Positions 1 through 64,000 of a stretch of DNA of 64,000 nt are shown one piece after another. The notes under the pieces were generated by a model. That model saw only the letters and a program-made list of their open reading frames with translations. It had not been told where the DNA came from and did not search any database. The position numbers and the translations under genes were made by a program. The first letter of the stretch is position 1. Each line of letters starts with the position of its first letter. The stretch comes from Oceanibacterium hippocampi (lineage in GTDB: Bacteria > Pseudomonadota > Alphaproteobacteria > Sneathiellales > Sneathiellaceae): positions 1,938,335 through 2,002,334 of the forward strand of contig NZ_FWFR01000001.1 in NCBI RefSeq assembly GCF_900172325.1, given 5' to 3'.

Positions 1-926
1 ACGCCGTCGGTCCGCATGTAGGTGATCAGGCCGACGGTCTCGCCGTTGATCGTGGCGCCTTCATAGAGCTTCTGGGCGACCTGCATGGTCCGCTTGGCGC
101 CGAAGCCGAGCTTGCGCGAGGCCTCCTGCTGCAGGGTCGAGGTGGTGAAGGGCGGGGCCGGGTTGCGCCGGGTCGGCTTGACCGCGACGTCGAGGACGCG
201 GAGTTCGGCGGCCTCGATCGTGCGCTTGGCGGCCTCGGCGGCCTCGGCATTGCCGAGATCGAACTTCTGCAGCTTGCGCCCGTCCAGCTGGGTCAGCCGG
301 GCGGCGACGCTGTCGTTCTGTTCGGTCCGGAGCAGCGCCTCGACGGTCCAGTATTCCTGTGCCCGGAAGGCGTCGATCTCGAGTTCCCGCTCGACCACGA
401 GGCGGAGCGCCACCGATTGCACCCGGCCGGCCGACTTGGCGCCGGGCAGCTTGCGCCAGAGCACCGGCGAGAGCGTGAAACCGACCAGATAGTCCAGCGC
501 CCGGCGGGCCTGCTGGGCATTGACCAGCGCCATGTCGAGTTCGCGCGGGTTGGCGACCGCGTCGAGCACGGCGCGCTTGGTGATCTCGTTGAAGACGATG
601 CGATGGACCTTGACGTCCTTCAGGGCCTTGCGGCGCTTCAGTTCCTCCAGCACGTGCCAGGCAATGGCCTCGCCCTCGCGATCCGGGTCAGTCGCGAGAT
701 AGAGGTGATCCGACGACTTGACCGCGTCGGCGATCGCCTTGAGATGCTTGGCCGATTTCGGATCGGCCTCGTAAGTCATGCGGAAATCGTCGTCGGGATC
801 GACGCTGCCGTCCTTCGGCGGGAGATCCCGGACATGGCCGTAGGAAGCCAGAACCTCGAAGTCCTTGCCGAGATACTTGTTGATCGTTTTCGCCTTCGCG
901 GGCGATTCCACTACAACGACGTTCAT
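1..926 (-). CDS. topA: DNA topoisomerase I, N-terminal part (cut by window edge)
   Basis: Type IA topoisomerase that relaxes negatively supercoiled DNA by a transient 5'-phosphotyrosine. The 308 residues visible hold the Toprim domain, with Glu7 in VVESPAKAKTI and the metal-binding DPDRE at 80-84, followed by domains II-IV. The active-site tyrosine is Tyr303 in GLITYMRTD, encoded at 18-20, so the window stops just after the catalytic residue and the C-terminal half and any zinc ribbons are not visible. The ATG is at 924-926. It is the last gene of the minus-strand run pyrB-pyrC-plsY-hypothetical-dprA-topA, with 61 bp separating it from dprA. Identification rests on several invariant motifs and is secure; the partial status is purely a window effect. 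Confidence 0.97.
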   Translation of the reverse strand, partial: MNVVVVESPAKAKTINKYLGKDFEVLASYGHVRDLPPKDGSVDPDDDFRMTYEADPKSAKHLKAIADAVKSSDHLYLATDPDREGEAIAWHVLEELKRRKALKDVKVHRIVFNEITKRAVLDAVANPRELDMALVNAQQARRALDYLVGFTLSPVLWRKLPGAKSAGRVQSVALRLVVERELEIDAFRAQEYWTVEALLRTEQNDSVAARLTQLDGRKLQKFDLGNAEAAEAAKRTIEAAELRVLDVAVKPTRRNPAPPFTTSTLQQEASRKLGFGAKRTMQVAQKLYEGATINGETVGLITYMRTDG

Positions 927-987
927 ACCTGCTCGCGGGCTCCGTTCGTCGCTTCCAGCACACGGGAAGAATTCGGGACTGCCGGTC

Positions 988-2130
988 TCACGCCTCGGCG
1001 CGATCCATCGGCAAGACGGCCGTTACCCGGTTTCCTGGATGCCGTTCCAGACGCCCGGCAAGCTCCAGTTCGAGCAGCACCGTCAGAATGATTGCTGGTG
1101 GTACTTGGCACTGTCTAACGAGTTCGTCAACATCTACCGGGGTCGCGCCGAGCTTCTCGACGATCGTCGGACGGTGCCGCGAAAGAGCGTCCTCGGCGAC
1201 CGCCGCGGGCGCCGGGCCGGCGAAATCGGCGCCGTCCTGATCGGCTCCGGCCGGCCGCGCGACCGCGTTCAGCACGGCCAGCACGTCGCCGGCGCCCTCG
1301 ACCAGCGTGGCGCCGTCGCGGATCAGCCCGTTGCAGCCGCGCGCCCGGGGATCGAGCGGCGAGCCGGGCACCGCGAAGACCTCCCGGCCCTGGTCGGCGG
1401 CCATCCGCGCGGTGATCAGCGAGCCGGAGCGGAGCGCCGCCTCGACCACCAGGACCCCGAGCGACAGGCCCGAGATCAGCCGGTTGCGGCGCGGGAAATG
1501 GCTCGCCTGGGGCTGCGTCCCGAGCGGCTGTTCGGCGACCAGGCAGCCGCTTTCGGCCATGCGCTCGTACAGCCCGGCATTCTCGCGCGGATAGACGATG
1601 TCGATGCCGCCGCCGAGCACGCCGATGGTGCCGCTGGCGAGCGCCGCCTCGTGTGCTGCCGCGTCGTGGCCGCGGGCCAGGCCGGAGACGATGACCAGGC
1701 CTGCCTCGCCCAGTTCGGCGGCGATCGCGCGGGTGAAGCGGAGCGCCGCGGCCGAGGCATTCCGCGCGCCGACGATGGCGAACAGTCGCCGGCCGAGCAG
1801 TTCGGGGTGGCCGCGCACGGAGAGCACCGGCGGCGCGTCGTCGATGGCGCGGAGCGCCTTCGGGTAATAGCTGTCGGGCAGCGCCAGAAGGTGGCCGCCG
1901 AGGGCCTCCAGCGCGGCCGCCTCGGCCTCGATCTCGGCCCTGGCCGGAACCCGGATGCGCCGTTTCAGGCCGCCGCGCCGGGCCAGTTCGGGCAGGGCGT
2001 CGAGGGCGGCGGCGGCATCGCCGTAGCGGGCGAGAAGCTGGCGGAAGGTGACCGGCCCGACATTCTCGGACCGCGAGAGGCGCAGCCAGTCCAGTCGCTG
2101 TCGAGGGCCGAGGTCGCGCCGTTCCTGCAT
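988..2130 (-). CDS. dprA: DNA processing protein DprA
   Basis: DprA binds single-stranded DNA entering the cell and loads RecA; many non-competent bacteria also keep it. The 380-residue product has a short N-terminal helical (SAM-like) region, a Rossmann-fold core with IVGARNAS near 119-126, SGLARG at 149-154, FPRRNRLISGLS at 212-223 and SGSLITARMA near 235-243, and a C-terminal winged-helix segment from about 315. The usual SGLARGIDAAAH reads SGLARGHDAAAH here, a single Ile-to-His change. It sits directly upstream of topA, an order common in alphaproteobacteria. Length is normal for the family and the assignment is firm. Confidence 0.95.
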   Translation of the reverse strand: MQERRDLGPRQRLDWLRLSRSENVGPVTFRQLLARYGDAAAALDALPELARRGGLKRRIRVPARAEIEAEAAALEALGGHLLALPDSYYPKALRAIDDAPPVLSVRGHPELLGRRLFAIVGARNASAAALRFTRAIAAELGEAGLVIVSGLARGHDAAAHEAALASGTIGVLGGGIDIVYPRENAGLYERMAESGCLVAEQPLGTQPQASHFPRRNRLISGLSLGVLVVEAALRSGSLITARMAADQGREVFAVPGSPLDPRARGCNGLIRDGATLVEGAGDVLAVLNAVARPAGADQDGADFAGPAPAAVAEDALSRHRPTIVEKLGATPVDVDELVRQCQVPPAIILTVLLELELAGRLERHPGNRVTAVLPMDRAEA

Positions 2131-2223
2131 GGCGCGAGCATGGCGGAGCCGGGTCGGGTCGTCAATCGGCGGTAGTGCCGGGCGCCGGACGTTCGTGTCG
2201 CCGGTTTCGTGGCGGCCGGCCGC

Positions 2224-2763
2224 TCAGCCCTGCCGGGGAAGCGGGCGGGCAAGGTCGCGGAGCGCCGGGATCGTCGCCTCGAAATAGGCGAGGATGCTGC
2301 GCTCCAGCGGCGGCAGGGCGGCGAACGGGGTGCCGGGTTCCTTGCCGTCGTCAGGTGCGGGCGGCCCGGGCGGCTCGGGCGGTGCGGCGGGCCGGGGTTG
2401 CCCGGCGTCCGCGCCTTCGGATGCCGGTTCGTCGGTCTCTGCCTCGACCGGCGGACGGTCGGTGTCGTCCTTGCCGGTCTCCGTCGCTGCGACCGGCTGC
2501 GTCGCCTCGGGCGTATCGGTGCCGTCCGGGCTGTCGCCGTCGCCGCTGGCATCGGGGTCGTCGTCGAGGGCGGGAAATCCGGCGAGATAGCGGCTGCGGT
2601 AGGCGTCCGCCGCCTTGCCGGTCGCGGCCTTGAGCGCCTGCGCCTCCTCGGCGGCCTGTTTGCGGGCCGTGTTCATGGCCGCGCGCAGCCGGTCGGCCGC
2701 CTGCCAGAAACCGGCCGGGCCGGGGCGCGGCGGGACGTCGCCGTCCGGGGGAGTGTCGCTCAT
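2224..2763 (-). CDS. Hypothetical acidic, proline-rich protein
   Basis: A 179-residue protein I do not recognise. A short helical N-terminal part (FWQAADRLRAAMNTARKQAAEEAQALKAATGKAADAYRSRY taken as about residues 16-58) is followed by a long low-complexity stretch rich in Asp, Pro, Glu, Ala and Thr that is probably disordered, and a C-terminal helix-like segment (LPPLERSILAYFEATIPALRDLARPL). No signal peptide or membrane segment is seen. I place the start at ATG 2761-2763; in-frame codons further upstream would run into plsY. It lies 79 bp after plsY and 93 bp before dprA on the same strand, so it is probably co-transcribed. Function is unknown. Confidence 0.6.
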   Translation of the reverse strand: MSDTPPDGDVPPRPGPAGFWQAADRLRAAMNTARKQAAEEAQALKAATGKAADAYRSRYLAGFPALDDDPDASGDGDSPDGTDTPEATQPVAATETGKDDTDRPPVEAETDEPASEGADAGQPRPAAPPEPPGPPAPDDGKEPGTPFAALPPLERSILAYFEATIPALRDLARPLPRQG

Positions 2764-2842
2764 GGCCGTGATGGCTCCCGTCAAGCGTCCTCGTTCCCTC
2801 CAAGGACGCTCGGCGGGGCGGTTTCGTGCCGGCTCAGCCCGG

Positions 2843-3493
2843 CTAGCCGATCCGGGGCTCCTCGCCGCGCAGCAGGCGGGCGATATTGGCGCGGTGACGG
2901 ATGACGACCAGCAGCGCCAGGATGGCGGCGAATTCGGCCCGCTGGAAGTCGGCGAGCACGAGGCCCTGCCACGGCGAGATCGTCGCCAGCCCATAGCAAT
3001 AGACCGGCGCCATGATCGCGGCGACGAGCGCGGCGAGGGAGGAGAAGCGGAAGACCAGCGCGGTCAGCAGCCAGGTCAGGCAGGCGAGGACGCCGACCGG
3101 CCAGGCGATGGCGAGCTGGATGCCGAGAAAGGTCGCGACCCCCTTGCCGCCCTGGAAGCGCAGCCAGACCGGGAAAAGGTGGCCGAGGAAGGCGCCGCCG
3201 CCGGCCATCACCGCCATGTCCTGTCCGAAGAACTGGTTGGCGATCAGCACCGCCACGGCGCCCTTGGCCCCGTCGAGCAGCAGGGTCGCGAGCGCGAGCC
3301 CCTTGCGGCCGGTGCGCAGCACGTTGGTGGCGCCGATATTGCCGGAGCCGATGGCGCGGATGTCGCCGGCGCCGGCGAGCCGGGTCAGGACCAGGCCGAA
3401 GGGGATCGAGCCGAGCAGGTAGCCGAGCAGGGCCGCCGCATAAAGCGGCCAGGTGTAGTCGAAGCCACCGAGCGGATCAGGCATTGTCGTCAT
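2843..3493 (-). CDS. plsY: Glycerol-3-phosphate acyltransferase PlsY
   Basis: Membrane enzyme that transfers the acyl group from acyl-phosphate to glycerol-3-phosphate, the first step of phosphatidic acid synthesis. The 216-residue product has about five to seven hydrophobic segments and the PlsY motifs: GSIPFG in the first loop, GSGNIGATNVLR in the second and FQGGKGVAT in the third. Two in-frame ATGs are possible, at 3491-3493 and 3482-3484; both overlap the 3' end of pyrC by a few bases, consistent with translational coupling. The next gene downstream is the hypothetical protein at 2224-2763. Family assignment is secure; only the exact start is uncertain by three codons. Confidence 0.95.
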   Translation of the reverse strand: MTTMPDPLGGFDYTWPLYAAALLGYLLGSIPFGLVLTRLAGAGDIRAIGSGNIGATNVLRTGRKGLALATLLLDGAKGAVAVLIANQFFGQDMAVMAGGGAFLGHLFPVWLRFQGGKGVATFLGIQLAIAWPVGVLACLTWLLTALVFRFSSLAALVAAIMAPVYCYGLATISPWQGLVLADFQRAEFAAILALLVVIRHRANIARLLRGEEPRIG

Positions 3494-4796
3494 CCTCCCC
3501 GGTCGCGTCGAAGACGGTTTCGCCGCCGACCACGGTGCGCCAGACCCGGCCCTGCACCATCAGCCCGTCGAACGCCGTGTTGGCGCATTTGGAGCGCAGC
3601 TTCTCGCCGTCGATGCGCCACGGCGTGTCGGGGTCGAAGATCGCGAGGTCGGCCGAGGCGCCGGGCGCCAGCCGCCCCTGTTCCAGGCCGAGCAGGCGGG
3701 CCGGGTTGATGGTCATCTTGGCGAGCACGTCGAGCAGCGACATGTGGCCATTGTGATAGAGCCCGAGCGAAACCGGCAACAGCGTCTCCAGCCCGATCAC
3801 GCCGGGCGAGGCGAGGCCGAAGGGCAGGCGCTTGCTTTCCACGTCCTGCGGCGAATGCTGGGACGAGATGATCTCGATCGTGCCGTCCTGCAGGCCGAGG
3901 ACGACGGCGCGCCGGTCCATCTCGTCGCGGAGCGGCGGCGAGACCTTGGCGTAGGTCCGGTAGTCGCCGACCGCGAGTTCGTTGAGCGTGAAATAATGCG
4001 GCGCGGTGCCTGCGCTGACGTCGAGGCCGCGATACTTGCCCCGGCGCAGCGCCTCGATCGATTCCGCGGTCGTCAGCTGCGCCGCGTGCCAGCGCCCGCC
4101 GGTCAGCTCGACGAGGCGGAGATCGCGTTCCACCATGATCGTCTCGGCGACCGAGGGGTTGCCCGAGAGGCCGAGCAGGCTGGCCATCTCGCCCTCGTTC
4201 ATCGCCCCGTCGGCGGCGAGGTCCGGGTCTTCCACATGGGCGATGATGAGCGCGTCGAAGGCGCCGGCATAGGCGAGCGCCCGGCGCATCACGGTCGGCC
4301 GCGCGACCGGATGCGGCGCGTCGGTGAAGGCGATCGCGCCGGCCTCGGCCAGCAGGCCGATCTCGGCCAGTTCCTCGCCGCGGAGCCCCTTGGTCAGCGC
4401 CCCCATCTGGTGCACGCGGACCGGCGAGACGGCGCGCACCCGGCGGAACACGAACTCGACCATCGCCGGATCGTCGATCACCGGCTCGGTATTGGGCAGC
4501 GCGACGATGGTGGTGACGCCGCCGGCCGCTGCGGCCGCGCCGGCGCTGCGGACCGTTTCGCGATATTCGGCGCCGGGTTCGCCGAGCTCGGCATGCATGT
4601 CGATCAGCCCCGGCGCCAGGCAGCGGCCGCCGCAATCGACGACCAGCGCGTCCTCCGGCGTGCCGTCGGCGAAGATCTCCGGGCCGAGCGCGCGGATCTT
4701 GCGGCCCTCGGTCAGCAGCGAGCCGAAATCGTCGAGGCCGCTTTCCGGGTCGAGCAGCCGGGCGTTCACGTAGGCGGTGCGGCGGAACTCGCTCAT
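3477..4796 (-). CDS. pyrC: Dihydroorotase-like PyrC, probably non-catalytic
   Basis: A 439-residue amidohydrolase of the dihydroorotase family encoded directly after pyrB: the pyrB TGA and the pyrC ATG share the four bases 4793-4796. The fold-defining segments are present ([22 protein letters not shown] near 92-105, NPARLLGL). The metal site is not: the usual HxH reads His68-Ala-Glu70, the His of HVST is Gln240 (HAAQLTT), and TDHAPH reads SSQHSPQ at 311-317, so the metal Asp is Gln313. His187 (HVED) remains. PyrB-linked inactive dihydroorotase homologues (PyrC' or PyrX) are known to act as structural partners of aspartate transcarbamoylase. A second, active dihydroorotase would then be needed elsewhere in the genome. 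Family certain; inactivity inferred. Confidence 0.9.
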
Positions 4797-5767
4797 GCGG
4801 CGCCCCTCCCGGCGGTAAGGTGCCGGGTCAGCAAGTCGAGGCAGGCCATGCGCACCGCCACGCCCATCTCGACCTGTTCGCCGATGACGCTCCGGTGGAT
4901 ATCGTCGGCGATCACCGAATCGATCTCGACGCCCCGGTTCATCGGCCCCGGATGCATGACCAGCGCGTCCGTCCGGGCGGCCGAGAGCTTGTCCCGGTCG
5001 AGCCCGTAGAAGCGGTAATACTCGCGCTTCGACGGCACGAACGAGCCGCGCATCCGCTCCGTCTGCAGGCGCAGCATCATGATGATGTCGGCATCCCGGA
5101 GGCCGTCCCTCATGTTGGTGCAGATCTCGGCGCCGAGCCGCTCGGCGGCGGCCGGCAGCAGGGTCGGCGGGGCGATCAGGCGGACATGGGCGCCCATCGA
5201 GTTCAGCAGCCAGATGTTCGAGCGCGCCACCCGGCTGTGCAGGATGTCGCCGCAGATCGCCACCGTGAGCCCTTCCAGCCGGCCCTTGCGGCGGCGGATG
5301 GTGAGCGCGTCGAGCAACGCCTGGGTCGGATGCTCGTGGCTGCCGTCGCCGGCATTGATGACGGCGCCGCTCACCTTCTGGCTGAGCAGGCTGGCGGCGC
5401 CCGAGTCCGGATGGCGGATCACCAGCACGTCCGGGTGCATGGCGTTCAGCGTCATTGCGGTGTCGATCAGCGTCTCGCCCTTCTTGATGGCGCTGGTCGC
5501 GACCGACATGTTGATGACGTCGGCGCCGAGCCGCTTGCCGGCCAGTTCGAACGAGGTCCGGGTGCGCGTCGAATTCTCGAAGAAGAGATTGATCTGGGTC
5601 AGCCCGCGCAGCAGCGACATCTTCTTGTCGACCGCGCGATTCTTGTCGACATAGCGGTCGGCAAGATCCAGCAGGACCAGGATATCCGCCGGTTTCAGCC
5701 CGGCGATGCCGAGCAGATGGCGGTGCGGGAACGGCGCCGCGTCGGCGCCCTGATCGGGGATACTCAT
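4793..5767 (-). CDS. pyrB: Aspartate carbamoyltransferase catalytic subunit
   Basis: Condenses carbamoyl phosphate with aspartate, the committed step of pyrimidine synthesis. The 324-residue product shows the carbamoyl-phosphate loop STRTRTSFE at 66-74, the HPTQALLD motif at 146-153 and the HPGPMNRG segment near the aspartate site. Length is typical of the catalytic chain. The start ATG is at 5765-5767, and the 3' end overlaps pyrC by four bases (ATGA), so the two proteins are made together. No regulatory pyrI is nearby; enzymes of this arrangement usually form dodecamers with the PyrC homologue. The preceding Cys-motif gene ends 83 bp upstream. Confidence 0.97.
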
Positions 5768-5850
5768 TAAAGCGGCAGTTTATAGTCGCCGCGCGGGACG
5801 GCGGCAAGCGGGGTTACCACGCACCGCGTGCCTGCCGCTCCGGCCGTCCC

Positions 5851-6333
5851 TCAGCGCGCCCGCTGTGCCCCGGAACGCGTGTCGCGGAGCGATTCCCCGC
5901 GGCGCAGGTCGTTGACGAAGGCGGCGTTCGGGCAGAAGGCGTCGTAGCCGTTTCGCGGCCGGCCATGCGCCAGCCAGGCGATGCAGGGCGCCCGCCAGGC
6001 GCAGGCGCGGCAGCGATCGAGCGCATCCGACAGGCGACCGCGCCCGATCGGGCGGCCGGTTTCGACGGCGTCGAGGCCGAGTTTCCCGATCAGCGTCCAG
6101 AACAGGTCCGGCCCGCCCTCGCCAAGCGTCTCATGCGCCGTCGAGCCGATGATCCGGCCCGGCCCGTCCGCTGCGACTGGCTCGGGATGGACGGCGACCA
6201 GCAGGATATCCGCCTCCGGCAGCAGCGCCCGGGCCTCGCTCTCGCTCGCCGCGACGACGAGGTGGGTCCGGTAGGCGGCCTGGTGCGCCTCGTCCGCGCG
6301 AACGCTGATCTCGTAGAGCTTCTTGCCGGTCAT
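5851..6333 (-). CDS. Conserved protein with four-cysteine DUF6455-like C-terminus
   Basis: A 160-residue protein of unknown function. The first 95 residues look like a small alpha/beta domain without recognised motifs. The C-terminal part carries C-x2-C-x5-C-x16-C (Cys108, Cys111, Cys117, Cys134) within an Arg- and Trp-containing helical segment ending NAAFVNDLR, which resembles the DUF6455 domain; such a motif could bind a metal or an iron-sulfur cluster, but that is inference. A strong ribosome binding site (AGGGAGGG on the minus strand) lies about seven bases ahead of the ATG at 6331-6333. It separates pyrB from the SIR2 patch and may be the first gene of the pyr transcript. Confidence 0.7.
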   Translation of the reverse strand: MTGKKLYEISVRADEAHQAAYRTHLVVAASESEARALLPEADILLVAVHPEPVAADGPGRIIGSTAHETLGEGGPDLFWTLIGKLGLDAVETGRPIGRGRLSDALDRCRACAWRAPCIAWLAHGRPRNGYDAFCPNAAFVNDLRRGESLRDTRSGAQRAR

Positions 6334-6576
6334 TTGGCAGCCCTCCCTGGCGACCCGGCGCCGATTGCCCGGGAGTCTAGACCGGAAGGCCGCGCGGCGG
6401 ATTGCGACCGATGGTCCCAGTCCGGGATGTGGGTGGGCTGCGACTAACGGAAAGGTTGTTTCGACAAGTGCTTCTCACTTAAAAATTACGGGATGACACG
6501 GCAATGTTGCAGGATCTCTTGCTCCCAGAAGAACGGCCTGATCGAACAACGGAACTTCAGAGAAGCGGATAACTTT
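6334..6576. other. Intergenic region at left edge of AT-richer patch
   Basis: No convincing gene. The base composition changes near 6440: the 60-base line at 5701 has 46 G/C by hand count, while the line at 6541 has 26. A possible weak plus-strand promoter is TTGTTT (6456-6461), an 18-base spacer and TAAAAA (6480-6485), with a small inverted repeat AAGTG-CTTCT-CACTT (6466-6480) inside it that could be an operator. An in-frame ATG at 6493 could extend the next ORF upstream by 28 codons, but that stretch does not look like protein. All of this is tentative. Confidence 0.35.
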
Positions 6577-6752
6577 ATGGCTGTCCCCAAGTATCATGAT
6601 CTGATGTTGATGGTGCGGCGTTTGGAGACCGAAGGTGAGGGTTCCGCGAAATCACCGATCGGTTAAATCTGGGTCCGTATGCTGGAAGTTTTGGGCGCTA
6701 TCAGATCGGATCGACTGAACTGAACGCTTGGCGGGATGAATGGAGAAGATGA
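6577..6752 (+). pseudogene. Frameshifted small ORF coupled to the SIR2 gene
   Basis: Reading from ATG 6577 gives MAVPKYHDLMLMVRRLETEG and continues to a TAA at 6664-6666. Shifting to the -1 frame near 6643-6645 gives a second protein-like stretch (REITDRLNLGPYAGSFGRYQ, then about 15 more residues) ending at TGA 6750-6752. That TGA shares four bases (ATGA, 6749-6752) with the ATG of the SIR2 gene, the normal signature of translational coupling. Together the halves would make a protein of roughly 58 residues whose middle (VREIxDRLxL-like) could be a helix-turn-helix. The PKYHDLML start is faintly like the N-terminal domain of Mrr-type nucleases, too weak to rely on. A one-base deletion, a sequencing error or genuine frameshifting are all possible; no slippery heptamer is seen. 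Confidence 0.5.
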
Positions 6753-8530
6753 GCCTTTTTCAAGGTGACTCACTGACGCAAATCGCATTCTCGGTTTACG
6801 AGAACAAGGGCGTGTTCGCTGTCCTCTTGGGCTCCGGAATGTCGCGTGCCGCCGAAATTCCCACCGGCTGGGAAATCACGCTCGAACTCGTACGGCGCGT
6901 TGCGCTAGCGCAGGGCGTGAAAGAACAGCCGGACTGGGCAATCTGGTACCGGGGGAAGACGGGAAAGGAGCCGGATTACTCAGCGCTCCTTGAGGAACTC
7001 GCGGCTTCCCCTGAAGAACGCCGCTCCATCCTGCACAACTATATCGAGCCTAACGAAGAAGATCGCGAGGAAGGCCGGAAGATTCCAACAAAGGCCCACC
7101 AGGCGATCGCAGATCTGGTACACAGCGGCTATATCCGCGTGATTATCACGACGAACTTTGACCGGCTCATGGAGAATGCGCTGCGAGAGCGCGGAATTGA
7201 ACCGACCGTCGTCGCCTCCGTCGATGCGCTCGCGGGCGCAGAACCGCTCACTCATACCGCCTGCTACGTCCTCAAGCTTCACGGTGATTACAAGGATGCG
7301 CGCATCCTGAATACCGAAGCGGAACTGAGCAGCTATCCTGCAGCATATGACACTATTCTTGATCGCATCCTGGATGAGCACGGCCTCATCGTTTGCGGCT
7401 GGTCCGGGGAGTGGGATCATGCGCTTCGGGCGGCGTTCCTCCGTGCGCCGAATCGCCGCTATTCCGTCTATTGGGCTGCACGCGGCGCACTTGGCGGCGG
7501 TGCGGAAGTACTGGTGAAGCATCGCGATGCCCGTTGTATTCAGATCGAGAATGCGGACGGCTTTTTCTCAGAATTGAAGCAACGCGTGGAGACTCTGGAG
7601 CAGAGTCAGCGCCAGAATCCGCTCAGCATCGACCTGCAGATAAGCAGCGCCAAACGCTTCCTCGCAAAGCCGGAGCATCGCATCCAGCTCGATGAGCTGT
7701 TCGCGGAGGAGACGGAACGAGTGCTGGTGCAACTCGACCACGCTGAATTTTCGCCTGACGAAGAATGGGGGCGGGAGCAGGTTCGCGCCCGCGTCCGAAG
7801 ATACGAAGCGTTAACCGAAACGCTTGCCAGCATGGCCGGCGTGCTGGGTCGTTGGGGTGATGACGGCGAGCACGCGCTCGTCGTCGATATCATTCGAAGT
7901 CTTTGCGCCCACGCTTACAAGAAAGGCAGCGGAAACCCCCGCTATCTTGGTCTTCGGTCGTATCCGGCTGTCCTAATCATGACCACGTACGGTCTTGGCT
8001 TGACGCGTGCCGAGCGATGGGCTGCCGTTCATCGACTCTTCACTGCCTCAATCGATCGACCATTTGGGGAACCGGTTCCGGTAACCGAGACGCTCTTCTT
8101 GTCGGCTTGGAAGGGCGGCGATGACGACATATGGCGGAAGTTAGAAGGGCTTGAGCAACTGCGGACGCCACTTAGCGATCATCTACTGGCGCTCGCGAGC
8201 GAATGGCGAAAGCGCTTCATTGGGCTTACACCCGATTTCGAATTGTTGTTCGAGCGTTTCGAATTTCTGGGCTCCTTGGCAGACTTTGGGCGGAATGAAA
8301 AGGCTCACGTTCAGGATGATCTCGCCGACCACTCCCGCATAGGGCTCACATGGATGCCGGTTGGCCGCGTTGGTTGGCACATCGCGAATGCCGAGAAACT
8401 TGTAGCGGAGATACAAGCGCTGCCGATGAAAACAGCTCTCTTGCAAGCTGGTTTCGGCAAGGGCGATCCCGAGTTCATCGATCTATTCATTGAGAATCTC
8501 AATCGTGCAGCTGCGACAATGCGACAGTGA
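6749..8530 (+). CDS. SIR2-domain protein, candidate anti-phage NADase
   Basis: A 593-residue protein with an N-terminal SIR2-like domain (about 1-285) and a helical C-terminal half without recognised domains. The NAD-site motifs are clear: GSGMS at 28-32 (the GAGxS position), TTNFD at 134-138, LHGD at 177-180 and GWSGEWD at 217-223. SIR2 domains of this divergent type act as NAD-depleting effectors in several defence systems (Thoeris ThsA, DSR1/DSR2, SIR2-STAND, short-pAgo partners); the C-terminal half may sense infection. It is shorter than DSR2. I choose ATG 6749 because it overlaps the upstream TGA and follows GGAGAAG; ATG 6740 is also in frame. The 60-base line at 6781 has 32 G/C, far below neighbours, suggesting acquisition by transfer. 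Defence role is inferred. Confidence 0.85.
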   Translation: MSLFQGDSLTQIAFSVYENKGVFAVLLGSGMSRAAEIPTGWEITLELVRRVALAQGVKEQPDWAIWYRGKTGKEPDYSALLEELAASPEERRSILHNYIEPNEEDREEGRKIPTKAHQAIADLVHSGYIRVIITTNFDRLMENALRERGIEPTVVASVDALAGAEPLTHTACYVLKLHGDYKDARILNTEAELSSYPAAYDTILDRILDEHGLIVCGWSGEWDHALRAAFLRAPNRRYSVYWAARGALGGGAEVLVKHRDARCIQIENADGFFSELKQRVETLEQSQRQNPLSIDLQISSAKRFLAKPEHRIQLDELFAEETERVLVQLDHAEFSPDEEWGREQVRARVRRYEALTETLASMAGVLGRWGDDGEHALVVDIIRSLCAHAYKKGSGNPRYLGLRSYPAVLIMTTYGLGLTRAERWAAVHRLFTASIDRPFGEPVPVTETLFLSAWKGGDDDIWRKLEGLEQLRTPLSDHLLALASEWRKRFIGLTPDFELLFERFEFLGSLADFGRNEKAHVQDDLADHSRIGLTWMPVGRVGWHIANAEKLVAEIQALPMKTALLQAGFGKGDPEFIDLFIENLNRAAATMRQ

Positions 8531-8535
8531 AGCAA

Positions 8536-8553
8536 GATCAGATATGTCTGATC
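8536..8553 (+). terminator. Hairpin just after the SIR2 stop codon
   Basis: GATCAGA (8536-8542), loop TATG and TCTGATC (8547-8553) form a perfect 7-bp stem five bases after the SIR2 stop codon. No T-run follows, so it may be a weak terminator or an mRNA 3'-end stabiliser. Confidence 0.35.
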
Positions 8554-8644
8554 GCACAAGAACATTCTTAGTCGGGGTTGGTGCATGGTTGCGCTGAAAC
8601 TCTGACTCTGGCGGATCTCGCGGAATAGGTGGGGCATCGAATAC

Positions 8645-9538
8645 TCACCCCAGCAACAGCAGCACCGCCGGCATGCTGACCAGCGCGGCGACGGTCGAGG
8701 CGGTGATGATGCCGGCCATCAGGCGGGCGTCGCCGCCGAGCATCCGGCTCATCACGTAGGCCGACGAGGCGACCGGCAGCGAGGCCCAGAGCAGCGCCGT
8801 GCCGGCGGTCAGCCCCTGGACCCCGAACAGGTGCAGCGACAGCGCCATCACGGCCGGGAAGACCAGCAGCTTGAGCACGACGCCGGCGACGATCGCCGCC
8901 TTGGACGCGGCGGCCGCCTGGTAGTCGAGCGCCGCGCCGACCGCGAGCAGGCCGAGGGGCAGCGCCGCGGCGCCGAGGATTTCCAGCACCTGCTGGATCA
9001 GCGCCGGGATGCCGGTGCCGCTGCTGCTCAGGCCGGCGCCGATCAGGCAGGCGAGGATCAGCGGGTTGCGGACGACGCTGAGGACGATCTGGCGCAGGCC
9101 GGCCTGGCGCCCGGTGAGCGCGATCACCGAGATCACGTTGACCGTCGGGATCATGATCGCCGCGACGATCGCCGCCAGCGTCAGCCCGGCCGTGCCCCAG
9201 AGCGCCGAGGCGGCGGCGAAGCCGACATAGGTGTTGAAGCGGATCGCCCCCTGGACCAGCGAGCTCGCCCCCGGCCGGGCGAGGCCGAGCGGGCGGGCGA
9301 CGAGCAGCGCCAGGCCCCAGAGCACGATCACGGCGAGGATCATCGCGCCGGCCAGCGGCAGCACCTGGAAGCCGCTCAGGTCGGCATGGCCGAGCCGGTT
9401 GACGAGCAGGGCCGGGAAGAAGACGAAATAGGTGATCCGCTCGGCCATCGCCCAGAAGCTCTCGTCGCCGAAGGCATAGCGGCGCAGCAGCCAGCCGAGC
9501 AGGATCATGATGAAGACGGGGACGAGGGCGGCGATCAT
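8645..9538 (-). CDS. AEC-family (auxin efflux carrier type) permease
   Basis: A 297-residue inner-membrane protein with about ten hydrophobic segments in two halves, typical of the AEC family. It starts with the hydrophobic [19 protein letters not shown] and contains the family-like segment [10 protein letters not shown] near residue 105 and a conserved P-rich [10 protein letters not shown] near 195. Bacterial members export or import small organic acids such as malate; the substrate cannot be told here. Its ATG (9536-9538) overlaps the ruvX stop codon by three bases within the sequence ATGA, so it is translationally coupled to ruvX. It lies between ruvX and the SIR2 gene, on the opposite strand to the latter. 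Confidence 0.85.
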
Positions 9539-10020
9539 CGCCAGGCGGAGCCGCCGCCGAGCCCGACCAGGCGGTCGAGGAAGCCCTGCAGGATGTAGGC
9601 CGCCGCCATCTTGTCGACCAGCACCTTGCGGCGGGCCCGGCTGGCGTCGGCGTCGAGCAGCGTGCGGGTCACCGCGACCGTCGACATGCGCTCGTCCCAG
9701 AACAGCATCGGCAGCGGGGTCAGTGGTTCCAGGTTGCGCTGGAAGGCACGGGTCGACTGGCTGCGCGGCCCCTCGCGACCGTCGAGCTCGGTCGGCAGGC
9801 CGATGACCAGGGCCAACACCTGCTCGCGCGCGGCGATCCGCAGCAGCGCGTCGGCGTCGGCGCGGAACTTGCTCCGCCTGATCGTCTCGAGCGGGCTCGC
9901 GATCGTCCGCGAGGCGTCGGAGAGGGCGAGGCCGATGGTCTTCGAGCCGTAATCGAGGCCGAGCAGGCGGCCGCGCGGGGGAAGTTCGGCGAGCAGCGCC
10001 TCAGGGTTGCCGATGAGCAT
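9535..10020 (-). CDS. ruvX: RuvX/YqgF family pre-16S rRNA nuclease
   Basis: Holliday-junction-resolvase-like RNase H fold enzyme implicated in maturation of the 16S rRNA 5' end. The 161-residue product carries [16 protein letters not shown] with the first catalytic Asp, [10 protein letters not shown] with the Gly-Leu-Pro motif, [11 protein letters not shown] with the Asp-Glu pair, and the C-terminal [15 protein letters not shown] with the last conserved Asp. The start is ATG at 10018-10020. It is divergent from gatC across a 108-bp region that must hold both promoters, and overlaps the AEC permease at its 3' end. In many alphaproteobacteria pyrB follows ruvX directly; here the AEC permease, SIR2 gene and Cys-motif gene lie between. 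Confidence 0.95.
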
Positions 10021-10128
10021 GGCGGATGCTAATTTCCCGGCCCTGTCGGGGCCGCGGCCGGGGCTGAGCCGGAACGCCTGCGCGCCTGCCTGACAACAGT
10101 CATCTGAAGCACTTTCACAAGGTCGATC

Positions 10129-10416
10129 ATGTCGTTGGATAAGGCCACTGTGGCGCGCATCGCCCGGTTGGCGCGGATCAGGGTCGAGGACGAGCAACTC
10201 GAACCGCTGCGCCGGGAACTCAATAACATCCTCGGCTGGGTCGAGCAACTTGGCGAGGTCGATACCGCGGGCGTCGAGCCGATGACCTCGGTGACGCCGA
10301 TGACGCTGCGCACGCGCGTCGACGCGGTGACCGACGGTGGCTATCCGGAGAAGGTGGTCGCCAACGCGCCGGACGGGGTCGAGCATTTCTTCGCCGTGCC
10401 GAAGGTGATCGAGTAA
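10129..10416 (+). CDS. gatC: Glutamyl-tRNA(Gln) amidotransferase subunit C
   Basis: Small scaffolding subunit that wraps around GatA and GatB in the complex converting Glu-tRNA(Gln) (and often Asp-tRNA(Asn)) to the amide form. The 95-residue sequence has the typical start ([14 protein letters not shown]), the [15 protein letters not shown] helix and VEPMTSV followed by RxDxV. Length is normal. The stop codon TAA (10414-10416) shares one base with the gatA ATG, so the three gat genes form a tight operon. The promoter should lie in the 108 bp shared with divergent ruvX. Confidence 0.96.
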
Positions 10417-11897
10417 TGGCCGCGCTCACCGATCTCGGCATCGCCGGCGCGCTCGACGGGCTGGCGAAGGGCGATTTCTCGGCCCGCGAGCTGACCGAGG
10501 CTTCGCTTGGCGCGCTGGAACGTGCCCGTCCGCTCAACATCGCGATCACCGAACTGCCCGAGCAGGCGCTCGCCGTCGCCGACGCCGCCGATGCCCGCCG
10601 CAAGGCCGGCGAGGCCGGCGCCATGGACGGCGTGCCGATCGTGATGAAGGACCTGTTCTGCACCGAGGGCGTACTGACCACCGCCGCCTCGCACATCCTC
10701 GACGGCTTCCACCCGACCTACAGCGCGACCGTCGCGACGAAGCTGGCCGAGGCCGGCGCGATCACGATCGCCAAGGCCAATCTCGACGAGTTCGCCATGG
10801 GCTCGTCGAACGAGACCAGCCATTACGGCCCGGTCGCCAATCCCTGGACGCGGACCGGCGGCGATGCCCGGCTGGTGCCCGGCGGCTCGTCCGGCGGCTC
10901 GGCCGCCTCGGTCGCCGCCCGGGTCGTCGCCGGGGCCACCGGCACCGATACCGGCGGCTCGATCCGCCAGCCCGCCGCCTTCACCGGCATCGTCGGCATG
11001 AAGCCGACCTACGGACGCTGCTCGCGCTGGGGCATCGTCGCCTTCGCCTCCTCGCTCGACCAGGCCGGGCCGATGACCCGGAGCGTCCGCGACGCCGCCA
11101 TCATGCTGGGGGCGATGGCCGGCTTCGACCCAAAGGATTCGACCAGTGTCGACCGGCCGGTGCCGGATTTCGCCGCGGCGATGAGCGGCGACGTGCGCGG
11201 CCTCAGGGTCGGCGTGCCGACGGAATACCGGGTCGAGGGCATGCCCGCCGATATCGAGGCGCTCTGGCAGCAGGGCATCGACTGGCTGAAGACGGCCGGC
11301 GCCGAGATCGTCGAGGTCAGCCTGCCGCACACGAAATACGCCCTGCCGGTCTATTACATCGTCGCCCCGGCCGAGGCCTCGTCGAACCTTGCCCGCTACG
11401 ACGGCGTCCGCTACGGCCTCCGGGTGCCGGGCGCCGACCTGACCGAAATGTACGAGAATACCCGCGCCGCGGGCTTCGGCCACGAGGTGCAGCGCCGCAT
11501 CATGATCGGCACCTACGTGCTCTCGGCCGGCTATTACGACGCCTATTACCTGCAGGCGCAGAAGGTCCGGACCCGGATCGCCGAGGATTTCCGCAAGGCC
11601 TACGAACAGGTCGACGTGCTGCTGACGCCGACCACGCCGTCGGCCGCCTTCGCCTTCGGCGAGAAGGGCGACGATCCGATCGCGATGTATCTGAACGACG
11701 TGCTGACCGTGCCGGCGAGCCTCGCCGGACTGCCGGCGATCTCGCTGCCGGCCGGGCTCGGCGCCGAGGGCACGCCGCTCGGCCTGCAGCTGATCGGCCG
11801 CCCGTTCGACGAGGAGACCGTGTTCCGCGCCGCCGGCGTGCTGGAGGAGGCCGCCGGCTTCGACCATCGCCCGGATGCCTGGTGGGAGGAGGCCTGA
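10416..11897 (+). CDS. gatA: Glutamyl-tRNA(Gln) amidotransferase subunit A
   Basis: Amidase subunit that releases ammonia from glutamine and channels it to GatB. The 493-residue protein shows the amidase-signature Ser-cisSer-Lys triad: Lys78 in DGVPIVMKD, Ser158 in [10 protein letters not shown] and Ser182 in [12 protein letters not shown]; the spacing between the two serines matches characterised Gat[21 protein letters not shown] and LPAGL near the C-terminus are also conserved. It begins on the last base of gatC and ends three bases before gatB. The presence of gatCAB implies that the organism makes Gln-tRNA indirectly. Confidence 0.97.
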
Positions 11898-11900
11898 GCC

Positions 11901-13355
11901 ATGAGCTATCGTCTTCAGGGCGCCACCGGCGAGTGGGAAGTGGTGATCGGCATGGAGGTGCATTCCCAGGTCGTCTCCAACGCCAAGCTGTTCTCCGGCG
12001 CCGCGACGGCGTTCGGCGCCGCGCCGAACAGCCAGGTCTCGCTGGTCGACGCGGCGATGCCCGGCATGCTGCCGGTGATCAACGCCCATTGCGTCGAGCA
12101 GGCGGTCCGCACCGGCCTCGGGCTCAGGGCCGAGATCAACAAGGTCTCGGTGTTCGACCGCAAGAACTACTTCTATCCGGACCTGCCGCAGGGCTACCAG
12201 ATCTCGCAATTCACCCAGCCGATCGTCGGGAAGGGCGTCGTCACGCTCGATTTCCCGGATCGGGAGAGCGTCGATGTCGGCATCACCCGGCTGCACCTGG
12301 AACAGGACGCCGGCAAGAGCCTGCACGACCAGGATCCGACGCGGAGCCTGATCGACCTCAACCGTTCCGGCGTCGCGCTGATGGAGATCGTCTCCGAACC
12401 CGACATGCGCTCGCCCGAGGAGGCCGGCGCCTTCCTGCGCAAGCTCCGGGCGATCCTGCGCTACCTCGGGACCTGCGACGGCAACATGGAGGAAGGCTCC
12501 ATGCGTGCCGACATCAACGTCTCGGTGCGCAAGCCCGGCGGCGACCTCGGCACCCGCTGCGAGATCAAGAACGTCAACTCGATCCGCTTCCTGCAGCAGG
12601 CGATCGTCTACGAGGCGGGGCGGCAGATCGAGATCATCGAGGGCGGCGACGAGGTCCGTCAGGAAACCCGGCTGTTCGATCCGAACAAGGGCGAGACGCG
12701 CTCCATGCGCTCCAAGGAAGAGGCGCACGACTACCGCTACTTCCCCGATCCGGACCTGATGCCGTTGGTCCTCGACGACGATTTCATCGAACGCATCCGG
12801 GCCGACCTGCCCGAGCTTCCCGACGAGAAGAAGGCGCGCTTCGTCGCCGACCTCGGGCTCGGGGCGGAGGATGCCGGCGTGCTGGTCGCCGAGCGCGAGA
12901 TCGCCGACTATTTCGAGGCGGTGGCGGCCGGGCGCGATGCCCGGACGGCGGCCAACTGGGTCATCGGCAACCTGTTCGGCGCCCTGAACAAGTCCGGCAA
13001 GACGATCCTGCAATGCCCTGTCGCGCCGGCGCAATTGGGTGCGCTGATCGACCTGATCACGGACGGTACCCTGTCCAACCGGCTGGCCAAGGAGGTCTTC
13101 GAGGTGATGTTCGAGACCGGCCGGGACGCCGAGGCGGTGATCGACGAGAAGGGCCTCCGCCAGGTCTCCGACTCCGGCGCGATCGAGGGGCTGGTCGACG
13201 GCATCCTCGCCGCCAACCCGGACAAGGTCGCCGAGTATCGCGGCGGCAAGGACAAGCTGTTCGGCTTCTTCGTCGGCCAGGTCATGAAGGCAACCCAGGG
13301 CAAGGCCAACCCGCAGATCGTCAACGAGATCCTGAAGAAGAAGCTCTCCGAATAG
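11901..13355 (+). CDS. gatB: Glutamyl-tRNA(Gln) amidotransferase subunit B
   Basis: Subunit that binds and phosphorylates the misacylated tRNA and accepts ammonia from GatA. The 484-residue product begins with [13 protein letters not shown] and contains [11 protein letters not shown], [44 protein letters not shown] and RCEIKNVNS, the conserved GatB catalytic-domain blocks, then a helical domain and the C-terminal YqeY-like tail ending [13 protein letters not shown]. It closes the gatCAB operon and converges with sugE across a 24-bp gap. Confidence 0.97.
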
Positions 13356-13379
13356 GGCTGTGGCGCCGGCGGCGCGGGC

Positions 13380-13700
13380 TCAGGAGGAGAGCTTGAGGCC
13401 GACGATGCCGACGAGAATGAGGCCGACGAAGAAGATCCGCGCCAGGGCCATCGGCTCGGCGAAGAACATGATGCCGATGGCGAAGGTCCCGGCGGCGCCG
13501 ATCCCGGTCCAGACCGCGTAGGCGGTGCCCATCGGCACGACGCGCAGCGAGAGCAGAAGCAGGGCGCCGCTCATCGTCATGCAGACGACGCCGAAGGCGA
13601 CCCAGCCCCAGTGGACGCCGTTCTCGGTCCAGCCGTATTTCAGGCCGACCGGCCAGCCCCATTCGAAGATCCCCGCGATCACCAGATAAAGCCACGACAT
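13380..13700 (-). CDS. sugE: SugE/Gdx-type small multidrug resistance exporter
   Basis: A 106-residue four-helix inner-membrane proton antiporter. It has the essential Glu13 (VIAGIFE), the Gdx-type WPVGLKYG segment and GTAYAVWTGIGA in helix 3, which place it with the guanidinium exporters rather than broad drug exporters; two copies form an antiparallel dimer. I choose ATG 13698-13700, preceded by GGGGAG on the minus strand; an in-frame start 22 codons further out would add an unlikely hydrophilic leader. Two hairpins lie in the leader (13713-13753) but do not match a known guanidine riboswitch. It converges with gatB. Confidence 0.92.
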   Translation of the reverse strand: MSWLYLVIAGIFEWGWPVGLKYGWTENGVHWGWVAFGVVCMTMSGALLLLSLRVVPMGTAYAVWTGIGAAGTFAIGIMFFAEPMALARIFFVGLILVGIVGLKLSS

Positions 13701-13712
13701 CGCATTCTCCCC

Positions 13713-13753
13713 GGCGCCGGGAGGCGCCTGCCGGCACAGATACAGCCTGTGCC
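13713..13753 (-). promoter_or_regulatory. Two tandem hairpins in the sugE leader
   Basis: On the minus-strand transcript, GGCACAG-(7 nt)-CTGTGCC (13733-13753) is followed four bases later by GGCGCC-TCCC-GGCGCC (13713-13728), ending 12 bases before the sugE start codon and abutting its ribosome binding site. Gdx exporters are often under guanidine riboswitches, and the guanidine-II type is two small hairpins, but its ACGR loops are absent here. A translational control element is possible; this is inference. Confidence 0.3.
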
Positions 13754-14234
13754 CCGACCCGGGCAACTGTCGGATTTATTTACATATTGCTGATGTTTTT
13801 CCCGAGTGCATGAGCATAACGATATGAAAACAAATAGTATTTCCGCGCCGATGAATTGGCCCTTAATTTGCACACCTACAAGTTCGGTAAGGTGGCGCCG
13901 CCCGACGGGGCGGTGAGAGGGTTGCCGCCGGAGCGGCACGACCGGGTTCGGCGCGTTGCGCGGACCCGGCGATCGAGGGCTCCGGAACGGGGCGGGGCGA
14001 GGGGGCCGTGGCAGTCGGCACCCTGTCCCGGAACATGATCGCGCTCTGCCCGGCAGCGTATCCGCCGGGGTCACGCGATGGTCTGGCTGACCTAATCGGC
14101 CGAACCCTCAGAAGGGGGCGCGGTTCTTTCGGGGGCCGCGCCCCGCCTTGCCCGGTCCTGTCTGGCGATCCCGACGCCTTTCCGCGCCGCACCGCGGGCT
14201 TGCCGCGCGCGCCCGGCCGCTGTAGCTATCGCCC
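13754..14234. other. Long intergenic region between sugE and recO
   Basis: About 480 bases without a supportable gene. The left part (about 13770-13880) is AT-rich (27 G/C in the 60-base line at 13801) and probably holds the divergent promoters for sugE and recO. The rest is very GC-rich and contains several self-complementary stretches, the strongest at 14115-14144. No tRNA, SRP, RNase P or tmRNA signature was found by eye, and frames across it lack good codon use or ribosome binding sites. A structured small RNA cannot be excluded. Confidence 0.4.
14115..14144. repeat. 9-bp perfect inverted repeat, hairpin-forming
   Basis: GGGGCGCGG (14115-14123) and CCGCGCCCC (14136-14144) are separated by 12 bases. 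Neither strand has a T-run after it, so it is not an obvious intrinsic terminator. It lies 90 bases ahead of recO and could be part of the recO leader. Confidence 0.4.
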
Positions 14235-14993
14235 ATGCATTGGTCGGATGACGGCATCCTCCTCGCCACGCGACGACATGGCGAGACCTCGTCGGTGATT
14301 CACGTCATGACCCGCGCCCACGGCCGCCATTGCGGGCTGGTCCGGGGCGGCGGCGGACGGCGGCTGGCCGGCGTCCTGCAGCCGGGGAACCAGCTTTCCG
14401 TGGACTGGACCGGGCGCTTGGAGCAGCATCTGGGCACCTTCAAGGTCGAGCTTTCGAATGCCCGCGCCGCACCGCTGCTCGACGACCGGAAGCGCCTGGC
14501 GGCGCTGTCCGCGGCTTGCGCGCTCTGCGAGGTGGCCCTGCCCGAGCGCGAGCCGCACGGGCCGCTCTACGACGCATTGCTGATCCTGCTGGAGGCGCTG
14601 GCGGACGACGACCTGACCTGGCCGATGGTTTACCTGCGCTGGGAACTCGGGCTGCTCGCCGAACTCGGTTTCGGCCTCGACCTCGATGCCTGTGCCCTGA
14701 CCGGCGCGACCGAGGGCCTCGCCTATGTCTCGCCGCGCAGCGGCCGGGCAGCGACCGCCGAGGCGGCCGGCCTGCACCGGCACAAGCTGCTGGCGCTGCC
14801 CGGCTTCTTCGTCGGCGAGCGCGGCGTCGGGCCGAGCGACGACGCGGCCGACGACATCCGCGCCGGTTTCGCCCTGACCGGCCATTTCCTCGAACGCTGG
14901 CTGTTCGACGGCGGGCCGGCGAAGATGCCGGCGGCGCGGCAACGACTGGCGGCGAATTTCGCCTCTGCACCCACAAGATCTGGTGGTATATAG
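14235..14993 (+). CDS. recO: DNA repair protein RecO
   Basis: Recombination mediator of the RecFOR pathway: binds single-stranded DNA and SSB and helps load RecA at gaps. The 252-residue protein has the N-terminal OB-fold start ([26 protein letters not shown], residues 5-30) with LVRGGGGRR, and a helical C-terminal part with [18 protein letters not shown] and the characteristic [10 protein letters not shown]. Zinc-ligand cysteines found in some RecO proteins are mostly absent, as in other alphaproteobacteria. It ends six bases before the parC start, indicating co-transcription of recO and parC. Confidence 0.95.
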
Positions 14994-14998
14994 ACCCG

Positions 14999-17230
14999 AT
15001 GACAGACGATACAGTGATTGATTCCGGCGAAATCCGCCCCGCTTCGCTGAAGGACGCGCTCGCCGAGCGCTATCTCGCCTACGCGATGTCGACCATCATG
15101 TCGCGCTCACTGCCCGATGTGCGCGACGGCCTGAAGCCGGTGCACCGGCGCCTGCTTTACGCCATGCGGCTGCTGAAGCTTGACCCGGAAGGCGGTTTCA
15201 AGAAATGCGCCCGCGTCGTCGGCGACGTGATCGGCAAATACCATCCGCACGGCGACCAGTCGGTCTACGACGCGCTTGTCCGCCTCGCCCAGACCTTCGC
15301 GCAGCGCTATCCGCTGGTCGACGGCCAGGGAAACTTCGGCAATATCGACGGCGATAACGCGGCCGCCATGCGATATACCGAGGCCCGGCTGACCAAGATC
15401 GCCGAGCTGCTGTTGGAGGGGATCGACGAGGATACCGTCGATTTCCGGGCGACCTACGACGGCGAGGAATCGGAGCCGGTGGTCTTGCCGGCGGCCTTCC
15501 CGAACCTGCTTGCCAACGGCGCCGCCGGGATCGCCGTGGGCATGGCGACCTCGATCCCGCCGCACAACGCGATCGAGCTTTGCGACGCTCTGGCGCATCT
15601 CCTGCGCCACCCGAACGCCTCCATGGATACCCTGATGGAGAAGGTCCGGGCGCCCGACTTCCCGACCGGCGGCGTGCTGGTCGAGCCGAAGGAGCGGATC
15701 CGCGAGGCCTTCGAGACCGGCCGCGGCAGCTTCCGCGTCCGCGCCCGCTGGGAGGTCGAGCAACTGCCGCGCGGGACCTGGCAGATCGTCGTCACCGAGA
15801 TCCCCTACCAGGTGCAGAAGGGCCGCCTGATCGAGCGCATCGCCGAGCTGATGCTGTCGAAGAAGCTGCCGCTGCTGGCCGATATCCGCGACGAATCGGC
15901 GGAGGACATCCGCCTGGTGCTGGAGCCGAAGAGCCGCACGGTCGAGCCGGAAGTCCTGATGCAGTCGCTGTTCCGGGCGAGCGATCTGGAAAGCCGCTTC
16001 AGCCTCAACATGAACGTGCTCGATTCCCAGGGCGTCCCGCGCGTCATGGGTCTGCGCGAGGTGCTGCTCGAGTATCTCGCGCACCGCCAGGTCGTGCTGG
16101 TCCGCCGCAGCCGCAACCGGCTCGAGAAGATCGAGCATCGGCTCGAGGTGCTGGCCGGTTACCTGGTCGTCTATCTCAACCTCGACGAGGTGATCCGCAT
16201 CATCCGCGAGGAGGACCACCCGAAGGCCTCGCTGATGGAGACCTTCAGCCTGACCGATGTCCAGGCCGAGGCAATCCTCAACATGCGGCTGCGCTCGCTG
16301 CGCCGGCTGGAGGAGATGGAGCTGCGCCGCGAGTTCGACGAACTGAGCGCCGAGAAGGGCCTGCTCGAGGCGCTGCTCGCCGACGAGGACCTGCAGCGCG
16401 ACCGCCTCGGCGAGGAGGTCAAGGCGCTGAAGAAGACGCTTCTCGGCATGCCCGAGCTGTCGAAGCGGCGGACCGACATCGGCGAGGCCGGCGAGATCGT
16501 CGAGGTGCCGATCCAGGCCTTCGTCGAGCGCGAGCCGATTACCGTCATCTGCTCCGAAAAGGGCTGGATCCGTGCCTTGCGCGGCCATCAGGACGGCAGC
16601 GTCGAGGAACGCTACAAGGAAGGCGACCGGGGCCGCTTCCGGATCCACGCGGAAACCACCGACAAGCTGCTGCTGTTCGGGACCAACGGCCGCTTCTACA
16701 CGATCGGCTGCGACAAGCTGCCGGGCGGCCGAGGCCATGGCGAACCGGTCCGCCTGATGATCGATCTGGCCAATGACCAGGACATCGTCGGGCTCTTCGT
16801 GCACAAGCCGGATCGCAAGCTGCTGGTCGCCTCGACCGACGGCCGCGGTTTCGTCGTCGCCGAGAACCAGGTCGTGGCGCAGACCCGCAACGGCCGCCAG
16901 GTGCTGAACGTGGCGAGCGGGCAGGAGGCGCTGATCTGCACGCCGGTCGAGGGCGATTCGATCGCCGTCGTCGGCGACAACCGGAAGCTCAACTGTTTCG
17001 CGCTCGAGGAAGTGCCCGAGATGGCCCGCGGGCGCGGCGTGGTGCTGCAGCGCTACCGCGACGGCGGCCTGTCCGACGTCAGCTTCTTCAATCGCGAGGA
17101 GGGCGTCGGCTGGATCGACCCGGGCGGCCGCCAGCGCCGGGAAACCGACCTGACCGGCTGGTACACCAAGCGCGGCAATGCCGGCCGCATGGTGCCGCGC
17201 GGCTTCAACAGGAGCAACAAGTTCGCCTGA
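14999..17230 (+). CDS. parC: DNA topoisomerase IV subunit A
   Basis: Catalytic breakage-reunion subunit that decatenates daughter chromosomes together with ParE. The 743-residue product has [29 protein letters not shown], the active-site Tyr126 in [19 protein letters not shown] and, after about residue 490, the C-terminal beta-pinwheel repeats. It lacks the GyrA-box of gyrase and is of ParC length. In the quinolone region, Gln87 occupies the position of E. coli Ser80 and Asp91 that of Glu84, which I believe is common in the class. The ATG at 14999-15001 is chosen because the aligned N-terminus starts there; a longer frame through recO is a shadow. Confidence 0.96.
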
Positions 17231-17287
17231 CGGCGAGGCGCCGCCGGCCGTCCTGAAAGGAACCGGGCGCGATTCGGGGAGGGGACG

Positions 17288-18916
17288 ATGCGTAGCGTGT
17301 ACGAGGCGTTTCTGGACAGTGTCGGGGCCGCCCCCGGCAATGCCTTCCTGGCGGTCCCGCCAGCGCCCGGACGACGCTACCACCCGGACGGGCTCGAACT
17401 CAGTTACGGCGAGGCCCATGCCGCCGTCGAGGCGCTGAAGACGGCCTATGGCGAGGCCGGCTACGGCCCCGGGCATCGGGTCGCGGTGCTGCTGGAGAAC
17501 CGCCCGGACCATTTCCTGCACAGCCTGGCGTTGAACGGTCTCGGCGTCTCGGTGGTGCCGATCAACCCGGACTACCGGGACGACGAGGCGCTCTACCTGC
17601 TGGAGCATTCCGAGGCGGCGCTGGTTGTCAGCGTGCCCGAACGGGCCGACGACATGCGCCGGGTCGCCGCCGGCCGGGCGATGCCGCTGCCGGTGGTCGA
17701 GGCCGGCGCGGCGCCGGGCATCCTGGCCGGTCTGCTGCCCGCGGCGGCGACGCCGGCCGGACGGGCGGTCCCCGATCTCGCGACCGAGGCGAGCCTGCTC
17801 TACACCTCGGGCACCACCGGGCGGCCCAAGGGCTGCATCCTGACCAACGACTATCACCTGACCGCCGGGCGCTGGTATGCCGGTCTCGGCGGCCTGCTGA
17901 CGATCCGGCCGGGCGAGGACCGGATCTACAACCCGCTGCCGATCTTCCACATGAATGCCGGCGTGGTCTCCTTCGTCTGCATGCTGCTGACCCGGAACTG
18001 TCTGATCAGCCCGGACCGCTTCCACCCGGCGACCTGGTGGGACGATGTCGCGGCGACCGGGGCGACGATCATCCATTACCTGGGCGTCGTGCCGCCGATG
18101 CTGCTCAACCAGCCGCCCACTCGGGCCGAGCGCGCCCATCGCGTGCGCGTCGGACTGGGCGCCGGTGTCGAGCCGGAACTGCACGGCGCCTTCGAGGTCC
18201 GTTTCGGCTTTCCCCTCGTCGAGGTCTGGGGGATGACCGAGACGGGGCGGATCTTCGCCGACAACCACGAACCGCGCCAGATCGACACCCGCGCCTTCGG
18301 CCGCCCGCATGACGATTTCCAGGCCCGCGTGGTCGATGATTCCGGCCAAGAGGCTCCGGCGGGCGAGCCGGGCGAACTGCTGGTCCGGGCCGATGCCGAC
18401 GATCCCCGGCGCGGCTTCTTCGCCGGCTATCTGAAGAACGAGGCGGCAACCGAGGAGGCCTGGCAGGGCGGCTGGTTCCATACCGGCGACATCGTCCGCC
18501 AGGGCGCCGACGGCATGCTCTATTTCGTCGACCGCAAGAAGAACATCATCCGCCGGTCCGGCGAGAATATCGCCGCCGCGGAGATCGAGGCGACCCTGCA
18601 GGCCCATGACGCGGTTCGCCAGGTCGCCGTGATCGCCGCTCCGGACGAACTCCGCGAGGAGGAGGTGATGGCCTGCATCGTGCCGATGGCGGGCGAGACG
18701 CCGGACGCGGCGCTGGCCGAGCGGCTGTTCGCCTGGTGCGTCGAGCGGCTCGCCTATTTCAAGACGCCCGGCTGGATCCTGTTCGTCGAGACGCTGCCGA
18801 CGACCGGCACACAGAAGGTCCAGAAGACGCAGATCTTTCCGCCCGGCGAGGATCCGCGACAGCGCCCCGGCGCGCTCGACTACCGCGACCGGAAGCGGCG
18901 GCGCAAGCGCGCCTGA
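17288..18916 (+). CDS. AMP-forming acyl-CoA synthetase (ANL family)
   Basis: Activates a carboxylic acid to its acyl-adenylate and then to the CoA thioester. The 542-residue product has the phosphate loop YTSGTTGRPKG at 172-182, the A5 motif VEVWGMTETG, the GWFHTGDIV and DRKKNIIRRSGENIAAAEIE segments and a C-terminal domain ending with TGTQKVQK, the catalytic-Lys region. The substrate is not predictable; the closest functional types are crotonobetaine/carnitine- or aryl-type CoA ligases. It starts 57 bp after parC with GGGAGGGGACG just upstream. Possibly co-transcribed with parC, although unrelated in function. Confidence 0.9.
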   Translation: MRSVYEAFLDSVGAAPGNAFLAVPPAPGRRYHPDGLELSYGEAHAAVEALKTAYGEAGYGPGHRVAVLLENRPDHFLHSLALNGLGVSVVPINPDYRDDEALYLLEHSEAALVVSVPERADDMRRVAAGRAMPLPVVEAGAAPGILAGLLPAAATPAGRAVPDLATEASLLYTSGTTGRPKGCILTNDYHLTAGRWYAGLGGLLTIRPGEDRIYNPLPIFHMNAGVVSFVCMLLTRNCLISPDRFHPATWWDDVAATGATIIHYLGVVPPMLLNQPPTRAERAHRVRVGLGAGVEPELHGAFEVRFGFPLVEVWGMTETGRIFADNHEPRQIDTRAFGRPHDDFQARVVDDSGQEAPAGEPGELLVRADADDPRRGFFAGYLKNEAATEEAWQGGWFHTGDIVRQGADGMLYFVDRKKNIIRRSGENIAAAEIEATLQAHDAVRQVAVIAAPDELREEEVMACIVPMAGETPDAALAERLFAWCVERLAYFKTPGWILFVETLPTTGTQKVQKTQIFPPGEDPRQRPGALDYRDRKRRRKRA

Positions 18917-19010
18917 GGCACCTCGGGCGCCGCTCGCGGAAGGCGAGGGAAGGGCTGCGCCGGCCACCCAGACGGTCCCGGCACGATCCGCGGCACGGCC
19001 GCGATAATAA

Positions 19011-19052
19011 GATTGACTAGGAAACTTTATCGAAATAGTTTCCTAGTCAATC
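19011..19052 (+). promoter_or_regulatory. 42-bp palindromic operator upstream of marR
   Basis: GATTGACTAGGAAACT (19011-19026) and its exact complement AGTTTCCTAGTCAATC (19037-19052) flank a 10-base AT-rich spacer. The TTGACT in the left arm could serve as a -35 box. The site ends 12 bases before the MarR start codon, where an autorepressor would be expected to bind; the inner TAGGAAAC/GTTTCCTA halves look like the two half-sites of a MarR-type operator. Confidence 0.75.
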
Positions 19053-19064
19053 ACGAGGATCGCC

Positions 19065-19526
19065 ATGCCGCCCACCGCACCCGTTTCCGACCTTACCCAG
19101 CATCTCGGCTTCTGGCTGCGCATGGTCTCGAACCACGTCTCGCAGGCCTTCGCGGGCAAACTCGCGGACCAGGGGGTGACGGTCGCGGAATGGTGCCTGA
19201 TGCGGGCGCTTTACGACAGGGAACCGACGGCGCCGAGCCGTCTGGCGGACGCCATGGGCATGACGCGGGGGGCGATCAGCAAACTCGCCGACCGTTTGAT
19301 CGCCAAGGCGCTGATCCAGCGCGAGGCCAGCGTCGACGACGGCCGGGCGCAGACACTGGCGCTGACGCCGCGGGCTGTCGCACTGGTCCCGGAACTGGCC
19401 GCACTGGCCGACCGCAACGACGCCGAATTCTTCCAGTGCCTCACGGCGGCAGAACGGGAAACCCTGGAACGGCTGCTGAAGCGCATGGTCGAACGCAATC
19501 GCCTGACCGCGACACCGATCGATTGA
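19065..19526 (+). CDS. MarR-family transcriptional regulator
   Basis: A 153-residue winged-helix repressor or activator that normally works as a dimer. N-terminal dimerisation helix (LTQHLGFWLRMVSNHVSQAF), DNA-recognition helix region near residues 60-80 (LADAMGMTRGAISKLADRLIAKALI) and the wing DDGRAQTLALTPRG-like segment (DGRAQTLALTPRAVALVPEL), then a C-terminal helix. The large palindrome immediately upstream suggests autoregulation. It is followed after 32 bp by the DUF1398 gene on the same strand, a likely target of the same promoter. The ligand sensed is unknown. Confidence 0.92.
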   Translation: MPPTAPVSDLTQHLGFWLRMVSNHVSQAFAGKLADQGVTVAEWCLMRALYDREPTAPSRLADAMGMTRGAISKLADRLIAKALIQREASVDDGRAQTLALTPRAVALVPELAALADRNDAEFFQCLTAAERETLERLLKRMVERNRLTATPID

Positions 19527-19558
19527 TCCAGGTCCCGGTCACGTCACGGAGAACAGCC

Positions 19559-19960
19559 ATGAACGATCACCAGAAGGCTACCGCGCGCGCCTGTCTCGAC
19601 GGGGCGGAGGACGATACGATGAGTTTTCCCGAGATCGTCGGCGCCCTCATCGAGGCCGGCTTCGAGGGCTACGCGATCGACTTCCGACGCGCCACCGCAA
19701 CCTACTACCTGCCGGACGGGGGCAGCGTGGCGCTGCCCGCCCATGGCGTCGGGGCCGCCGTCGCGCCGGACTTCGATGCCGCCGGCATGCGGGCCGCCAT
19801 CAGGGAGGCACAGCAGCAGGCCCCCGGCTACAGTTACCGGGGCTTCTGCGAAAAGGCCGTGGCGGCCGGCTGCGCCGGTTACATCGTGTCCTTCCCCGGT
19901 CGCCGGGTTCTCTATGTCGGTCGTTCGGCGGAAACCCACGTCGAGCATTTCCCCGACTAG
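19559..19960 (+). CDS. DUF1398 family protein
   Basis: A 133-residue protein resembling the DUF1398 (YbcV-type) family: MSFPEIVGALIEAGFEGYAIDFRRATATYYLPDGG is taken as roughly residues 21-55, then a C-terminal part with GYSYRGFCEKAVAAGCAGYIVSFPGRRVLYVGR (about 95-125), where these proteins have a conserved YxxFC and Y-x-V-x-F pattern. No catalytic role is known for the family. It starts at ATG 19559-19561 with GGAG about ten bases ahead, 32 bp after marR, so it is probably co-regulated with the MarR protein through the palindrome at 19011-19052. Confidence 0.8.
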   Translation: MNDHQKATARACLDGAEDDTMSFPEIVGALIEAGFEGYAIDFRRATATYYLPDGGSVALPAHGVGAAVAPDFDAAGMRAAIREAQQQAPGYSYRGFCEKAVAAGCAGYIVSFPGRRVLYVGRSAETHVEHFPD

Positions 19961-20030
19961 GGATCGCTTCCGCCGCCCGGCCGGGTTCCGACCTTTTCCT
20001 GCCGTTCCTTCTTTCGAACGCCGTTCCGGC

Positions 20031-21629
20031 TCAGTTTCCGAGATCGGTGCCGAAGACCACTTTCGGCAGCCAGGTCGCGATCTCCGGGAACTGGGCGAGC
20101 ACGATCAGGCCGATGATCTGGATGGCCACGAAGGGAATGACGCCCTTGTAGATATGCATCGTCGTCACTTCGGGCGGCGCGACGCCGCGCAGGTAGAAGA
20201 GCGCGAAGCCGAACGGCGGTGTCAGGAACGAGGTCTGCAGGTTCATCGCCATCATGATGCCGAGCCAGATCGGGTTGACATCGAGTTGCAGGATGATCGG
20301 CGCGACGATCGGGACCACGACGAAGGTGATCTCGATGAAGTCGAGGAAGAAGCCGAGCAGGAACATCACCGCCATCACCACGATGATCGCGCCGACGCGG
20401 CCGCCGGGCATGTTGGTCAGCAGTTCGTGCACCATGTCGTCGCCGCCGAGGCCGCGGAACACCAGGCTGAACATCGCGGCGCCGATCAGGATGACGAAGA
20501 CCATGGCGGAGATCTCCATGGTCGAGCGCATCACCGTATGCAGGATCTGCGTCCGGTAGACCCGGATCAGGCTGACCACCACGCCGTAGAGCAGGATCGC
20601 GGCGAAGATCAGCGCCGCGCCGATGGCGACCAGGTTGGTCGACGTGGTCGCGTCGAGGTTCATCCGGAGGTCGAAGTAGCTCGCCAGCAGGAGCATCGCG
20701 ACGAGCGAGAGGGCGCTGACGTAGATCGGCCCGCCATGGCTCTCGTCGAGGCGGAGCCCGGCCAGCAGCAGGGCGCCGACGGCGCCCACCGCGGCGGCTT
20801 CCGTGGGCGTCGCGTAGCCGGCGAGGATCGAGCCGAGAACGGCGATGATGAGCACGACCGGCGGCACCAGGGCGTGTACGACACGGCCGCCGAAACTGCC
20901 GCTGTCGGTCCCCTCCCCGAGGGCTTCACGCGGGATCGCCGGTGAGCTTTCCGGACGGACGTTCGCGATGATGATCTGGTAGAGCATGTACATGCCGACC
21001 AGCATCAGGCCGGGCAGCATCGCCCCGGCGAACAGGTCGCCGACCGAGACCGGTTCCGGCGACCAGTTGCCGATCGCGCGCTGGGCATCGACATAGGCGT
21101 TGGAAATCTGGTCGCCGAGAATGACCAGGACGATCGACGGCGGAATGATCTGGCCGAGCGTGCCGGAGGCGCAGATGGCGCCGCAGGCGAGCTTGGGATC
21201 GTAGCCGCGCCGGAGCATGGTCGGCAGTGACAGCAGGCCCATCGTCACCACGGTCGCGCCGACGATGCCGGTCGAGGCGGCGAGCAGCGCGCCGACCGTG
21301 AAGACCGACAGTCCGAGGCCGCCGCGCATCGGGCCGAACAGCATGCCCATGGTGTCGAGCAGTTCCTCGGCCACCTTACTTCGTTCGAGCATCACGCCCA
21401 TGAAGACGAAGAGCGGCACCGCGATCAGCACCTCGTTCCACATCGCGTTGCCGAAGATGCGCTGCGGCATGGCGCTGAGGAAGGTCATGTCGAAGACGCC
21501 GAAGAAATAGGCGACGACGCCGACCGCAAGGCCGACGCCGGACAGGGTGAAGGCGACCGGGAAGCCGGCCATCAGGCAGGCGCATACCGATGCGAACAGG
21601 ATGACGGCGAAAATCTCGTTTACGAGCAC
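20031..21629 (-). CDS. dctM: TRAP transporter large permease subunit (DctM)
   Basis: Large membrane subunit of a sodium-driven tripartite transporter. The 532-residue product has about 12 or more hydrophobic segments, with GFPVAFTLSGVGL, VPLFVFMGVMLERS, GIVGATVVTMGLLSLPTML and SGTLGQIIPPSIVLVILGDQ typical of DctM. It is about 100 residues longer than the simplest family members because of an insertion after about residue 200, a feature of the mannitol/chloroaromatic/keto-acid subgroup. The start codon is GTG (21627-21629), with AGAGGG seven bases ahead; dctQ ends two bases upstream. It is the last gene of dctP-dctQ-dctM. Confidence 0.93.
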   Translation of the reverse strand: MLVNEIFAVILFASVCACLMAGFPVAFTLSGVGLAVGVVAYFFGVFDMTFLSAMPQRIFGNAMWNEVLIAVPLFVFMGVMLERSKVAEELLDTMGMLFGPMRGGLGLSVFTVGALLAASTGIVGATVVTMGLLSLPTMLRRGYDPKLACGAICASGTLGQIIPPSIVLVILGDQISNAYVDAQRAIGNWSPEPVSVGDLFAGAMLPGLMLVGMYMLYQIIIANVRPESSPAIPREALGEGTDSGSFGGRVVHALVPPVVLIIAVLGSILAGYATPTEAAAVGAVGALLLAGLRLDESHGGPIYVSALSLVAMLLLASYFDLRMNLDATTSTNLVAIGAALIFAAILLYGVVVSLIRVYRTQILHTVMRSTMEISAMVFVILIGAAMFSLVFRGLGGDDMVHELLTNMPGGRVGAIIVVMAVMFLLGFFLDFIEITFVVVPIVAPIILQLDVNPIWLGIMMAMNLQTSFLTPPFGFALFYLRGVAPPEVTTMHIYKGVIPFVAIQIIGLIVLAQFPEIATWLPKVVFGTDLGN

Positions 21630-21631
21630 GG

Positions 21632-22171
21632 TCAGACCCTCTCGATCTCTTCGTCGGACGGCGCCTCATGGCCGGTCAGGACGAGAATGCTGTGAATGAT
21701 CATCGAGATGGCCTGCGCGATCATCAGCGCGCAAAAGATCAGGATTGCCGTCTTCAGCAGGAAGACCAGCGGGATCCCGCTCGTTTCCTTGGAGCCCTCG
21801 AAATGGGCCCAGGAATTCCAGACATAGGGGAAGGAGGTCCACCAGATCGTCGCGCATACCGGGATCAGCAGGAACAGCGAGCCGAACAGGTCGACCTTCG
21901 CCTGGCTCGGCGGCTTCGCGGTCCGGTAGAAGATGTCCACCCGGACGTGGCCGTTGTGCAGCAGCGTGTAGCCGGCGCCGAGCAGGAACAGCAGCGAGTG
22001 CATGTAGACGATCGATTCCTGCATGAACAGGGAACCGATGCCGAACACGTAGCGCAGCACGACAACCGTGAACTGCACAAGGACCATGACCACGGCCAGC
22101 CACGCCACGTAGCGGCCGACCGTGCCGTTAACGGCGTCGATCGCTCGCGCGAGTTTCGCGATATTCTGCAA
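21632..22171 (-). CDS. dctQ: TRAP transporter small permease subunit (DctQ)
   Basis: Small four-helix membrane subunit of the TRAP transporter, about 180 residues. Hydrophobic segments follow RYVAWLAVVMVLVQFTVVVLRYVFG; the motif QESIVYMHSLLFLLGAGYTL and HNGHVRVDIFYR are characteristic of DctQ. Start choice: a GTG at 22175-22177 is immediately adjacent to GGGAG with no spacer, whereas TTG at 22169-22171 has GGGAGG five bases ahead, so I prefer TTG. It ends two bases before the dctM GTG, implying coupling. A 175-bp gap with a terminator hairpin separates it from dctP. Confidence 0.9.
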   Translation of the reverse strand: MQNIAKLARAIDAVNGTVGRYVAWLAVVMVLVQFTVVVLRYVFGIGSLFMQESIVYMHSLLFLLGAGYTLLHNGHVRVDIFYRTAKPPSQAKVDLFGSLFLLIPVCATIWWTSFPYVWNSWAHFEGSKETSGIPLVFLLKTAILIFCALMIAQAISMIIHSILVLTGHEAPSDEEIERV

Positions 22172-22293
22172 CGGCACCTCCCAATGCCCGGAGAACTGAT
22201 GCGCCTGCGGATGGACCTTGATCCGGTTTCTCTTCCGCGGGCGGGTAATGTTTCCCTGACGAAAAGCCTCTGACCTGATTTCGGGGCGGAACG

Positions 22294-22325
22294 AAAAACC
22301 CGCATCGGCTGTCCGATGCGGGTTT
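22294..22325 (-). terminator. Intrinsic terminator or attenuator between dctP and dctQ
   Basis: A 13-bp perfect stem, AAACCCGCATCGG (22296-22308) and CCGATGCGGGTTT (22313-22325), with a 4-base loop; on the minus strand it is followed by a run of T to 22294. It begins about 20 bases after the dctP stop codon and precedes dctQM, so it should cut most transcripts after the binding-protein gene. Confidence 0.85.
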
Positions 22326-22346
22326 CGCTCTCTCTATTCGCGGTGA

Positions 22347-23453
22347 TCAGCCGCCATACTTGAAGGGAAGCAGACGGGCCTGCATGTATGCCTGATCGGA
22401 CAGCTTGCTCATCCGGATCGCCTGTTTGCGGAAGGCGATGAAGCTGTCGTAGATCTTCTTCTGGATGCCGCCCTCGTTGGCCACCCCCTGCATGACGTCG
22501 TTCGACGCCTCGCCGATCGCCTGCATGACGTCGTCGGGCATGCGCCGGGTCTGCACGTTGTGCTTGTTGATGAGGGTGTCGAGCGCGCCGGAATTCTTCG
22601 CGTTGAATTCCGAGTACATGTAGTTGTTCTCGGCTGCGGCGGCGTTCTCGACCAGCGCCTGATCGGCCGGCGAGAAGCTTTCCCAGACCTTCTTGCTCAT
22701 GCCGAGGGCGAGGCCCGAGCCGGGCTCGTGATAGCCGGGCCAGTAGTAGTATTTCGCGACCTTGTAGAAGCCGAAGGCCAGGTCGTTCCACGGCCCGACC
22801 CATTCGGTTCCGTCGATCGCGCCGGACTGGAGCGCCGGGAAGATCTCGCCGCCCGGGAGCGCCACGACCGAGGCGCCGAGCTTGCGCAGCACTTCGCCGC
22901 CGAGGCCGGGCATGCGGAACTTCAGGCCCTTGAGATCCTCGACCGAATTGATCTCCTTGTTGAGCCAGCCGCCCCACTGCACGCCGGTATTGCCGGCCAT
23001 CAGCGACTTCAGGCCGAAGTCACCCGCGAGTTCGTCCCAGAGTTCCTGACCGCCGCCGAAATTGACCCAGGCGTCGAGCTCGTTGGCGAGGAAGCCGAAC
23101 GGCACCGCGGTGAAGAAGTTGAAGGCGGTCGACTTGCCCTGCCAGTAGTAATCGGCCGCGTGATACATGTCGGCTGTGCCACTCGACACCGCGTCGAAGC
23201 TCTCGAAGGGCGGTACCAGTTCGCCGGCGGCGAATACCTTGACCGTGATCCGGCCGTCAGACGACTTGGTGATGCGGTCGGCGACGCGCTGGGCACCCGT
23301 GCCGAGGCCCGGGAAATTCTTTGGCCAGGTCGTGACCATCTTGAGCTCGCGCTTGCCCTGCGCGAGCGCCGGAGCCGGCAGATTTGCCGCGGCTGTCGCC
23401 GCGACAGCCGCGCCGGCAACCGATGCGCCCTTGATGAATGAACGGCGGTCCAT
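22347..23453 (-). CDS. dctP: TRAP transporter solute-binding protein (DctP/TakP-like)
   Basis: Periplasmic binding protein that delivers substrate to DctQM. The 368-residue product starts with a twin-arginine signal, MDRRSFIKG, a hydrophobic stretch and an ALAQ-type cleavage site near 29-31. Downstream it has GNTGVQWGGW, KEINSVEDLKGLKFRMPG, GGEIFPALQSGAIDGTEWVGP and KYYYWPGYH, a set close to the alpha-keto-acid binder TakP of Rhodobacter, so a 2-oxoacid or related carboxylate is the likely ligand. ATG 23451-23453 has GGGAGG ahead; the longer in-frame start would bury the Tat motif. Export through Tat implies cytoplasmic folding, usual in this subfamily. Confidence 0.93.
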   Translation of the reverse strand: MDRRSFIKGASVAGAAVAATAAANLPAPALAQGKRELKMVTTWPKNFPGLGTGAQRVADRITKSSDGRITVKVFAAGELVPPFESFDAVSSGTADMYHAADYYWQGKSTAFNFFTAVPFGFLANELDAWVNFGGGQELWDELAGDFGLKSLMAGNTGVQWGGWLNKEINSVEDLKGLKFRMPGLGGEVLRKLGASVVALPGGEIFPALQSGAIDGTEWVGPWNDLAFGFYKVAKYYYWPGYHEPGSGLALGMSKKVWESFSPADQALVENAAAAENNYMYSEFNAKNSGALDTLINKHNVQTRRMPDDVMQAIGEASNDVMQGVANEGGIQKKIYDSFIAFRKQAIRMSKLSDQAYMQARLLPFKYGG

Positions 23454-23624
23454 GTAGTGCCTCCCTGTTATGATCATTCGGCCGAAATCAAGCTCGGCTT
23501 CGTCATTTGGTCTGTTTCGGTTCATGGCCTAAGCCATTTCCACCACCAGAGTATCAAGACTGATGTGCCGAATGCAATAAACGGGTTCGTGTTCGCTGAC
23601 GGCAGTGCCAACAAGGGTGACTGT

Positions 23625-24356
23625 TCAGCCGGCGTGATCGCCATCGAGTGGTCGCCAGCCTTCCGGTCGCAACCCTTCGAGGGGCCGGAACCGGGCCTTG
23701 TAGGACATCTTCGCGCTCTCGGCGATCCAGTAGCCGAGATACACGTAGGGCAGGTTTTCCCGCCGGGCTTCCTCGATATGCCGGAGGATGATGTAGCTGC
23801 CGGGGCTGTCGGCCTCCATGTCGGGATCGAAGAACGAGTAGACCAGCGACAGGCCGTCGCTCATGCGGTCGGTCAGGCAGACCGCATAGAGCGCTCCGCC
23901 GGGTCGGCGGTACTCGACCAGGTGGCTGTCGACCGGGGTTTCCTCGATCATCGAGCGATAGTCGGCGAAGCCCATGTTGGCCATGCCGCCGCCGGTATGG
24001 CGAGCCTCCAGGTAGCGACGGAACAGCTCGTAATGCTCGCGGCCGGCTACCGCCGGCATGACCCGCGCGACGACGCCTTCGTTGCGGCGGCGAATCCGCC
24101 GGTAGCGGCGGCCCTCGGTGAATTCAGCGACCCGGACGCGGACCGGGACACAGGCGCTGCAACCCTCGCAGGCGGGCCGGTAGGCGAGATCCTGGCTGCG
24201 CCGGAAGCCGGCCTGGCTGAGCGCGTCGTGCAGGGCGTCCGGATCGTCGCCGGTCAGCAGCGTCACGACCTTGCGTTCCATCCTGCCGTCGATGTAGGGG
24301 CAGGGCGCCGGCGGCGTGGCGAAGAAATGCCGCATCGGTATCTGGACGCGCTTCAT
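23625..24356 (-). CDS. bpt: Aspartate/glutamate leucyltransferase Bpt
   Basis: Transfers leucine from tRNA to proteins with N-terminal Asp or Glu, marking them for ClpS/ClpAP degradation (bacterial N-end rule). The 243-residue product has the Cys-containing CPYIDG near residue 19, YRPACEGCSACVPVRV near 59-74, FRRYLEARHTGGGMA near 112 and the C-terminal YIILRHIEEARRENLPYVYLGYWI and MSYKARFRPLEGL, shared with eukaryotic ATE1 enzymes. Length and motifs fit the Bpt rather than the ATE1 form. It lies between the TRAP operon and the SLC13 permease, all on the minus strand but with gaps over 100 bp. Confidence 0.93.
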   Translation of the reverse strand: MKRVQIPMRHFFATPPAPCPYIDGRMERKVVTLLTGDDPDALHDALSQAGFRRSQDLAYRPACEGCSACVPVRVRVAEFTEGRRYRRIRRRNEGVVARVMPAVAGREHYELFRRYLEARHTGGGMANMGFADYRSMIEETPVDSHLVEYRRPGGALYAVCLTDRMSDGLSLVYSFFDPDMEADSPGSYIILRHIEEARRENLPYVYLGYWIAESAKMSYKARFRPLEGLRPEGWRPLDGDHAG

Positions 24357-24486
24357 GCCGGATCACCCCTTTCGTCCAGGGCTGCAAGGCGCCGGGCGGG
24401 ACTTTCGCCGGCGCGGCGGAACACAGCAAACAGTAACGCGATTTCCGGCCCGCGCCAACGCTCATTCAGCGCCCTCGCGGGGGTCG

Positions 24487-26349
24487 TCAGAGGCCGTAGA
24501 GAAAGGGCGCTGTCAGGCTGAAGGCGAGCCACAGGATGACGACGAGCGGCCCGCCGATGCGCATGAAATCGGCGAAGACATAATGTCCGGGGCCGAGCAC
24601 GAGAAGGTTCGTCTGGTAGCCGATCGGGGTCGCGAACGAGCAGTTGGCGGCCAGGATCACGGCATGGACGAAGGCGGTGGGCGGAACGCCGATCTCGGTG
24701 GCGATGCCGACCGCGATCGGCGTGAACAGGACGGCGGTCGCGTTGTTCGACAGCACGTTGGTGGCGACCGCCACCAGCAGGAAGAAGCCGGACAGGATGA
24801 TCGCCGGCGAGGCCCCGTCGAGCGCAGCCACCATCTGGCGGGCGAGATAGCCGGCACCGCCGGTCGCCTGCAGCGCGGTGCCGAGGGCAAGCGCCGCCCA
24901 GACCAGCATGACGATGCGGCGGTCGATCGCCCGGCTCGCCTGGAAGATGTTCAGGCAGCCGCTGACCACCATCAGGATGGCGCCCCCCATGGCGGCGATG
25001 ACGATCGGCACAATCCCGGTCGAGGCAGCGATCACGACACCGGCGAAGATTGCCAGCGCGCGCTGGGCAAGGGCGACCGCCGGCAGCTCGCGGGTCGACC
25101 ATTCGAGCAGCAGGACATCCGGGTTGGATCGCAACCGGAACATGTCCTCGCGATGGCCGAGGATCAGCAGCACGTCGCCGGCCTCGATGCGGATCTCGTT
25201 CATCATGTTGGTGCGGATCATGCGCGAGCGCCGCTGCACGCCGAGCACCGTGCAATGGGTCTGGTAGTGGAAGCCGATCTGCTGCAGGTTGCGGCCGATC
25301 ATCCGCGAGGCCGGCGCCACGACGACTTCGGCCATCATCTGGTCGCGGACAGGCGGCGACTGGTCGGTATCGTCCTGGCCGTCCTGCGAACGGCTGACGA
25401 GCAGGCTGGGCAGCAGGTCCTGGGTGTGGGTGACCGCGTCCATCAGCGCCTTCCGGGTGGCGCCGAGAATGAGCACGTCGCCGGCCTGAATCTCGATGTC
25501 GTCGTAAGGCGGCAGGATCACCCGTTCGTTGCGCTGGATGAAGCGGACAGTGATGTCCGGGAGCGCCCGGAAGGTTCCTGCGACCGCCTTTGCGCCGATC
25601 AGCGAGGATACCGTCGGCACCTCGATCTGGATGATGAACTGCTTGCCTTCGCCACCGCTGGCCATCTCGCCGGCCAGTGTCTGGCGGTCGCGCAGGAAGC
25701 GCGGCGCGATGAAGGCGATATAGAAGATACCGATCGCGGCGAGGAGGCTGCCCGGCACGATGAAGTCGAAGAAGCCGATCGGCGCGAGCCCCGCGGTGAC
25801 CGCCGCGGCCGAGGCCAGCAGGTTGGTCGACGAGCCGATCAGGGTCGTCATGCCGCCCAGGATCGCGGCGAAGGAGAGCGGCATCATCACCGAGGAGGGC
25901 GGCCGGTGCAGCCGATCCGCCAGGGCCGTCATCAGCGGGATGAAGATTACCACGACCGGGGTGTTGTTCAGCACCGCGCTGAGCAGCATGACGACCAGCA
26001 GCGTCGCGAAGATCGCCAGCGTCGGGTGATGCCGGCGCAACGCCAGAACGCGCCGGACCGCGACCTCCATCGCCCCGGTCTGGACCACGCCCTGGCCGAC
26101 GACGAGCAGGGCGAGCACCGCGATCAGTGCCGGATCGCCGATTCCGGCCAGGATGTCGGTGGCGTCGAGCACCGGTTCCCCGGTCGCCGGATCGAGCAGC
26201 GGCGCCAGCTCGAAGAGCAGCAGGACCGCGATCAGAACCGCCAGCGACGCGAGCTCGAGCGAGATACGCTCGCTCGCGAAGGCCACGATCGCGGCCGCGA
26301 TGATGGCCAGCGTCAGCCACATATGCAGGCTGGGCTCGAGTCCGCTCAT
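24487..26349 (-). CDS. SLC13/DASS permease with two RCK_C (TrkA_C) domains
   Basis: A 620-residue inner-membrane transporter. N-terminal hydrophobic half (about 1-190) with LNNTPVVVIFIPLM and GSSTNLLAS, the first SNT-type substrate/sodium motif; cytoplasmic middle (about 200-400) with two TrkA_C-like domains (ending IQAGDVLILGATRKAL and IEAGDVLLILGHREDM); second hydrophobic half with LSNNATAVLFTPIAVGIA and the second motif near GYQTNLLVLGPG. Family members carry dicarboxylates, sulfate or other anions; the RCK domains suggest nucleotide gating. I choose ATG 26347-26349, preceded by AGGGGA; upstream in-frame codons are unconvincing. Divergent from the oxidase gene at 26546. Confidence 0.9.
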   Translation of the reverse strand: MSGLEPSLHMWLTLAIIAAAIVAFASERISLELASLAVLIAVLLLFELAPLLDPATGEPVLDATDILAGIGDPALIAVLALLVVGQGVVQTGAMEVAVRRVLALRRHHPTLAIFATLLVVMLLSAVLNNTPVVVIFIPLMTALADRLHRPPSSVMMPLSFAAILGGMTTLIGSSTNLLASAAAVTAGLAPIGFFDFIVPGSLLAAIGIFYIAFIAPRFLRDRQTLAGEMASGGEGKQFIIQIEVPTVSSLIGAKAVAGTFRALPDITVRFIQRNERVILPPYDDIEIQAGDVLILGATRKALMDAVTHTQDLLPSLLVSRSQDGQDDTDQSPPVRDQMMAEVVVAPASRMIGRNLQQIGFHYQTHCTVLGVQRRSRMIRTNMMNEIRIEAGDVLLILGHREDMFRLRSNPDVLLLEWSTRELPAVALAQRALAIFAGVVIAASTGIVPIVIAAMGGAILMVVSGCLNIFQASRAIDRRIVMLVWAALALGTALQATGGAGYLARQMVAALDGASPAIILSGFFLLVAVATNVLSNNATAVLFTPIAVGIATEIGVPPTAFVHAVILAANCSFATPIGYQTNLLVLGPGHYVFADFMRIGGPLVVILWLAFSLTAPFLYGL

Positions 26350-26545
26350 ACCATTGGTCCCCTGCGGTAGCGTACTGGCGACCGCGCTCCTGCGTTCTCG
26401 GAATGCCGGGAAGCGGTGGCCGTGCCGGCCGTCCATTCCCGACCGTGTTTCTGCCCGGAATTGCGGCCCCGCACAATAACCCGCTGCTGCATCCTTGCCG
26501 AGCATGTCTTATGGTGCAAGGGTTCCTTATGCGCGAGGCGGTGGC

Positions 26546-27829
26546 ATGGCGTCAGGCGGTCACGTTGCGTCCTACTATACCGAATCCGCGCAGGAACTGG
26601 TCGCGCGCCCGGCGCTGGACGGCGATCGCCGCGCCGACGTCGGCATCGTCGGCGGCGGCTTCACCGGGCTGAGCGCGGCGCTCGAACTGGCGAACCGCGG
26701 CTACTCGGTGATCCTGCTGGACGCGGCCGGGCTTGCCTCGGGCGCATCGGGGCGGAACGGCGGCCAGATCATCGGCGGTTTCGCGAATTCCATGACGGAG
26801 GTCGTGCGGGTGGTCGGCCTCGACGAGGCCAGGCGGCTGTTCGCGCTGAGCCGGGAGGCGGCGGCCCTGGTCCGCGAACGGGTCGCCCGCCACGCCATCG
26901 GGTGCGACCTCAAGCCGGGCTACTACCACGCCGCGGTCAAGCCGCGCCACCTGGACGAAATGAGCGAGGAACATGCGCTGCTCGAGGGCCAATTCGGCGG
27001 CACGGGGCTTCGCATGCTGGACCGCGACGGTTTCCGAGCGGTCGTCACCAGCCCCCGTTTCGTTGGCGCGATGCACGATTCAACCGCGGGCCATCTGCAT
27101 CCGCTGAACTATGCGCTGGGCCTCGCCCGCGCCGCCGAGGCGGCGGGCGCGCTGCTGTTCGAGCGGAGCGCGGTGACGCGGATCGAGGCCGACGGCGGCC
27201 CGGCGAGGCTGGTCACCGCCCACGGTACGGTCACCGCCGACCACCTGGTTCTCGCCGCGAACGTCTACGCCGGCGCCCTCGACCGGCGCTTTCGCCACCG
27301 CGTGCTGCCGGCCTGGAGCCAGATCGCCGCGACCGAGCCACTGCCGGAGGCGGTCGCCCGCATGCTGATCGCCGACGATGCCTGCATCTGCGATTCCAAC
27401 ATCCTGCTCGACTACTGGCGACTTTCGGCCGATCGCCGCCTGCTGTACGGCGGGCGCGGGACATTGTCCGGGCGGCCGCCTTCCGATCCGGTGGGGCTGA
27501 TGCGGCGGCGCATGCTGGCGACCTATCCGCAGTTGCGCGACGTCCGTATCGAGCGGGTCTGGGGCGGCGACGTCGCCATCACGGCGAACCTGCTGCCCGA
27601 TATCGGCCGGCTTGGGCCGAACGTCTTCTACGCGCACGGGTTCTGCGGTCACGGCGTCGCACTGGCGGGTTTCGCCGGCAAGCTGATGGCGGAGGCGGTC
27701 GCCGGCACCGCCGAGCGTTTCGCGCTGTTCGAGAGGCTGCCGGGCGCGGAATTCCCGGTGTCCGGCGCGCCGCTTCGCGCGCTCCGCATGCTGGCGCTGG
27801 TCTTCTACAGGATCCGGGACGCGTTCTAG
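26546..27829 (+). CDS. FAD-dependent oxidoreductase (DAO family, PuuB-like)
   Basis: Flavoprotein oxidising an amine or amino acid. The 427-residue product has a dinucleotide-binding IVGGGFTGLSAALELANRG, then LASGASGRNGGQIIGG, the substrate-domain segments HPLNYALGLARAAEAAGA and the FAD-closing ANLLPDIGRLGPNVFYAHGFCGHGVAL. This pattern is that of gamma-glutamylputrescine oxidase PuuB and relatives; an ornithine-type decarboxylase lies 14 kb away, too far to argue for a polyamine pathway. ATG 26546-26548 has GAGG seven bases ahead; two earlier in-frame ATGs lack one. Divergent from the SLC13 gene. Confidence 0.88.
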   Translation: MASGGHVASYYTESAQELVARPALDGDRRADVGIVGGGFTGLSAALELANRGYSVILLDAAGLASGASGRNGGQIIGGFANSMTEVVRVVGLDEARRLFALSREAAALVRERVARHAIGCDLKPGYYHAAVKPRHLDEMSEEHALLEGQFGGTGLRMLDRDGFRAVVTSPRFVGAMHDSTAGHLHPLNYALGLARAAEAAGALLFERSAVTRIEADGGPARLVTAHGTVTADHLVLAANVYAGALDRRFRHRVLPAWSQIAATEPLPEAVARMLIADDACICDSNILLDYWRLSADRRLLYGGRGTLSGRPPSDPVGLMRRRMLATYPQLRDVRIERVWGGDVAITANLLPDIGRLGPNVFYAHGFCGHGVALAGFAGKLMAEAVAGTAERFALFERLPGAEFPVSGAPLRALRMLALVFYRIRDAF

Positions 27830-27851
27830 CGACCCGCCGACCGGGCCGGCC

Positions 27852-28418
27852 TCAGTGCCGGCCGCTGCCGCCGGCCTCGAGCTTCGGCTGGGCGGCGAGC
27901 GCCGGGTGATTGCGGATCACCACCGTGCCGAGCAGGAAGTCGTGCACGCACTGGCCGCGCCGGTTGAACAGGGCGACGAGGACGATCAGCCAGGCGGTCA
28001 CCGAAATGCTGGCATAGAAAAGAATGGTATGCAGCAGGGCGAGCAGATAGTCGGGCCGGCGGCCGTCGAGCAGGCGGACCTCGATATTCATCACCCGCAT
28101 GCCGATCGTCGCCGAATGGGGGCCGCCGACGAAGAAACTGTGATAGGCGAGCGGGATCAACGGGAAGATCAGCCAGATCGGCGACAGGATGCCGAGGCTC
28201 AGGATGCTGAGCAGGGTGAAGGCGAAGCCGACGGCGAAGATGAGCAGGGCAATGCAGATGGCGTCGATAAGGTAGGCGAGCGCGCGCGCCGGGGCGACCC
28301 CGTCGTAGAGTTCCGGATAGACCGCCGGATCGAGCGCGTCGGCCGGATCGGCCGCGTTCCGGTCGCCGTCGCGGAACGACAGGTCCGGAAAGTCCGGAAG
28401 CTTCTGATTGCGTGTCAC
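27852..28418 (-). CDS. RDD family membrane protein (GTG start)
   Basis: A 188-residue protein with a hydrophilic N-terminus, then an RDD domain: RALAYLIDAICIALLIFAVGF with the Arg and Asp that name the family, a second hydrophobic segment (PIWLIFPLIPLAYHSFFVGG), GPHSATIGMRVMNIEVRLLDG and a third segment followed by RRGQCVHDFLLGTVVI. Function is not known in general; some RDD proteins are ion antiporters. I choose GTG 28416-28418, because AGGGGAGG sits five bases ahead and upstream in-frame starts lack a ribosome binding site. It converges with the oxidase gene and is divergent from the MFS permease. Confidence 0.85.
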   Translation of the reverse strand: MTRNQKLPDFPDLSFRDGDRNAADPADALDPAVYPELYDGVAPARALAYLIDAICIALLIFAVGFAFTLLSILSLGILSPIWLIFPLIPLAYHSFFVGGPHSATIGMRVMNIEVRLLDGRRPDYLLALLHTILFYASISVTAWLIVLVALFNRRGQCVHDFLLGTVVIRNHPALAAQPKLEAGGSGRH

Positions 28419-28570
28419 GGCGGCCTCCCCTGTGGGCGATTGCTCTCCCGGAAATGGGGCCGGCGGGGTACTTTTGCAATCGCGGAACAGCAATCGTGCC
28501 AGATCGCCGCGTGCCGTGCGGTGCCTTTGGCGCTACTTCGCTTGTCATAGAAAATCGTCGGGAGCCCCGC

Positions 28571-29782
28571 ATGAGCCAGTCGACACGAAACCTCGTCGTC
28601 ATCGTCCTGTCGGGCAGCCTGATCCTTTTCATCGCCTTCGGCATCCGCTCGGCGTTCGGCCTGTTCCTGCAGCCGATGTCCGCCGATCTCGGATGGGGAC
28701 GCGAGGTCTTCGCGCTGGCGATGGCGATCCAGAACCTGGTCTGGGGGGCCATGCAGCCGGTCGCCGGCATGATCGCCGACCGCTTCGGCGCGGCGCGGAC
28801 GCTCGCCGTCTTCACGCTGCTCTATTTCCTCGGCCTGCTGCTCATGGCGGCGACCTCGGAACCCTGGACGTTCCATCTGTCGGCCGGCCTGCTGATCGGC
28901 ATCGGCCTCGCCGGATGCAGCTTCGGGGTCGTGCTCGGTGCCGTCGGCCGCGCGGTCGACGAGAAATATCGGTCGCTCGCGCTCGGCATCGGCACCGCGC
29001 TCGGCAGCGCCGGGCAGTTCGCCATGGTCCTGATCGGCCAGGAACTGCTCAGCGCCTTCGGCTGGCAGAATGCCTTCCTGATCCTGGCCGCGATCGTGCT
29101 GGTGATGCTGCCGCTGGCCTTCGGGCTTCGCTCGGCCACGCCGGTCGCCGATCATGCCGAGACCCAGTCGCTCGGCGCGGCGATCGGCGAGGCCCGCCGC
29201 CATGGCGGGTTCCTGCTGCTGACCGCAGGTTTCTTCGTTTGCGGCTTCCACCTGGCCTTCATCGCGGTCCATCTGCCGGCCTACCTGGTCGACGCGGGCC
29301 TTCCGGCGGCGACCGGCGCCTGGGCGCTCGCGCTGGTCGGCCTGGCCAATATCGTCGGCTCCTTCGCGGCCGGGATCGCCGGCGGCCGGTATTCCAAGAA
29401 ATACTGCCTGAGCCTCATCTATCTCGCCCGGAGCGCGGTGATCATCGCCTATATCGCGCTGCCCATCACCACCCTGAGCACGATGCTGTTCGCGGTCGGG
29501 ATGGGCCTGCTGTGGCTCTCCACGGTGCCACTCACCTCCGGGCTGGTCGCGCAGATCTTCGGGCCCCGCTACATGTCGACGCTGTTCGGTTTCGTCTTCT
29601 TCAGCCACCAGGTCGGCAGCTTCCTCGGGGTCTGGCTGGGCGGCTATTTCTACGACACCACCGGTTCCTACGACGGGGTGTGGTGGATCTCGATCGGGCT
29701 CGGGGTTGCCGCGGCGCTGCTGCACTGGCCGATCGACGATCGCAGCGTCCGCAACGTTGCCGAAGCGCCCGGCCGGGCCTGA
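28571..29782 (+). CDS. MFS transporter
   Basis: A 403-residue permease with about 12 hydrophobic segments in two halves. The first half has the MFS motif between helices 2 and 3 (GMIADRFGAARTLAVF) and FGIRSAFGLFLQPMSADLGWGREVFALAMAIQ, the latter typical of the monocarboxylate/oxalate-formate branch of the superfamily. Likely substrate is a small carboxylate or related solute; uncertain. ATG 28571-28573 is preceded by GGGAG at seven bases; a longer in-frame start at 28412 would overlap the divergent RDD gene. The 3' neighbour is the histidine kinase, 281 bp away. Confidence 0.9.
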   Translation: MSQSTRNLVVIVLSGSLILFIAFGIRSAFGLFLQPMSADLGWGREVFALAMAIQNLVWGAMQPVAGMIADRFGAARTLAVFTLLYFLGLLLMAATSEPWTFHLSAGLLIGIGLAGCSFGVVLGAVGRAVDEKYRSLALGIGTALGSAGQFAMVLIGQELLSAFGWQNAFLILAAIVLVMLPLAFGLRSATPVADHAETQSLGAAIGEARRHGGFLLLTAGFFVCGFHLAFIAVHLPAYLVDAGLPAATGAWALALVGLANIVGSFAAGIAGGRYSKKYCLSLIYLARSAVIIAYIALPITTLSTMLFAVGMGLLWLSTVPLTSGLVAQIFGPRYMSTLFGFVFFSHQVGSFLGVWLGGYFYDTTGSYDGVWWISIGLGVAAALLHWPIDDRSVRNVAEAPGRA

Positions 29783-30063
29783 TACCGACTGCAAACCGCC
29801 ACAAGACGGAACCGTCGGGGATGCGGGCGGTTATTGTCCTGTGCTATTGCGCGGCGATTCTCTAAGATCGCCTCTACTTCGGTTACCTTGCGCATGTAAG
29901 GCAAGACAATGCCGCGTCTGTATTGCGAGCCGCTTTTGTCCGGGGCTATCCTTTGCGGCCCCGCGGGCGGGGCCGTGGCGGGTCAGCCGGCCGTTACGTC
30001 CCGGGAGGACCGCCCGGACGCTGCCGGCACGGCGGCATCGGAACCGCAGTCCGGACAGCCGCT

Positions 30064-32469
30064 GTGAATTTCGCGAAAGTCGACCTGGTCGCACCGCCTC
30101 CGGAGCCGCCGAAACGGGCGAGCCGCATCGGCGCCCGGCTGACGGCGCTGGCGGTCGGCGCGACGGTGCTGCTGAGCCTGGCGCTGAGTGCCACCCAGAT
30201 CGTGCGCGACCTGTTCGCCGAGCAGTCCCGGGGCGAGCGCGTTGCCCGGCAGATACTGGCCGCGGCCGAGCTTCCCGGTTCGCGCGCCGCGTTCGAAGGC
30301 GACAACCGGCTGGCCTCGGAAGTCGTCAACGGCTTGTCGCGATACAGCATCGTCGGCAGCGCGGCGATCTATGACGCGACGGGCCTGGCACTGGCGGAAA
30401 GCAGCCGCTCGGAGAAGGTCGGCCTGTTCCTCGAACTCCTGCAGCGGCTGTTTCACGACAACCGGCATTACGAGATCGTGCTTCATGCCCCGAACGGGCA
30501 GGAGGTTGTCGGCACCCTGACGCTCGAACTGGACGCGGTCACGATCGCGGACGGCTTCCTGCAACGGTCGGCGACGACGCTGCTGGTCGCTCTCGCGCTC
30601 AATGGTTCGCTCGCCGTCCTGTTGCTCCTCGTTTTCCGTCACTGGCTGACCCGGCCGCTGGAGTCACTGGTCAGCCGGTTCGACTCGCAGGAGCGCGGCG
30701 ACCTTCTGACCGCGCCGCTCGCCATGCCGGAAGGCCATGAGGCCGATGAACTCGGCCGGCTCGTCGAGACCCTGAACCGCTACCTGCAGCGACTGCATGC
30801 GTCGGAGCGGGAACTCAGGGTCCGGGAGGAGCGCTTCCGGGGCATCTTCGAGCATGCCGAGGTCGCGATCTGGATCAACGACTTCTCCGGCTTGCATGCC
30901 AGGCTCCTGGAGTTCCGGCAACGCGGGTCGGAGGATCTCGGCGCGCTTCTCGATGCCGACCCCGCGTTGCTGTTGAATCTGCTCGAGGGGGTCGGGCTGA
31001 CGCAGGTCAACAACGCGACCCGGCGGCTTTTCGGGACGGACTCGTTCGAGGACTTCGAGCGGTTGTTCCATGCGGAACTCGCCCCGCGGAACATCGCGGC
31101 CTTCCGTGCCCTGCTGCTGGCGATCTGGAACGGCGAGAACGCCTTCCGGGCGGAACTGATCTTCAGGGCGCAGTCCGGCAACGAGTTGCAGACCTTCGTG
31201 TCCATCCCGATACCGACGAACGAGGCGGGCTTCCGCAGCGTGCCGGTGATCGTCGTCGACCTGTCGGACCAGAAGAAGCTCGAGAACCAGCTTGCCCAGA
31301 ACCAGCGCATGGAGGCGATCGGTCAGCTCAGCGGCGGCATCGCCCACGACTTTAACAACATTCTCGGCATCATCGTCGGCAACCTGGAAATCATCCGGGA
31401 ATTGTACGGTGACGACGATTTCGCCGGCGAACGCGTCGACCTGGCGCTCAGGGCGGCCAATCGCGGCGCCGGCCTGACCCGGAAGATCCTGGCCTTCTCG
31501 CGACGGAAGGCGGCCGAGAGCCGGATCGTCTCGCCGAACGAGGCGGTCCGCGACGCGATTGACCTCCTGAGTAAGTCGCTCACCGTCTCGGTGACCATCG
31601 AGACCGCGCTGGCGGAGGATGTCTGGCTGATCGATCTCGACGTCGGCGACCTGCAGGACGCGATCCTCAATCTCGCGCTCAACGCCCGCGACGCGATGGG
31701 CGGCCGCGGCCGGCTGGTGATCTCGACCCGCAATGCGCGGATCGACGGCAACGGCGACGCTGCCGAACCGGCCGGACTGGAGCCCGGAGATTATGTCGCG
31801 GTGTCGGTCGCCGACGAGGGCGAGGGGATGTCGCCGGAGGTCCGCGCGCGGGCGCTCGAGCCGTTCTACTCGACCAAGACCGGCGGCAGCGGCAGCGGTC
31901 TCGGTCTCAGCATGGTTTACGGCTTCGTGCTGCGAAGCGGTGGCGTGATGGACATCGAATCCGAACCGGGGCGCGGCACGACCGTAGCGCTCTATTTCAG
32001 GCGGGCGAACGAGGCCCTCCTGCCGTCGCCGGCGGACGGTCCGGCCGCGCCGTCCCTGCCGCGTGGCAGCGAAACCGTTCTCGTGGTCGATGACGAGGCC
32101 GATCTGGCCGCGCTCGCGGCCTTCCATCTGGGCGAACTCGGCTATCGCGTGCTGGTCGCCGGCGACGGCCATGAGGCCCTGGCCATCCTGCGGCAGGAGC
32201 CGGATATCGACCTTCTGTTCAGCGACGTCGTCATGCCGGGCGGCATGGATGGCTTTCAGCTTGCCGAAGCGGCCCATGTCGAGCGTCCGGAGATCGCCAT
32301 CCTGCTGGCCAGCGGCTATGCGAGGGAACGCGACCCGGCGGCGGGCGGCGGCAGTCCCATGATCGTCGGGCTGGCCCGGAAGCTTCTGGCGAAACCCTAC
32401 GACAAGACGATGCTTTCCCGTGCCGTCCGCAGGGCCCTCGCCGATCGCGGGGGGCGGTCCGACGCCTAG
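30064..32469 (+). CDS. Hybrid sensor histidine kinase with C-terminal receiver
   Basis: An 801-residue membrane sensor. TM1 about 27-47, a periplasmic domain of about 120 residues, TM2 about 170-192, HAMP-like linker, a PAS-like segment from about 260 (ERFRGIFEHAEVAIWIND), HisKA with His428 in GGIAHDFNN, HATPase with NLALNARDAM and SGLGLSMVYGF, and a receiver with Asp721 in LLFSDVVMPGG. The HDFNN H-box and the kinase-receiver layout are of the stand-alone hybrid class; no response regulator gene is adjacent. The start is uncertain: GTG 30064 is preferred because upstream frame is low-complexity Arg/Gly. Its TAG and that of motB share the palindrome CTAG at 32466-32469, tail to tail. Confidence 0.92.
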   Translation: MNFAKVDLVAPPPEPPKRASRIGARLTALAVGATVLLSLALSATQIVRDLFAEQSRGERVARQILAAAELPGSRAAFEGDNRLASEVVNGLSRYSIVGSAAIYDATGLALAESSRSEKVGLFLELLQRLFHDNRHYEIVLHAPNGQEVVGTLTLELDAVTIADGFLQRSATTLLVALALNGSLAVLLLLVFRHWLTRPLESLVSRFDSQERGDLLTAPLAMPEGHEADELGRLVETLNRYLQRLHASERELRVREERFRGIFEHAEVAIWINDFSGLHARLLEFRQRGSEDLGALLDADPALLLNLLEGVGLTQVNNATRRLFGTDSFEDFERLFHAELAPRNIAAFRALLLAIWNGENAFRAELIFRAQSGNELQTFVSIPIPTNEAGFRSVPVIVVDLSDQKKLENQLAQNQRMEAIGQLSGGIAHDFNNILGIIVGNLEIIRELYGDDDFAGERVDLALRAANRGAGLTRKILAFSRRKAAESRIVSPNEAVRDAIDLLSKSLTVSVTIETALAEDVWLIDLDVGDLQDAILNLALNARDAMGGRGRLVISTRNARIDGNGDAAEPAGLEPGDYVAVSVADEGEGMSPEVRARALEPFYSTKTGGSGSGLGLSMVYGFVLRSGGVMDIESEPGRGTTVALYFRRANEALLPSPADGPAAPSLPRGSETVLVVDDEADLAALAAFHLGELGYRVLVAGDGHEALAILRQEPDIDLLFSDVVMPGGMDGFQLAEAAHVERPEIAILLASGYARERDPAAGGGSPMIVGLARKLLAKPYDKTMLSRAVRRALADRGGRSDA

Positions 32470-33374
32470 TTGGCGGTCGGATCGGGAAGCTGCGCCGTCC
32501 TGAGCAGCAGGATGCTGATCCGCCGGTTGCCCGGGTTGGTCGGATCGTCGACCAGCATCGGGTCGCGGGCGGCCCGCCCGGTGACTTCCGCGAAGCGGTC
32601 GGGAGGCACGCCGGCCTCGACCAGCGCCCGTCGGCTGGCATTGGCCCGGTCGGCCGACAGCTCCCAGTTCGAATAGCCGTTGTTCTCGCGGAACGGCGTC
32701 GCGTCGGTATGGCCGCTGATCGCGATCTGGTTCGGCATGTTGGTGATCGCGCGCGCGATCTGCCCCATCAGGGCCTTCGCCCGGTCGGCGATCCGCGAAC
32801 TGCCGATCTCGAACATCGATTCGCGGAACTGGTCGACGATCTGGATCCGGAGACCCTCCTTGGTGTTCTCGATCAGCAGATGCTCGGCCAGGCCGGACAG
32901 CTCCGGATCGGATTCGAGGGCCTGGCGGAGCGCCTGTTCGACCTTGTCGAACGACTTCTCCTCCTTCTCGACCGCTTCGCGGAGGAATTCGTCGTCCTCG
33001 CTGTCGAAGCCGTGCGTGCCGTCGCCGGCGCCCTCGTCGTCCTTCAGCCGGTCCGCTGTCTCTTCCGGCGGCGGGGCGATGGTGACCACGACGCTCGGTA
33101 CGCCGCCGTCGGAAATCCGCGCGCCCTCGGGCGACATCGTGCGGCCGCCCAGGATGCCGCCGGCACCCGACGAGGACTTGCTGGCGGCGGCCGGCGCGAA
33201 ATAGTCGGCGATCCCCATCTTCTGTTCGTCGGTCGTCACGTTGAGCAGCCAGAGCAGCAGGAAGAAGGCCATCATGGCGGTCACGAAGTCCGCATAGGCG
33301 ACCTTCCACGCGCCGCCATGGGCGGCATGGCCGCCCTTCTTGATCTTCTTGACGATGATCGGCTGGTTATCCAT
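32466..33374 (-). CDS. motB: Flagellar motor protein MotB
   Basis: Stator subunit that anchors the motor to peptidoglycan and conducts protons. The 302-residue product has the single transmembrane segment with the ion-conducting Asp29 (AYADFVTAMMAFFLLLWLL), a plug and long acidic linker (about 60-150), and a C-terminal OmpA-like domain with ISGHTDATPF, NWELSADRANASRRAL and RAARDPM. A basic cytoplasmic N-terminus (VKKIKKGGH) is usual. It follows motA after 27 bp on the same strand, so both are from one transcript. Its stop codon overlaps that of the hybrid kinase on the other strand. Confidence 0.96.
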   Translation of the reverse strand: MDNQPIIVKKIKKGGHAAHGGAWKVAYADFVTAMMAFFLLLWLLNVTTDEQKMGIADYFAPAAASKSSSGAGGILGGRTMSPEGARISDGGVPSVVVTIAPPPEETADRLKDDEGAGDGTHGFDSEDDEFLREAVEKEEKSFDKVEQALRQALESDPELSGLAEHLLIENTKEGLRIQIVDQFRESMFEIGSSRIADRAKALMGQIARAITNMPNQIAISGHTDATPFRENNGYSNWELSADRANASRRALVEAGVPPDRFAEVTGRAARDPMLVDDPTNPGNRRISILLLRTAQLPDPTAN

Positions 33375-33401
33375 CAGCGCGCCCCTTCAGGCATCGGCCG
33401 C

Positions 33402-34259
33402 CTAGACGTTCGGCGCGTTGCTGGAGGCTTCCTCGACTTCCGCGAAGGTCGGCCGCTCGTGGCTGTAGAGCGTCTTGCGCGCGAATTCGACGGCGACGGC
33501 AGGGGCATAGCCCTGCAGATAGGCCAGCATGCCGCGCTTCATGCACTCGTAATACTTGGTCTCGGCATCGGAATAGGCTTCCATGTTCTTGGCGATCGGG
33601 GCGACCAGGCCGTAAGCCATGAGAATGCCGAAGAACGTGCCGACGAGGGCGGCGCCGATCAGGCCGCCAAGGATTTCCGGCGGCTCGCTGATCGAGCCCA
33701 TGGTGACGATGACGCCGAGCACGGCGGCGACGATGCCGAAAGCGGGCAGGGCCTCGCCCATGTTGCCGAACGCACCGGCGATCGAATGCGCCTCGTGGTG
33801 ATGGGTCTCGATGTCGATATCCATCAGGTCTTCCATCTGGTGCGGATTCTCGGTGCCCATGGTCATCAGGCGCAGGTAGTCGCAGATGAAGTCGACCGCG
33901 TGGTGATCCTTGAGGAACGTCGGGAAATTCTGGAACAGCGGGCTGTCCTTGGGATTCTCCACATGCTGCTCGAGCGCGATCATGCCCTTGGATTTCGCCA
34001 GCTTGAAGATCGCATACTGCAGGGTGAGGAGTTCCAGGTAGCTCTTCTTGCTATGCGGCGCGCCCTTGACGATCCGGCCGATTTGCTTCAATCCGCCGAT
34101 GATGACCCATTTGGGGTTTCCCTGCAGGAAGGCGCCGATCGCGGCGCCGAGGATGATCAGGAACTCGAGCGGCTGAAAAAGCACGGCGAAACTGCCGTGC
34201 GGGGCATAGCCGCCGGCGACAGATCCGAAAACGACGACGAAACCGATGATCCAGAACAT
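33402..34259 (-). CDS. motA: Flagellar motor protein MotA
   Basis: Pentameric stator subunit with four transmembrane segments that transmits ion flow to torque on FliG. The 285-residue sequence has the early hydrophobic segment with GSVAGGYAPHGSF, LEFLIILGAAIGAFL, the cytoplasmic torque loop with conserved charged residues, and the paired C-terminal segments with PAFGIVAAVLGVIVTMGSI and GGLIGAALVGTFFGILMAYG, where the conserved Pro, Gly and Thr of TM3-TM4 lie. Length is typical. It starts the motAB pair; a 135-bp divergent region to the methyltransferase gene would hold the promoter. No other flagellar genes are in the window. Confidence 0.96.
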   Translation of the reverse strand: MFWIIGFVVVFGSVAGGYAPHGSFAVLFQPLEFLIILGAAIGAFLQGNPKWVIIGGLKQIGRIVKGAPHSKKSYLELLTLQYAIFKLAKSKGMIALEQHVENPKDSPLFQNFPTFLKDHHAVDFICDYLRLMTMGTENPHQMEDLMDIDIETHHHEAHSIAGAFGNMGEALPAFGIVAAVLGVIVTMGSISEPPEILGGLIGAALVGTFFGILMAYGLVAPIAKNMEAYSDAETKYYECMKRGMLAYLQGYAPAVAVEFARKTLYSHERPTFAEVEEASSNAPNV

Positions 34260-34394
34260 GAGCGGTTTGCACGCAGTATTTTTCCGAGGGACGAACGGCG
34301 CTCATTCTCGGCAGGGAAGGGTTAATTTCCCCTTAGCAATAAGTGATAGAGCCCGGCCGGACGCGCCGGTCCGGGAAACGCCGAGATCGCGGCC

Positions 34395-35177
34395 GTGAGT
34401 ATGCTTGCCGCCCGGGCGCCGCTGGTGCGGGCCATGATCGCGCAGCTGCTGGCGCTCTCGGTGCCGATCGCCAACCGGGATTTCGCGCCGCTCGCCGGCA
34501 TCGGCCTGCCGTTCTGGCAGGTCGTTGTCCTGCAGGGCGCGGTGGCGGCGCTGCTCGGCCTCGCCTTCGGCCTGCGCTGGTGGTGGCTGCCGATCCAGCT
34601 CGCCCTGCCGGCGGCGCTGTTCGCGGCCCGCGATCTCGGGCTGCCGCCGTGGCTCTATCTCGCGGTCTTCGCCCTGCTGCTGCTTTTCTACTGGAACAGC
34701 GCGCGCGGCCAGGTGCCGCTCTACCTGACCAACCGGGCGACCCGGGTGGCGCTCGCCGGGCTGCTCGAGGGGCGCGAGCGGGGCGCCTTCGTCGACCTGG
34801 GCTGCGGTTTCGGCGGCACCGTGATCGCGCTCGCGCGGCATTTCCCGGAGGGCCGCTTCTGCGGCGTTGAATCGGCGCCGATGCCGTGGCTGGTGGCCCG
34901 TCTCCGCGCGGCCCTGTCGGGTTGCGGCAATGTCCGCATCGTCCGCGGCGATCTCTGGCGCCACGACCTGTCGGGTTACGATTGCGTCTACTGCTTCCTG
35001 TCGCCGGTTCCCATGGCGCGGCTGTTCGCCAAGGCCGAGGCCGAACTCGCCCCCGGCGCGCTGTTCGTGTCGAACAGCTTCGAGGTGCCGGACCGGGCGC
35101 CGGAACGGATCGTCGAGGTCGGCGACCGGCGGGGGACCCGGCTGCTGGTCTGGCATCCGGGCCGCGCCACGGGGTAG
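34395..35177 (+). CDS. Membrane-anchored class I SAM-dependent methyltransferase
   Basis: A 260-residue protein with two parts. Residues about 10-105 hold three or four hydrophobic segments (LPFWQVVVLQGAVAALLGLAF, LPIQLALPAALFAA, LYLAVFALLLLFYW). Residues 125-250 form a Rossmann-like domain with FVDLGCGFGGTVIALA (motif I), FCGVESAPM (motif II region) and IVRGDLWRHDLSGYDCVYCFLSP (motifs III-IV). The methyl acceptor is unknown; the anchor suggests a membrane or lipid-associated one. Start is GTG 34395 or ATG 34401, neither with a strong ribosome binding site. It is 57 bp upstream of the flavin reductase and divergent from motA. Confidence 0.8.
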   Translation: MSMLAARAPLVRAMIAQLLALSVPIANRDFAPLAGIGLPFWQVVVLQGAVAALLGLAFGLRWWWLPIQLALPAALFAARDLGLPPWLYLAVFALLLLFYWNSARGQVPLYLTNRATRVALAGLLEGRERGAFVDLGCGFGGTVIALARHFPEGRFCGVESAPMPWLVARLRAALSGCGNVRIVRGDLWRHDLSGYDCVYCFLSPVPMARLFAKAEAELAPGALFVSNSFEVPDRAPERIVEVGDRRGTRLLVWHPGRATG

Positions 35178-35234
35178 AGCGCGTGCGGAGGCTATGCTAA
35201 AGCTCAGCCGGGGAGAAATGGACGGAACTGGACT

Positions 35235-35729
35235 ATGATGCCTGCCAAGTCAGTCAATGCGTCGGCGTTCCGCGAAGCGATGGGCCGGTTCGTCACCGGG
35301 GTGACCGTCGTCACCGCGATGACCGCCGAAGCCGGTCCGGTCGGTATCACGGTCAACTCGTTCAATTCGGTCTCGCTCGATCCGCCGCTGGTCCTGTTCT
35401 CGATCGACCGGCTGAGCCAGCAGTTCGGCCCGCTGATCCGGGCGCGGCGCTACGCCGTCAACGTGCTCGGCCGGGAACAGGAAGTGCTGTCGCGGATCTT
35501 CTCGCTGCCGCAGGCCGACCGCTGGAACGGCGTCGGCTACAGCGAGACCTCGGCCGGCAGCCCCTATTTCCCCGAGGCGCTCGCCTGTTTCGATTGCGAG
35601 GCCTTCGCCCAGCATGACGGCGGCGACCATGTCATCTTCATCGGCCGGGTGGTCGATGTGATCGTCGGCGATCCGGCCGAGCCGCTGGTCTACTACCGCG
35701 GCCGCTACAATCGCCTGGAATCGGCCTGA
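35235..35729 (+). CDS. Flavin reductase family protein
   Basis: A 164-residue FMN-binding split-barrel protein. FREAMGRFVTGVTVVTAM near the N-terminus, GITVNSFNSVSLDPPLVLFSID and YAVNVLGREQEVLS are typical of the HpaC/ActVB-type reductases that supply reduced flavin to a partner monooxygenase. No such partner is visible nearby, so it may act for an enzyme encoded elsewhere or have another role. Two adjacent ATGs (35235, 35238) could start it. It converges with the threonine ammonia-lyase gene with only three bases between the stop codons. Confidence 0.9.
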   Translation: MMPAKSVNASAFREAMGRFVTGVTVVTAMTAEAGPVGITVNSFNSVSLDPPLVLFSIDRLSQQFGPLIRARRYAVNVLGREQEVLSRIFSLPQADRWNGVGYSETSAGSPYFPEALACFDCEAFAQHDGGDHVIFIGRVVDVIVGDPAEPLVYYRGRYNRLESA

Positions 35730-35732
35730 GCG

Positions 35733-36962
35733 CTATTCCTCGCCGCTCGCCTGCTGGTTGTCGAGCACCGAGACGATGAAGGATGCGCTCTCGATCGCCT
35801 GTATGATGTCGCGCATGTGCTGACGGTCGCGGGTCTCGATCACCAGGTCGAGATTGGCGTGCTTGGCCGAGACGTCGCTGAACAGCCGGTTGTGATAGAC
35901 GTCGATGACATTGCCGCCGGCATTGGCGAGCAGGCCGGTGATCCGGGCCAGCGTGCCGGGCGTGTCGGGAATCTTGATGCGCAGCCGGACGACCCGCCCC
36001 TGGCGCACCTGTTCGCGCATCAGCACCGAGGCGAGCAGCCGTGAATCGACATTGCCGCCGGTGACCACCAGGCCGACCTTGCGGCCGGCGAAGCGGTCCG
36101 GATAGGCGAGGAGGGCGGCCAGACCGGTCGCGCCGGCCCCTTCGGAAACCGTCTTCTCGATCTCGATGAACAGCGCCATCGCGTGCTCGATGTCGCTCTC
36201 GTCGACCAGCAGGATCTCGCTGACCAGGTCGCGCACGACCGGCAGGGTCAGCTTGCCCGGATATTTCACCGCGATGCCTTCGGCGATGGTCTGGCCGGCG
36301 GCCGACGGCTTGAGCGCGTGCAGCGCCTGGTACATCGACGGATAGAGCGACGCCTCGACGCCGACGACCTCGATATCCGGCTTCAGCGCCTTCGCCGCGA
36401 TCGCCGAACCGGCGATGAAGCCGCCGCCGCCGATCGGCAGGGCGAGGATGTCGATGTCCTTGTGGTCGCTGACGAATTCGAGGGCGCAGGTGCCCTGGCC
36501 GGCGATGATCTTCTCGTCGTCGTAGGGATGGATGAGGGTCAGTCCCTCCTTCTCGCCGAGACGGTCGACGAGGCCCTGGCACTCGGCCAGCGTCTCGCCC
36601 TCGAGCAGCACCCGGGCGCCGAAGGCGCGGGTCTGGCGGACCTTGGCGAAGGGGGTGAAGAAGGGCATGACGATGGTCGCCGGGATGCCCAGCCGCTCGG
36701 CATGATAGGCTACCCCCTGGGCATGGTTCCCGGCCGAAAGCGCGATCACGCCGCGGCTGCGTTGCTCGGGGGTGAGCGTCAGCATGCGGTTGAGCGCGCC
36801 GCGGTCCTTGAACGAGGCGGTGAACTGGAGATTCTCGAATTTCAGCCAGACCTCGGCCCCGGTGATCGCGCTCAGCGTCCTCGAATAGGCGCTCGGCGTG
36901 CGCACCACGGCGTCACGGATAGCGTCGGCAGCCGCCTCGATCGCCGCGAAATCGACAGTCAT
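35733..36962 (-). CDS. ilvA: Threonine ammonia-lyase with C-terminal ACT domain
   Basis: PLP enzyme deaminating threonine to 2-oxobutyrate, first step towards isoleucine or in threonine catabolism. The 409-residue product has the PLP Lys in FTASFKDRGALN, SAGNHAQGVAYH, the glycine loop PIGGGGFIAG and VVTGGNVD, then a single ACT-type regulatory domain from about 325 (VRLRIKIPDTPGTLARITGLLANAGGNVIDV). The size with one ACT domain is between the short catabolic TdcB and the long biosynthetic IlvA with two. ATG 36960-36962 is taken as start since homology begins there; a longer frame runs into the acylase gene as a shadow. Confidence 0.93.
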   Translation of the reverse strand: MTVDFAAIEAAADAIRDAVVRTPSAYSRTLSAITGAEVWLKFENLQFTASFKDRGALNRMLTLTPEQRSRGVIALSAGNHAQGVAYHAERLGIPATIVMPFFTPFAKVRQTRAFGARVLLEGETLAECQGLVDRLGEKEGLTLIHPYDDEKIIAGQGTCALEFVSDHKDIDILALPIGGGGFIAGSAIAAKALKPDIEVVGVEASLYPSMYQALHALKPSAAGQTIAEGIAVKYPGKLTLPVVRDLVSEILLVDESDIEHAMALFIEIEKTVSEGAGATGLAALLAYPDRFAGRKVGLVVTGGNVDSRLLASVLMREQVRQGRVVRLRIKIPDTPGTLARITGLLANAGGNVIDVYHNRLFSDVSAKHANLDLVIETRDRQHMRDIIQAIESASFIVSVLDNQQASGEE

Positions 36963-36979
36963 CGTCTTCTGGTCCTTGT

Positions 36980-39388
36980 TCAGTCCGGCTTCGGGGTCAG
37001 GATGAGCCGTCCGAGCGCGCCGGCCTGGTAGTCGGCGGCGCTGGTCGTCATCGCTACATACCCGACTTTCGCCCAGTCCTCCGCCCAATTCTTGTAGAGC
37101 GGCGACAGCCGGTTGCCCGACTGGCCGGTCGAATGGATGAAGATCGAACGGTCGAGATCGGCGAGATCGTAGATCGCCCGGTAGGAGGCCGAATGCACGT
37201 TCGCGAAGGGCGCCGTCCCGTTGGCGATATCGAAGCGGCCGGCGTCGACGGTGTAGGTCCCGCCCATGGTCGGCACATCGACGTCGAACAGGTCCTTCAG
37301 CACCGGCACCTTGCCGAACGGGCGATGCTCGCCATGGGCGTGGTGCGCCGTCCCCCAGTTCCAGGCCGTGCGGTCGCTGCCGTAGCGCGTTTCCAGGTCG
37401 GCGATAGCGAGGTCGAGGGCGCGCCGCAGCATGGTCGGGCAATCCTCGACCGCGTCCGTCGTCACGTCGTCGCACCAGGCGCCCTGGCCCTCGCGGTCCA
37501 GCAGCACGTTGGTAATGAAGACCGGGCGCTGGCTCCAGGCGTCGGCGAACAGGTCCGGGCCAAGGTCGTCAGAATAGACGAGGCGGGTGAACTCCCGGTA
37601 CCAGGCGGAGAAGATCAGCGGCTCCACCATGTCGGCCGCCATCGTGCCGTCCCAGGCGCGCAGCTGGGCAAGCGCCAGCGCCGCCTTCTCGTCGCTTCCC
37701 TCGATCGTGGTCATCAGCGGCAGCAGGTCGCCGGCCATGGTCGACCGGACGTCCGCCTGCATGGCGCGGAAGCTCTCGACCGAATGCTTCTCGGTCTCGT
37801 CGAGCAGGGTGGCGATGCGCCGCGCCCGGTAGGGCGGCGTCCATTCGAAGGTCAGGTGATAGGGATAGTTGTCCGGGACGACCTTCTGGTTGGCGGTGTA
37901 GATGACGCCGCTTTCCGGGTTGAAGGCCTGCGGCAGGTCCTCGAACGGGATGTAGCCGTCCCAGTCGTAGCGGTCGTCCCAGCCGGGCGAGGGCATCAGC
38001 CCGCGGATGTCGTTCTCGGCCTTGCGCATCGGGATATGCGCCGGCGCGTAGTAGCCGATGTTCCCGTCGACGTCGGCATAGAGGATATTCTGCTGCGGCA
38101 CCCGGAAACTGCGGAGCGCGCCGACGAAGCTGTCCCAGTCGGTTGCCGTCATCATGGCGAGGCCGCCGTCGGCGGTGGTGTCGTCGTCGTCGAGCGCGGT
38201 CCAGGCGAAGGCGAGCCCGGTGTCGGAGGGCAGGTCGGCGCGAACGCTGGCCATCGCGTCGGAAATGATCGGACCGTGGCGGCTGATCCGGACCCGGAAG
38301 GAAACCGGGGCCGAATCCTTCACCTTGATGACCTCGTCGCGGAAGGCGAAGGCGGCCGGGCCGTCAGGCGTCAAGTAGGAATCCGGATCGCCGGCCGGGT
38401 TGCGTTCGATATACAGGTCCTGGACGTCCGGCCCTGTGTTGGTGAAGCCCCAGGCGATACGGTCGTTGCGGCCGAGCACGACGGCCGGGATGCCGGGCAG
38501 GGTGGCGCCGATCGTGTCCAGGCCGGGCGCCTTCAGATGCGCGAGATACCAGAGCGCCGGCGCCGACAACCCGAGGTGTGGATCGTTGGCGAGCAACGGC
38601 TTGCCGGTAACGGTGCGCGCGCCCGAGACCGCCCAGTTGTTCGATCCGGCACCGCGTGGCAGGTGCGGCGGGGCGATCCCGGCAAGCCGGGTAAGGCCGC
38701 GCCCGGTACTGTCGTAAAGGGCCTTGAGATTGGGCAGGGAGACCGGCGCGTCGCCCGGATAGGGCGGCAGGAACTGGCCGATGGCGGTCGGCGTCAACCG
38801 CTCGGTAAGCGCGAAGCGGAGCAACTCGCTCGACCAGTTGGCGGACAGGTCCCAGGCCATCATCTTCAGCCAGACCAGCGAATCGGCCGCTGTCCAGGGC
38901 TCCGGATCGACGCCCAGGATGACGAACTCGACCGGCAGCGCGCCGGAGCGGTTTTCCAGGAAGGCGTTCACCCCGGCCGCGTAGGCGTCGAGCCGGGCGC
39001 GCGTCTCCGGCTTAAGCCGGGAATAGTTCCGTTCGGCGAAATGGTAGACGCCGAGCGTGCGCAGGAAGCGGTCGGTGCCGACCGTCGCCTCGCCGAGGAT
39101 CTCGCTAAGTCGCCCGGCGCCGATGCGGCGGTTCATTTCCATCTGCCAGAGCCGGTCCTGGGCATGCACGAAGCCGAGGCCGAAGAGCGCGTCCTCGATG
39201 CTCTGCCCCTCGATATGGGGGATGCCGTTGCGGTCGCGGGTGATGGTGATCGGCGCCGACGGGCCGGCGAGCGCGATCTCGCCGTCAAGCTGCGGCAGCG
39301 AGGTCCGCAGGTAGTAATAGCCGCCGGCCGCAGCGATACCGATCAGCAGGATCAGCACGGCGAAGCCGCGCAACAGCCATCTCCCCAT
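36980..39388 (-). CDS. Penicillin acylase family (Ntn) amidohydrolase
   Basis: An 802-residue N-terminal-nucleophile hydrolase made as a precursor. It begins with a hydrophobic anchor or signal (LLRGFAVLILLIGIAAAGGYYYL), followed by the alpha chain with ITRDRNGIPHIEG and DALFGLGFVHAQDRLWQMEM, and the self-cleavage site at Gly248-Ser249 in GAGSNNWAVSG, which makes Ser249 the nucleophile at the start of the beta chain. NDPHLGL follows 20 residues later. Family members cleave penicillins, acyl-homoserine lactones or other N-acyl amides; which applies here cannot be told. ATG 39386-39388 puts the signal first. It lies 17 bp upstream of the threonine ammonia-lyase start and may be co-transcribed. 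Confidence 0.92.
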   Translation of the reverse strand: MGRWLLRGFAVLILLIGIAAAGGYYYLRTSLPQLDGEIALAGPSAPITITRDRNGIPHIEGQSIEDALFGLGFVHAQDRLWQMEMNRRIGAGRLSEILGEATVGTDRFLRTLGVYHFAERNYSRLKPETRARLDAYAAGVNAFLENRSGALPVEFVILGVDPEPWTAADSLVWLKMMAWDLSANWSSELLRFALTERLTPTAIGQFLPPYPGDAPVSLPNLKALYDSTGRGLTRLAGIAPPHLPRGAGSNNWAVSGARTVTGKPLLANDPHLGLSAPALWYLAHLKAPGLDTIGATLPGIPAVVLGRNDRIAWGFTNTGPDVQDLYIERNPAGDPDSYLTPDGPAAFAFRDEVIKVKDSAPVSFRVRISRHGPIISDAMASVRADLPSDTGLAFAWTALDDDDTTADGGLAMMTATDWDSFVGALRSFRVPQQNILYADVDGNIGYYAPAHIPMRKAENDIRGLMPSPGWDDRYDWDGYIPFEDLPQAFNPESGVIYTANQKVVPDNYPYHLTFEWTPPYRARRIATLLDETEKHSVESFRAMQADVRSTMAGDLLPLMTTIEGSDEKAALALAQLRAWDGTMAADMVEPLIFSAWYREFTRLVYSDDLGPDLFADAWSQRPVFITNVLLDREGQGAWCDDVTTDAVEDCPTMLRRALDLAIADLETRYGSDRTAWNWGTAHHAHGEHRPFGKVPVLKDLFDVDVPTMGGTYTVDAGRFDIANGTAPFANVHSASYRAIYDLADLDRSIFIHSTGQSGNRLSPLYKNWAEDWAKVGYVAMTTSAADYQAGALGRLILTPKPD

Positions 39389-39501
39389 CGTCTTCCCGTC
39401 TCCCCCGAACCTGGCGGGCAATCCTTGCGGCGCTTTGTACGCCGTCGAGCCTGGGCTATAAGGCCGTCAAAGCCAACTCACATCAAGAAGGAAGCGCCGT
39501 C

Positions 39502-40383
39502 ATGTCGAAATCCGTCGCCTTCATCGGTCTGGGCGTCATGGGCTATCCCATGGCCGGTCACCTGCAGAAGGCCGGTCATCGTGTCACCGTCTACAACCGG
39601 ACGGCGCCGAAGGCCGGTAAATGGGTGTCGGAATATGGCGGCGCGCAGGCCGCGACGCCGGCCGGGGCGGCGAAGGGGGCCGACTTCGTGATGGCCTGCG
39701 TCGGCAACGACGACGATCTCCGGAGCGTCGTCCTCGGCGACGAGGGCGCCTTCGCCGGGATGTCGAAGGGGGCGATCTTCGTCGACCATACGACCGCGTC
39801 CGCCGATGTCGCGCGCGAACTCGGCGCGATCGCGAAAGAGGCCGGCTTCGGCTTCGTCGACGCCCCGGTGTCCGGCGGCCAGGCCGGCGCCGAGAACGGC
39901 GTGCTGACCGTCATGTGCGGCGGCGCCCAGGCCGATTTCGACGCCGCCGCGCCGATCATCGACGCCTATGCGCGGGCCTGCAAGCGGCTGGGCGAGGTCG
40001 GTTCCGGCCAGCTCACCAAGATGGTCAACCAGATCTGCATCGCCGGCCTCGTCCAGGGGCTGTCCGAGGCGATCAATTTCGGCGAGAAGGCCGGTCTCGA
40101 CATGGCCGAGGTGATCTCGGTCATCTCCAAGGGCGCGGCGCAGAGCTGGCAGATGGAGAACCGCTACCGGACCATGATCGACGACGAGTTCGAGCATGGC
40201 TTCGCGGTCGACTGGATGCGCAAGGATCTCGGCATCTGCCTGGAGGAGGCGAAGCGCCTCGGCACCAGCCTGCCGGTGACCGCGCTGGTCGACCAGTTCT
40301 ACGGCGAGGTGCAGGGCCTCGGCGGCAACCGCTGGGACACGTCGAGCCTGATCCGGCGGCTGCGCGTCTTCAACGGAAAGTAG
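39502..40383 (+). CDS. NAD(P)-dependent beta-hydroxyacid dehydrogenase
   Basis: A 293-residue oxidoreductase of the 3-hydroxyisobutyrate / tartronate-semialdehyde family. It has the nucleotide motif FIGLGVMGYPMAGHL, the cofactor-specificity segment VYNRT (the Arg after beta2 suggests NADPH), the substrate motif DAPVSGGQAGAENG and the catalytic Lys in GQLTKMVNQ. A second family member, mmsB at 45237, is in the valine cluster, so this copy likely has another substrate, such as a glyoxylate or succinic semialdehyde reductase type. It is divergent from the acylase gene and is 127 bp upstream of the decarboxylase. Confidence 0.9.
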   Translation: MSKSVAFIGLGVMGYPMAGHLQKAGHRVTVYNRTAPKAGKWVSEYGGAQAATPAGAAKGADFVMACVGNDDDLRSVVLGDEGAFAGMSKGAIFVDHTTASADVARELGAIAKEAGFGFVDAPVSGGQAGAENGVLTVMCGGAQADFDAAAPIIDAYARACKRLGEVGSGQLTKMVNQICIAGLVQGLSEAINFGEKAGLDMAEVISVISKGAAQSWQMENRYRTMIDDEFEHGFAVDWMRKDLGICLEEAKRLGTSLPVTALVDQFYGEVQGLGGNRWDTSSLIRRLRVFNGK

Positions 40384-40510
40384 CGGAACCGGGGGGCGCG
40401 GACGAGCGGCCCGGGCGAATGGCGGGGGATTGTGAATTGTCACTCGACATTCGCTGTGTTCCGCTCGATATGCATCCTTCCATTCCACCTTCACCGCGAA
40501 TGCGAGACCG

Positions 40511-41680
40511 ATGACGACAACGAAAGCAGCGGGTGCCAGCGGGCCCCGGATATATCCCAATGTCGATGCCGTCGTTACGGCGCTCAGGCCGAGCTACCCG
40601 GTCTTCTGCGTTCGCGCGGGCCGGCTGACGGCCCGTGCCCGGACCTTCATCGAAGGCTTCCCCGGCACCGTGCTCTACGCGGTGAAATGCAATCCCCATC
40701 CGTTCGTGCTCCGCACGCTCTACAAGGCGGGGATCCACAATTTCGACAGCGCCTCGCTGCCGGAAATCGCCCTCGTCTCGGAGCTGTTCGAGGAACCCGG
40801 CCTGTTCTTCCACCACCCGATCAAGAGCCGGGCGGCGATCCAGTCGGCCTATCGCGTCTACGGCGTGCGCCATTACACGATCGACCACTGGAAGGAACTC
40901 GAGAAGATCCGCGAGGAAATCCGCCGGGTCGAGGGCATCGACGAGCCGCCGATCATCCATGTCCGGGTGGCGACGCCGCCGTCCGGCGCCTCCTACGAAC
41001 TGTCGCGCAAATTCGGCGCGACCCGGGAGGACGCGATCAAGCTGCTCGACAAGGTGCACGAATACGGCTTCGAGTGCGGCATCTCCTTCCATGTCGGCTC
41101 GCAATGCGTCGATCCGGAAGCCTGGCGGCGCGGCTTCGAGGTCGTCCGCGACGTGCTCGCCGGAACGCAGGCGAAGCCCCGCTGGATCAATTGCGGCGGT
41201 GGCTTCCCGGCGCATTATGGCGGCCAGGAGCCGCCGCCGCTCGACGTCTTCCTCGACATCATCAAGGAGGAATGGGCCCGGCTCGACCTCGGCCCCGACG
41301 CGCACCTGCTCTGCGAGCCCGGCCGCGGCATGGTTGCCGATTCGGTCTCGCTGCTGGTCCGCGTGATGCTCCGGAAGGGCGACCGGCTCTATCTCAATGA
41401 CGGCGTCTTCGGCAGCCTGTCGGAGATCCGCGACGCCAACCTGACCCCGCCGGTCCGGCTGATCAAGCGCGACGGCTCGCCGAAGTCCGAGACGATGCAG
41501 GAATTCACCTTCTACGGCCCGACCTGCGACAGCCTCGACATGCTGCCGAGCCGCTTCATGCTGCCGGACGACGTGGAGGAGGGCGACTGGATCGACATCG
41601 GCCAGATCGGCGCCTATTCGAATGCCGTTTCCTCCGACTTCAACGGCTTCCGCGCGGAAACCTTCGTGCTGGTCGAATAG
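40511..41680 (+). CDS. Fold III PLP decarboxylase (ornithine/lysine type)
   Basis: A 389-residue eukaryotic-type (alanine-racemase fold) decarboxylase of the ornithine/lysine/diaminopimelate group, likely making putrescine or cadaverine. PLP Lys59 in LYAVKCNP, FHVGSQCVDPEAW, the GGGFPAHYGG loop, EPGRGMVADSV which binds phosphate, and Cys339 in YGPTCDSLD, the catalytic cysteine near the C-terminus contributed across the dimer, are all present. The distinction between ornithine and lysine use cannot be made by eye. It converges with hemB across 30 bp. Confidence 0.92.
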   Translation: MTTTKAAGASGPRIYPNVDAVVTALRPSYPVFCVRAGRLTARARTFIEGFPGTVLYAVKCNPHPFVLRTLYKAGIHNFDSASLPEIALVSELFEEPGLFFHHPIKSRAAIQSAYRVYGVRHYTIDHWKELEKIREEIRRVEGIDEPPIIHVRVATPPSGASYELSRKFGATREDAIKLLDKVHEYGFECGISFHVGSQCVDPEAWRRGFEVVRDVLAGTQAKPRWINCGGGFPAHYGGQEPPPLDVFLDIIKEEWARLDLGPDAHLLCEPGRGMVADSVSLLVRVMLRKGDRLYLNDGVFGSLSEIRDANLTPPVRLIKRDGSPKSETMQEFTFYGPTCDSLDMLPSRFMLPDDVEEGDWIDIGQIGAYSNAVSSDFNGFRAETFVLVE

Positions 41681-41710
41681 CGTCCCGGGCTCCGGGGCGG
41701 CTGGCTCTCG

Positions 41711-44088
<2,378 letters not shown>

Positions 44089-44103
44089 GCGCCGGAGAAA
44101 CCG

Positions 44104-45168
44104 ATGTCCGACGACGAACTTCTTGTCGAGGCGCGCGGCGGCCTGCGCCTCGTGACCCTCAACCGCCCGGAGGCGCTGAACGCGCTGACGCATGGCATGT
44201 GCCTCGAACTCGACCGCCTGCTCGCGGCGTGGGAGAGCGACCCGGCGGTCGGCGCGGTGCTGCTGAAGGGCGCCGGCGAGCGCGCCTTCTGCGCCGGCGG
44301 CGACATCCGCAAGCTCTATGACGAGGGTCGTCATGGCGGACGCTATCCCTACGATTTCTACCACGACGAATATCGCCTGAACGCCCGCGTCCATCATTTC
44401 CCGAAGCCCTACATCGCGGTCCTCGACGGCATCGTCATGGGTGGCGGGGTCGGGATCTCGATGCCCGGACCGCACCGGATCGTCACCGAGAACACGCTGT
44501 TCGCCATGCCGGAATGCGGGATCGGCCTGTTTCCCGATGTCGGCGGCAGCCATTTCCTGCCGCGCCTGCCGGGCAGGGTCGGTCTCTGGCTCGGCCTGAC
44601 CGGCGCCCGGATCAAGGCGGCCGATTGCATCGCGGCGGGGATCGGCACCTCCCATCTGCCGGCCGCCAAGCTCGGCCACCTGGAAGACGCGCTGGCCGCG
44701 CTTTCCTACGAGCCGGGCGCCCCGGACGGGGTCGGGCCGGCGATCGAGGTGCTGTCCGAGCCGCCGGAGATGGTGCCGCTGGCGGCGATCCGGGACGAGA
44801 TCGATGCCTGCTTCGACGGGCCGGACGTGGAATCCGTGCTCGCCGCCCTGAAGGCCAGCCCGAGCGACTGGGCGGCGAAGGCGGCGGCGGCGATCGAGCG
44901 CAATTCGCCGACCAGCCTGAAGGTCGCCTTCCGCCAGTACCACGAGGGCGCGAAACGCGACTTCGAGGCCTGCATGCGGATGGAATGGCGCATGGTCAAC
45001 CGGATCATCGCCGGCAGGGATTTCTACGAGGGCACCCGCGCCGTCGTCATCGACAAGGACCAGAAGCCGGTCTGGCAGCCACCGGGCCTCGGCGATGTCA
45101 GCGACGCCGACGTGGACGCCTATTTCGCGCCACTCGACGGCGGCGATCTCCGCTTCGACTGGGAATGA
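44104..45168 (+). CDS. 3-hydroxyisobutyryl-CoA hydrolase / enoyl-CoA hydratase family
   Basis: A 354-residue crotonase-fold protein of the ECH_2 (HIBYL-CoA hydrolase) branch. The N-terminal crotonase core has LNRPEALNALTHGM, the oxyanion residues in FCAGGDIRKLY and GIVMGGGVGIS and the conserved MPECGIGLFPDVGGS; the longer C-terminal part has the branch-specific DFYEGTRAVVIDKDQKPVW. It is longer than simple enoyl-CoA hydratases (about 260). It starts 15 bp after the acyl-CoA dehydrogenase and is followed by mmsB, so hydrolysis of 3-hydroxyisobutyryl-CoA in valine breakdown is the natural role. Confidence 0.92.
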   Translation: MSDDELLVEARGGLRLVTLNRPEALNALTHGMCLELDRLLAAWESDPAVGAVLLKGAGERAFCAGGDIRKLYDEGRHGGRYPYDFYHDEYRLNARVHHFPKPYIAVLDGIVMGGGVGISMPGPHRIVTENTLFAMPECGIGLFPDVGGSHFLPRLPGRVGLWLGLTGARIKAADCIAAGIGTSHLPAAKLGHLEDALAALSYEPGAPDGVGPAIEVLSEPPEMVPLAAIRDEIDACFDGPDVESVLAALKASPSDWAAKAAAAIERNSPTSLKVAFRQYHEGAKRDFEACMRMEWRMVNRIIAGRDFYEGTRAVVIDKDQKPVWQPPGLGDVSDADVDAYFAPLDGGDLRFDWE

Positions 45169-45236
45169 AGGCGGTCCAGGGTAACAACGGAAGTCACGAT
45201 CAAAAGCAAGCGGCGAACAGCCGGGGAGGGAACATC

Positions 45237-46124
45237 ATGGCGAAGATCGGATTCATCGGCGTCGGCAACATGGGCGGGCCGATGGCCCGCAACCTGATCA
45301 AGGCGGGGCACGAGGTCGTCGCCTTCGATCTGTCCGAGGCGGCGCTGGCCGCGGTCGAGGCGGCCGGCGGCACCCGGGTGGCGAAGGCGGTCGATGCCGC
45401 GAAAGGGGTCGGCACGGTCGTCACCATGCTGCCCCAGGGCAAGCATGTCCGGGCCGTCTACCTGGGGGACCAGGGTATCCTCGGGGTCGCCGAGCCGGAC
45501 ACGCTGTTCATCGACTGCTCGACCATCGATGTCGCGACCGCCCGCGAGGTCGTCGCGGAAGCGGTGAAGCAGGGCCATGCCATGGTCGACGCCCCGGTCT
45601 CGGGCGGCGTCGGCGGAGCCGAGGCGGCGACGCTCACCTTCATGGTCGGCGGCGAGACGGCGGCCTTCGAGCGGGCCCGGCCCTACCTGGAGCGGATGGG
45701 CAAGAAGATCGTCCATGCCGGCGGCGCCGGCAACGGCCAGGTCGCCAAGATCTGCAACAACATGATCCTCGGCATCTCGATGATCGGCGTGTCGGAGGCC
45801 TTCGTGCTGGCCGAGAAGCTCGGCCTCGATGCCCAGACCTTCTTCGACATCTCGTCCGCCGCGTCCGGCCAGTGCTGGGCGATGACCTCCTATTGCCCGG
45901 TGCCCGGCCCGGTCCCGGCCTCGCCCGCCAACCGGGGCTACCAGCCCGGCTTCTCCGCCGACAACATGCTGAAGGACCTCAGGCTGTCGCAGGAGGCGGC
46001 GGCCACGGCGGCGAGCGCCACCCCGCTCGGCGAGGCGGCGGCCAGGCTCTACGAGCAGTATGTCGGCAAGGACGGCGCCGGTACCGACTTCTCCGGCATC
46101 GTCAGGATGATCCGGGGGGAGTGA
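45237..46124 (+). CDS. mmsB: 3-hydroxyisobutyrate dehydrogenase
   Basis: Oxidises 3-hydroxyisobutyrate to methylmalonate semialdehyde with NAD in valine catabolism. The 295-residue product has IGFIGVGNMGGPMARNLI, the NAD-type FDLS after beta2, MVDAPVSGGVGGAEAATL and the catalytic Lys in GNGQVAKICNN; the C-terminal half has GFSADNMLKDLRLSQEAA. ATG 45237-45239 has GGGGAGGG shortly ahead. It completes the run of acyl-CoA dehydrogenase, hydrolase and dehydrogenase; the next pathway enzyme, methylmalonate-semialdehyde dehydrogenase (mmsA), is not in the window. Confidence 0.95.
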   Translation: MAKIGFIGVGNMGGPMARNLIKAGHEVVAFDLSEAALAAVEAAGGTRVAKAVDAAKGVGTVVTMLPQGKHVRAVYLGDQGILGVAEPDTLFIDCSTIDVATAREVVAEAVKQGHAMVDAPVSGGVGGAEAATLTFMVGGETAAFERARPYLERMGKKIVHAGGAGNGQVAKICNNMILGISMIGVSEAFVLAEKLGLDAQTFFDISSAASGQCWAMTSYCPVPGPVPASPANRGYQPGFSADNMLKDLRLSQEAAATAASATPLGEAAARLYEQYVGKDGAGTDFSGIVRMIRGE

Positions 46125-46158
46125 GGGAGGAGGCCGCGCAACGGCTCCCGATGAGGGA

Positions 46159-46178
46159 GAGGGGCGGTGACGCCCCTC
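46159..46178. terminator. Hairpin between convergent mmsB and DUF1330 genes
   Basis: GAGGGGCG (46159-46166), loop GTGA and CGCCCCTC (46171-46178) form a perfect 8-bp stem, 34 bases after the mmsB stop codon and two bases from the stop codon of the DUF1330 gene. No T-run follows on either strand, so bidirectional termination is only a suggestion. Confidence 0.4.
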
Positions 46179-46180
46179 GG

Positions 46181-46480
46181 TCAGACCCCGTCGACGATGA
46201 TGAACTGGGCGTCGGCGGCGTTCGCGCGCTTGGCCTTCGCGGCTGAATATTCCGGCGAGTTGTAGCAGCGCCGGGCACTGTCGAGATCCGGGAACTCGAC
46301 GATCACGACGCGGCGCGTCTCGTTCTCGCCTTCCATCGTCTCCAGGTTGCCGCCACGGGCAATGAACTTGCCGCCATAGGCCGCGATCGCGCCCGGCGAG
46401 AGCTTCTTGTATTCCTCGTAGGCGGCCGGATCGGTGACGTTTACTCTGGCGATCATGTACGCGGGCATCGGCATCTCCAT
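46181..46480 (-). CDS. DUF1330 family protein
   Basis: A 99-residue dimeric alpha-beta barrel-type protein. It has the family pattern AYMIARVNVTDPAAYEEYKKLSPGAIAAYGGKFIARGG (taken as about residues 7-45), then RRVVIVEFPDLDSARRCYNSPEYSAAKAKRA, where the family has E-F-x-S/D and a W/Y-Y-x-S-x-E-Y signature. Biochemical role is not established for the family. Three in-frame ATGs (at 46480, 46474 and 46468) are possible starts; AGGGGG precedes the first by about five bases. Convergent with mmsB and divergent from the enoyl-CoA hydratase. Confidence 0.88.
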   Translation of the reverse strand: MEMPMPAYMIARVNVTDPAAYEEYKKLSPGAIAAYGGKFIARGGNLETMEGENETRRVVIVEFPDLDSARRCYNSPEYSAAKAKRANAADAQFIIVDGV

Positions 46481-46550
46481 ATCTGCCCCCTGCGGGGCGG
46501 GCTGAACGGTGCTGTTCGTTCACCCGTGAATAGCTTGGGGGAGAGACGTC

Positions 46551-47345
46551 ATGCAATGGGAACATGTCTCAATAGAGCGTGAAGGGCGGCTCGCCATCGT
46601 CCGTTTCGACCGTGGCGACGGGCGCAATCCGCTGTCGGGCCAGTTGCTCCGCGAGCTGACCGAGGCGGCGCGGAGCTTCGAGGACGATCTCGGGACGAGC
46701 TGCGTCATCCTGAGCGGGGCCGGGCCGAACTTCTCGGTCGGCTTCGACCTCAAGGACCCGATTGCCACCGAGCGCCTGAGCGCCGGGCTCGACCGGCGGC
46801 GCCAGCTTTCCGCCTACGGCGCCCGCATGTGCCGGGCCTGGGAGGAGATCCCGGCCTTCACCATCGCCGCCATCGAGGGCTGGTGCATCGGCGGCGGCAC
46901 GGCGTTGGCCGTGGCGCTCGATTTCCGTGTCGCCGCCCGCGACGCGACCTTCTACGTGCCGGAAATCAGCCGCGGCATGAACATGAGCTGGCAGTCGATC
47001 CCGCGCTTCGTCAGCCTGATCGGTCCGGCCCGTGCGAAGCAGCTCGCCATCATGGCCGAGAAGGTGCCGGCCGATGAGGCGCGGCGCTGGGGCCTTGTCG
47101 AGGAACTGGCCGAGCCCGGCGCGGCGATGGCGCTGGCGCGGACCTACGCCGCCAAAGTGACCGACAAGCCGCCGGTCCCGGTCCGCATGATCAAGCAGGG
47201 CGCGACCCAGGCCGCCAACGCGCTCGGCCACGCGGTGAGCTACATGGACGCCGACCAGTTCGCGCTCGCCCAGACCGGCGCCGACTATCGCGAGGGGGTC
47301 GCGTCGTTCCTGGAGAAACGGCCGCCGAACTATACCGGCGACTGA
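46551..47345 (+). CDS. Enoyl-CoA hydratase/isomerase family protein
   Basis: A 264-residue crotonase-fold enzyme acting on an unknown acyl-CoA. The N-terminal half has IVRFDRGDGRNPLSGQLL, the first oxyanion segment NFSVGFDLKD and the second AAIEGWCIGGGTALAVALDFRVAA; ATFYVPEISRGMN follows where catalytic acids usually lie. The Ser-Val in NFSVGFDL replaces the more usual CAGxD, so the exact activity is open. It stands alone on the plus strand between the DUF1330 gene and a convergent AraC regulator. Confidence 0.88.
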   Translation: MQWEHVSIEREGRLAIVRFDRGDGRNPLSGQLLRELTEAARSFEDDLGTSCVILSGAGPNFSVGFDLKDPIATERLSAGLDRRRQLSAYGARMCRAWEEIPAFTIAAIEGWCIGGGTALAVALDFRVAARDATFYVPEISRGMNMSWQSIPRFVSLIGPARAKQLAIMAEKVPADEARRWGLVEELAEPGAAMALARTYAAKVTDKPPVPVRMIKQGATQAANALGHAVSYMDADQFALAQTGADYREGVASFLEKRPPNYTGD

Positions 47346-47388
47346 CCGGTTGACGCGGCCGGCGTCCGGCGCGGCCGGGTCGCGATGC

Positions 47389-48348
47389 TCAGCCCGGCGC
47401 GCCGCCGCCCCGTTGCGCGCGCCGCCAGGTGCCCGGCCCGACCCCGAAGGCGACCTTGAAGCGGCGGCTGAAGGCAGCCGGCGAGGCATAGCCGGCGCTG
47501 CTCGCGATATCGGCCATGTCGAGCGCCGAGGTGGCGAGCAGGGCGCGGGCCCGGGCGAGCCGCCAGCCGGTCAGGTAGCCGATCGGCGGCAGCCCGACCC
47601 GTTCGGTGAAATGGGCGGCGAAGCGGGCCCGCGACATCCCGGCGACCCGGGCCAGCGACTGGATCGTCCAGGCGGTTTCCGGTGAGCGGTGGATGGCGGA
47701 GAGCGCGCGCGCGAGGCGGGCGTCGCGCAGTGCCGCGACGAACCCGGCGCCGGGCGCGTCGCCGGCCGGGGCGAGGCGCCGCACCGCCTGGATGAAGACG
47801 ATCTCCAGCAGGCGGGCGAGGATGCCGCCGGTTCCCTGGCCGTCGAGGCCGGCCTCGAGCGTCAGCAGCCTGAGCGTCGCCGCCGCCCAGGGCTCGGACC
47901 CCAGGTCGCGGGCGCGGACCACGATCAGCGGCGGCAGGCCGGACAGCGCCGGATGGTCGACCGCCTCGTCGAAGCGGCAGAAGCCGCAGAGCAGCCGCGC
48001 CTGGGGCGGACCGTCGCCGTGACGCAGCAGGCCGTCGGCAAGGCAGCCGGCGCCGAGCAGGTCGCCGAGCGCGGCGGCCCCGGCGTCGGGTCCGTCGCCA
48101 AGCACCTGCGCCGCGCCATCGGGAACGATCGCCAGATCGCCTTCCGTGAGCAACTCGGGTTCGGCAGCGGCGTCATCCCCGCTGACCCGGATCCGGCAAT
48201 GTCCGTTCAGCACGAGGTGGAAGCGAATGCGGCGCTGCTCGCGCGGCAGTGCAACCGCGACATCGGGCCCGAGCTCGGCCCGGAAATAGAGCTCGCCCCG
48301 CAGGCGGAGGGTCGAGAATACCTCCGACAGGATGTCCTGCTTGTCCAT
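47389..48348 (-). CDS. AraC-family transcriptional regulator with cupin domain
   Basis: A 319-residue regulator. The N-terminal part (about 1-190) is a cupin-like sensor of the Cupin_6 type (LYFRAELGPDVAVALP, RIRFHLVLNGHCRI, LTEGDLAIVPDGAAQVL). The C-terminal part (about 220-315) has the two AraC helix-turn-helix units: WTIQSLARVAGMSRARFAAHF and DIASSAGYASPAAFSRRFKVAFG, the second being the most conserved block of the family. It is divergent from the LysE exporter across 109 bp, an arrangement in which the regulator usually controls the exporter. Inducer unknown. Confidence 0.92.
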   Translation of the reverse strand: MDKQDILSEVFSTLRLRGELYFRAELGPDVAVALPREQRRIRFHLVLNGHCRIRVSGDDAAAEPELLTEGDLAIVPDGAAQVLGDGPDAGAAALGDLLGAGCLADGLLRHGDGPPQARLLCGFCRFDEAVDHPALSGLPPLIVVRARDLGSEPWAAATLRLLTLEAGLDGQGTGGILARLLEIVFIQAVRRLAPAGDAPGAGFVAALRDARLARALSAIHRSPETAWTIQSLARVAGMSRARFAAHFTERVGLPPIGYLTGWRLARARALLATSALDMADIASSAGYASPAAFSRRFKVAFGVGPGTWRRAQRGGGAPG

Positions 48349-48457
48349 GTCGCTCAGTATTCGAGACGATCTGCACGAAAATCAAGACGTATGCAGGCTG
48401 CCTTTGTCGAGGTAGGCTGGCAAGCTCCCGCCGATCTCAATGAACGGGAAGGCCGAC

Positions 48458-49069
48458 ATGTCGATCGATACCGCTCTTGCACTGACAGGCTTCGCCTTCG
48501 CGATGTCCATCTCGCCGGGGCCGGCGAATTTCCTGCTGCTCGCTTCCGGCGCCAATTTCGGCTACCTGCGCTCGCTGCCGCTCCTGCTCGGCATCAGCCT
48601 CGGATTCCTGGCCATGGTCTTCCTGGTCGGCATGGGTCTGGGCGAGCTGCTCAGGCAGTTCCCGGTCGTCAATGACGTGTTGAAGCTGGCCTGCGCGGGC
48701 TTCGTGCTCTGGCTTGCCTGGAAGATCGCCAACAGCCGGACGATGGGCGGGGGCGAGGGGCAGGCGATGGCCCGGCCGCTCGGCTTCGTGCAGGCGGCAC
48801 TGTTCCAGCTCGTCAACCCGAAGGCCTGGGCGGTCGCCCTGATCGTGACGGTCGGCTATACCGACCCGGACGCCTATCTGACGAGCCTGCTCCTGCTGAT
48901 CCTGTTGTTCGCCGTCGTCAACCTGCCCTCGATCTCGGTCTGGGCGATTTCCGGCGTGGCGCTCCGCCGGCTGCTCGGCGAGGGGCGGCGGATCGTCGTC
49001 TTCAATATCGCGATGGCGCTGTTGCTGGTCGCCTCGATGGTCCCGGTCCTGCTCGGCGGCCACGGATAG
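48458..49069 (+). CDS. LysE family amino-acid exporter
   Basis: A 203-residue inner-membrane protein with about six hydrophobic segments. The LysE/RhtB signature is near the start: MSISPGPANFLLLASGANFGYLRSLPLLLGISLGF (about residues 16-50); QLVNPKAWAVALIV in the middle is the second conserved block. Substrates in the family are amino acids such as lysine, threonine or homoserine; unknown here. ATG 48458 is preferred over the in-frame ATG 48440 because GGGAAGG lies five bases ahead. Divergent from the AraC gene, its likely regulator, and convergent with the threonine-synthase-like gene. Confidence 0.9.
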   Translation: MSIDTALALTGFAFAMSISPGPANFLLLASGANFGYLRSLPLLLGISLGFLAMVFLVGMGLGELLRQFPVVNDVLKLACAGFVLWLAWKIANSRTMGGGEGQAMARPLGFVQAALFQLVNPKAWAVALIVTVGYTDPDAYLTSLLLLILLFAVVNLPSISVWAISGVALRRLLGEGRRIVVFNIAMALLLVASMVPVLLGGHG

Positions 49070-49079
49070 GCTTCGACCC

Positions 49080-50306
49080 TCAAAACCGTGTCCAGTCGAT
49101 GGGGGGCCGGTGGTCGAGCGTTCGGGCGACCGGCGGCATCGGGTACTTGAGCCCGGTCGCGCAGTTGAACAGCACCGCCTCGTCCGCCCTGTCGACCCGG
49201 CCATCGGCGAGCGCCGCGGCATAGGCCGCCGCCGTTGCCGCGCCTTCCGGGCAGAGCAGCAGGCCGTCCTCCCGGGCGATGCGGTCGCGCTCGGCGATGA
49301 TCGCCTCGTCGTCGACGGCGATCGCGAAGCCGCCCGATTCACGGACCGCGCGGAGGATCATGAAATCGCCGACCGCCGCCGGCACGCGGATGCCGGCCGC
49401 GACCGTGTGCGCGTCCTGCCAGAGCGGCGCATGTTCCTCGCCGCGCTCGAACGCCCGCACGATGGGCGCGCAGCCGGATGCCTGGACGGCGACCATGCGA
49501 GGCCGCTTCGGGCCGATCCAGCCGATCGCCTCCAGCTCCGCGAAGGCCTTCCACATGCCGATCAGCCCGGTGCCGCCGCCGGTCGGATAGAAGATCACGT
49601 CAGGGACGCGCCAGCCGAGCTGTTCGGCGAGTTCCAGCCCCATCGTCTTCTTGCCCTCGATCCGGTAGGGCTCTTTCAGGGTCGAGAGGTCGAACCAGCC
49701 GGTCGCCTCCTTGCCCTCGCCGACGATCCGGCCGCAATCGTTGATCAGCCCGTCGACGCGCCAGACCGTGGCGCCCTGCAGCTCGATCTCGGAGACATTG
49801 ACCTCCGGCGTGTCGGCCGGGCAGAAGACCGTCGCCCGGATCCCGGCGCGCGCCGAGTAGGCCGCCATTGCCGCGCCCGCATTGCCGTTGGTCGGCATGG
49901 CGAGATGGCCGAGCCCGAGTTCCTTCGCCATCGAGACGGCGAGCGCTAGGCCGCGCGCCTTGAAGGAACCGGTCGGCAGCCGGCCCTCGTCCTTCACCAG
50001 CACGTTCGGGGCGAAGCGGGCGGGAAGCGGGATCAGCGGCGTCTCGACCTCGCCGAGGCTGACGACATTCTCCGCCCGGCGCACGGGAAGAAACTCCCGG
50101 TAGCGCCAGAAGCCGGTCGGCCGGGCAGCGAGGGCGTCCTTCGTGAGCGCCTTGCCGAGCCCGTCGAGGTCGTAGCGTACGACGAGCGGCCGGCCGGCCT
50201 CCGACAGGCCGTGCAACCGGTCCGCCTCGTAGCGGGCGCCGGTCATCGCGCATTCGAGATGGGTGACGAAGGTCGGCGTTTCGCCGGTTTGTTCGTGATT
50301 TTTCAT
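49080..50306 (-). CDS. Threonine-synthase-like PLP enzyme
   Basis: A 408-residue fold type II PLP protein most like threonine synthase. It has the PLP Lys in PTGSFKARGLALAVS, TNGNAGAAMAAYSARAG, the FYPTGGGTGLIGMWKA glycine loop and LFNCATGLKYP at the C-terminus. The N-terminal zinc-ribbon-like segment of the plant/archaeal type is present only as a remnant (HLECAMTGARYEA, one Cys kept). Normal threonine synthase converts O-phosphohomoserine to threonine; whether this copy is the housekeeping enzyme is uncertain as no other threonine-pathway gene is adjacent. Convergent with LysE. Confidence 0.85.
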   Translation of the reverse strand: MKNHEQTGETPTFVTHLECAMTGARYEADRLHGLSEAGRPLVVRYDLDGLGKALTKDALAARPTGFWRYREFLPVRRAENVVSLGEVETPLIPLPARFAPNVLVKDEGRLPTGSFKARGLALAVSMAKELGLGHLAMPTNGNAGAAMAAYSARAGIRATVFCPADTPEVNVSEIELQGATVWRVDGLINDCGRIVGEGKEATGWFDLSTLKEPYRIEGKKTMGLELAEQLGWRVPDVIFYPTGGGTGLIGMWKAFAELEAIGWIGPKRPRMVAVQASGCAPIVRAFERGEEHAPLWQDAHTVAAGIRVPAAVGDFMILRAVRESGGFAIAVDDEAIIAERDRIAREDGLLLCPEGAATAAAYAAALADGRVDRADEAVLFNCATGLKYPMPPVARTLDHRPPIDWTRF

Positions 50307-50366
50307 CGGGCGAGGATAGCGCGCCCGATTGCAGGCGGGTAGGCGGATGATCGTCCCATCGGGACG

Positions 50367-51101
50367 TCAGTCCAGATACTTGTCCTGGAGCGCGGCGCGG
50401 GCCTTGTCGTCGAGCCCGACATGGGTCGCGAAATAGGCGTCGATGCTGCCGAACCGGCTCTCGATGGCCTCGAAGGCGGTGGCGAGATATTCCTCGTGCG
50501 CCGAGTAGATCGCCGCGACAACGCCCGGGTCGCTGTCCGGCAGGATGCGGTGCGAGGGGTCCCAGTAGCGGTTGGTCAGCAGGTAATCCTCGAACACCGT
50601 CTCGCGCGGCACGCCGAGCGCGGTCAGCACCATCGCCGCCGCCGTCCCGGCGCGGTCCTTGCCGGCGGTGCAGTGGATGACCAGCTTCTCGCCGGCGGCC
50701 AGCCGGTCGAAGATCTGCTTGTAGGCGGGACCGTAGAGCAGCGGATAATGCCGGTAGTTCTCCATCAGGTATTGCCGCGCGAGGTCGGCATGGCTGAGCG
50801 CGCTCTCGAAGGAATCGACGAAGCCCGGACCGGGCCGGGCGTCGAGGCCGAGGGCCAGCACCCTGACCCGGTCGTGACCCTGGAAGCGGGACGGCTCCAT
50901 GTCCCGCTCCTCTCCGTAGCGGAGGTCGCAGGCCGCCGTCACGCCGAGACCGCAGATCGTCTCCATGTCGGCCTCGGTGACCAGGGCCAACGTGTCGGAG
51001 CGGAAGATGGAGCGCCATTTGACGGTCCGCCCGTCAGCCGTCCGGTAGCCGCCGAGATCGCGGAAATTCGAGATCCCCTCGAGCGGGATATGACGCTCCA
51101 T
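50367..51101 (-). CDS. Tyrosine phosphatase-like protein (DSP/LipA type)
   Basis: A 244-residue phosphatase. N-terminal NFRDLGGYRTADGRTVKWRSIFRSD is the typical start of this group, and the P-loop HCTAGKDRAGT carries Cys and Arg of the CX5R active site; the Lys and Asp inside the loop (CTAGKDR) are shared with lipid- and protein-phosphatases of the Y_phosphatase3 family. Substrate could be a phosphotyrosine protein or a phosphoinositide-like lipid. ATG 51099-51101 is preferred over an in-frame GTG seven codons earlier. It lies 40 bp after gcdH on the same strand. Confidence 0.88.
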   Translation of the reverse strand: MERHIPLEGISNFRDLGGYRTADGRTVKWRSIFRSDTLALVTEADMETICGLGVTAACDLRYGEERDMEPSRFQGHDRVRVLALGLDARPGPGFVDSFESALSHADLARQYLMENYRHYPLLYGPAYKQIFDRLAAGEKLVIHCTAGKDRAGTAAAMVLTALGVPRETVFEDYLLTNRYWDPSHRILPDSDPGVVAAIYSAHEEYLATAFEAIESRFGSIDAYFATHVGLDDKARAALQDKYLD

Positions 51102-51141
51102 CACGGGCCTGTCCTCAACCACTTGTGTCGACGGGGCGCCT

Positions 51142-52353
<1,212 letters not shown>

Positions 52354-52444
52354 GGGGCGATCCTCGCATCAGGAAAAAAGCGGTTGTTGTCTCGGTTCGG
52401 GCCGCGTCGTCGTCGGGCGTCGGCGGCGCTGTTGCCGGGCGCGA

Positions 52445-52840
52445 TCAGCGCGGCGGCACGACGGCTGTACTCTCGATCTCGACGCGGGCGCGGTCCTCGA
52501 TCAGGGCGACCACCTGGACGACGCTCATGACCGGGAAATTGCGGCCCATGACCTCGCGCCAGACGGTTCCGATGGTGGGTATGTTGTCGACATATTCGCG
52601 CTTGTCGGTAACATACCACGTCATGCGGGCGATGTGTTCCGGTCCGGCCTCGGCCTCCGCCAGGATCGCGATCGTGTTCTCGAGCGCCTGCCGGACCTGG
52701 TCGACGATATTGTCGCTGACGAACACGCCGTCCGCGTTCCAGCCGATCTGGCCGGCGACGAAGACCGTACGCCCCTCGGCGACGATGCCGTTGGCATAAC
52801 CCTTTGGCCGGGGCCAGCCCGGAGGATTGAGAATCTGCAT
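52445..52840 (-). CDS. RidA family protein (enamine/imine deaminase type)
   Basis: A 131-residue YjgF/YER057c/UK114 trimer-type protein. It has GYANGIVAEGRTVFVAGQIGW near the N-terminus, DQVRQALENTIAILAEAEAG and, at the end, ARVEIESTAVVP, where RidA has the R-x-x-V/I-E-I/V-E segment with the catalytic Arg. Classical RidA hydrolyses reactive enamines made by PLP dehydratases such as threonine ammonia-lyase; this divergent member may be a Rid4-7-type subgroup with another role. Start ATG 52838-52840. It precedes gcdH and may be co-transcribed. Confidence 0.88.
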   Translation of the reverse strand: MQILNPPGWPRPKGYANGIVAEGRTVFVAGQIGWNADGVFVSDNIVDQVRQALENTIAILAEAEAGPEHIARMTWYVTDKREYVDNIPTIGTVWREVMGRNFPVMSVVQVVALIEDRARVEIESTAVVPPR

Positions 52841-52941
52841 AGGGACCGTCCCTCTTCGTACCCGTCATCAGCCGGCGTCCTTGTTAGCCGCTTCCGGTGC
52901 GCCCTGCAACATCGCGGGGCGAACGCGCGGGAGCCGGGTCG

Positions 52942-53178
52942 ATGACCGGCGGGGCCGGCGACGACGGCTATATCGTCGAGTTCTATCGCCTGGGCGGGGC
53001 CGTCAAGGTCACGGCTTTCGACCCGGAAACGCTGACCGAGGTGTCGATCGTCGGCGATCCGAAGGCGGGCGAGGCGGCGCTCGGCCGGGCCGCCGTCGCG
53101 AAACTGGAATATGTCCTTCGCAAGGCACGCGGCAATGGTGGTACGCCGCCGCCGGCCGGACCCGGAATACTGGTATAA
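52942..53178 (+). CDS. Short conserved protein (DUF6898-like) ahead of the liv operon
   Basis: A 78-residue protein with the pattern YIVEFYRLGGAVKVTAFDPETLTEVSIVGDPKAGEAAL (about residues 10-47) then LGRAAVAKLEYVLRKARG, which matches from memory a short family (DUF6898) found in Rhodospirillales next to branched-chain amino-acid transporters. No function is known. ATG 52942-52944 is preferred, giving the family length; a start further up is possible. Its TAA stop overlaps an extended -10 sequence (53171-53179) that could drive the liv genes. Distance to livH is 171 bp. Confidence 0.75.
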   Translation: MTGGAGDDGYIVEFYRLGGAVKVTAFDPETLTEVSIVGDPKAGEAALGRAAVAKLEYVLRKARGNGGTPPPAGPGILV

Positions 53179-53179
53179 T
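53171..53179 (+). promoter_or_regulatory. Extended -10 promoter candidate for livHMGF
   Basis: TGGTATAAT at 53171-53179 is a perfect -10 hexamer with an extended TGn. No good -35 box is seen 17 bases upstream, as is allowed for extended -10 promoters. Transcription would start about 160 bases before livH. The overlap with the stop codon of the short gene makes chance possible, since TAA fixes part of the hexamer. Confidence 0.4.
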
Positions 53180-53349
53180 TCAGCGCCTTGGGGCGCCCCA
53201 TTGAAATTACGCTCGATTGGTGGCCAAATAGCGACGCGCTCGCCTGACAGGGAGGGCACGGGAGGGAATGCAGCAATGCACGAGGTCAACGTGCCGCATT
53301 CCGCGAACGACCGGTTATCGACGAACAGAAGAAGCAAAAGCGCACCCCT

Positions 53350-54264
53350 ATGGCCTATTTTCTGCAGCAGCTCATCAACGGCGTCACGCTGGGCTCGGTC
53401 TACGGACTGATCGCGATTGGTTACACGATGGTCTACGGGATCATCGGGATGATCAATTTCGCCCACGGCGAGATCTACATGATCGGCGCCTTCATCTCGC
53501 TGATCACCTTCCTGATCCTCGGCATCGTCGGCATCACTTTCGTGCCCCTGGCATTGCTGATCGTCCTGATCGTGGCGATGCTGTTCACCTCGATGTACGG
53601 CTGGACGCTGGAACGGCTCGCCTACCGGCCGCTCCGCGGGGCGCCCCGCCTGGCGCCGCTGATCTCGGCGATCGGCATGTCGATCTTCCTGCAGAACTAC
53701 GTGCAGATCCTGCAGGGCGCCCGGGTCAAGCCGATGCAGCCGCTGATCCAGGGCGGGATCGAGCTGATGGAGACCGACGGCTTCATCGTCAATCTCTCCT
53801 ACATGCAGATCATCATCATCCTGCTCACCTTCGTCCTGATGGTCGCCTTCTCGACGCTGATCTCCAAAACCGCGCTCGGACGCGCCCAGCGGGCCTGCGA
53901 ACAGGACCGCGGCATGGCGGCGATGATCGGGGTGAACGTGGACCGGACGATCGCGCTGACCTTCGTCATGGGCGCCGCGCTGGCCGCCGTCGCCGGCCTG
54001 ATGGTGACGCTCTACTGGGGCGTGATCGATTTCTTCATCGGCTTCCTCGCCGGCCTCAAGGCCTTCACCGCCGCGGTGCTCGGCGGTATCGGCTCGCTGC
54101 CGGGGGCAATGCTCGGCGGACTGGCGATCGGCCTCATCGAAGCCTTCTGGTCCGGTTATTTCACGGTCGAATACAAGGATGTCGCCACCTTCGGCATCCT
54201 GGTCATGGTGCTGATCTTCCTGCCGCACGGATTGCTCGGCAAACCCGAAATCGAGAAGGTCTGA
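53350..54264 (+). CDS. livH: Branched-chain amino-acid ABC transporter permease LivH
   Basis: First membrane subunit of the branched-chain amino-acid (HAAT) importer. The 304-residue product has about eight hydrophobic segments and the LivH signatures GVTLGSVYGLIAIGYTMVYGIIGMINFAHGEIYM (about residues 11-44) and, in the second half, RAQRACEQDRGMAAMIGVNVDRTIALTF and GGIGSLPGAMLGGLAIGL, the ATPase-contact EAA-like loop region. It starts the livH-livM-livG-livF run; livM begins three bases after its stop codon. Confidence 0.94.
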   Translation: MAYFLQQLINGVTLGSVYGLIAIGYTMVYGIIGMINFAHGEIYMIGAFISLITFLILGIVGITFVPLALLIVLIVAMLFTSMYGWTLERLAYRPLRGAPRLAPLISAIGMSIFLQNYVQILQGARVKPMQPLIQGGIELMETDGFIVNLSYMQIIIILLTFVLMVAFSTLISKTALGRAQRACEQDRGMAAMIGVNVDRTIALTFVMGAALAAVAGLMVTLYWGVIDFFIGFLAGLKAFTAAVLGGIGSLPGAMLGGLAIGLIEAFWSGYFTVEYKDVATFGILVMVLIFLPHGLLGKPEIEKV

Positions 54265-54267
54265 GCG

Positions 54268-55583
<1,316 letters not shown>

Positions 55584-55587
<4 letters not shown>

Positions 55588-56447
55588 CCAGCGACGGCGT
55601 CCTCCTCCAAGTCGAGAAGATGACCATGCGCTTCGGCGGCCTGGTCGCCATCGACGATCTCTCCTTCGATGCGCGCGACAAGCAGATCACGGCGATCATC
55701 GGGCCGAACGGGGCCGGCAAGACGACTGTGTTCAACTGCCTGACCGGGTTCTACAAGCCGACCGTCGGGCGCCTCGCGCTGAGGCACCCGGGCGGGACCT
55801 TCCTGCTCGAGCAGATGGAGGGCTTCCGCATCGCCGCCCGGGCCAAGGTGGCGCGGACCTTCCAGAACATCCGGCTGTTCGAGCGCATGACGGTCCTGGA
55901 AAACCTGATCGTCGCCCAGCACAACGCGCTGATGCATGCCTCGGCCTGGTCAGTGGCCGGACTGTTCGGCCTGCCGCGCTACCGCCACGCCGAGCACGAG
56001 GCGATCGAGCGCGCCAAGTACTGGCTCGACCGGGTTCGCCTGACCGATCGCGCCGACTGGGAGGCGGGCAACCTGCCTTACGGCGCCCAGCGGCGGCTCG
56101 AGATCGCGCGCTGCATGTGCACCGGCCCGCGGCTGCTCTGCCTCGACGAGCCGGCCGCCGGCCTCAACCCGCGGGAATCGGCGGAGCTGAACGAGCTGCT
56201 GCTCGACATCCGCGAGAGCCAGGGAATCGGTCTCCTGCTGATCGAGCATGACATGAACGTCGTGATGGGGATCTCCGACCACATCATCGTGCTCGATTAC
56301 GGCCGCAAGATCGCCGACGGCAACCCCGAGGCGATCCGCAATGACCCGGCCGTGATCAAGGCCTATCTCGGCGAGGACGAGGAGGATGAGTTGCCCCCCG
56401 AAGTCGCCGCCGATCTTGCCGCGGACGCGGCCCGTCCGGAAGTCTGA
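55584..56447 (+). CDS. livG: Branched-chain amino-acid ABC transporter ATPase LivG
   Basis: ATP-binding subunit. The 287-residue product has Walker A GPNGAGKTT near residue 41, the long LivG-type insertion FYKPTVGRLALRHP to ARTFQNIRLFERMTVLENL, the signature LPYGAQRRLEIARCM (the C-loop is YGAQRR rather than SGGQ, as is usual in LivG), Walker B LLCLDEPAAGLNP and the switch His in LLLIEHDMNVVMG. The C-terminal tail is acidic. It starts inside the end of livM and is followed by livF after 15 bp. Confidence 0.95.
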
Positions 56448-56462
56448 GGCAGGAGCGCGATC

Positions 56463-57173
<711 letters not shown>

Positions 57174-57184
57174 GAGAAACGGCG

Positions 57185-57541
57185 ATGGAAGACATTCTTG
57201 GAACATCGGTCGCCGTCTGGGTCGGCCTCACGCTCTTTCTCTTCGGCGGCGCCGCCTACATGTCCGGCCGGGCGCTTGCGGTGACCTGGCGGCCGTTCTG
57301 GCAGGCGGTGCCCTACATGCTGATGCTCGGCCTGGCGCGCCAGTTCCTGTCCTTCGCGCTGTTCCAGGGGCCGCTGCTGCACCTGGTGAGCTACGTGATC
57401 TCGACCGCGGTACTGTTCGTGATCTGCTATCTCAGCTTCACCTTCAACCGGAACGAGATGATGGCCCGGCAGTACCCCTGGCTTTACGAGCGGTCGGGAC
57501 TGATCGGCCTGCGCGCCAAGAACCACGGCGAGGCCGGTTGA
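57185..57541 (+). CDS. Small membrane protein (DUF6867-like) of the liv operon
   Basis: A 118-residue protein with three or four hydrophobic segments (about 8-30, 45-60, 65-85) and a C-terminal cytoplasmic-looking tail FNRNEMMARQYPWLYERSGL. From memory it resembles the DUF6867 family, which occurs beside liv transporters in alphaproteobacteria; no function is assigned. It follows livF by 11 bp and precedes the binding-protein gene by 164 bp containing a hairpin. The position suggests an accessory part of the importer, though this is inference. Confidence 0.8.
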   Translation: MEDILGTSVAVWVGLTLFLFGGAAYMSGRALAVTWRPFWQAVPYMLMLGLARQFLSFALFQGPLLHLVSYVISTAVLFVICYLSFTFNRNEMMARQYPWLYERSGLIGLRAKNHGEAG

Positions 57542-57587
57542 AGTGCCCATTGCAGCCACGCCTGTCCGTCGTTAAAGTCGTTGTATC

Positions 57588-57607
57588 CGAAGCGGTTATC
57601 CGCTTCG
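57588..57607 (+). promoter_or_regulatory. Hairpin ahead of the liv binding-protein gene
   Basis: CGAAGCGG (57588-57595), loop TTAT, and CCGCTTCG (57600-57607) form a perfect 8-bp stem 46 bases after the upstream stop codon and 98 bases before the next start codon. No T-run follows. It could be an RNA-processing or stability element that sets binding-protein level apart from the membrane subunits; a second imperfect palindrome lies at 57624-57644. Confidence 0.4.
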
Positions 57608-57705
57608 TCCAAAGTCGGGCGGAGGTCCGATGGGCCATCCGACCCGTTCTGTGACAACCTGGATGTCAGGGTCGCAGCTTAGGTAATGATCTCAGGGAGC
57701 AAGAA

Positions 57706-58812
<1,107 letters not shown>

Positions 58813-58836
58813 TCACCGCCACTTCTTGACGCGATC

Positions 58837-58864
58837 AGGGCCCGGCGCAAGCCGGGCCCTTTTT
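58837..58864 (+). terminator. Intrinsic terminator of the liv operon
   Basis: AGGGCCCGGC (58837-58846), loop GCAA and GCCGGGCCCT (58851-58860) form a perfect 10-bp GC-rich stem followed by TTTTT. It lies 25 bases after the binding-protein stop codon. Confidence 0.93.
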
Positions 58865-58967
58865 CGTGCCCGCGATCGACGCCCGCGCGGTCAGCGGCTG
58901 CGCAAACGAAAACCGCCGGGCGCGAGGATCGCGTCCGGCGGTCGTTCTCGAACCGATGGGCCCGCGG

Positions 58968-59423
58968 CTATTCGCGTTTCTTGCGCGGCCGGCGGGCCGG
59001 GGCCTTCGGCTTCTTCAGGCCGAGGCCGATCTTCTTGGCAAAGTCCGAACGCTGTTTGGCATAGTTCGGCGCGACCATGGGATAGTCCGGCGGGAGGTTC
59101 CACTTGGCGCGGTATTCCTCGGGCGACAGATTGAAGTTGGAGCGCAGGTAGCGCTTCAGCATCTTCAGTTTCTTGCCGTCCTCGAGACAGATGATGTAAT
59201 CGTCCGTGACCGAGCGCCGCACCGAAATCGCCGGCTTCTGCTGGACGTCGACCGGTTGAGCGCCTCCGGAATGCGCTTCCTCCAGCGAACTGTGAACGAT
59301 CTTGATGACCTCGGGCAGTTCGGCACTGCCGAGTTCGTTGTTCTTGACGTAGGCGGCGACTATTTGCGCCGTCATGCGCAGCAATTCTTCGCTTGAAAGC
59401 GAATCTTCTTTGATGTCGGTCAT
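58968..59423 (-). CDS. mucR: MucR/Ros family regulator lacking canonical zinc ligands
   Basis: A 151-residue DNA-binding protein of the MucR/Ros group, which regulates exopolysaccharide, motility and virulence or cell-cycle genes in alphaproteobacteria and binds AT-rich sites. The N-terminal oligomerisation region (about 10-30, LLRMTAQIVAAYVKNN) and the core IICLEDGKKLKMLKRYL ... LPPDYPMVAPNYA are clear. Of the four Ros zinc ligands, only Cys79 remains; the others are Asp82, Tyr92 and Phe97 (with Asn96). The C-terminus is a basic tail. Homologues in Mesorhizobium fold without zinc, so function may be kept. A candidate promoter lies upstream at 59471-59500. Confidence 0.93.
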   Translation of the reverse strand: MTDIKEDSLSSEELLRMTAQIVAAYVKNNELGSAELPEVIKIVHSSLEEAHSGGAQPVDVQQKPAISVRRSVTDDYIICLEDGKKLKMLKRYLRSNFNLSPEEYRAKWNLPPDYPMVAPNYAKQRSDFAKKIGLGLKKPKAPARRPRKKRE

Positions 59424-59946
59424 CCCCAGCTTTCCGGAAGATTATCGTTGCTGTTTATATTGAGGTGCCCATAAAAGGCATTGTTTTATAAAGTTGTCAA
59501 ATCGAAATCTGTCGTATTTGGACAAAATTACCTGAACTCAAGCAGAGTCCGGGATGATCAGGTGAGCAATCCTGTTCAATCTCGTCCTCGTCTCACCCTC
59601 GACAACGTAATCGATTGCAGTTGCATTGAAAGTTCACTTCTAAATTGACGCGATTAATTGTGCGCTAAACAAAGTTCGCACGGCTGAGGTGTGGGCTCCG
59701 GCCGCGGCGCGGCAGGAATTGTGGGGTCGTTCCGCCTTCGAACCAGATGTGGTAAGTTCGCCGCCGCTGATTCCGCGCGGTCGCCTGCGCGATGGACATT
59801 GACGAAAGCGTCACGGGCCGTCACTTTGCCGTTTTTCGGCGTTCCGGGACAAGATCCCGCCGGCTGGCCGGCGACGGGGACGACGACGGTGATCGGGGCC
59901 TGCCATGTCGTTGCGGGGCCCGCCAGCAGGGAGCAAACGGATAGCC
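59424..59946. other. AT-rich divergent intergenic region between mucR and glyA
   Basis: About 520 bases without a supportable gene. The part from 59440 to about 59680 is markedly AT-rich (22 G/C in the 60-base line at 59461), as expected for a promoter region bound by MucR itself. A second possible promoter on the plus strand, TTGACG (59645-59650) with TAAACA (59666-59671), has a short 15-base spacer. The remaining GC-rich part (59690-59946) is glyA leader; open frames here look accidental. Confidence 0.5.
59471..59500 (-). promoter_or_regulatory. Candidate mucR promoter
   Basis: On the minus strand a perfect TTGACA (complement of 59495-59500) is followed after 18 bases by TTTTAT (complement of 59471-59476), placing the transcription start about 40 bases before the mucR ATG. 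The surrounding AT-rich sequence would suit autoregulation by MucR. Confidence 0.45.
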
Positions 59947-61257
59947 ATGTCCTCCAGCAGTCAGGCCGCGTCGTTGGACGCGGGGCGCGATTTCTTCGAC
60001 AGCGTTCTCAAGCGCGACGATCCCGAGATCTATGCGGCGATGACCGGCGAGCTCGGTCGCCAGCGCGACGAGATCGAACTGATCGCGTCGGAGAATATCG
60101 TCAGCCCGGCGGTTCTGGCAGCCCAGGGCAGCGTGCTCACCAACAAGTATGCGGAAGGGTATCCGGGCCGGCGCTACTACGGCGGCTGCGAGCAGGTCGA
60201 TATCGCCGAGAGGCTCGCCATCGACCGGGCCAAGGCGCTGTTCGGCTGCGATTTCGCCAACGTGCAGCCGCATTCCGGCTCACAGGCCAACCAGGGCGCC
60301 TTCATGGCGCTGGTCAGGCCGGGCGACACGGTCATGGGCCTTTCCCTGGCGGCCGGCGGGCATCTGACCCACGGCGCCGCCCCGAACCAGTCGGGGAAAT
60401 GGTTCGACGCGGTCCAGTACGGCGTCCGGCGCGAGGATTCGCTGGTCGATTTCGACGCGCTTTCCGACCTCGCCGAACAGCATCGTCCGAAACTGATCAT
60501 CGCCGGCGGCTCGGCCTATCCGCGGATTTTCGATTTCGCCCGCTTCCGCGAGATCGCCGACAATGTCGGTGCCTACCTGATGGTCGACATGGCGCATTTC
60601 GCCGGCCTCGTCGCCGGTGGCGTGCACCCGAGCCCGTTCCCGCATGCCCACATCGTCACCACGACGACCCACAAGACGCTGCGCGGCCCGCGCGGCGGCA
60701 TGATCCTCACCAATGACGAGGCGATCGCCAAGAAGGTCAATTCGGCGATCTTCCCGGGCCTGCAGGGCGGTCCGCTGATGCATGTCGTTGCCGCCAAGGC
60801 GGTCGCCTTCGGCGAGGCGCTGCAGCCGTCCTTCCGGGCCTATGCCCAGTCGGTGAAGGACAACGCGGAACTGCTCGCCTCTGTCCTGCTCGACGCCGGG
60901 CTCGATATCGTCTCGGGCGGAACCGATACCCATGTCGTGCTTGTCGACCTGCGCCCCAAGGGCCTGACCGGCAAGCTCGCCGAGGAAACCCTCGGCCGGG
61001 CCAACATCACCTGCAACAAGAACGGCGTGCCGTTCGATCCGGAGAAGCCGACGATCACGTCCGGCATCCGCCTCGGCAGCCCGGCTGCGACCACGCGCGG
61101 CTTCGGCAAGGCCGAGTTCGCCCAGGTCGGCAACCTGATCGCCGAGGTGCTGGACGGTGCGTCCCGCCATGGCGAGGAAAACGGGGCCGCGGAAGCCTCG
61201 GTGCGTGAAAAGGTCAAGGCGCTCTGCCAGCGCTTTCCGATCTATCCCGAGCTGTAG
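59947..61257 (+). CDS. glyA: Serine hydroxymethyltransferase
   Basis: PLP enzyme interconverting serine and glycine with tetrahydrofolate, the main source of one-carbon units. The 436-residue product has [51 protein letters not shown], the PLP Lys243 in [14 protein letters not shown] and [19 protein letters not shown] 59947 is chosen as the family start; an in-frame ATG at 59905 would add 14 residues. It starts the glyA-nrdR-ribD-ribE-ribB series, an order common in alphaproteobacteria; nrdR begins 34 bp after it. Confidence 0.96.
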
Positions 61258-61291
61258 GCGGCAGCGGAAGCGAGGCAGGGGGGACCGTTCC

Positions 61292-61756
61292 ATGCGTTGT
61301 CCATTTTGCGGAAACGACGACACCCAGGTGAAGGATTCCAGGCCGACGGAGGACAATACCGCGATCCGCCGGCGCCGATCCTGTCTTGCCTGCGGGGCCC
61401 GCTTCACCACCTTCGAGCGGGTCCAGCTGCGCGAACTGACGGTGGTCAAGCGCAACAACCAGCGGGTGCCCTTCGACCGCGACAAGGTCGCGCGATCGGT
61501 CATGATCGCGACCCGCAAGCGTCCGGTCGATCCCGAGCGGGTCGAGCGCATGATCAACGGCATCGTGCGTCAGCTGGAGAGTTCCGGCGAAAGCGAGATC
61601 TCGTCGAAGAATGTCGGCGAGCTGATCATGGAAGGTCTCGCCAATCTCGATCCGGTGGCCTACGTGCGCTTTGCCTCGGTCTACAGGAACTTCCGCGAAG
61701 CCAAGGACTTCGAGACGTTCGTGGGCGGGCTGAGTGGCGACCCCGAGCAGAAGTAG
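61292..61756 (+). CDS. nrdR: Transcriptional repressor NrdR
   Basis: ATP/dATP-sensing repressor of ribonucleotide reductase genes. The 154-residue product has the zinc ribbon MRCPFCG with Cys3, Cys6 and CLACGARF with Cys31, Cys34, and the ATP-cone ([23 protein letters not shown] onwards to [13 protein letters not shown]). Length is normal. The start ATG 61292-61294 opens with the conserved MRCPFC. The ribD start GTG lies 23 bases inside its 3' end, so both genes are probably translated together. Confidence 0.97.
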
Positions 61757-62852
61757 CGCCCGCGACCCTGCCTTCATGGACCTGGCCCTGGGGCTTGCCG
61801 CGCGCGGCCTCGGGCAGGTCTGGCCCAATCCGGCGGTCGGCTGCGTGCTGGTCCGGGACGGTCGCGTCGTCGGCCGCGGCTGGACCCAGCCGGGTGGCCG
61901 CCCCCATGCCGAGACCGAGGCGCTTGCCCGCGCCGGCGATGCCGCGCGGGGCGCCACCGCCTATGTGACGCTCGAACCCTGCGCCCATCACGGCCGCACC
62001 GGGCCCTGCGCCGAGGCGCTAGCCCGGGCCGGGGTCGCCCGTGTCGTCCATGCCCTCCGCGACCCGGACCCCCGGGTCGACGGCGGCGGGGCGGCGCTGC
62101 TGCGGGCCGCCGGAATCGCGGTCGAGGAGGGCGTGGGAGAGGCCGCCGCGCGGCGCCTCAATGCCGGGTTCCTGAGCCGCCTCGGCCGGGGCCGCCCGCT
62201 CATCACGCTCAAGCTTGCGACCAGCCTCGACGGACGGATCGCCGCGGCCGGCGGCGAGAGCCGCTGGATCACCGGCCCGGCGGCACGGGCCCACGGCCAC
62301 GCACTCCGCGCCAGCCACGACGCGATCCTGGTCGGCGCCGGAACGGCCCGGGCCGACGATCCGTCGCTCGACTGCCGGCTGCCCGGCATGGCGGCGCGTT
62401 CGCCGCTCCGGATTGTCATCGCCGGCGCCGGCCCGCTCGACGGCGCGGCGAAACTTCGTGCCACGGCGGCCGAGCGTCCGACCTGGCTGATCGTTGCCGC
62501 GGGGGCCGAGGGCCGTTTCGCCGACTGGGCCGGCGCGGGGGCGGACCTGCTGCCGGTCGCCGCCGGCGCCGACGGCCGGCCCGATGCCGGCGCGGCGCTC
62601 GCCGCGCTCGGCCTGCGCGGCCTGACACGCCTGCTCGTCGAGGGTGGGGCCGGCCTTGCCGCGTCTCTGCTCCGGGCCGGGCTGGTCGATCGCCTGGCCT
62701 GCTACCGGGCGCCGATGCTGATCGGCGGGGACGGGCTCGCGGCAAGCGAAGCGCTCGGAATCGGCCGTCCCGGCGAGGCGCCGCGCTGGCGCCGGACCGG
62801 GCTTCGCGCGCTGGGCGACGATCTACTGGAAACTTTCGACGCAGCGGATTAA
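61734..62852 (+). CDS. ribD: Riboflavin biosynthesis deaminase/reductase RibD (GTG start)
   Basis: Bifunctional enzyme of the second and third steps of riboflavin synthesis. The 372-residue product has an N-terminal zinc deaminase domain, with His58-Ala-Glu60 in [10 protein letters not shown] and Cys83, Cys92 in [12 protein letters not shown], and a C-terminal NADPH reductase domain starting near 155 ([16 protein letters not shown]) with [17 protein letters not shown] and [14 protein letters not shown]. The GTG at 61734 gives the normal leader before [17 protein letters not shown] 61776 would trim the domain. It overlaps nrdR by 23 bp and precedes ribE by 10 bp. Confidence 0.95.
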
Positions 62853-62862
62853 GTAGGGCCCC

Positions 62863-63456
62863 ATGTTTACTGGCATCATTACCGATGTCGGGCGGGTGCG
62901 GGGGATCGAACGGAACGGCGACAGCCGGGTCACGATCGGCACCGCGTTCGACACCGACAGCATCGAACTCGGCGCCTCCATCGCCTGTTCCGGCGTCTGC
63001 CTGACCGTGGTCGGCAAGGGCGAGGACTGGTTCGCCGTGGACGTCTCGTCGGAAACCCTGCGCTGCACCGCGCTCGGCGCCTGGTCGGAGGGCAGCCCGG
63101 TCAACCTGGAACGGGCGCTGAAGGTCGGCGACGAGCTGGGCGGCCATGTCGTCACCGGCCATGTGGACGGCCTGGCGACGCTGGTCTCGCGCGAGCCGGA
63201 AGGCGGGTCGATCCGCCTGACCTTCGAGGCGCCGGCCGAACTCGCCCGTTATATCGCGCGGAAGGGCTCGGTCTGCCTCGACGGCGTGTCGCTGACCGTC
63301 AACGACGTCGACGGCGCCCGCTTCGGCATCAACATCATTCCCCATACCCAGTCGCGGACCACCTTCGGCGAGATCGCCGTCGGCGATACGGCGAACCTGG
63401 AAATCGACATCCTGGCGCGCTATGTCGCCCGGCTCGGCGAGGCGAACGGCGCATGA
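62863..63456 (+). CDS. ribE: Riboflavin synthase alpha subunit
   Basis: Dismutates two molecules of lumazine to riboflavin, the last step of the pathway. The 197-residue product is built of two lumazine-binding repeats: [12 protein letters not shown] with [11 protein letters not shown] in the first, and [15 protein letters not shown] with [13 protein letters not shown] and [12 protein letters not shown] in the second. Length and the MFTG start are diagnostic. Its last four bases (ATGA, 63453-63456) overlap the ribB start, so translation is coupled. No FMN riboswitch is seen in this run. Confidence 0.97.
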
Positions 63457-64000
63457 CGGCATACAGAGAGTTCCTGTCGCCTCCCGAGGAGATCATCGAG
63501 GATGCGCGGAACGGCCGGATGATCGTCCTCGTCGACGCGGAGGACCGCGAGAACGAGGGCGACCTCGTGATCCCGGCGCAGATGGCGACGCCGGAAGCGA
63601 TCAATTTCATGGCCAAGTACGGGCGCGGCCTGGTCTGCCTGGCGATGACGCGGGAACGGGTCGAGCAACTCGGCCTGCCGCTGATGGCGAAGGACAACAT
63701 GTCCCGCCACCAGACCGCCTTCACGATCTCGATCGAGGCCCGCGAGGGCGTGACCACCGGGATCTCGGCGGCCGACCGGGCGCGCACCATCGCCGTCGCG
63801 ATCGACGGCTCGCAGGGCGCCGAGGCGATCGCCACCCCCGGACATGTCTTTCCGCTGATGGCCCGTGACGGCGGCGTGCTGCGGCGGGCCGGCCATACCG
63901 AGGCGGCGGTCGACATCGCCCGCCTCGCCGGGCTGATCCCGGCCGGCGTGATCTGCGAGATCATGAACGACGACGGCACCATGGCGCGGCTGCCGGACCT
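63453..64000 (+). CDS. ribB: 3,4-dihydroxy-2-butanone-4-phosphate synthase (RibB or RibBA), partial
   Basis: Makes the four-carbon unit of riboflavin from ribulose 5-phosphate. The 182 residues visible cover nearly the whole synthase domain: the acidic active-site loop [10 protein letters not shown] at 28-37, [57 protein letters not shown] and [16 protein letters not shown]. In most alphaproteobacteria a GTP-cyclohydrolase-II-like domain follows in the same protein; the window ends before this can be seen. The region between ADRARTI and the PGHVF motif is [11 protein letters not shown], slightly unusual. It overlaps ribE by four bases. Confidence 0.95.

Follow-up and report, generated by a model that had tools for sequence, protein, structure and literature searches.

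A perfect inverted repeat of 42 bp lies between an acyl-CoA ligase gene and a marR gene in the 64,000-nucleotide stretch of the Oceanibacterium hippocampi genome analysed here (the window), and it raises the question of what reads this repeat and which genes would respond. An initial annotation proposed two stacked MarR sites giving autoregulation of marR together with control of the DUF1398 gene that follows. From sequence comparison, we conclude that the palindrome is very probably the operator–promoter of an autorepressed two-gene marR–DUF1398 operon, with one MarR dimer predicted on each arm.

The palindrome upstream of marR

The palindrome (19011–19052, no strand assigned) was located by an inverted-repeat search and reads GATTGACTAGGAAACT-TTATCGAAAT-AGTTTCCTAGTCAATC, with all 16 positions of the arms paired around a 10-base spacer. 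It lies downstream of the AMP-binding acyl-CoA ligase gene (17288–18916) and ends 12 bases before the ATG of marR at 19065. The arm length, spacer and distance to the start codon given in the initial annotation are confirmed at these coordinates, and the TTGACT it pointed out is present at 19013–19018, inside the left of the two boxes described below. Among perfect inverted repeats with loops of up to 20 bases, this is the longest in the 64-kb window, the runner-up having arms of 13 bp. Base composition predicts about 0.002 such repeats, and in each of 12 simulated order-1 windows the longest arm was 10–12 bp. The exact 38-bp core pattern of the palindrome occurs once in the 4.83-Mb genome.

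Elsewhere in the window, a perfect inverted repeat with 13-bp arms and a 4-base loop (22296–22325) stands between the TRAP genes dctP (22347–23525, minus strand) and dctQ (21632–22177, minus strand); it may form a hairpin that favours output of the solute-binding protein over the permease.

Two MarR boxes at conserved spacing

Each arm of the window's palindrome holds one 12-bp box, TTGAC-TA-GGAAA, in a 5-2-5 layout. The left box (19013–19024, plus strand) has its dyad between 19018 and 19019 and is conserved in 25 aligned sites of the same spacing; the right box reads TTTCC-TA-GTCAA on the plus strand (19039–19050), in inverted orientation to the left one, and is centred on a dyad at 19044/19045, so that the two dyads are 26 bp apart.

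We compared 38 loci: the window's own, 20 of the 21 from a related-locus search, 2 from 60 relatives, 12 from 385 genomes of the class and 3 from 398 genomes of the phylum. L058, an actinobacterial match of 44% over 45 residues, was dropped as a non-orthologue. The search of the 60 relatives yielded as orthologues the window's own gene, L009 and L010; 27 weaker matches (L011–L037) served as controls and the rest were unused. The truncated frame of L055 was excluded from the MarR alignment and tree, and its record, which ends soon after marR, was unusable for the DUF1398 neighbour test. The 36 aligned orthologous regulators are 40–81% identical to the window's MarR. A crude comparison of gene neighbourhoods was dominated by shadow reading frames and was excluded from the evidence.

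Pairs of boxes were scored (maximum 20) over dyad spacings of 18–30 bp. A score of at least 17 was reached in 35 of the 38 loci, with spacings of 26 bp (25 loci), 25 bp (2), 21 bp (2), 20 bp (3) and 30 bp (3). The 30-bp pairs (L069, L072 and L073) were left out of the count, so that a paired operator stands upstream of marR in 32 of 38 loci, the window included. In the same scan, the 27 control MarR genes reached at most 16, a contrast that is descriptive because the score was designed after the orthologues had been inspected. One hundred letter shuffles of each orthologous upstream region gave maxima of 15–18, the value of 18 for L038 exceeding the 17 scored by L054, L055 and L057. Besides the three loci with 30-bp pairs, those without a counted pair are L049, L060 and L070, which scored 15–16. 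One good box only is found at L049, L060 and L072, and one credible box at L069, L070 and L073. The spacing follows lineage: the named records with 25–26 bp sites are alphaproteobacteria, and the five pairs at 20–21 bp come from a betaproteobacterium (L052), gammaproteobacteria (L053, L054 and L057) and an unplaced proteobacterial draft genome (L055).

The palindrome could in principle be a single site, with one MarR dimer or another symmetric protein reading all 42 bp and taking a half-site from each arm; the window's arms pair without a mismatch along their 16 bp, and L010, L041 and L067 show coordinated changes in the two arms. Each arm alone, however, has the layout of a MarR box. The right box of L040 and L045 is TTTCC-TG-GGAAA, with GGAAA as its outer half, and is symmetric in itself (TTTCCTGGGAAA); both boxes of L052 are TTTCCATGGAAA, and the boxes of L053–L055 and L057 are of this kind too, so that these five loci carry two TTTCC-NN-GGAAA-type boxes, several of them symmetric in themselves. 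These observations indicate that each arm is a complete site and that TTGAC is a variant of the TTTCC half-site. Furthermore, the spacing varies (20, 21, 25 and 26 bp) while the content of the boxes stays, and the L073 promoter has one perfect box. Since each arm forms a complete box in orthologues, we reject a single oversized MarR box, and we regard any protein spanning the whole repeat as very unlikely. The comparison supports, by contrast, the two stacked MarR sites of the initial annotation, since orthologous marR–DUF1398 operons are also preceded by conserved box pairs.

A putative embedded promoter

The two-box operator appears to contain the promoter of marR. The putative −35 hexamer, TTGACT (19013–19018, plus strand), lies inside the left box, and the putative −10, TAGTTT (19036–19041, plus strand), follows after 17 bp and overlaps the right box. 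TTGAC[T/A] and TAnTTT are present in all 27 sites with 25–26 bp spacing, separated by 17 bp in 25 of them and by 16 bp in two. In the 25 sites of 26-bp spacing, the left TTGAC is invariant and its right-hand mirror deviates in three to four sites at two positions, a difference in constancy that is not significant (p 0.23 and 0.11). The T and A of the −10 are also invariant (25/25), whereas the position mirroring the T is A in 18 of 25 sites (p 0.0096) and the position mirroring the A is T in 8 of 25 (p 2.2e-7). Since TAGTTT is conserved beyond what the symmetry of the palindrome demands, it is best explained as a −10. It is a poor match to sigma-70, and a strict sigma-70 consensus scan did not report this −35/−10 pair; its sole promoter-like match in the region was on the minus strand (19033–19004). 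A GAGG at 19055–19058 (plus strand) is, from its sequence, the likely ribosome-binding site of marR. In L064 and L065, only a few bases separate the right box from the probable start codon of marR, and the transcript would thus have almost no leader.

The position of the promoter also bears on whether the repeat acts as RNA, either by terminating transcription of the acyl-CoA ligase gene or as an element in the 5′ leader of marR. The window's repeat folds strongly (−25.2 kcal/mol, z −6.35), and the joint change of both arms in three loci would suit a stem, but a search of 18900–19120 for an intrinsic terminator (a stem with a T run) found none. All 12 box pairs are intact in just 14 of the 25 sites of 26-bp spacing, with predicted energies from −8.9 to −23.1 kcal/mol, and transcription directed by the conserved −10 would begin within the right arm, at about 19045–19052, leaving the hairpin out of the mRNA from this promoter. 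The terminator scan and the incomplete pairing of the boxes disfavour the RNA hairpin, which we consider highly improbable.

The operator takes a second form in eight loci (L052–L055, L057, L069, L070 and L073), where the TTGACA-like −35 is not part of the first box, whose dyad falls 16–17 bp from the start of the −35, in the −35/−10 spacer. As the boxes sit differently relative to the −35 in the 26-bp and the 20–21 bp sites, the same gene pair has two operator geometries. A separation of 20–21 bp corresponds to two helical turns and would place two bound proteins on the same face of the DNA; 26 bp is about 2.5 turns and would place them on opposite faces.

On the proposed mechanism, two MarR dimers would bind the 5-2-5 boxes, one per arm, the dyads being separated by 26 bp (~2.5 helical turns). 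With the presumed −35 hexamer inside the left box, and the −10 and likely start overlapped by the right one, occupied boxes would shut out RNA polymerase, and MarR would thereby repress both its own gene and DUF1398. A signal that releases MarR would then allow both genes to be expressed. Binding by this MarR, repression rather than activation, co-transcription and the existence of a ligand are steps that we infer from the sequences, and the comparison as a whole supports the autoregulation proposed in the initial annotation.

The regulator and its recognition helix

The marR gene (19065–19526, plus strand) encodes a 153-residue MarR-family regulator, the likely autorepressor. It matches PF12802 (53.7 bits against a cut-off of 27, E 2.4e-14) and PF01047 (41.9 bits against 24.6, E 9.1e-11), and so has the MarR winged-helix domain; among the 60 PDB chains listed as matches, most are named as MarR-type regulators. 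It falls far below the cut-offs of all ten matching NCBIfam models, including Saro_0803 (51.5 bits, cut-off 200), HpaR (43.5, 121.2), SlyA (39.4, 120), BilQ (37.7, 125) and E. coli MarR (36.4, 240).

In 35 of the 37 aligned regulators, the stretch [T/S][R/K]GA is found at the start of what we take, from MarR structures in general, to be the recognition helix. The two exceptions, L069 and L070, have DKSS or DKST in its place, and in their promoters TTGCATATGCAA replaces the usual box. They form one clade in the MarR tree, and the change of helix and box therefore counts as one event. The single TTGCATATGCAA box of these two loci is flanked by a perfect TTGACA on one side and a TATAT-type −10 on the other. 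That the box differs where the recognition helix differs argues that this regulator itself reads the boxes. The operator might instead serve a different regulator or a wide regulon, with this MarR as just one target gene, and MarR-type genes are indeed numerous in the window's genome (14 matches at E<=0.001). The site, however, occurs once in that genome and tracks this group of MarR orthologues together with DUF1398, and it changes with the helix in the one clade where the helix differs; we hold such an arrangement to be the least probable of the alternatives considered.

The regulator is patchily distributed, with an orthologue at E<=1e-25 in 13 of the 385 class genomes. Members of different families are in some cases neighbours in the tree: L039 (Rhodospirillaceae), for example, groups with L043 (Rhizobiaceae) at a support of 95/71, and this suggests horizontal spread of this MarR.

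Linkage to DUF1398 and extent of the regulon

The predicted second gene of the operon encodes a DUF1398 protein of 133 residues (19559–19960, plus strand) and starts after a 32-bp gap. Its reading frame is open backwards through marR and the palindrome (19013–19960), which is probably an artefact of G+C-rich sequence; an automatic gene finder could call the start too early.

A DUF1398 gene follows marR in 34 of the 37 testable loci. In L070 (genome G382, 1468–2358), MarR and DUF1398 share one open frame of 297 residues, in which the DUF1398 part retains an initial MMN, suggestive of a lost stop codon. No DUF1398 gene adjoins marR in L049 and L060, which keep one good box there. Their genomes (G197 and G764) each have one DUF1398 gene remote from marR, about 494 kb away in G197 and on another contig in G764, and each of these lone genes is preceded, no more than 40 bp from its start codon, by two intact boxes with 26-bp spacing. 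Because the regulators of these two loci are sisters in the MarR tree (support 99/87), a single relocation event is probable; one of the two genomes is a metagenome-assembled draft. The paired operator at DUF1398 genes that stand apart supports the joint control of marR and DUF1398 envisaged in the initial annotation. Comparison of the loci establishes that the boxes come in pairs at defined spacings and contain conserved promoter-like hexamers, that marR and DUF1398 occur as a gene pair, and that the paired operator is associated with DUF1398. In the genome of L072 (G702), whose operator has one good box, a search for a remote DUF1398 gene at E<=0.001 found none. The DUF1398 relative of G204 (L091), a genome in which this MarR gave no match at E<=1e-25, lacks a good upstream box (best 8/10).

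DUF1398 was found at E<=1e-6 in 10 of 289 class genomes, nine of which also have this MarR. A search of all 385 class genomes with the paired pattern, outside which the 25-bp-spaced sites fall, gave matches in nine, each at one place: eight at marR and one at a lone DUF1398 gene. The reversed control had no match in the same 385 genomes. The suggestion of further copies of the palindrome that would define a regulon did not hold in the window's genome, where the full site is unique: apart from the palindrome's own two arms, single arms with up to two mismatches occur at 4 places, compared with 5 for the reversed control, and we therefore rejected a wider regulon there. The N14 scan pattern put forward in the initial annotation misses even the palindrome itself, because the true distance from TAGGAAAC to GTTTCCTA is 12 and not 14; it gave 0 matches in the window at up to three mismatches. 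The symmetric box TTTCCTAGGAAA, allowing one mismatch, was found at 0 places in the window's genome against 4 per strand for the control, a weak result as the window's own boxes differ from it by two bases. Since each matching class genome has the pattern at a single place, by marR or DUF1398, and the scans of the window's genome brought up no other convincing site, the regulon probably consists of marR and DUF1398 alone.

The DUF1398 protein

The window's DUF1398 protein matches PF07166 with E 0.00023 and 21.7 bits, 0.3 below the gathering score of 22, and we count it as a member; 33 of the 34 aligned proteins, this one included, match the family at E<=0.01 (best 5.6e-12). It has no match among the NCBIfam models. 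The predicted structure (pLDDT 95.8) consists of two successive helix-helix-three-strand units, and clearly resembles only one solved structure, that of E. coli YdfO (2HH8), with a Foldseek E of 2e-5 and a Z of 15.4 over 125 residues at rmsd 2.4. Within 19559–19957, F..G..Y residues are conserved in both tandem halves, suggesting an internal duplication.

PMC8711792 identifies YdfO as a DUF1398 protein. The window's protein shares its fold, yet the two sequences are 11% identical and ydfO, unlike the window's gene, is a prophage gene. In the available text of PMC4077768, ydfO rose 116.6-fold by qPCR 30 min after addition of the ionic liquid [C2mim]Cl and was not induced when [C2mim]Cl was present from the start of growth; the same text, citing another paper, states that overexpression of ydfO raises resistance to oxidative stress, and it mentions no MarR-type partner for the gene. 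A chemical-stress role for the window's DUF1398 is plausible, and we infer a stress-protective role for DUF1398. In the portions of the literature accessible to our search, no function assigned to DUF1398 proteins was found.

Discussion

In E. coli, the marRAB operon is autorepressed by a MarR-family protein through MarR boxes of the form TTGCC-nn-GGCAA at two operator sites. The window's system resembles it in its 5-2-5 box, in the multiple boxes at the promoter of the regulator itself and in the target gene downstream. It differs in its half-site (TTTCC/TTGAC), in the spacing of its two boxes, at 25–26 or 20–21 bp according to lineage, and in its target, which is DUF1398 and not an activator or efflux gene. 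Among named MarR subfamilies, that of Saro_0803 (NF053777) is the best-scoring for the window's MarR, although its 51.5 bits compare with a cut-off of 200. As described in PMC10046596, Saro_0803 has a 22-bp site near the −10 of nov1, and the nov1 promoter carries the inverted repeat GCAATA/TATTGC. That system differs from the window's both in this repeat and in its target, since nov1 encodes a stilbene-degrading enzyme.

Within the available portions of the openly licensed literature, we found no description of this operator or of a marR–DUF1398 operon; searches with the motif strings returned unrelated subjects only, and those for known double-site MarR operators brought up a single candidate, the archaeal plasmid-virus regulator Stf76. 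A MarR-autorepressed operon with a paired-box operator is a known kind of system. The apparent novelty lies in the conservation of marR and DUF1398 as a module, in an operator almost private to it and in the existence of two operator geometries.

A broader reading, which we offer tentatively and consider somewhat doubtful, takes MarR and DUF1398 together as a dedicated sensor–effector module that spreads horizontally. MarR would have DUF1398 as essentially its only target, and DUF1398 might detoxify or capture the signal of MarR or feed back on MarR; in one lineage (L070) the two even share an open frame. The operator would have been rebuilt between a form with the box in the promoter spacer (20–21 bp) and one with the box over the −35 (26 bp, opposite faces), while the regulated gene remained unchanged.

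The comparison links DUF1398, a poorly understood family, to a regulator, with similar paired sites preceding this gene pair in many distantly related bacteria. The naturally occurring operators (26, 25, 21 and 20 bp, and single-box) offer a comparison of how box number, spacing and promoter overlap shape repression by MarR proteins. The tight and widely conserved pairing with one MarR and one operator provides a route to the function of DUF1398, and because of that pairing the ligand that releases MarR should point to what DUF1398 handles.
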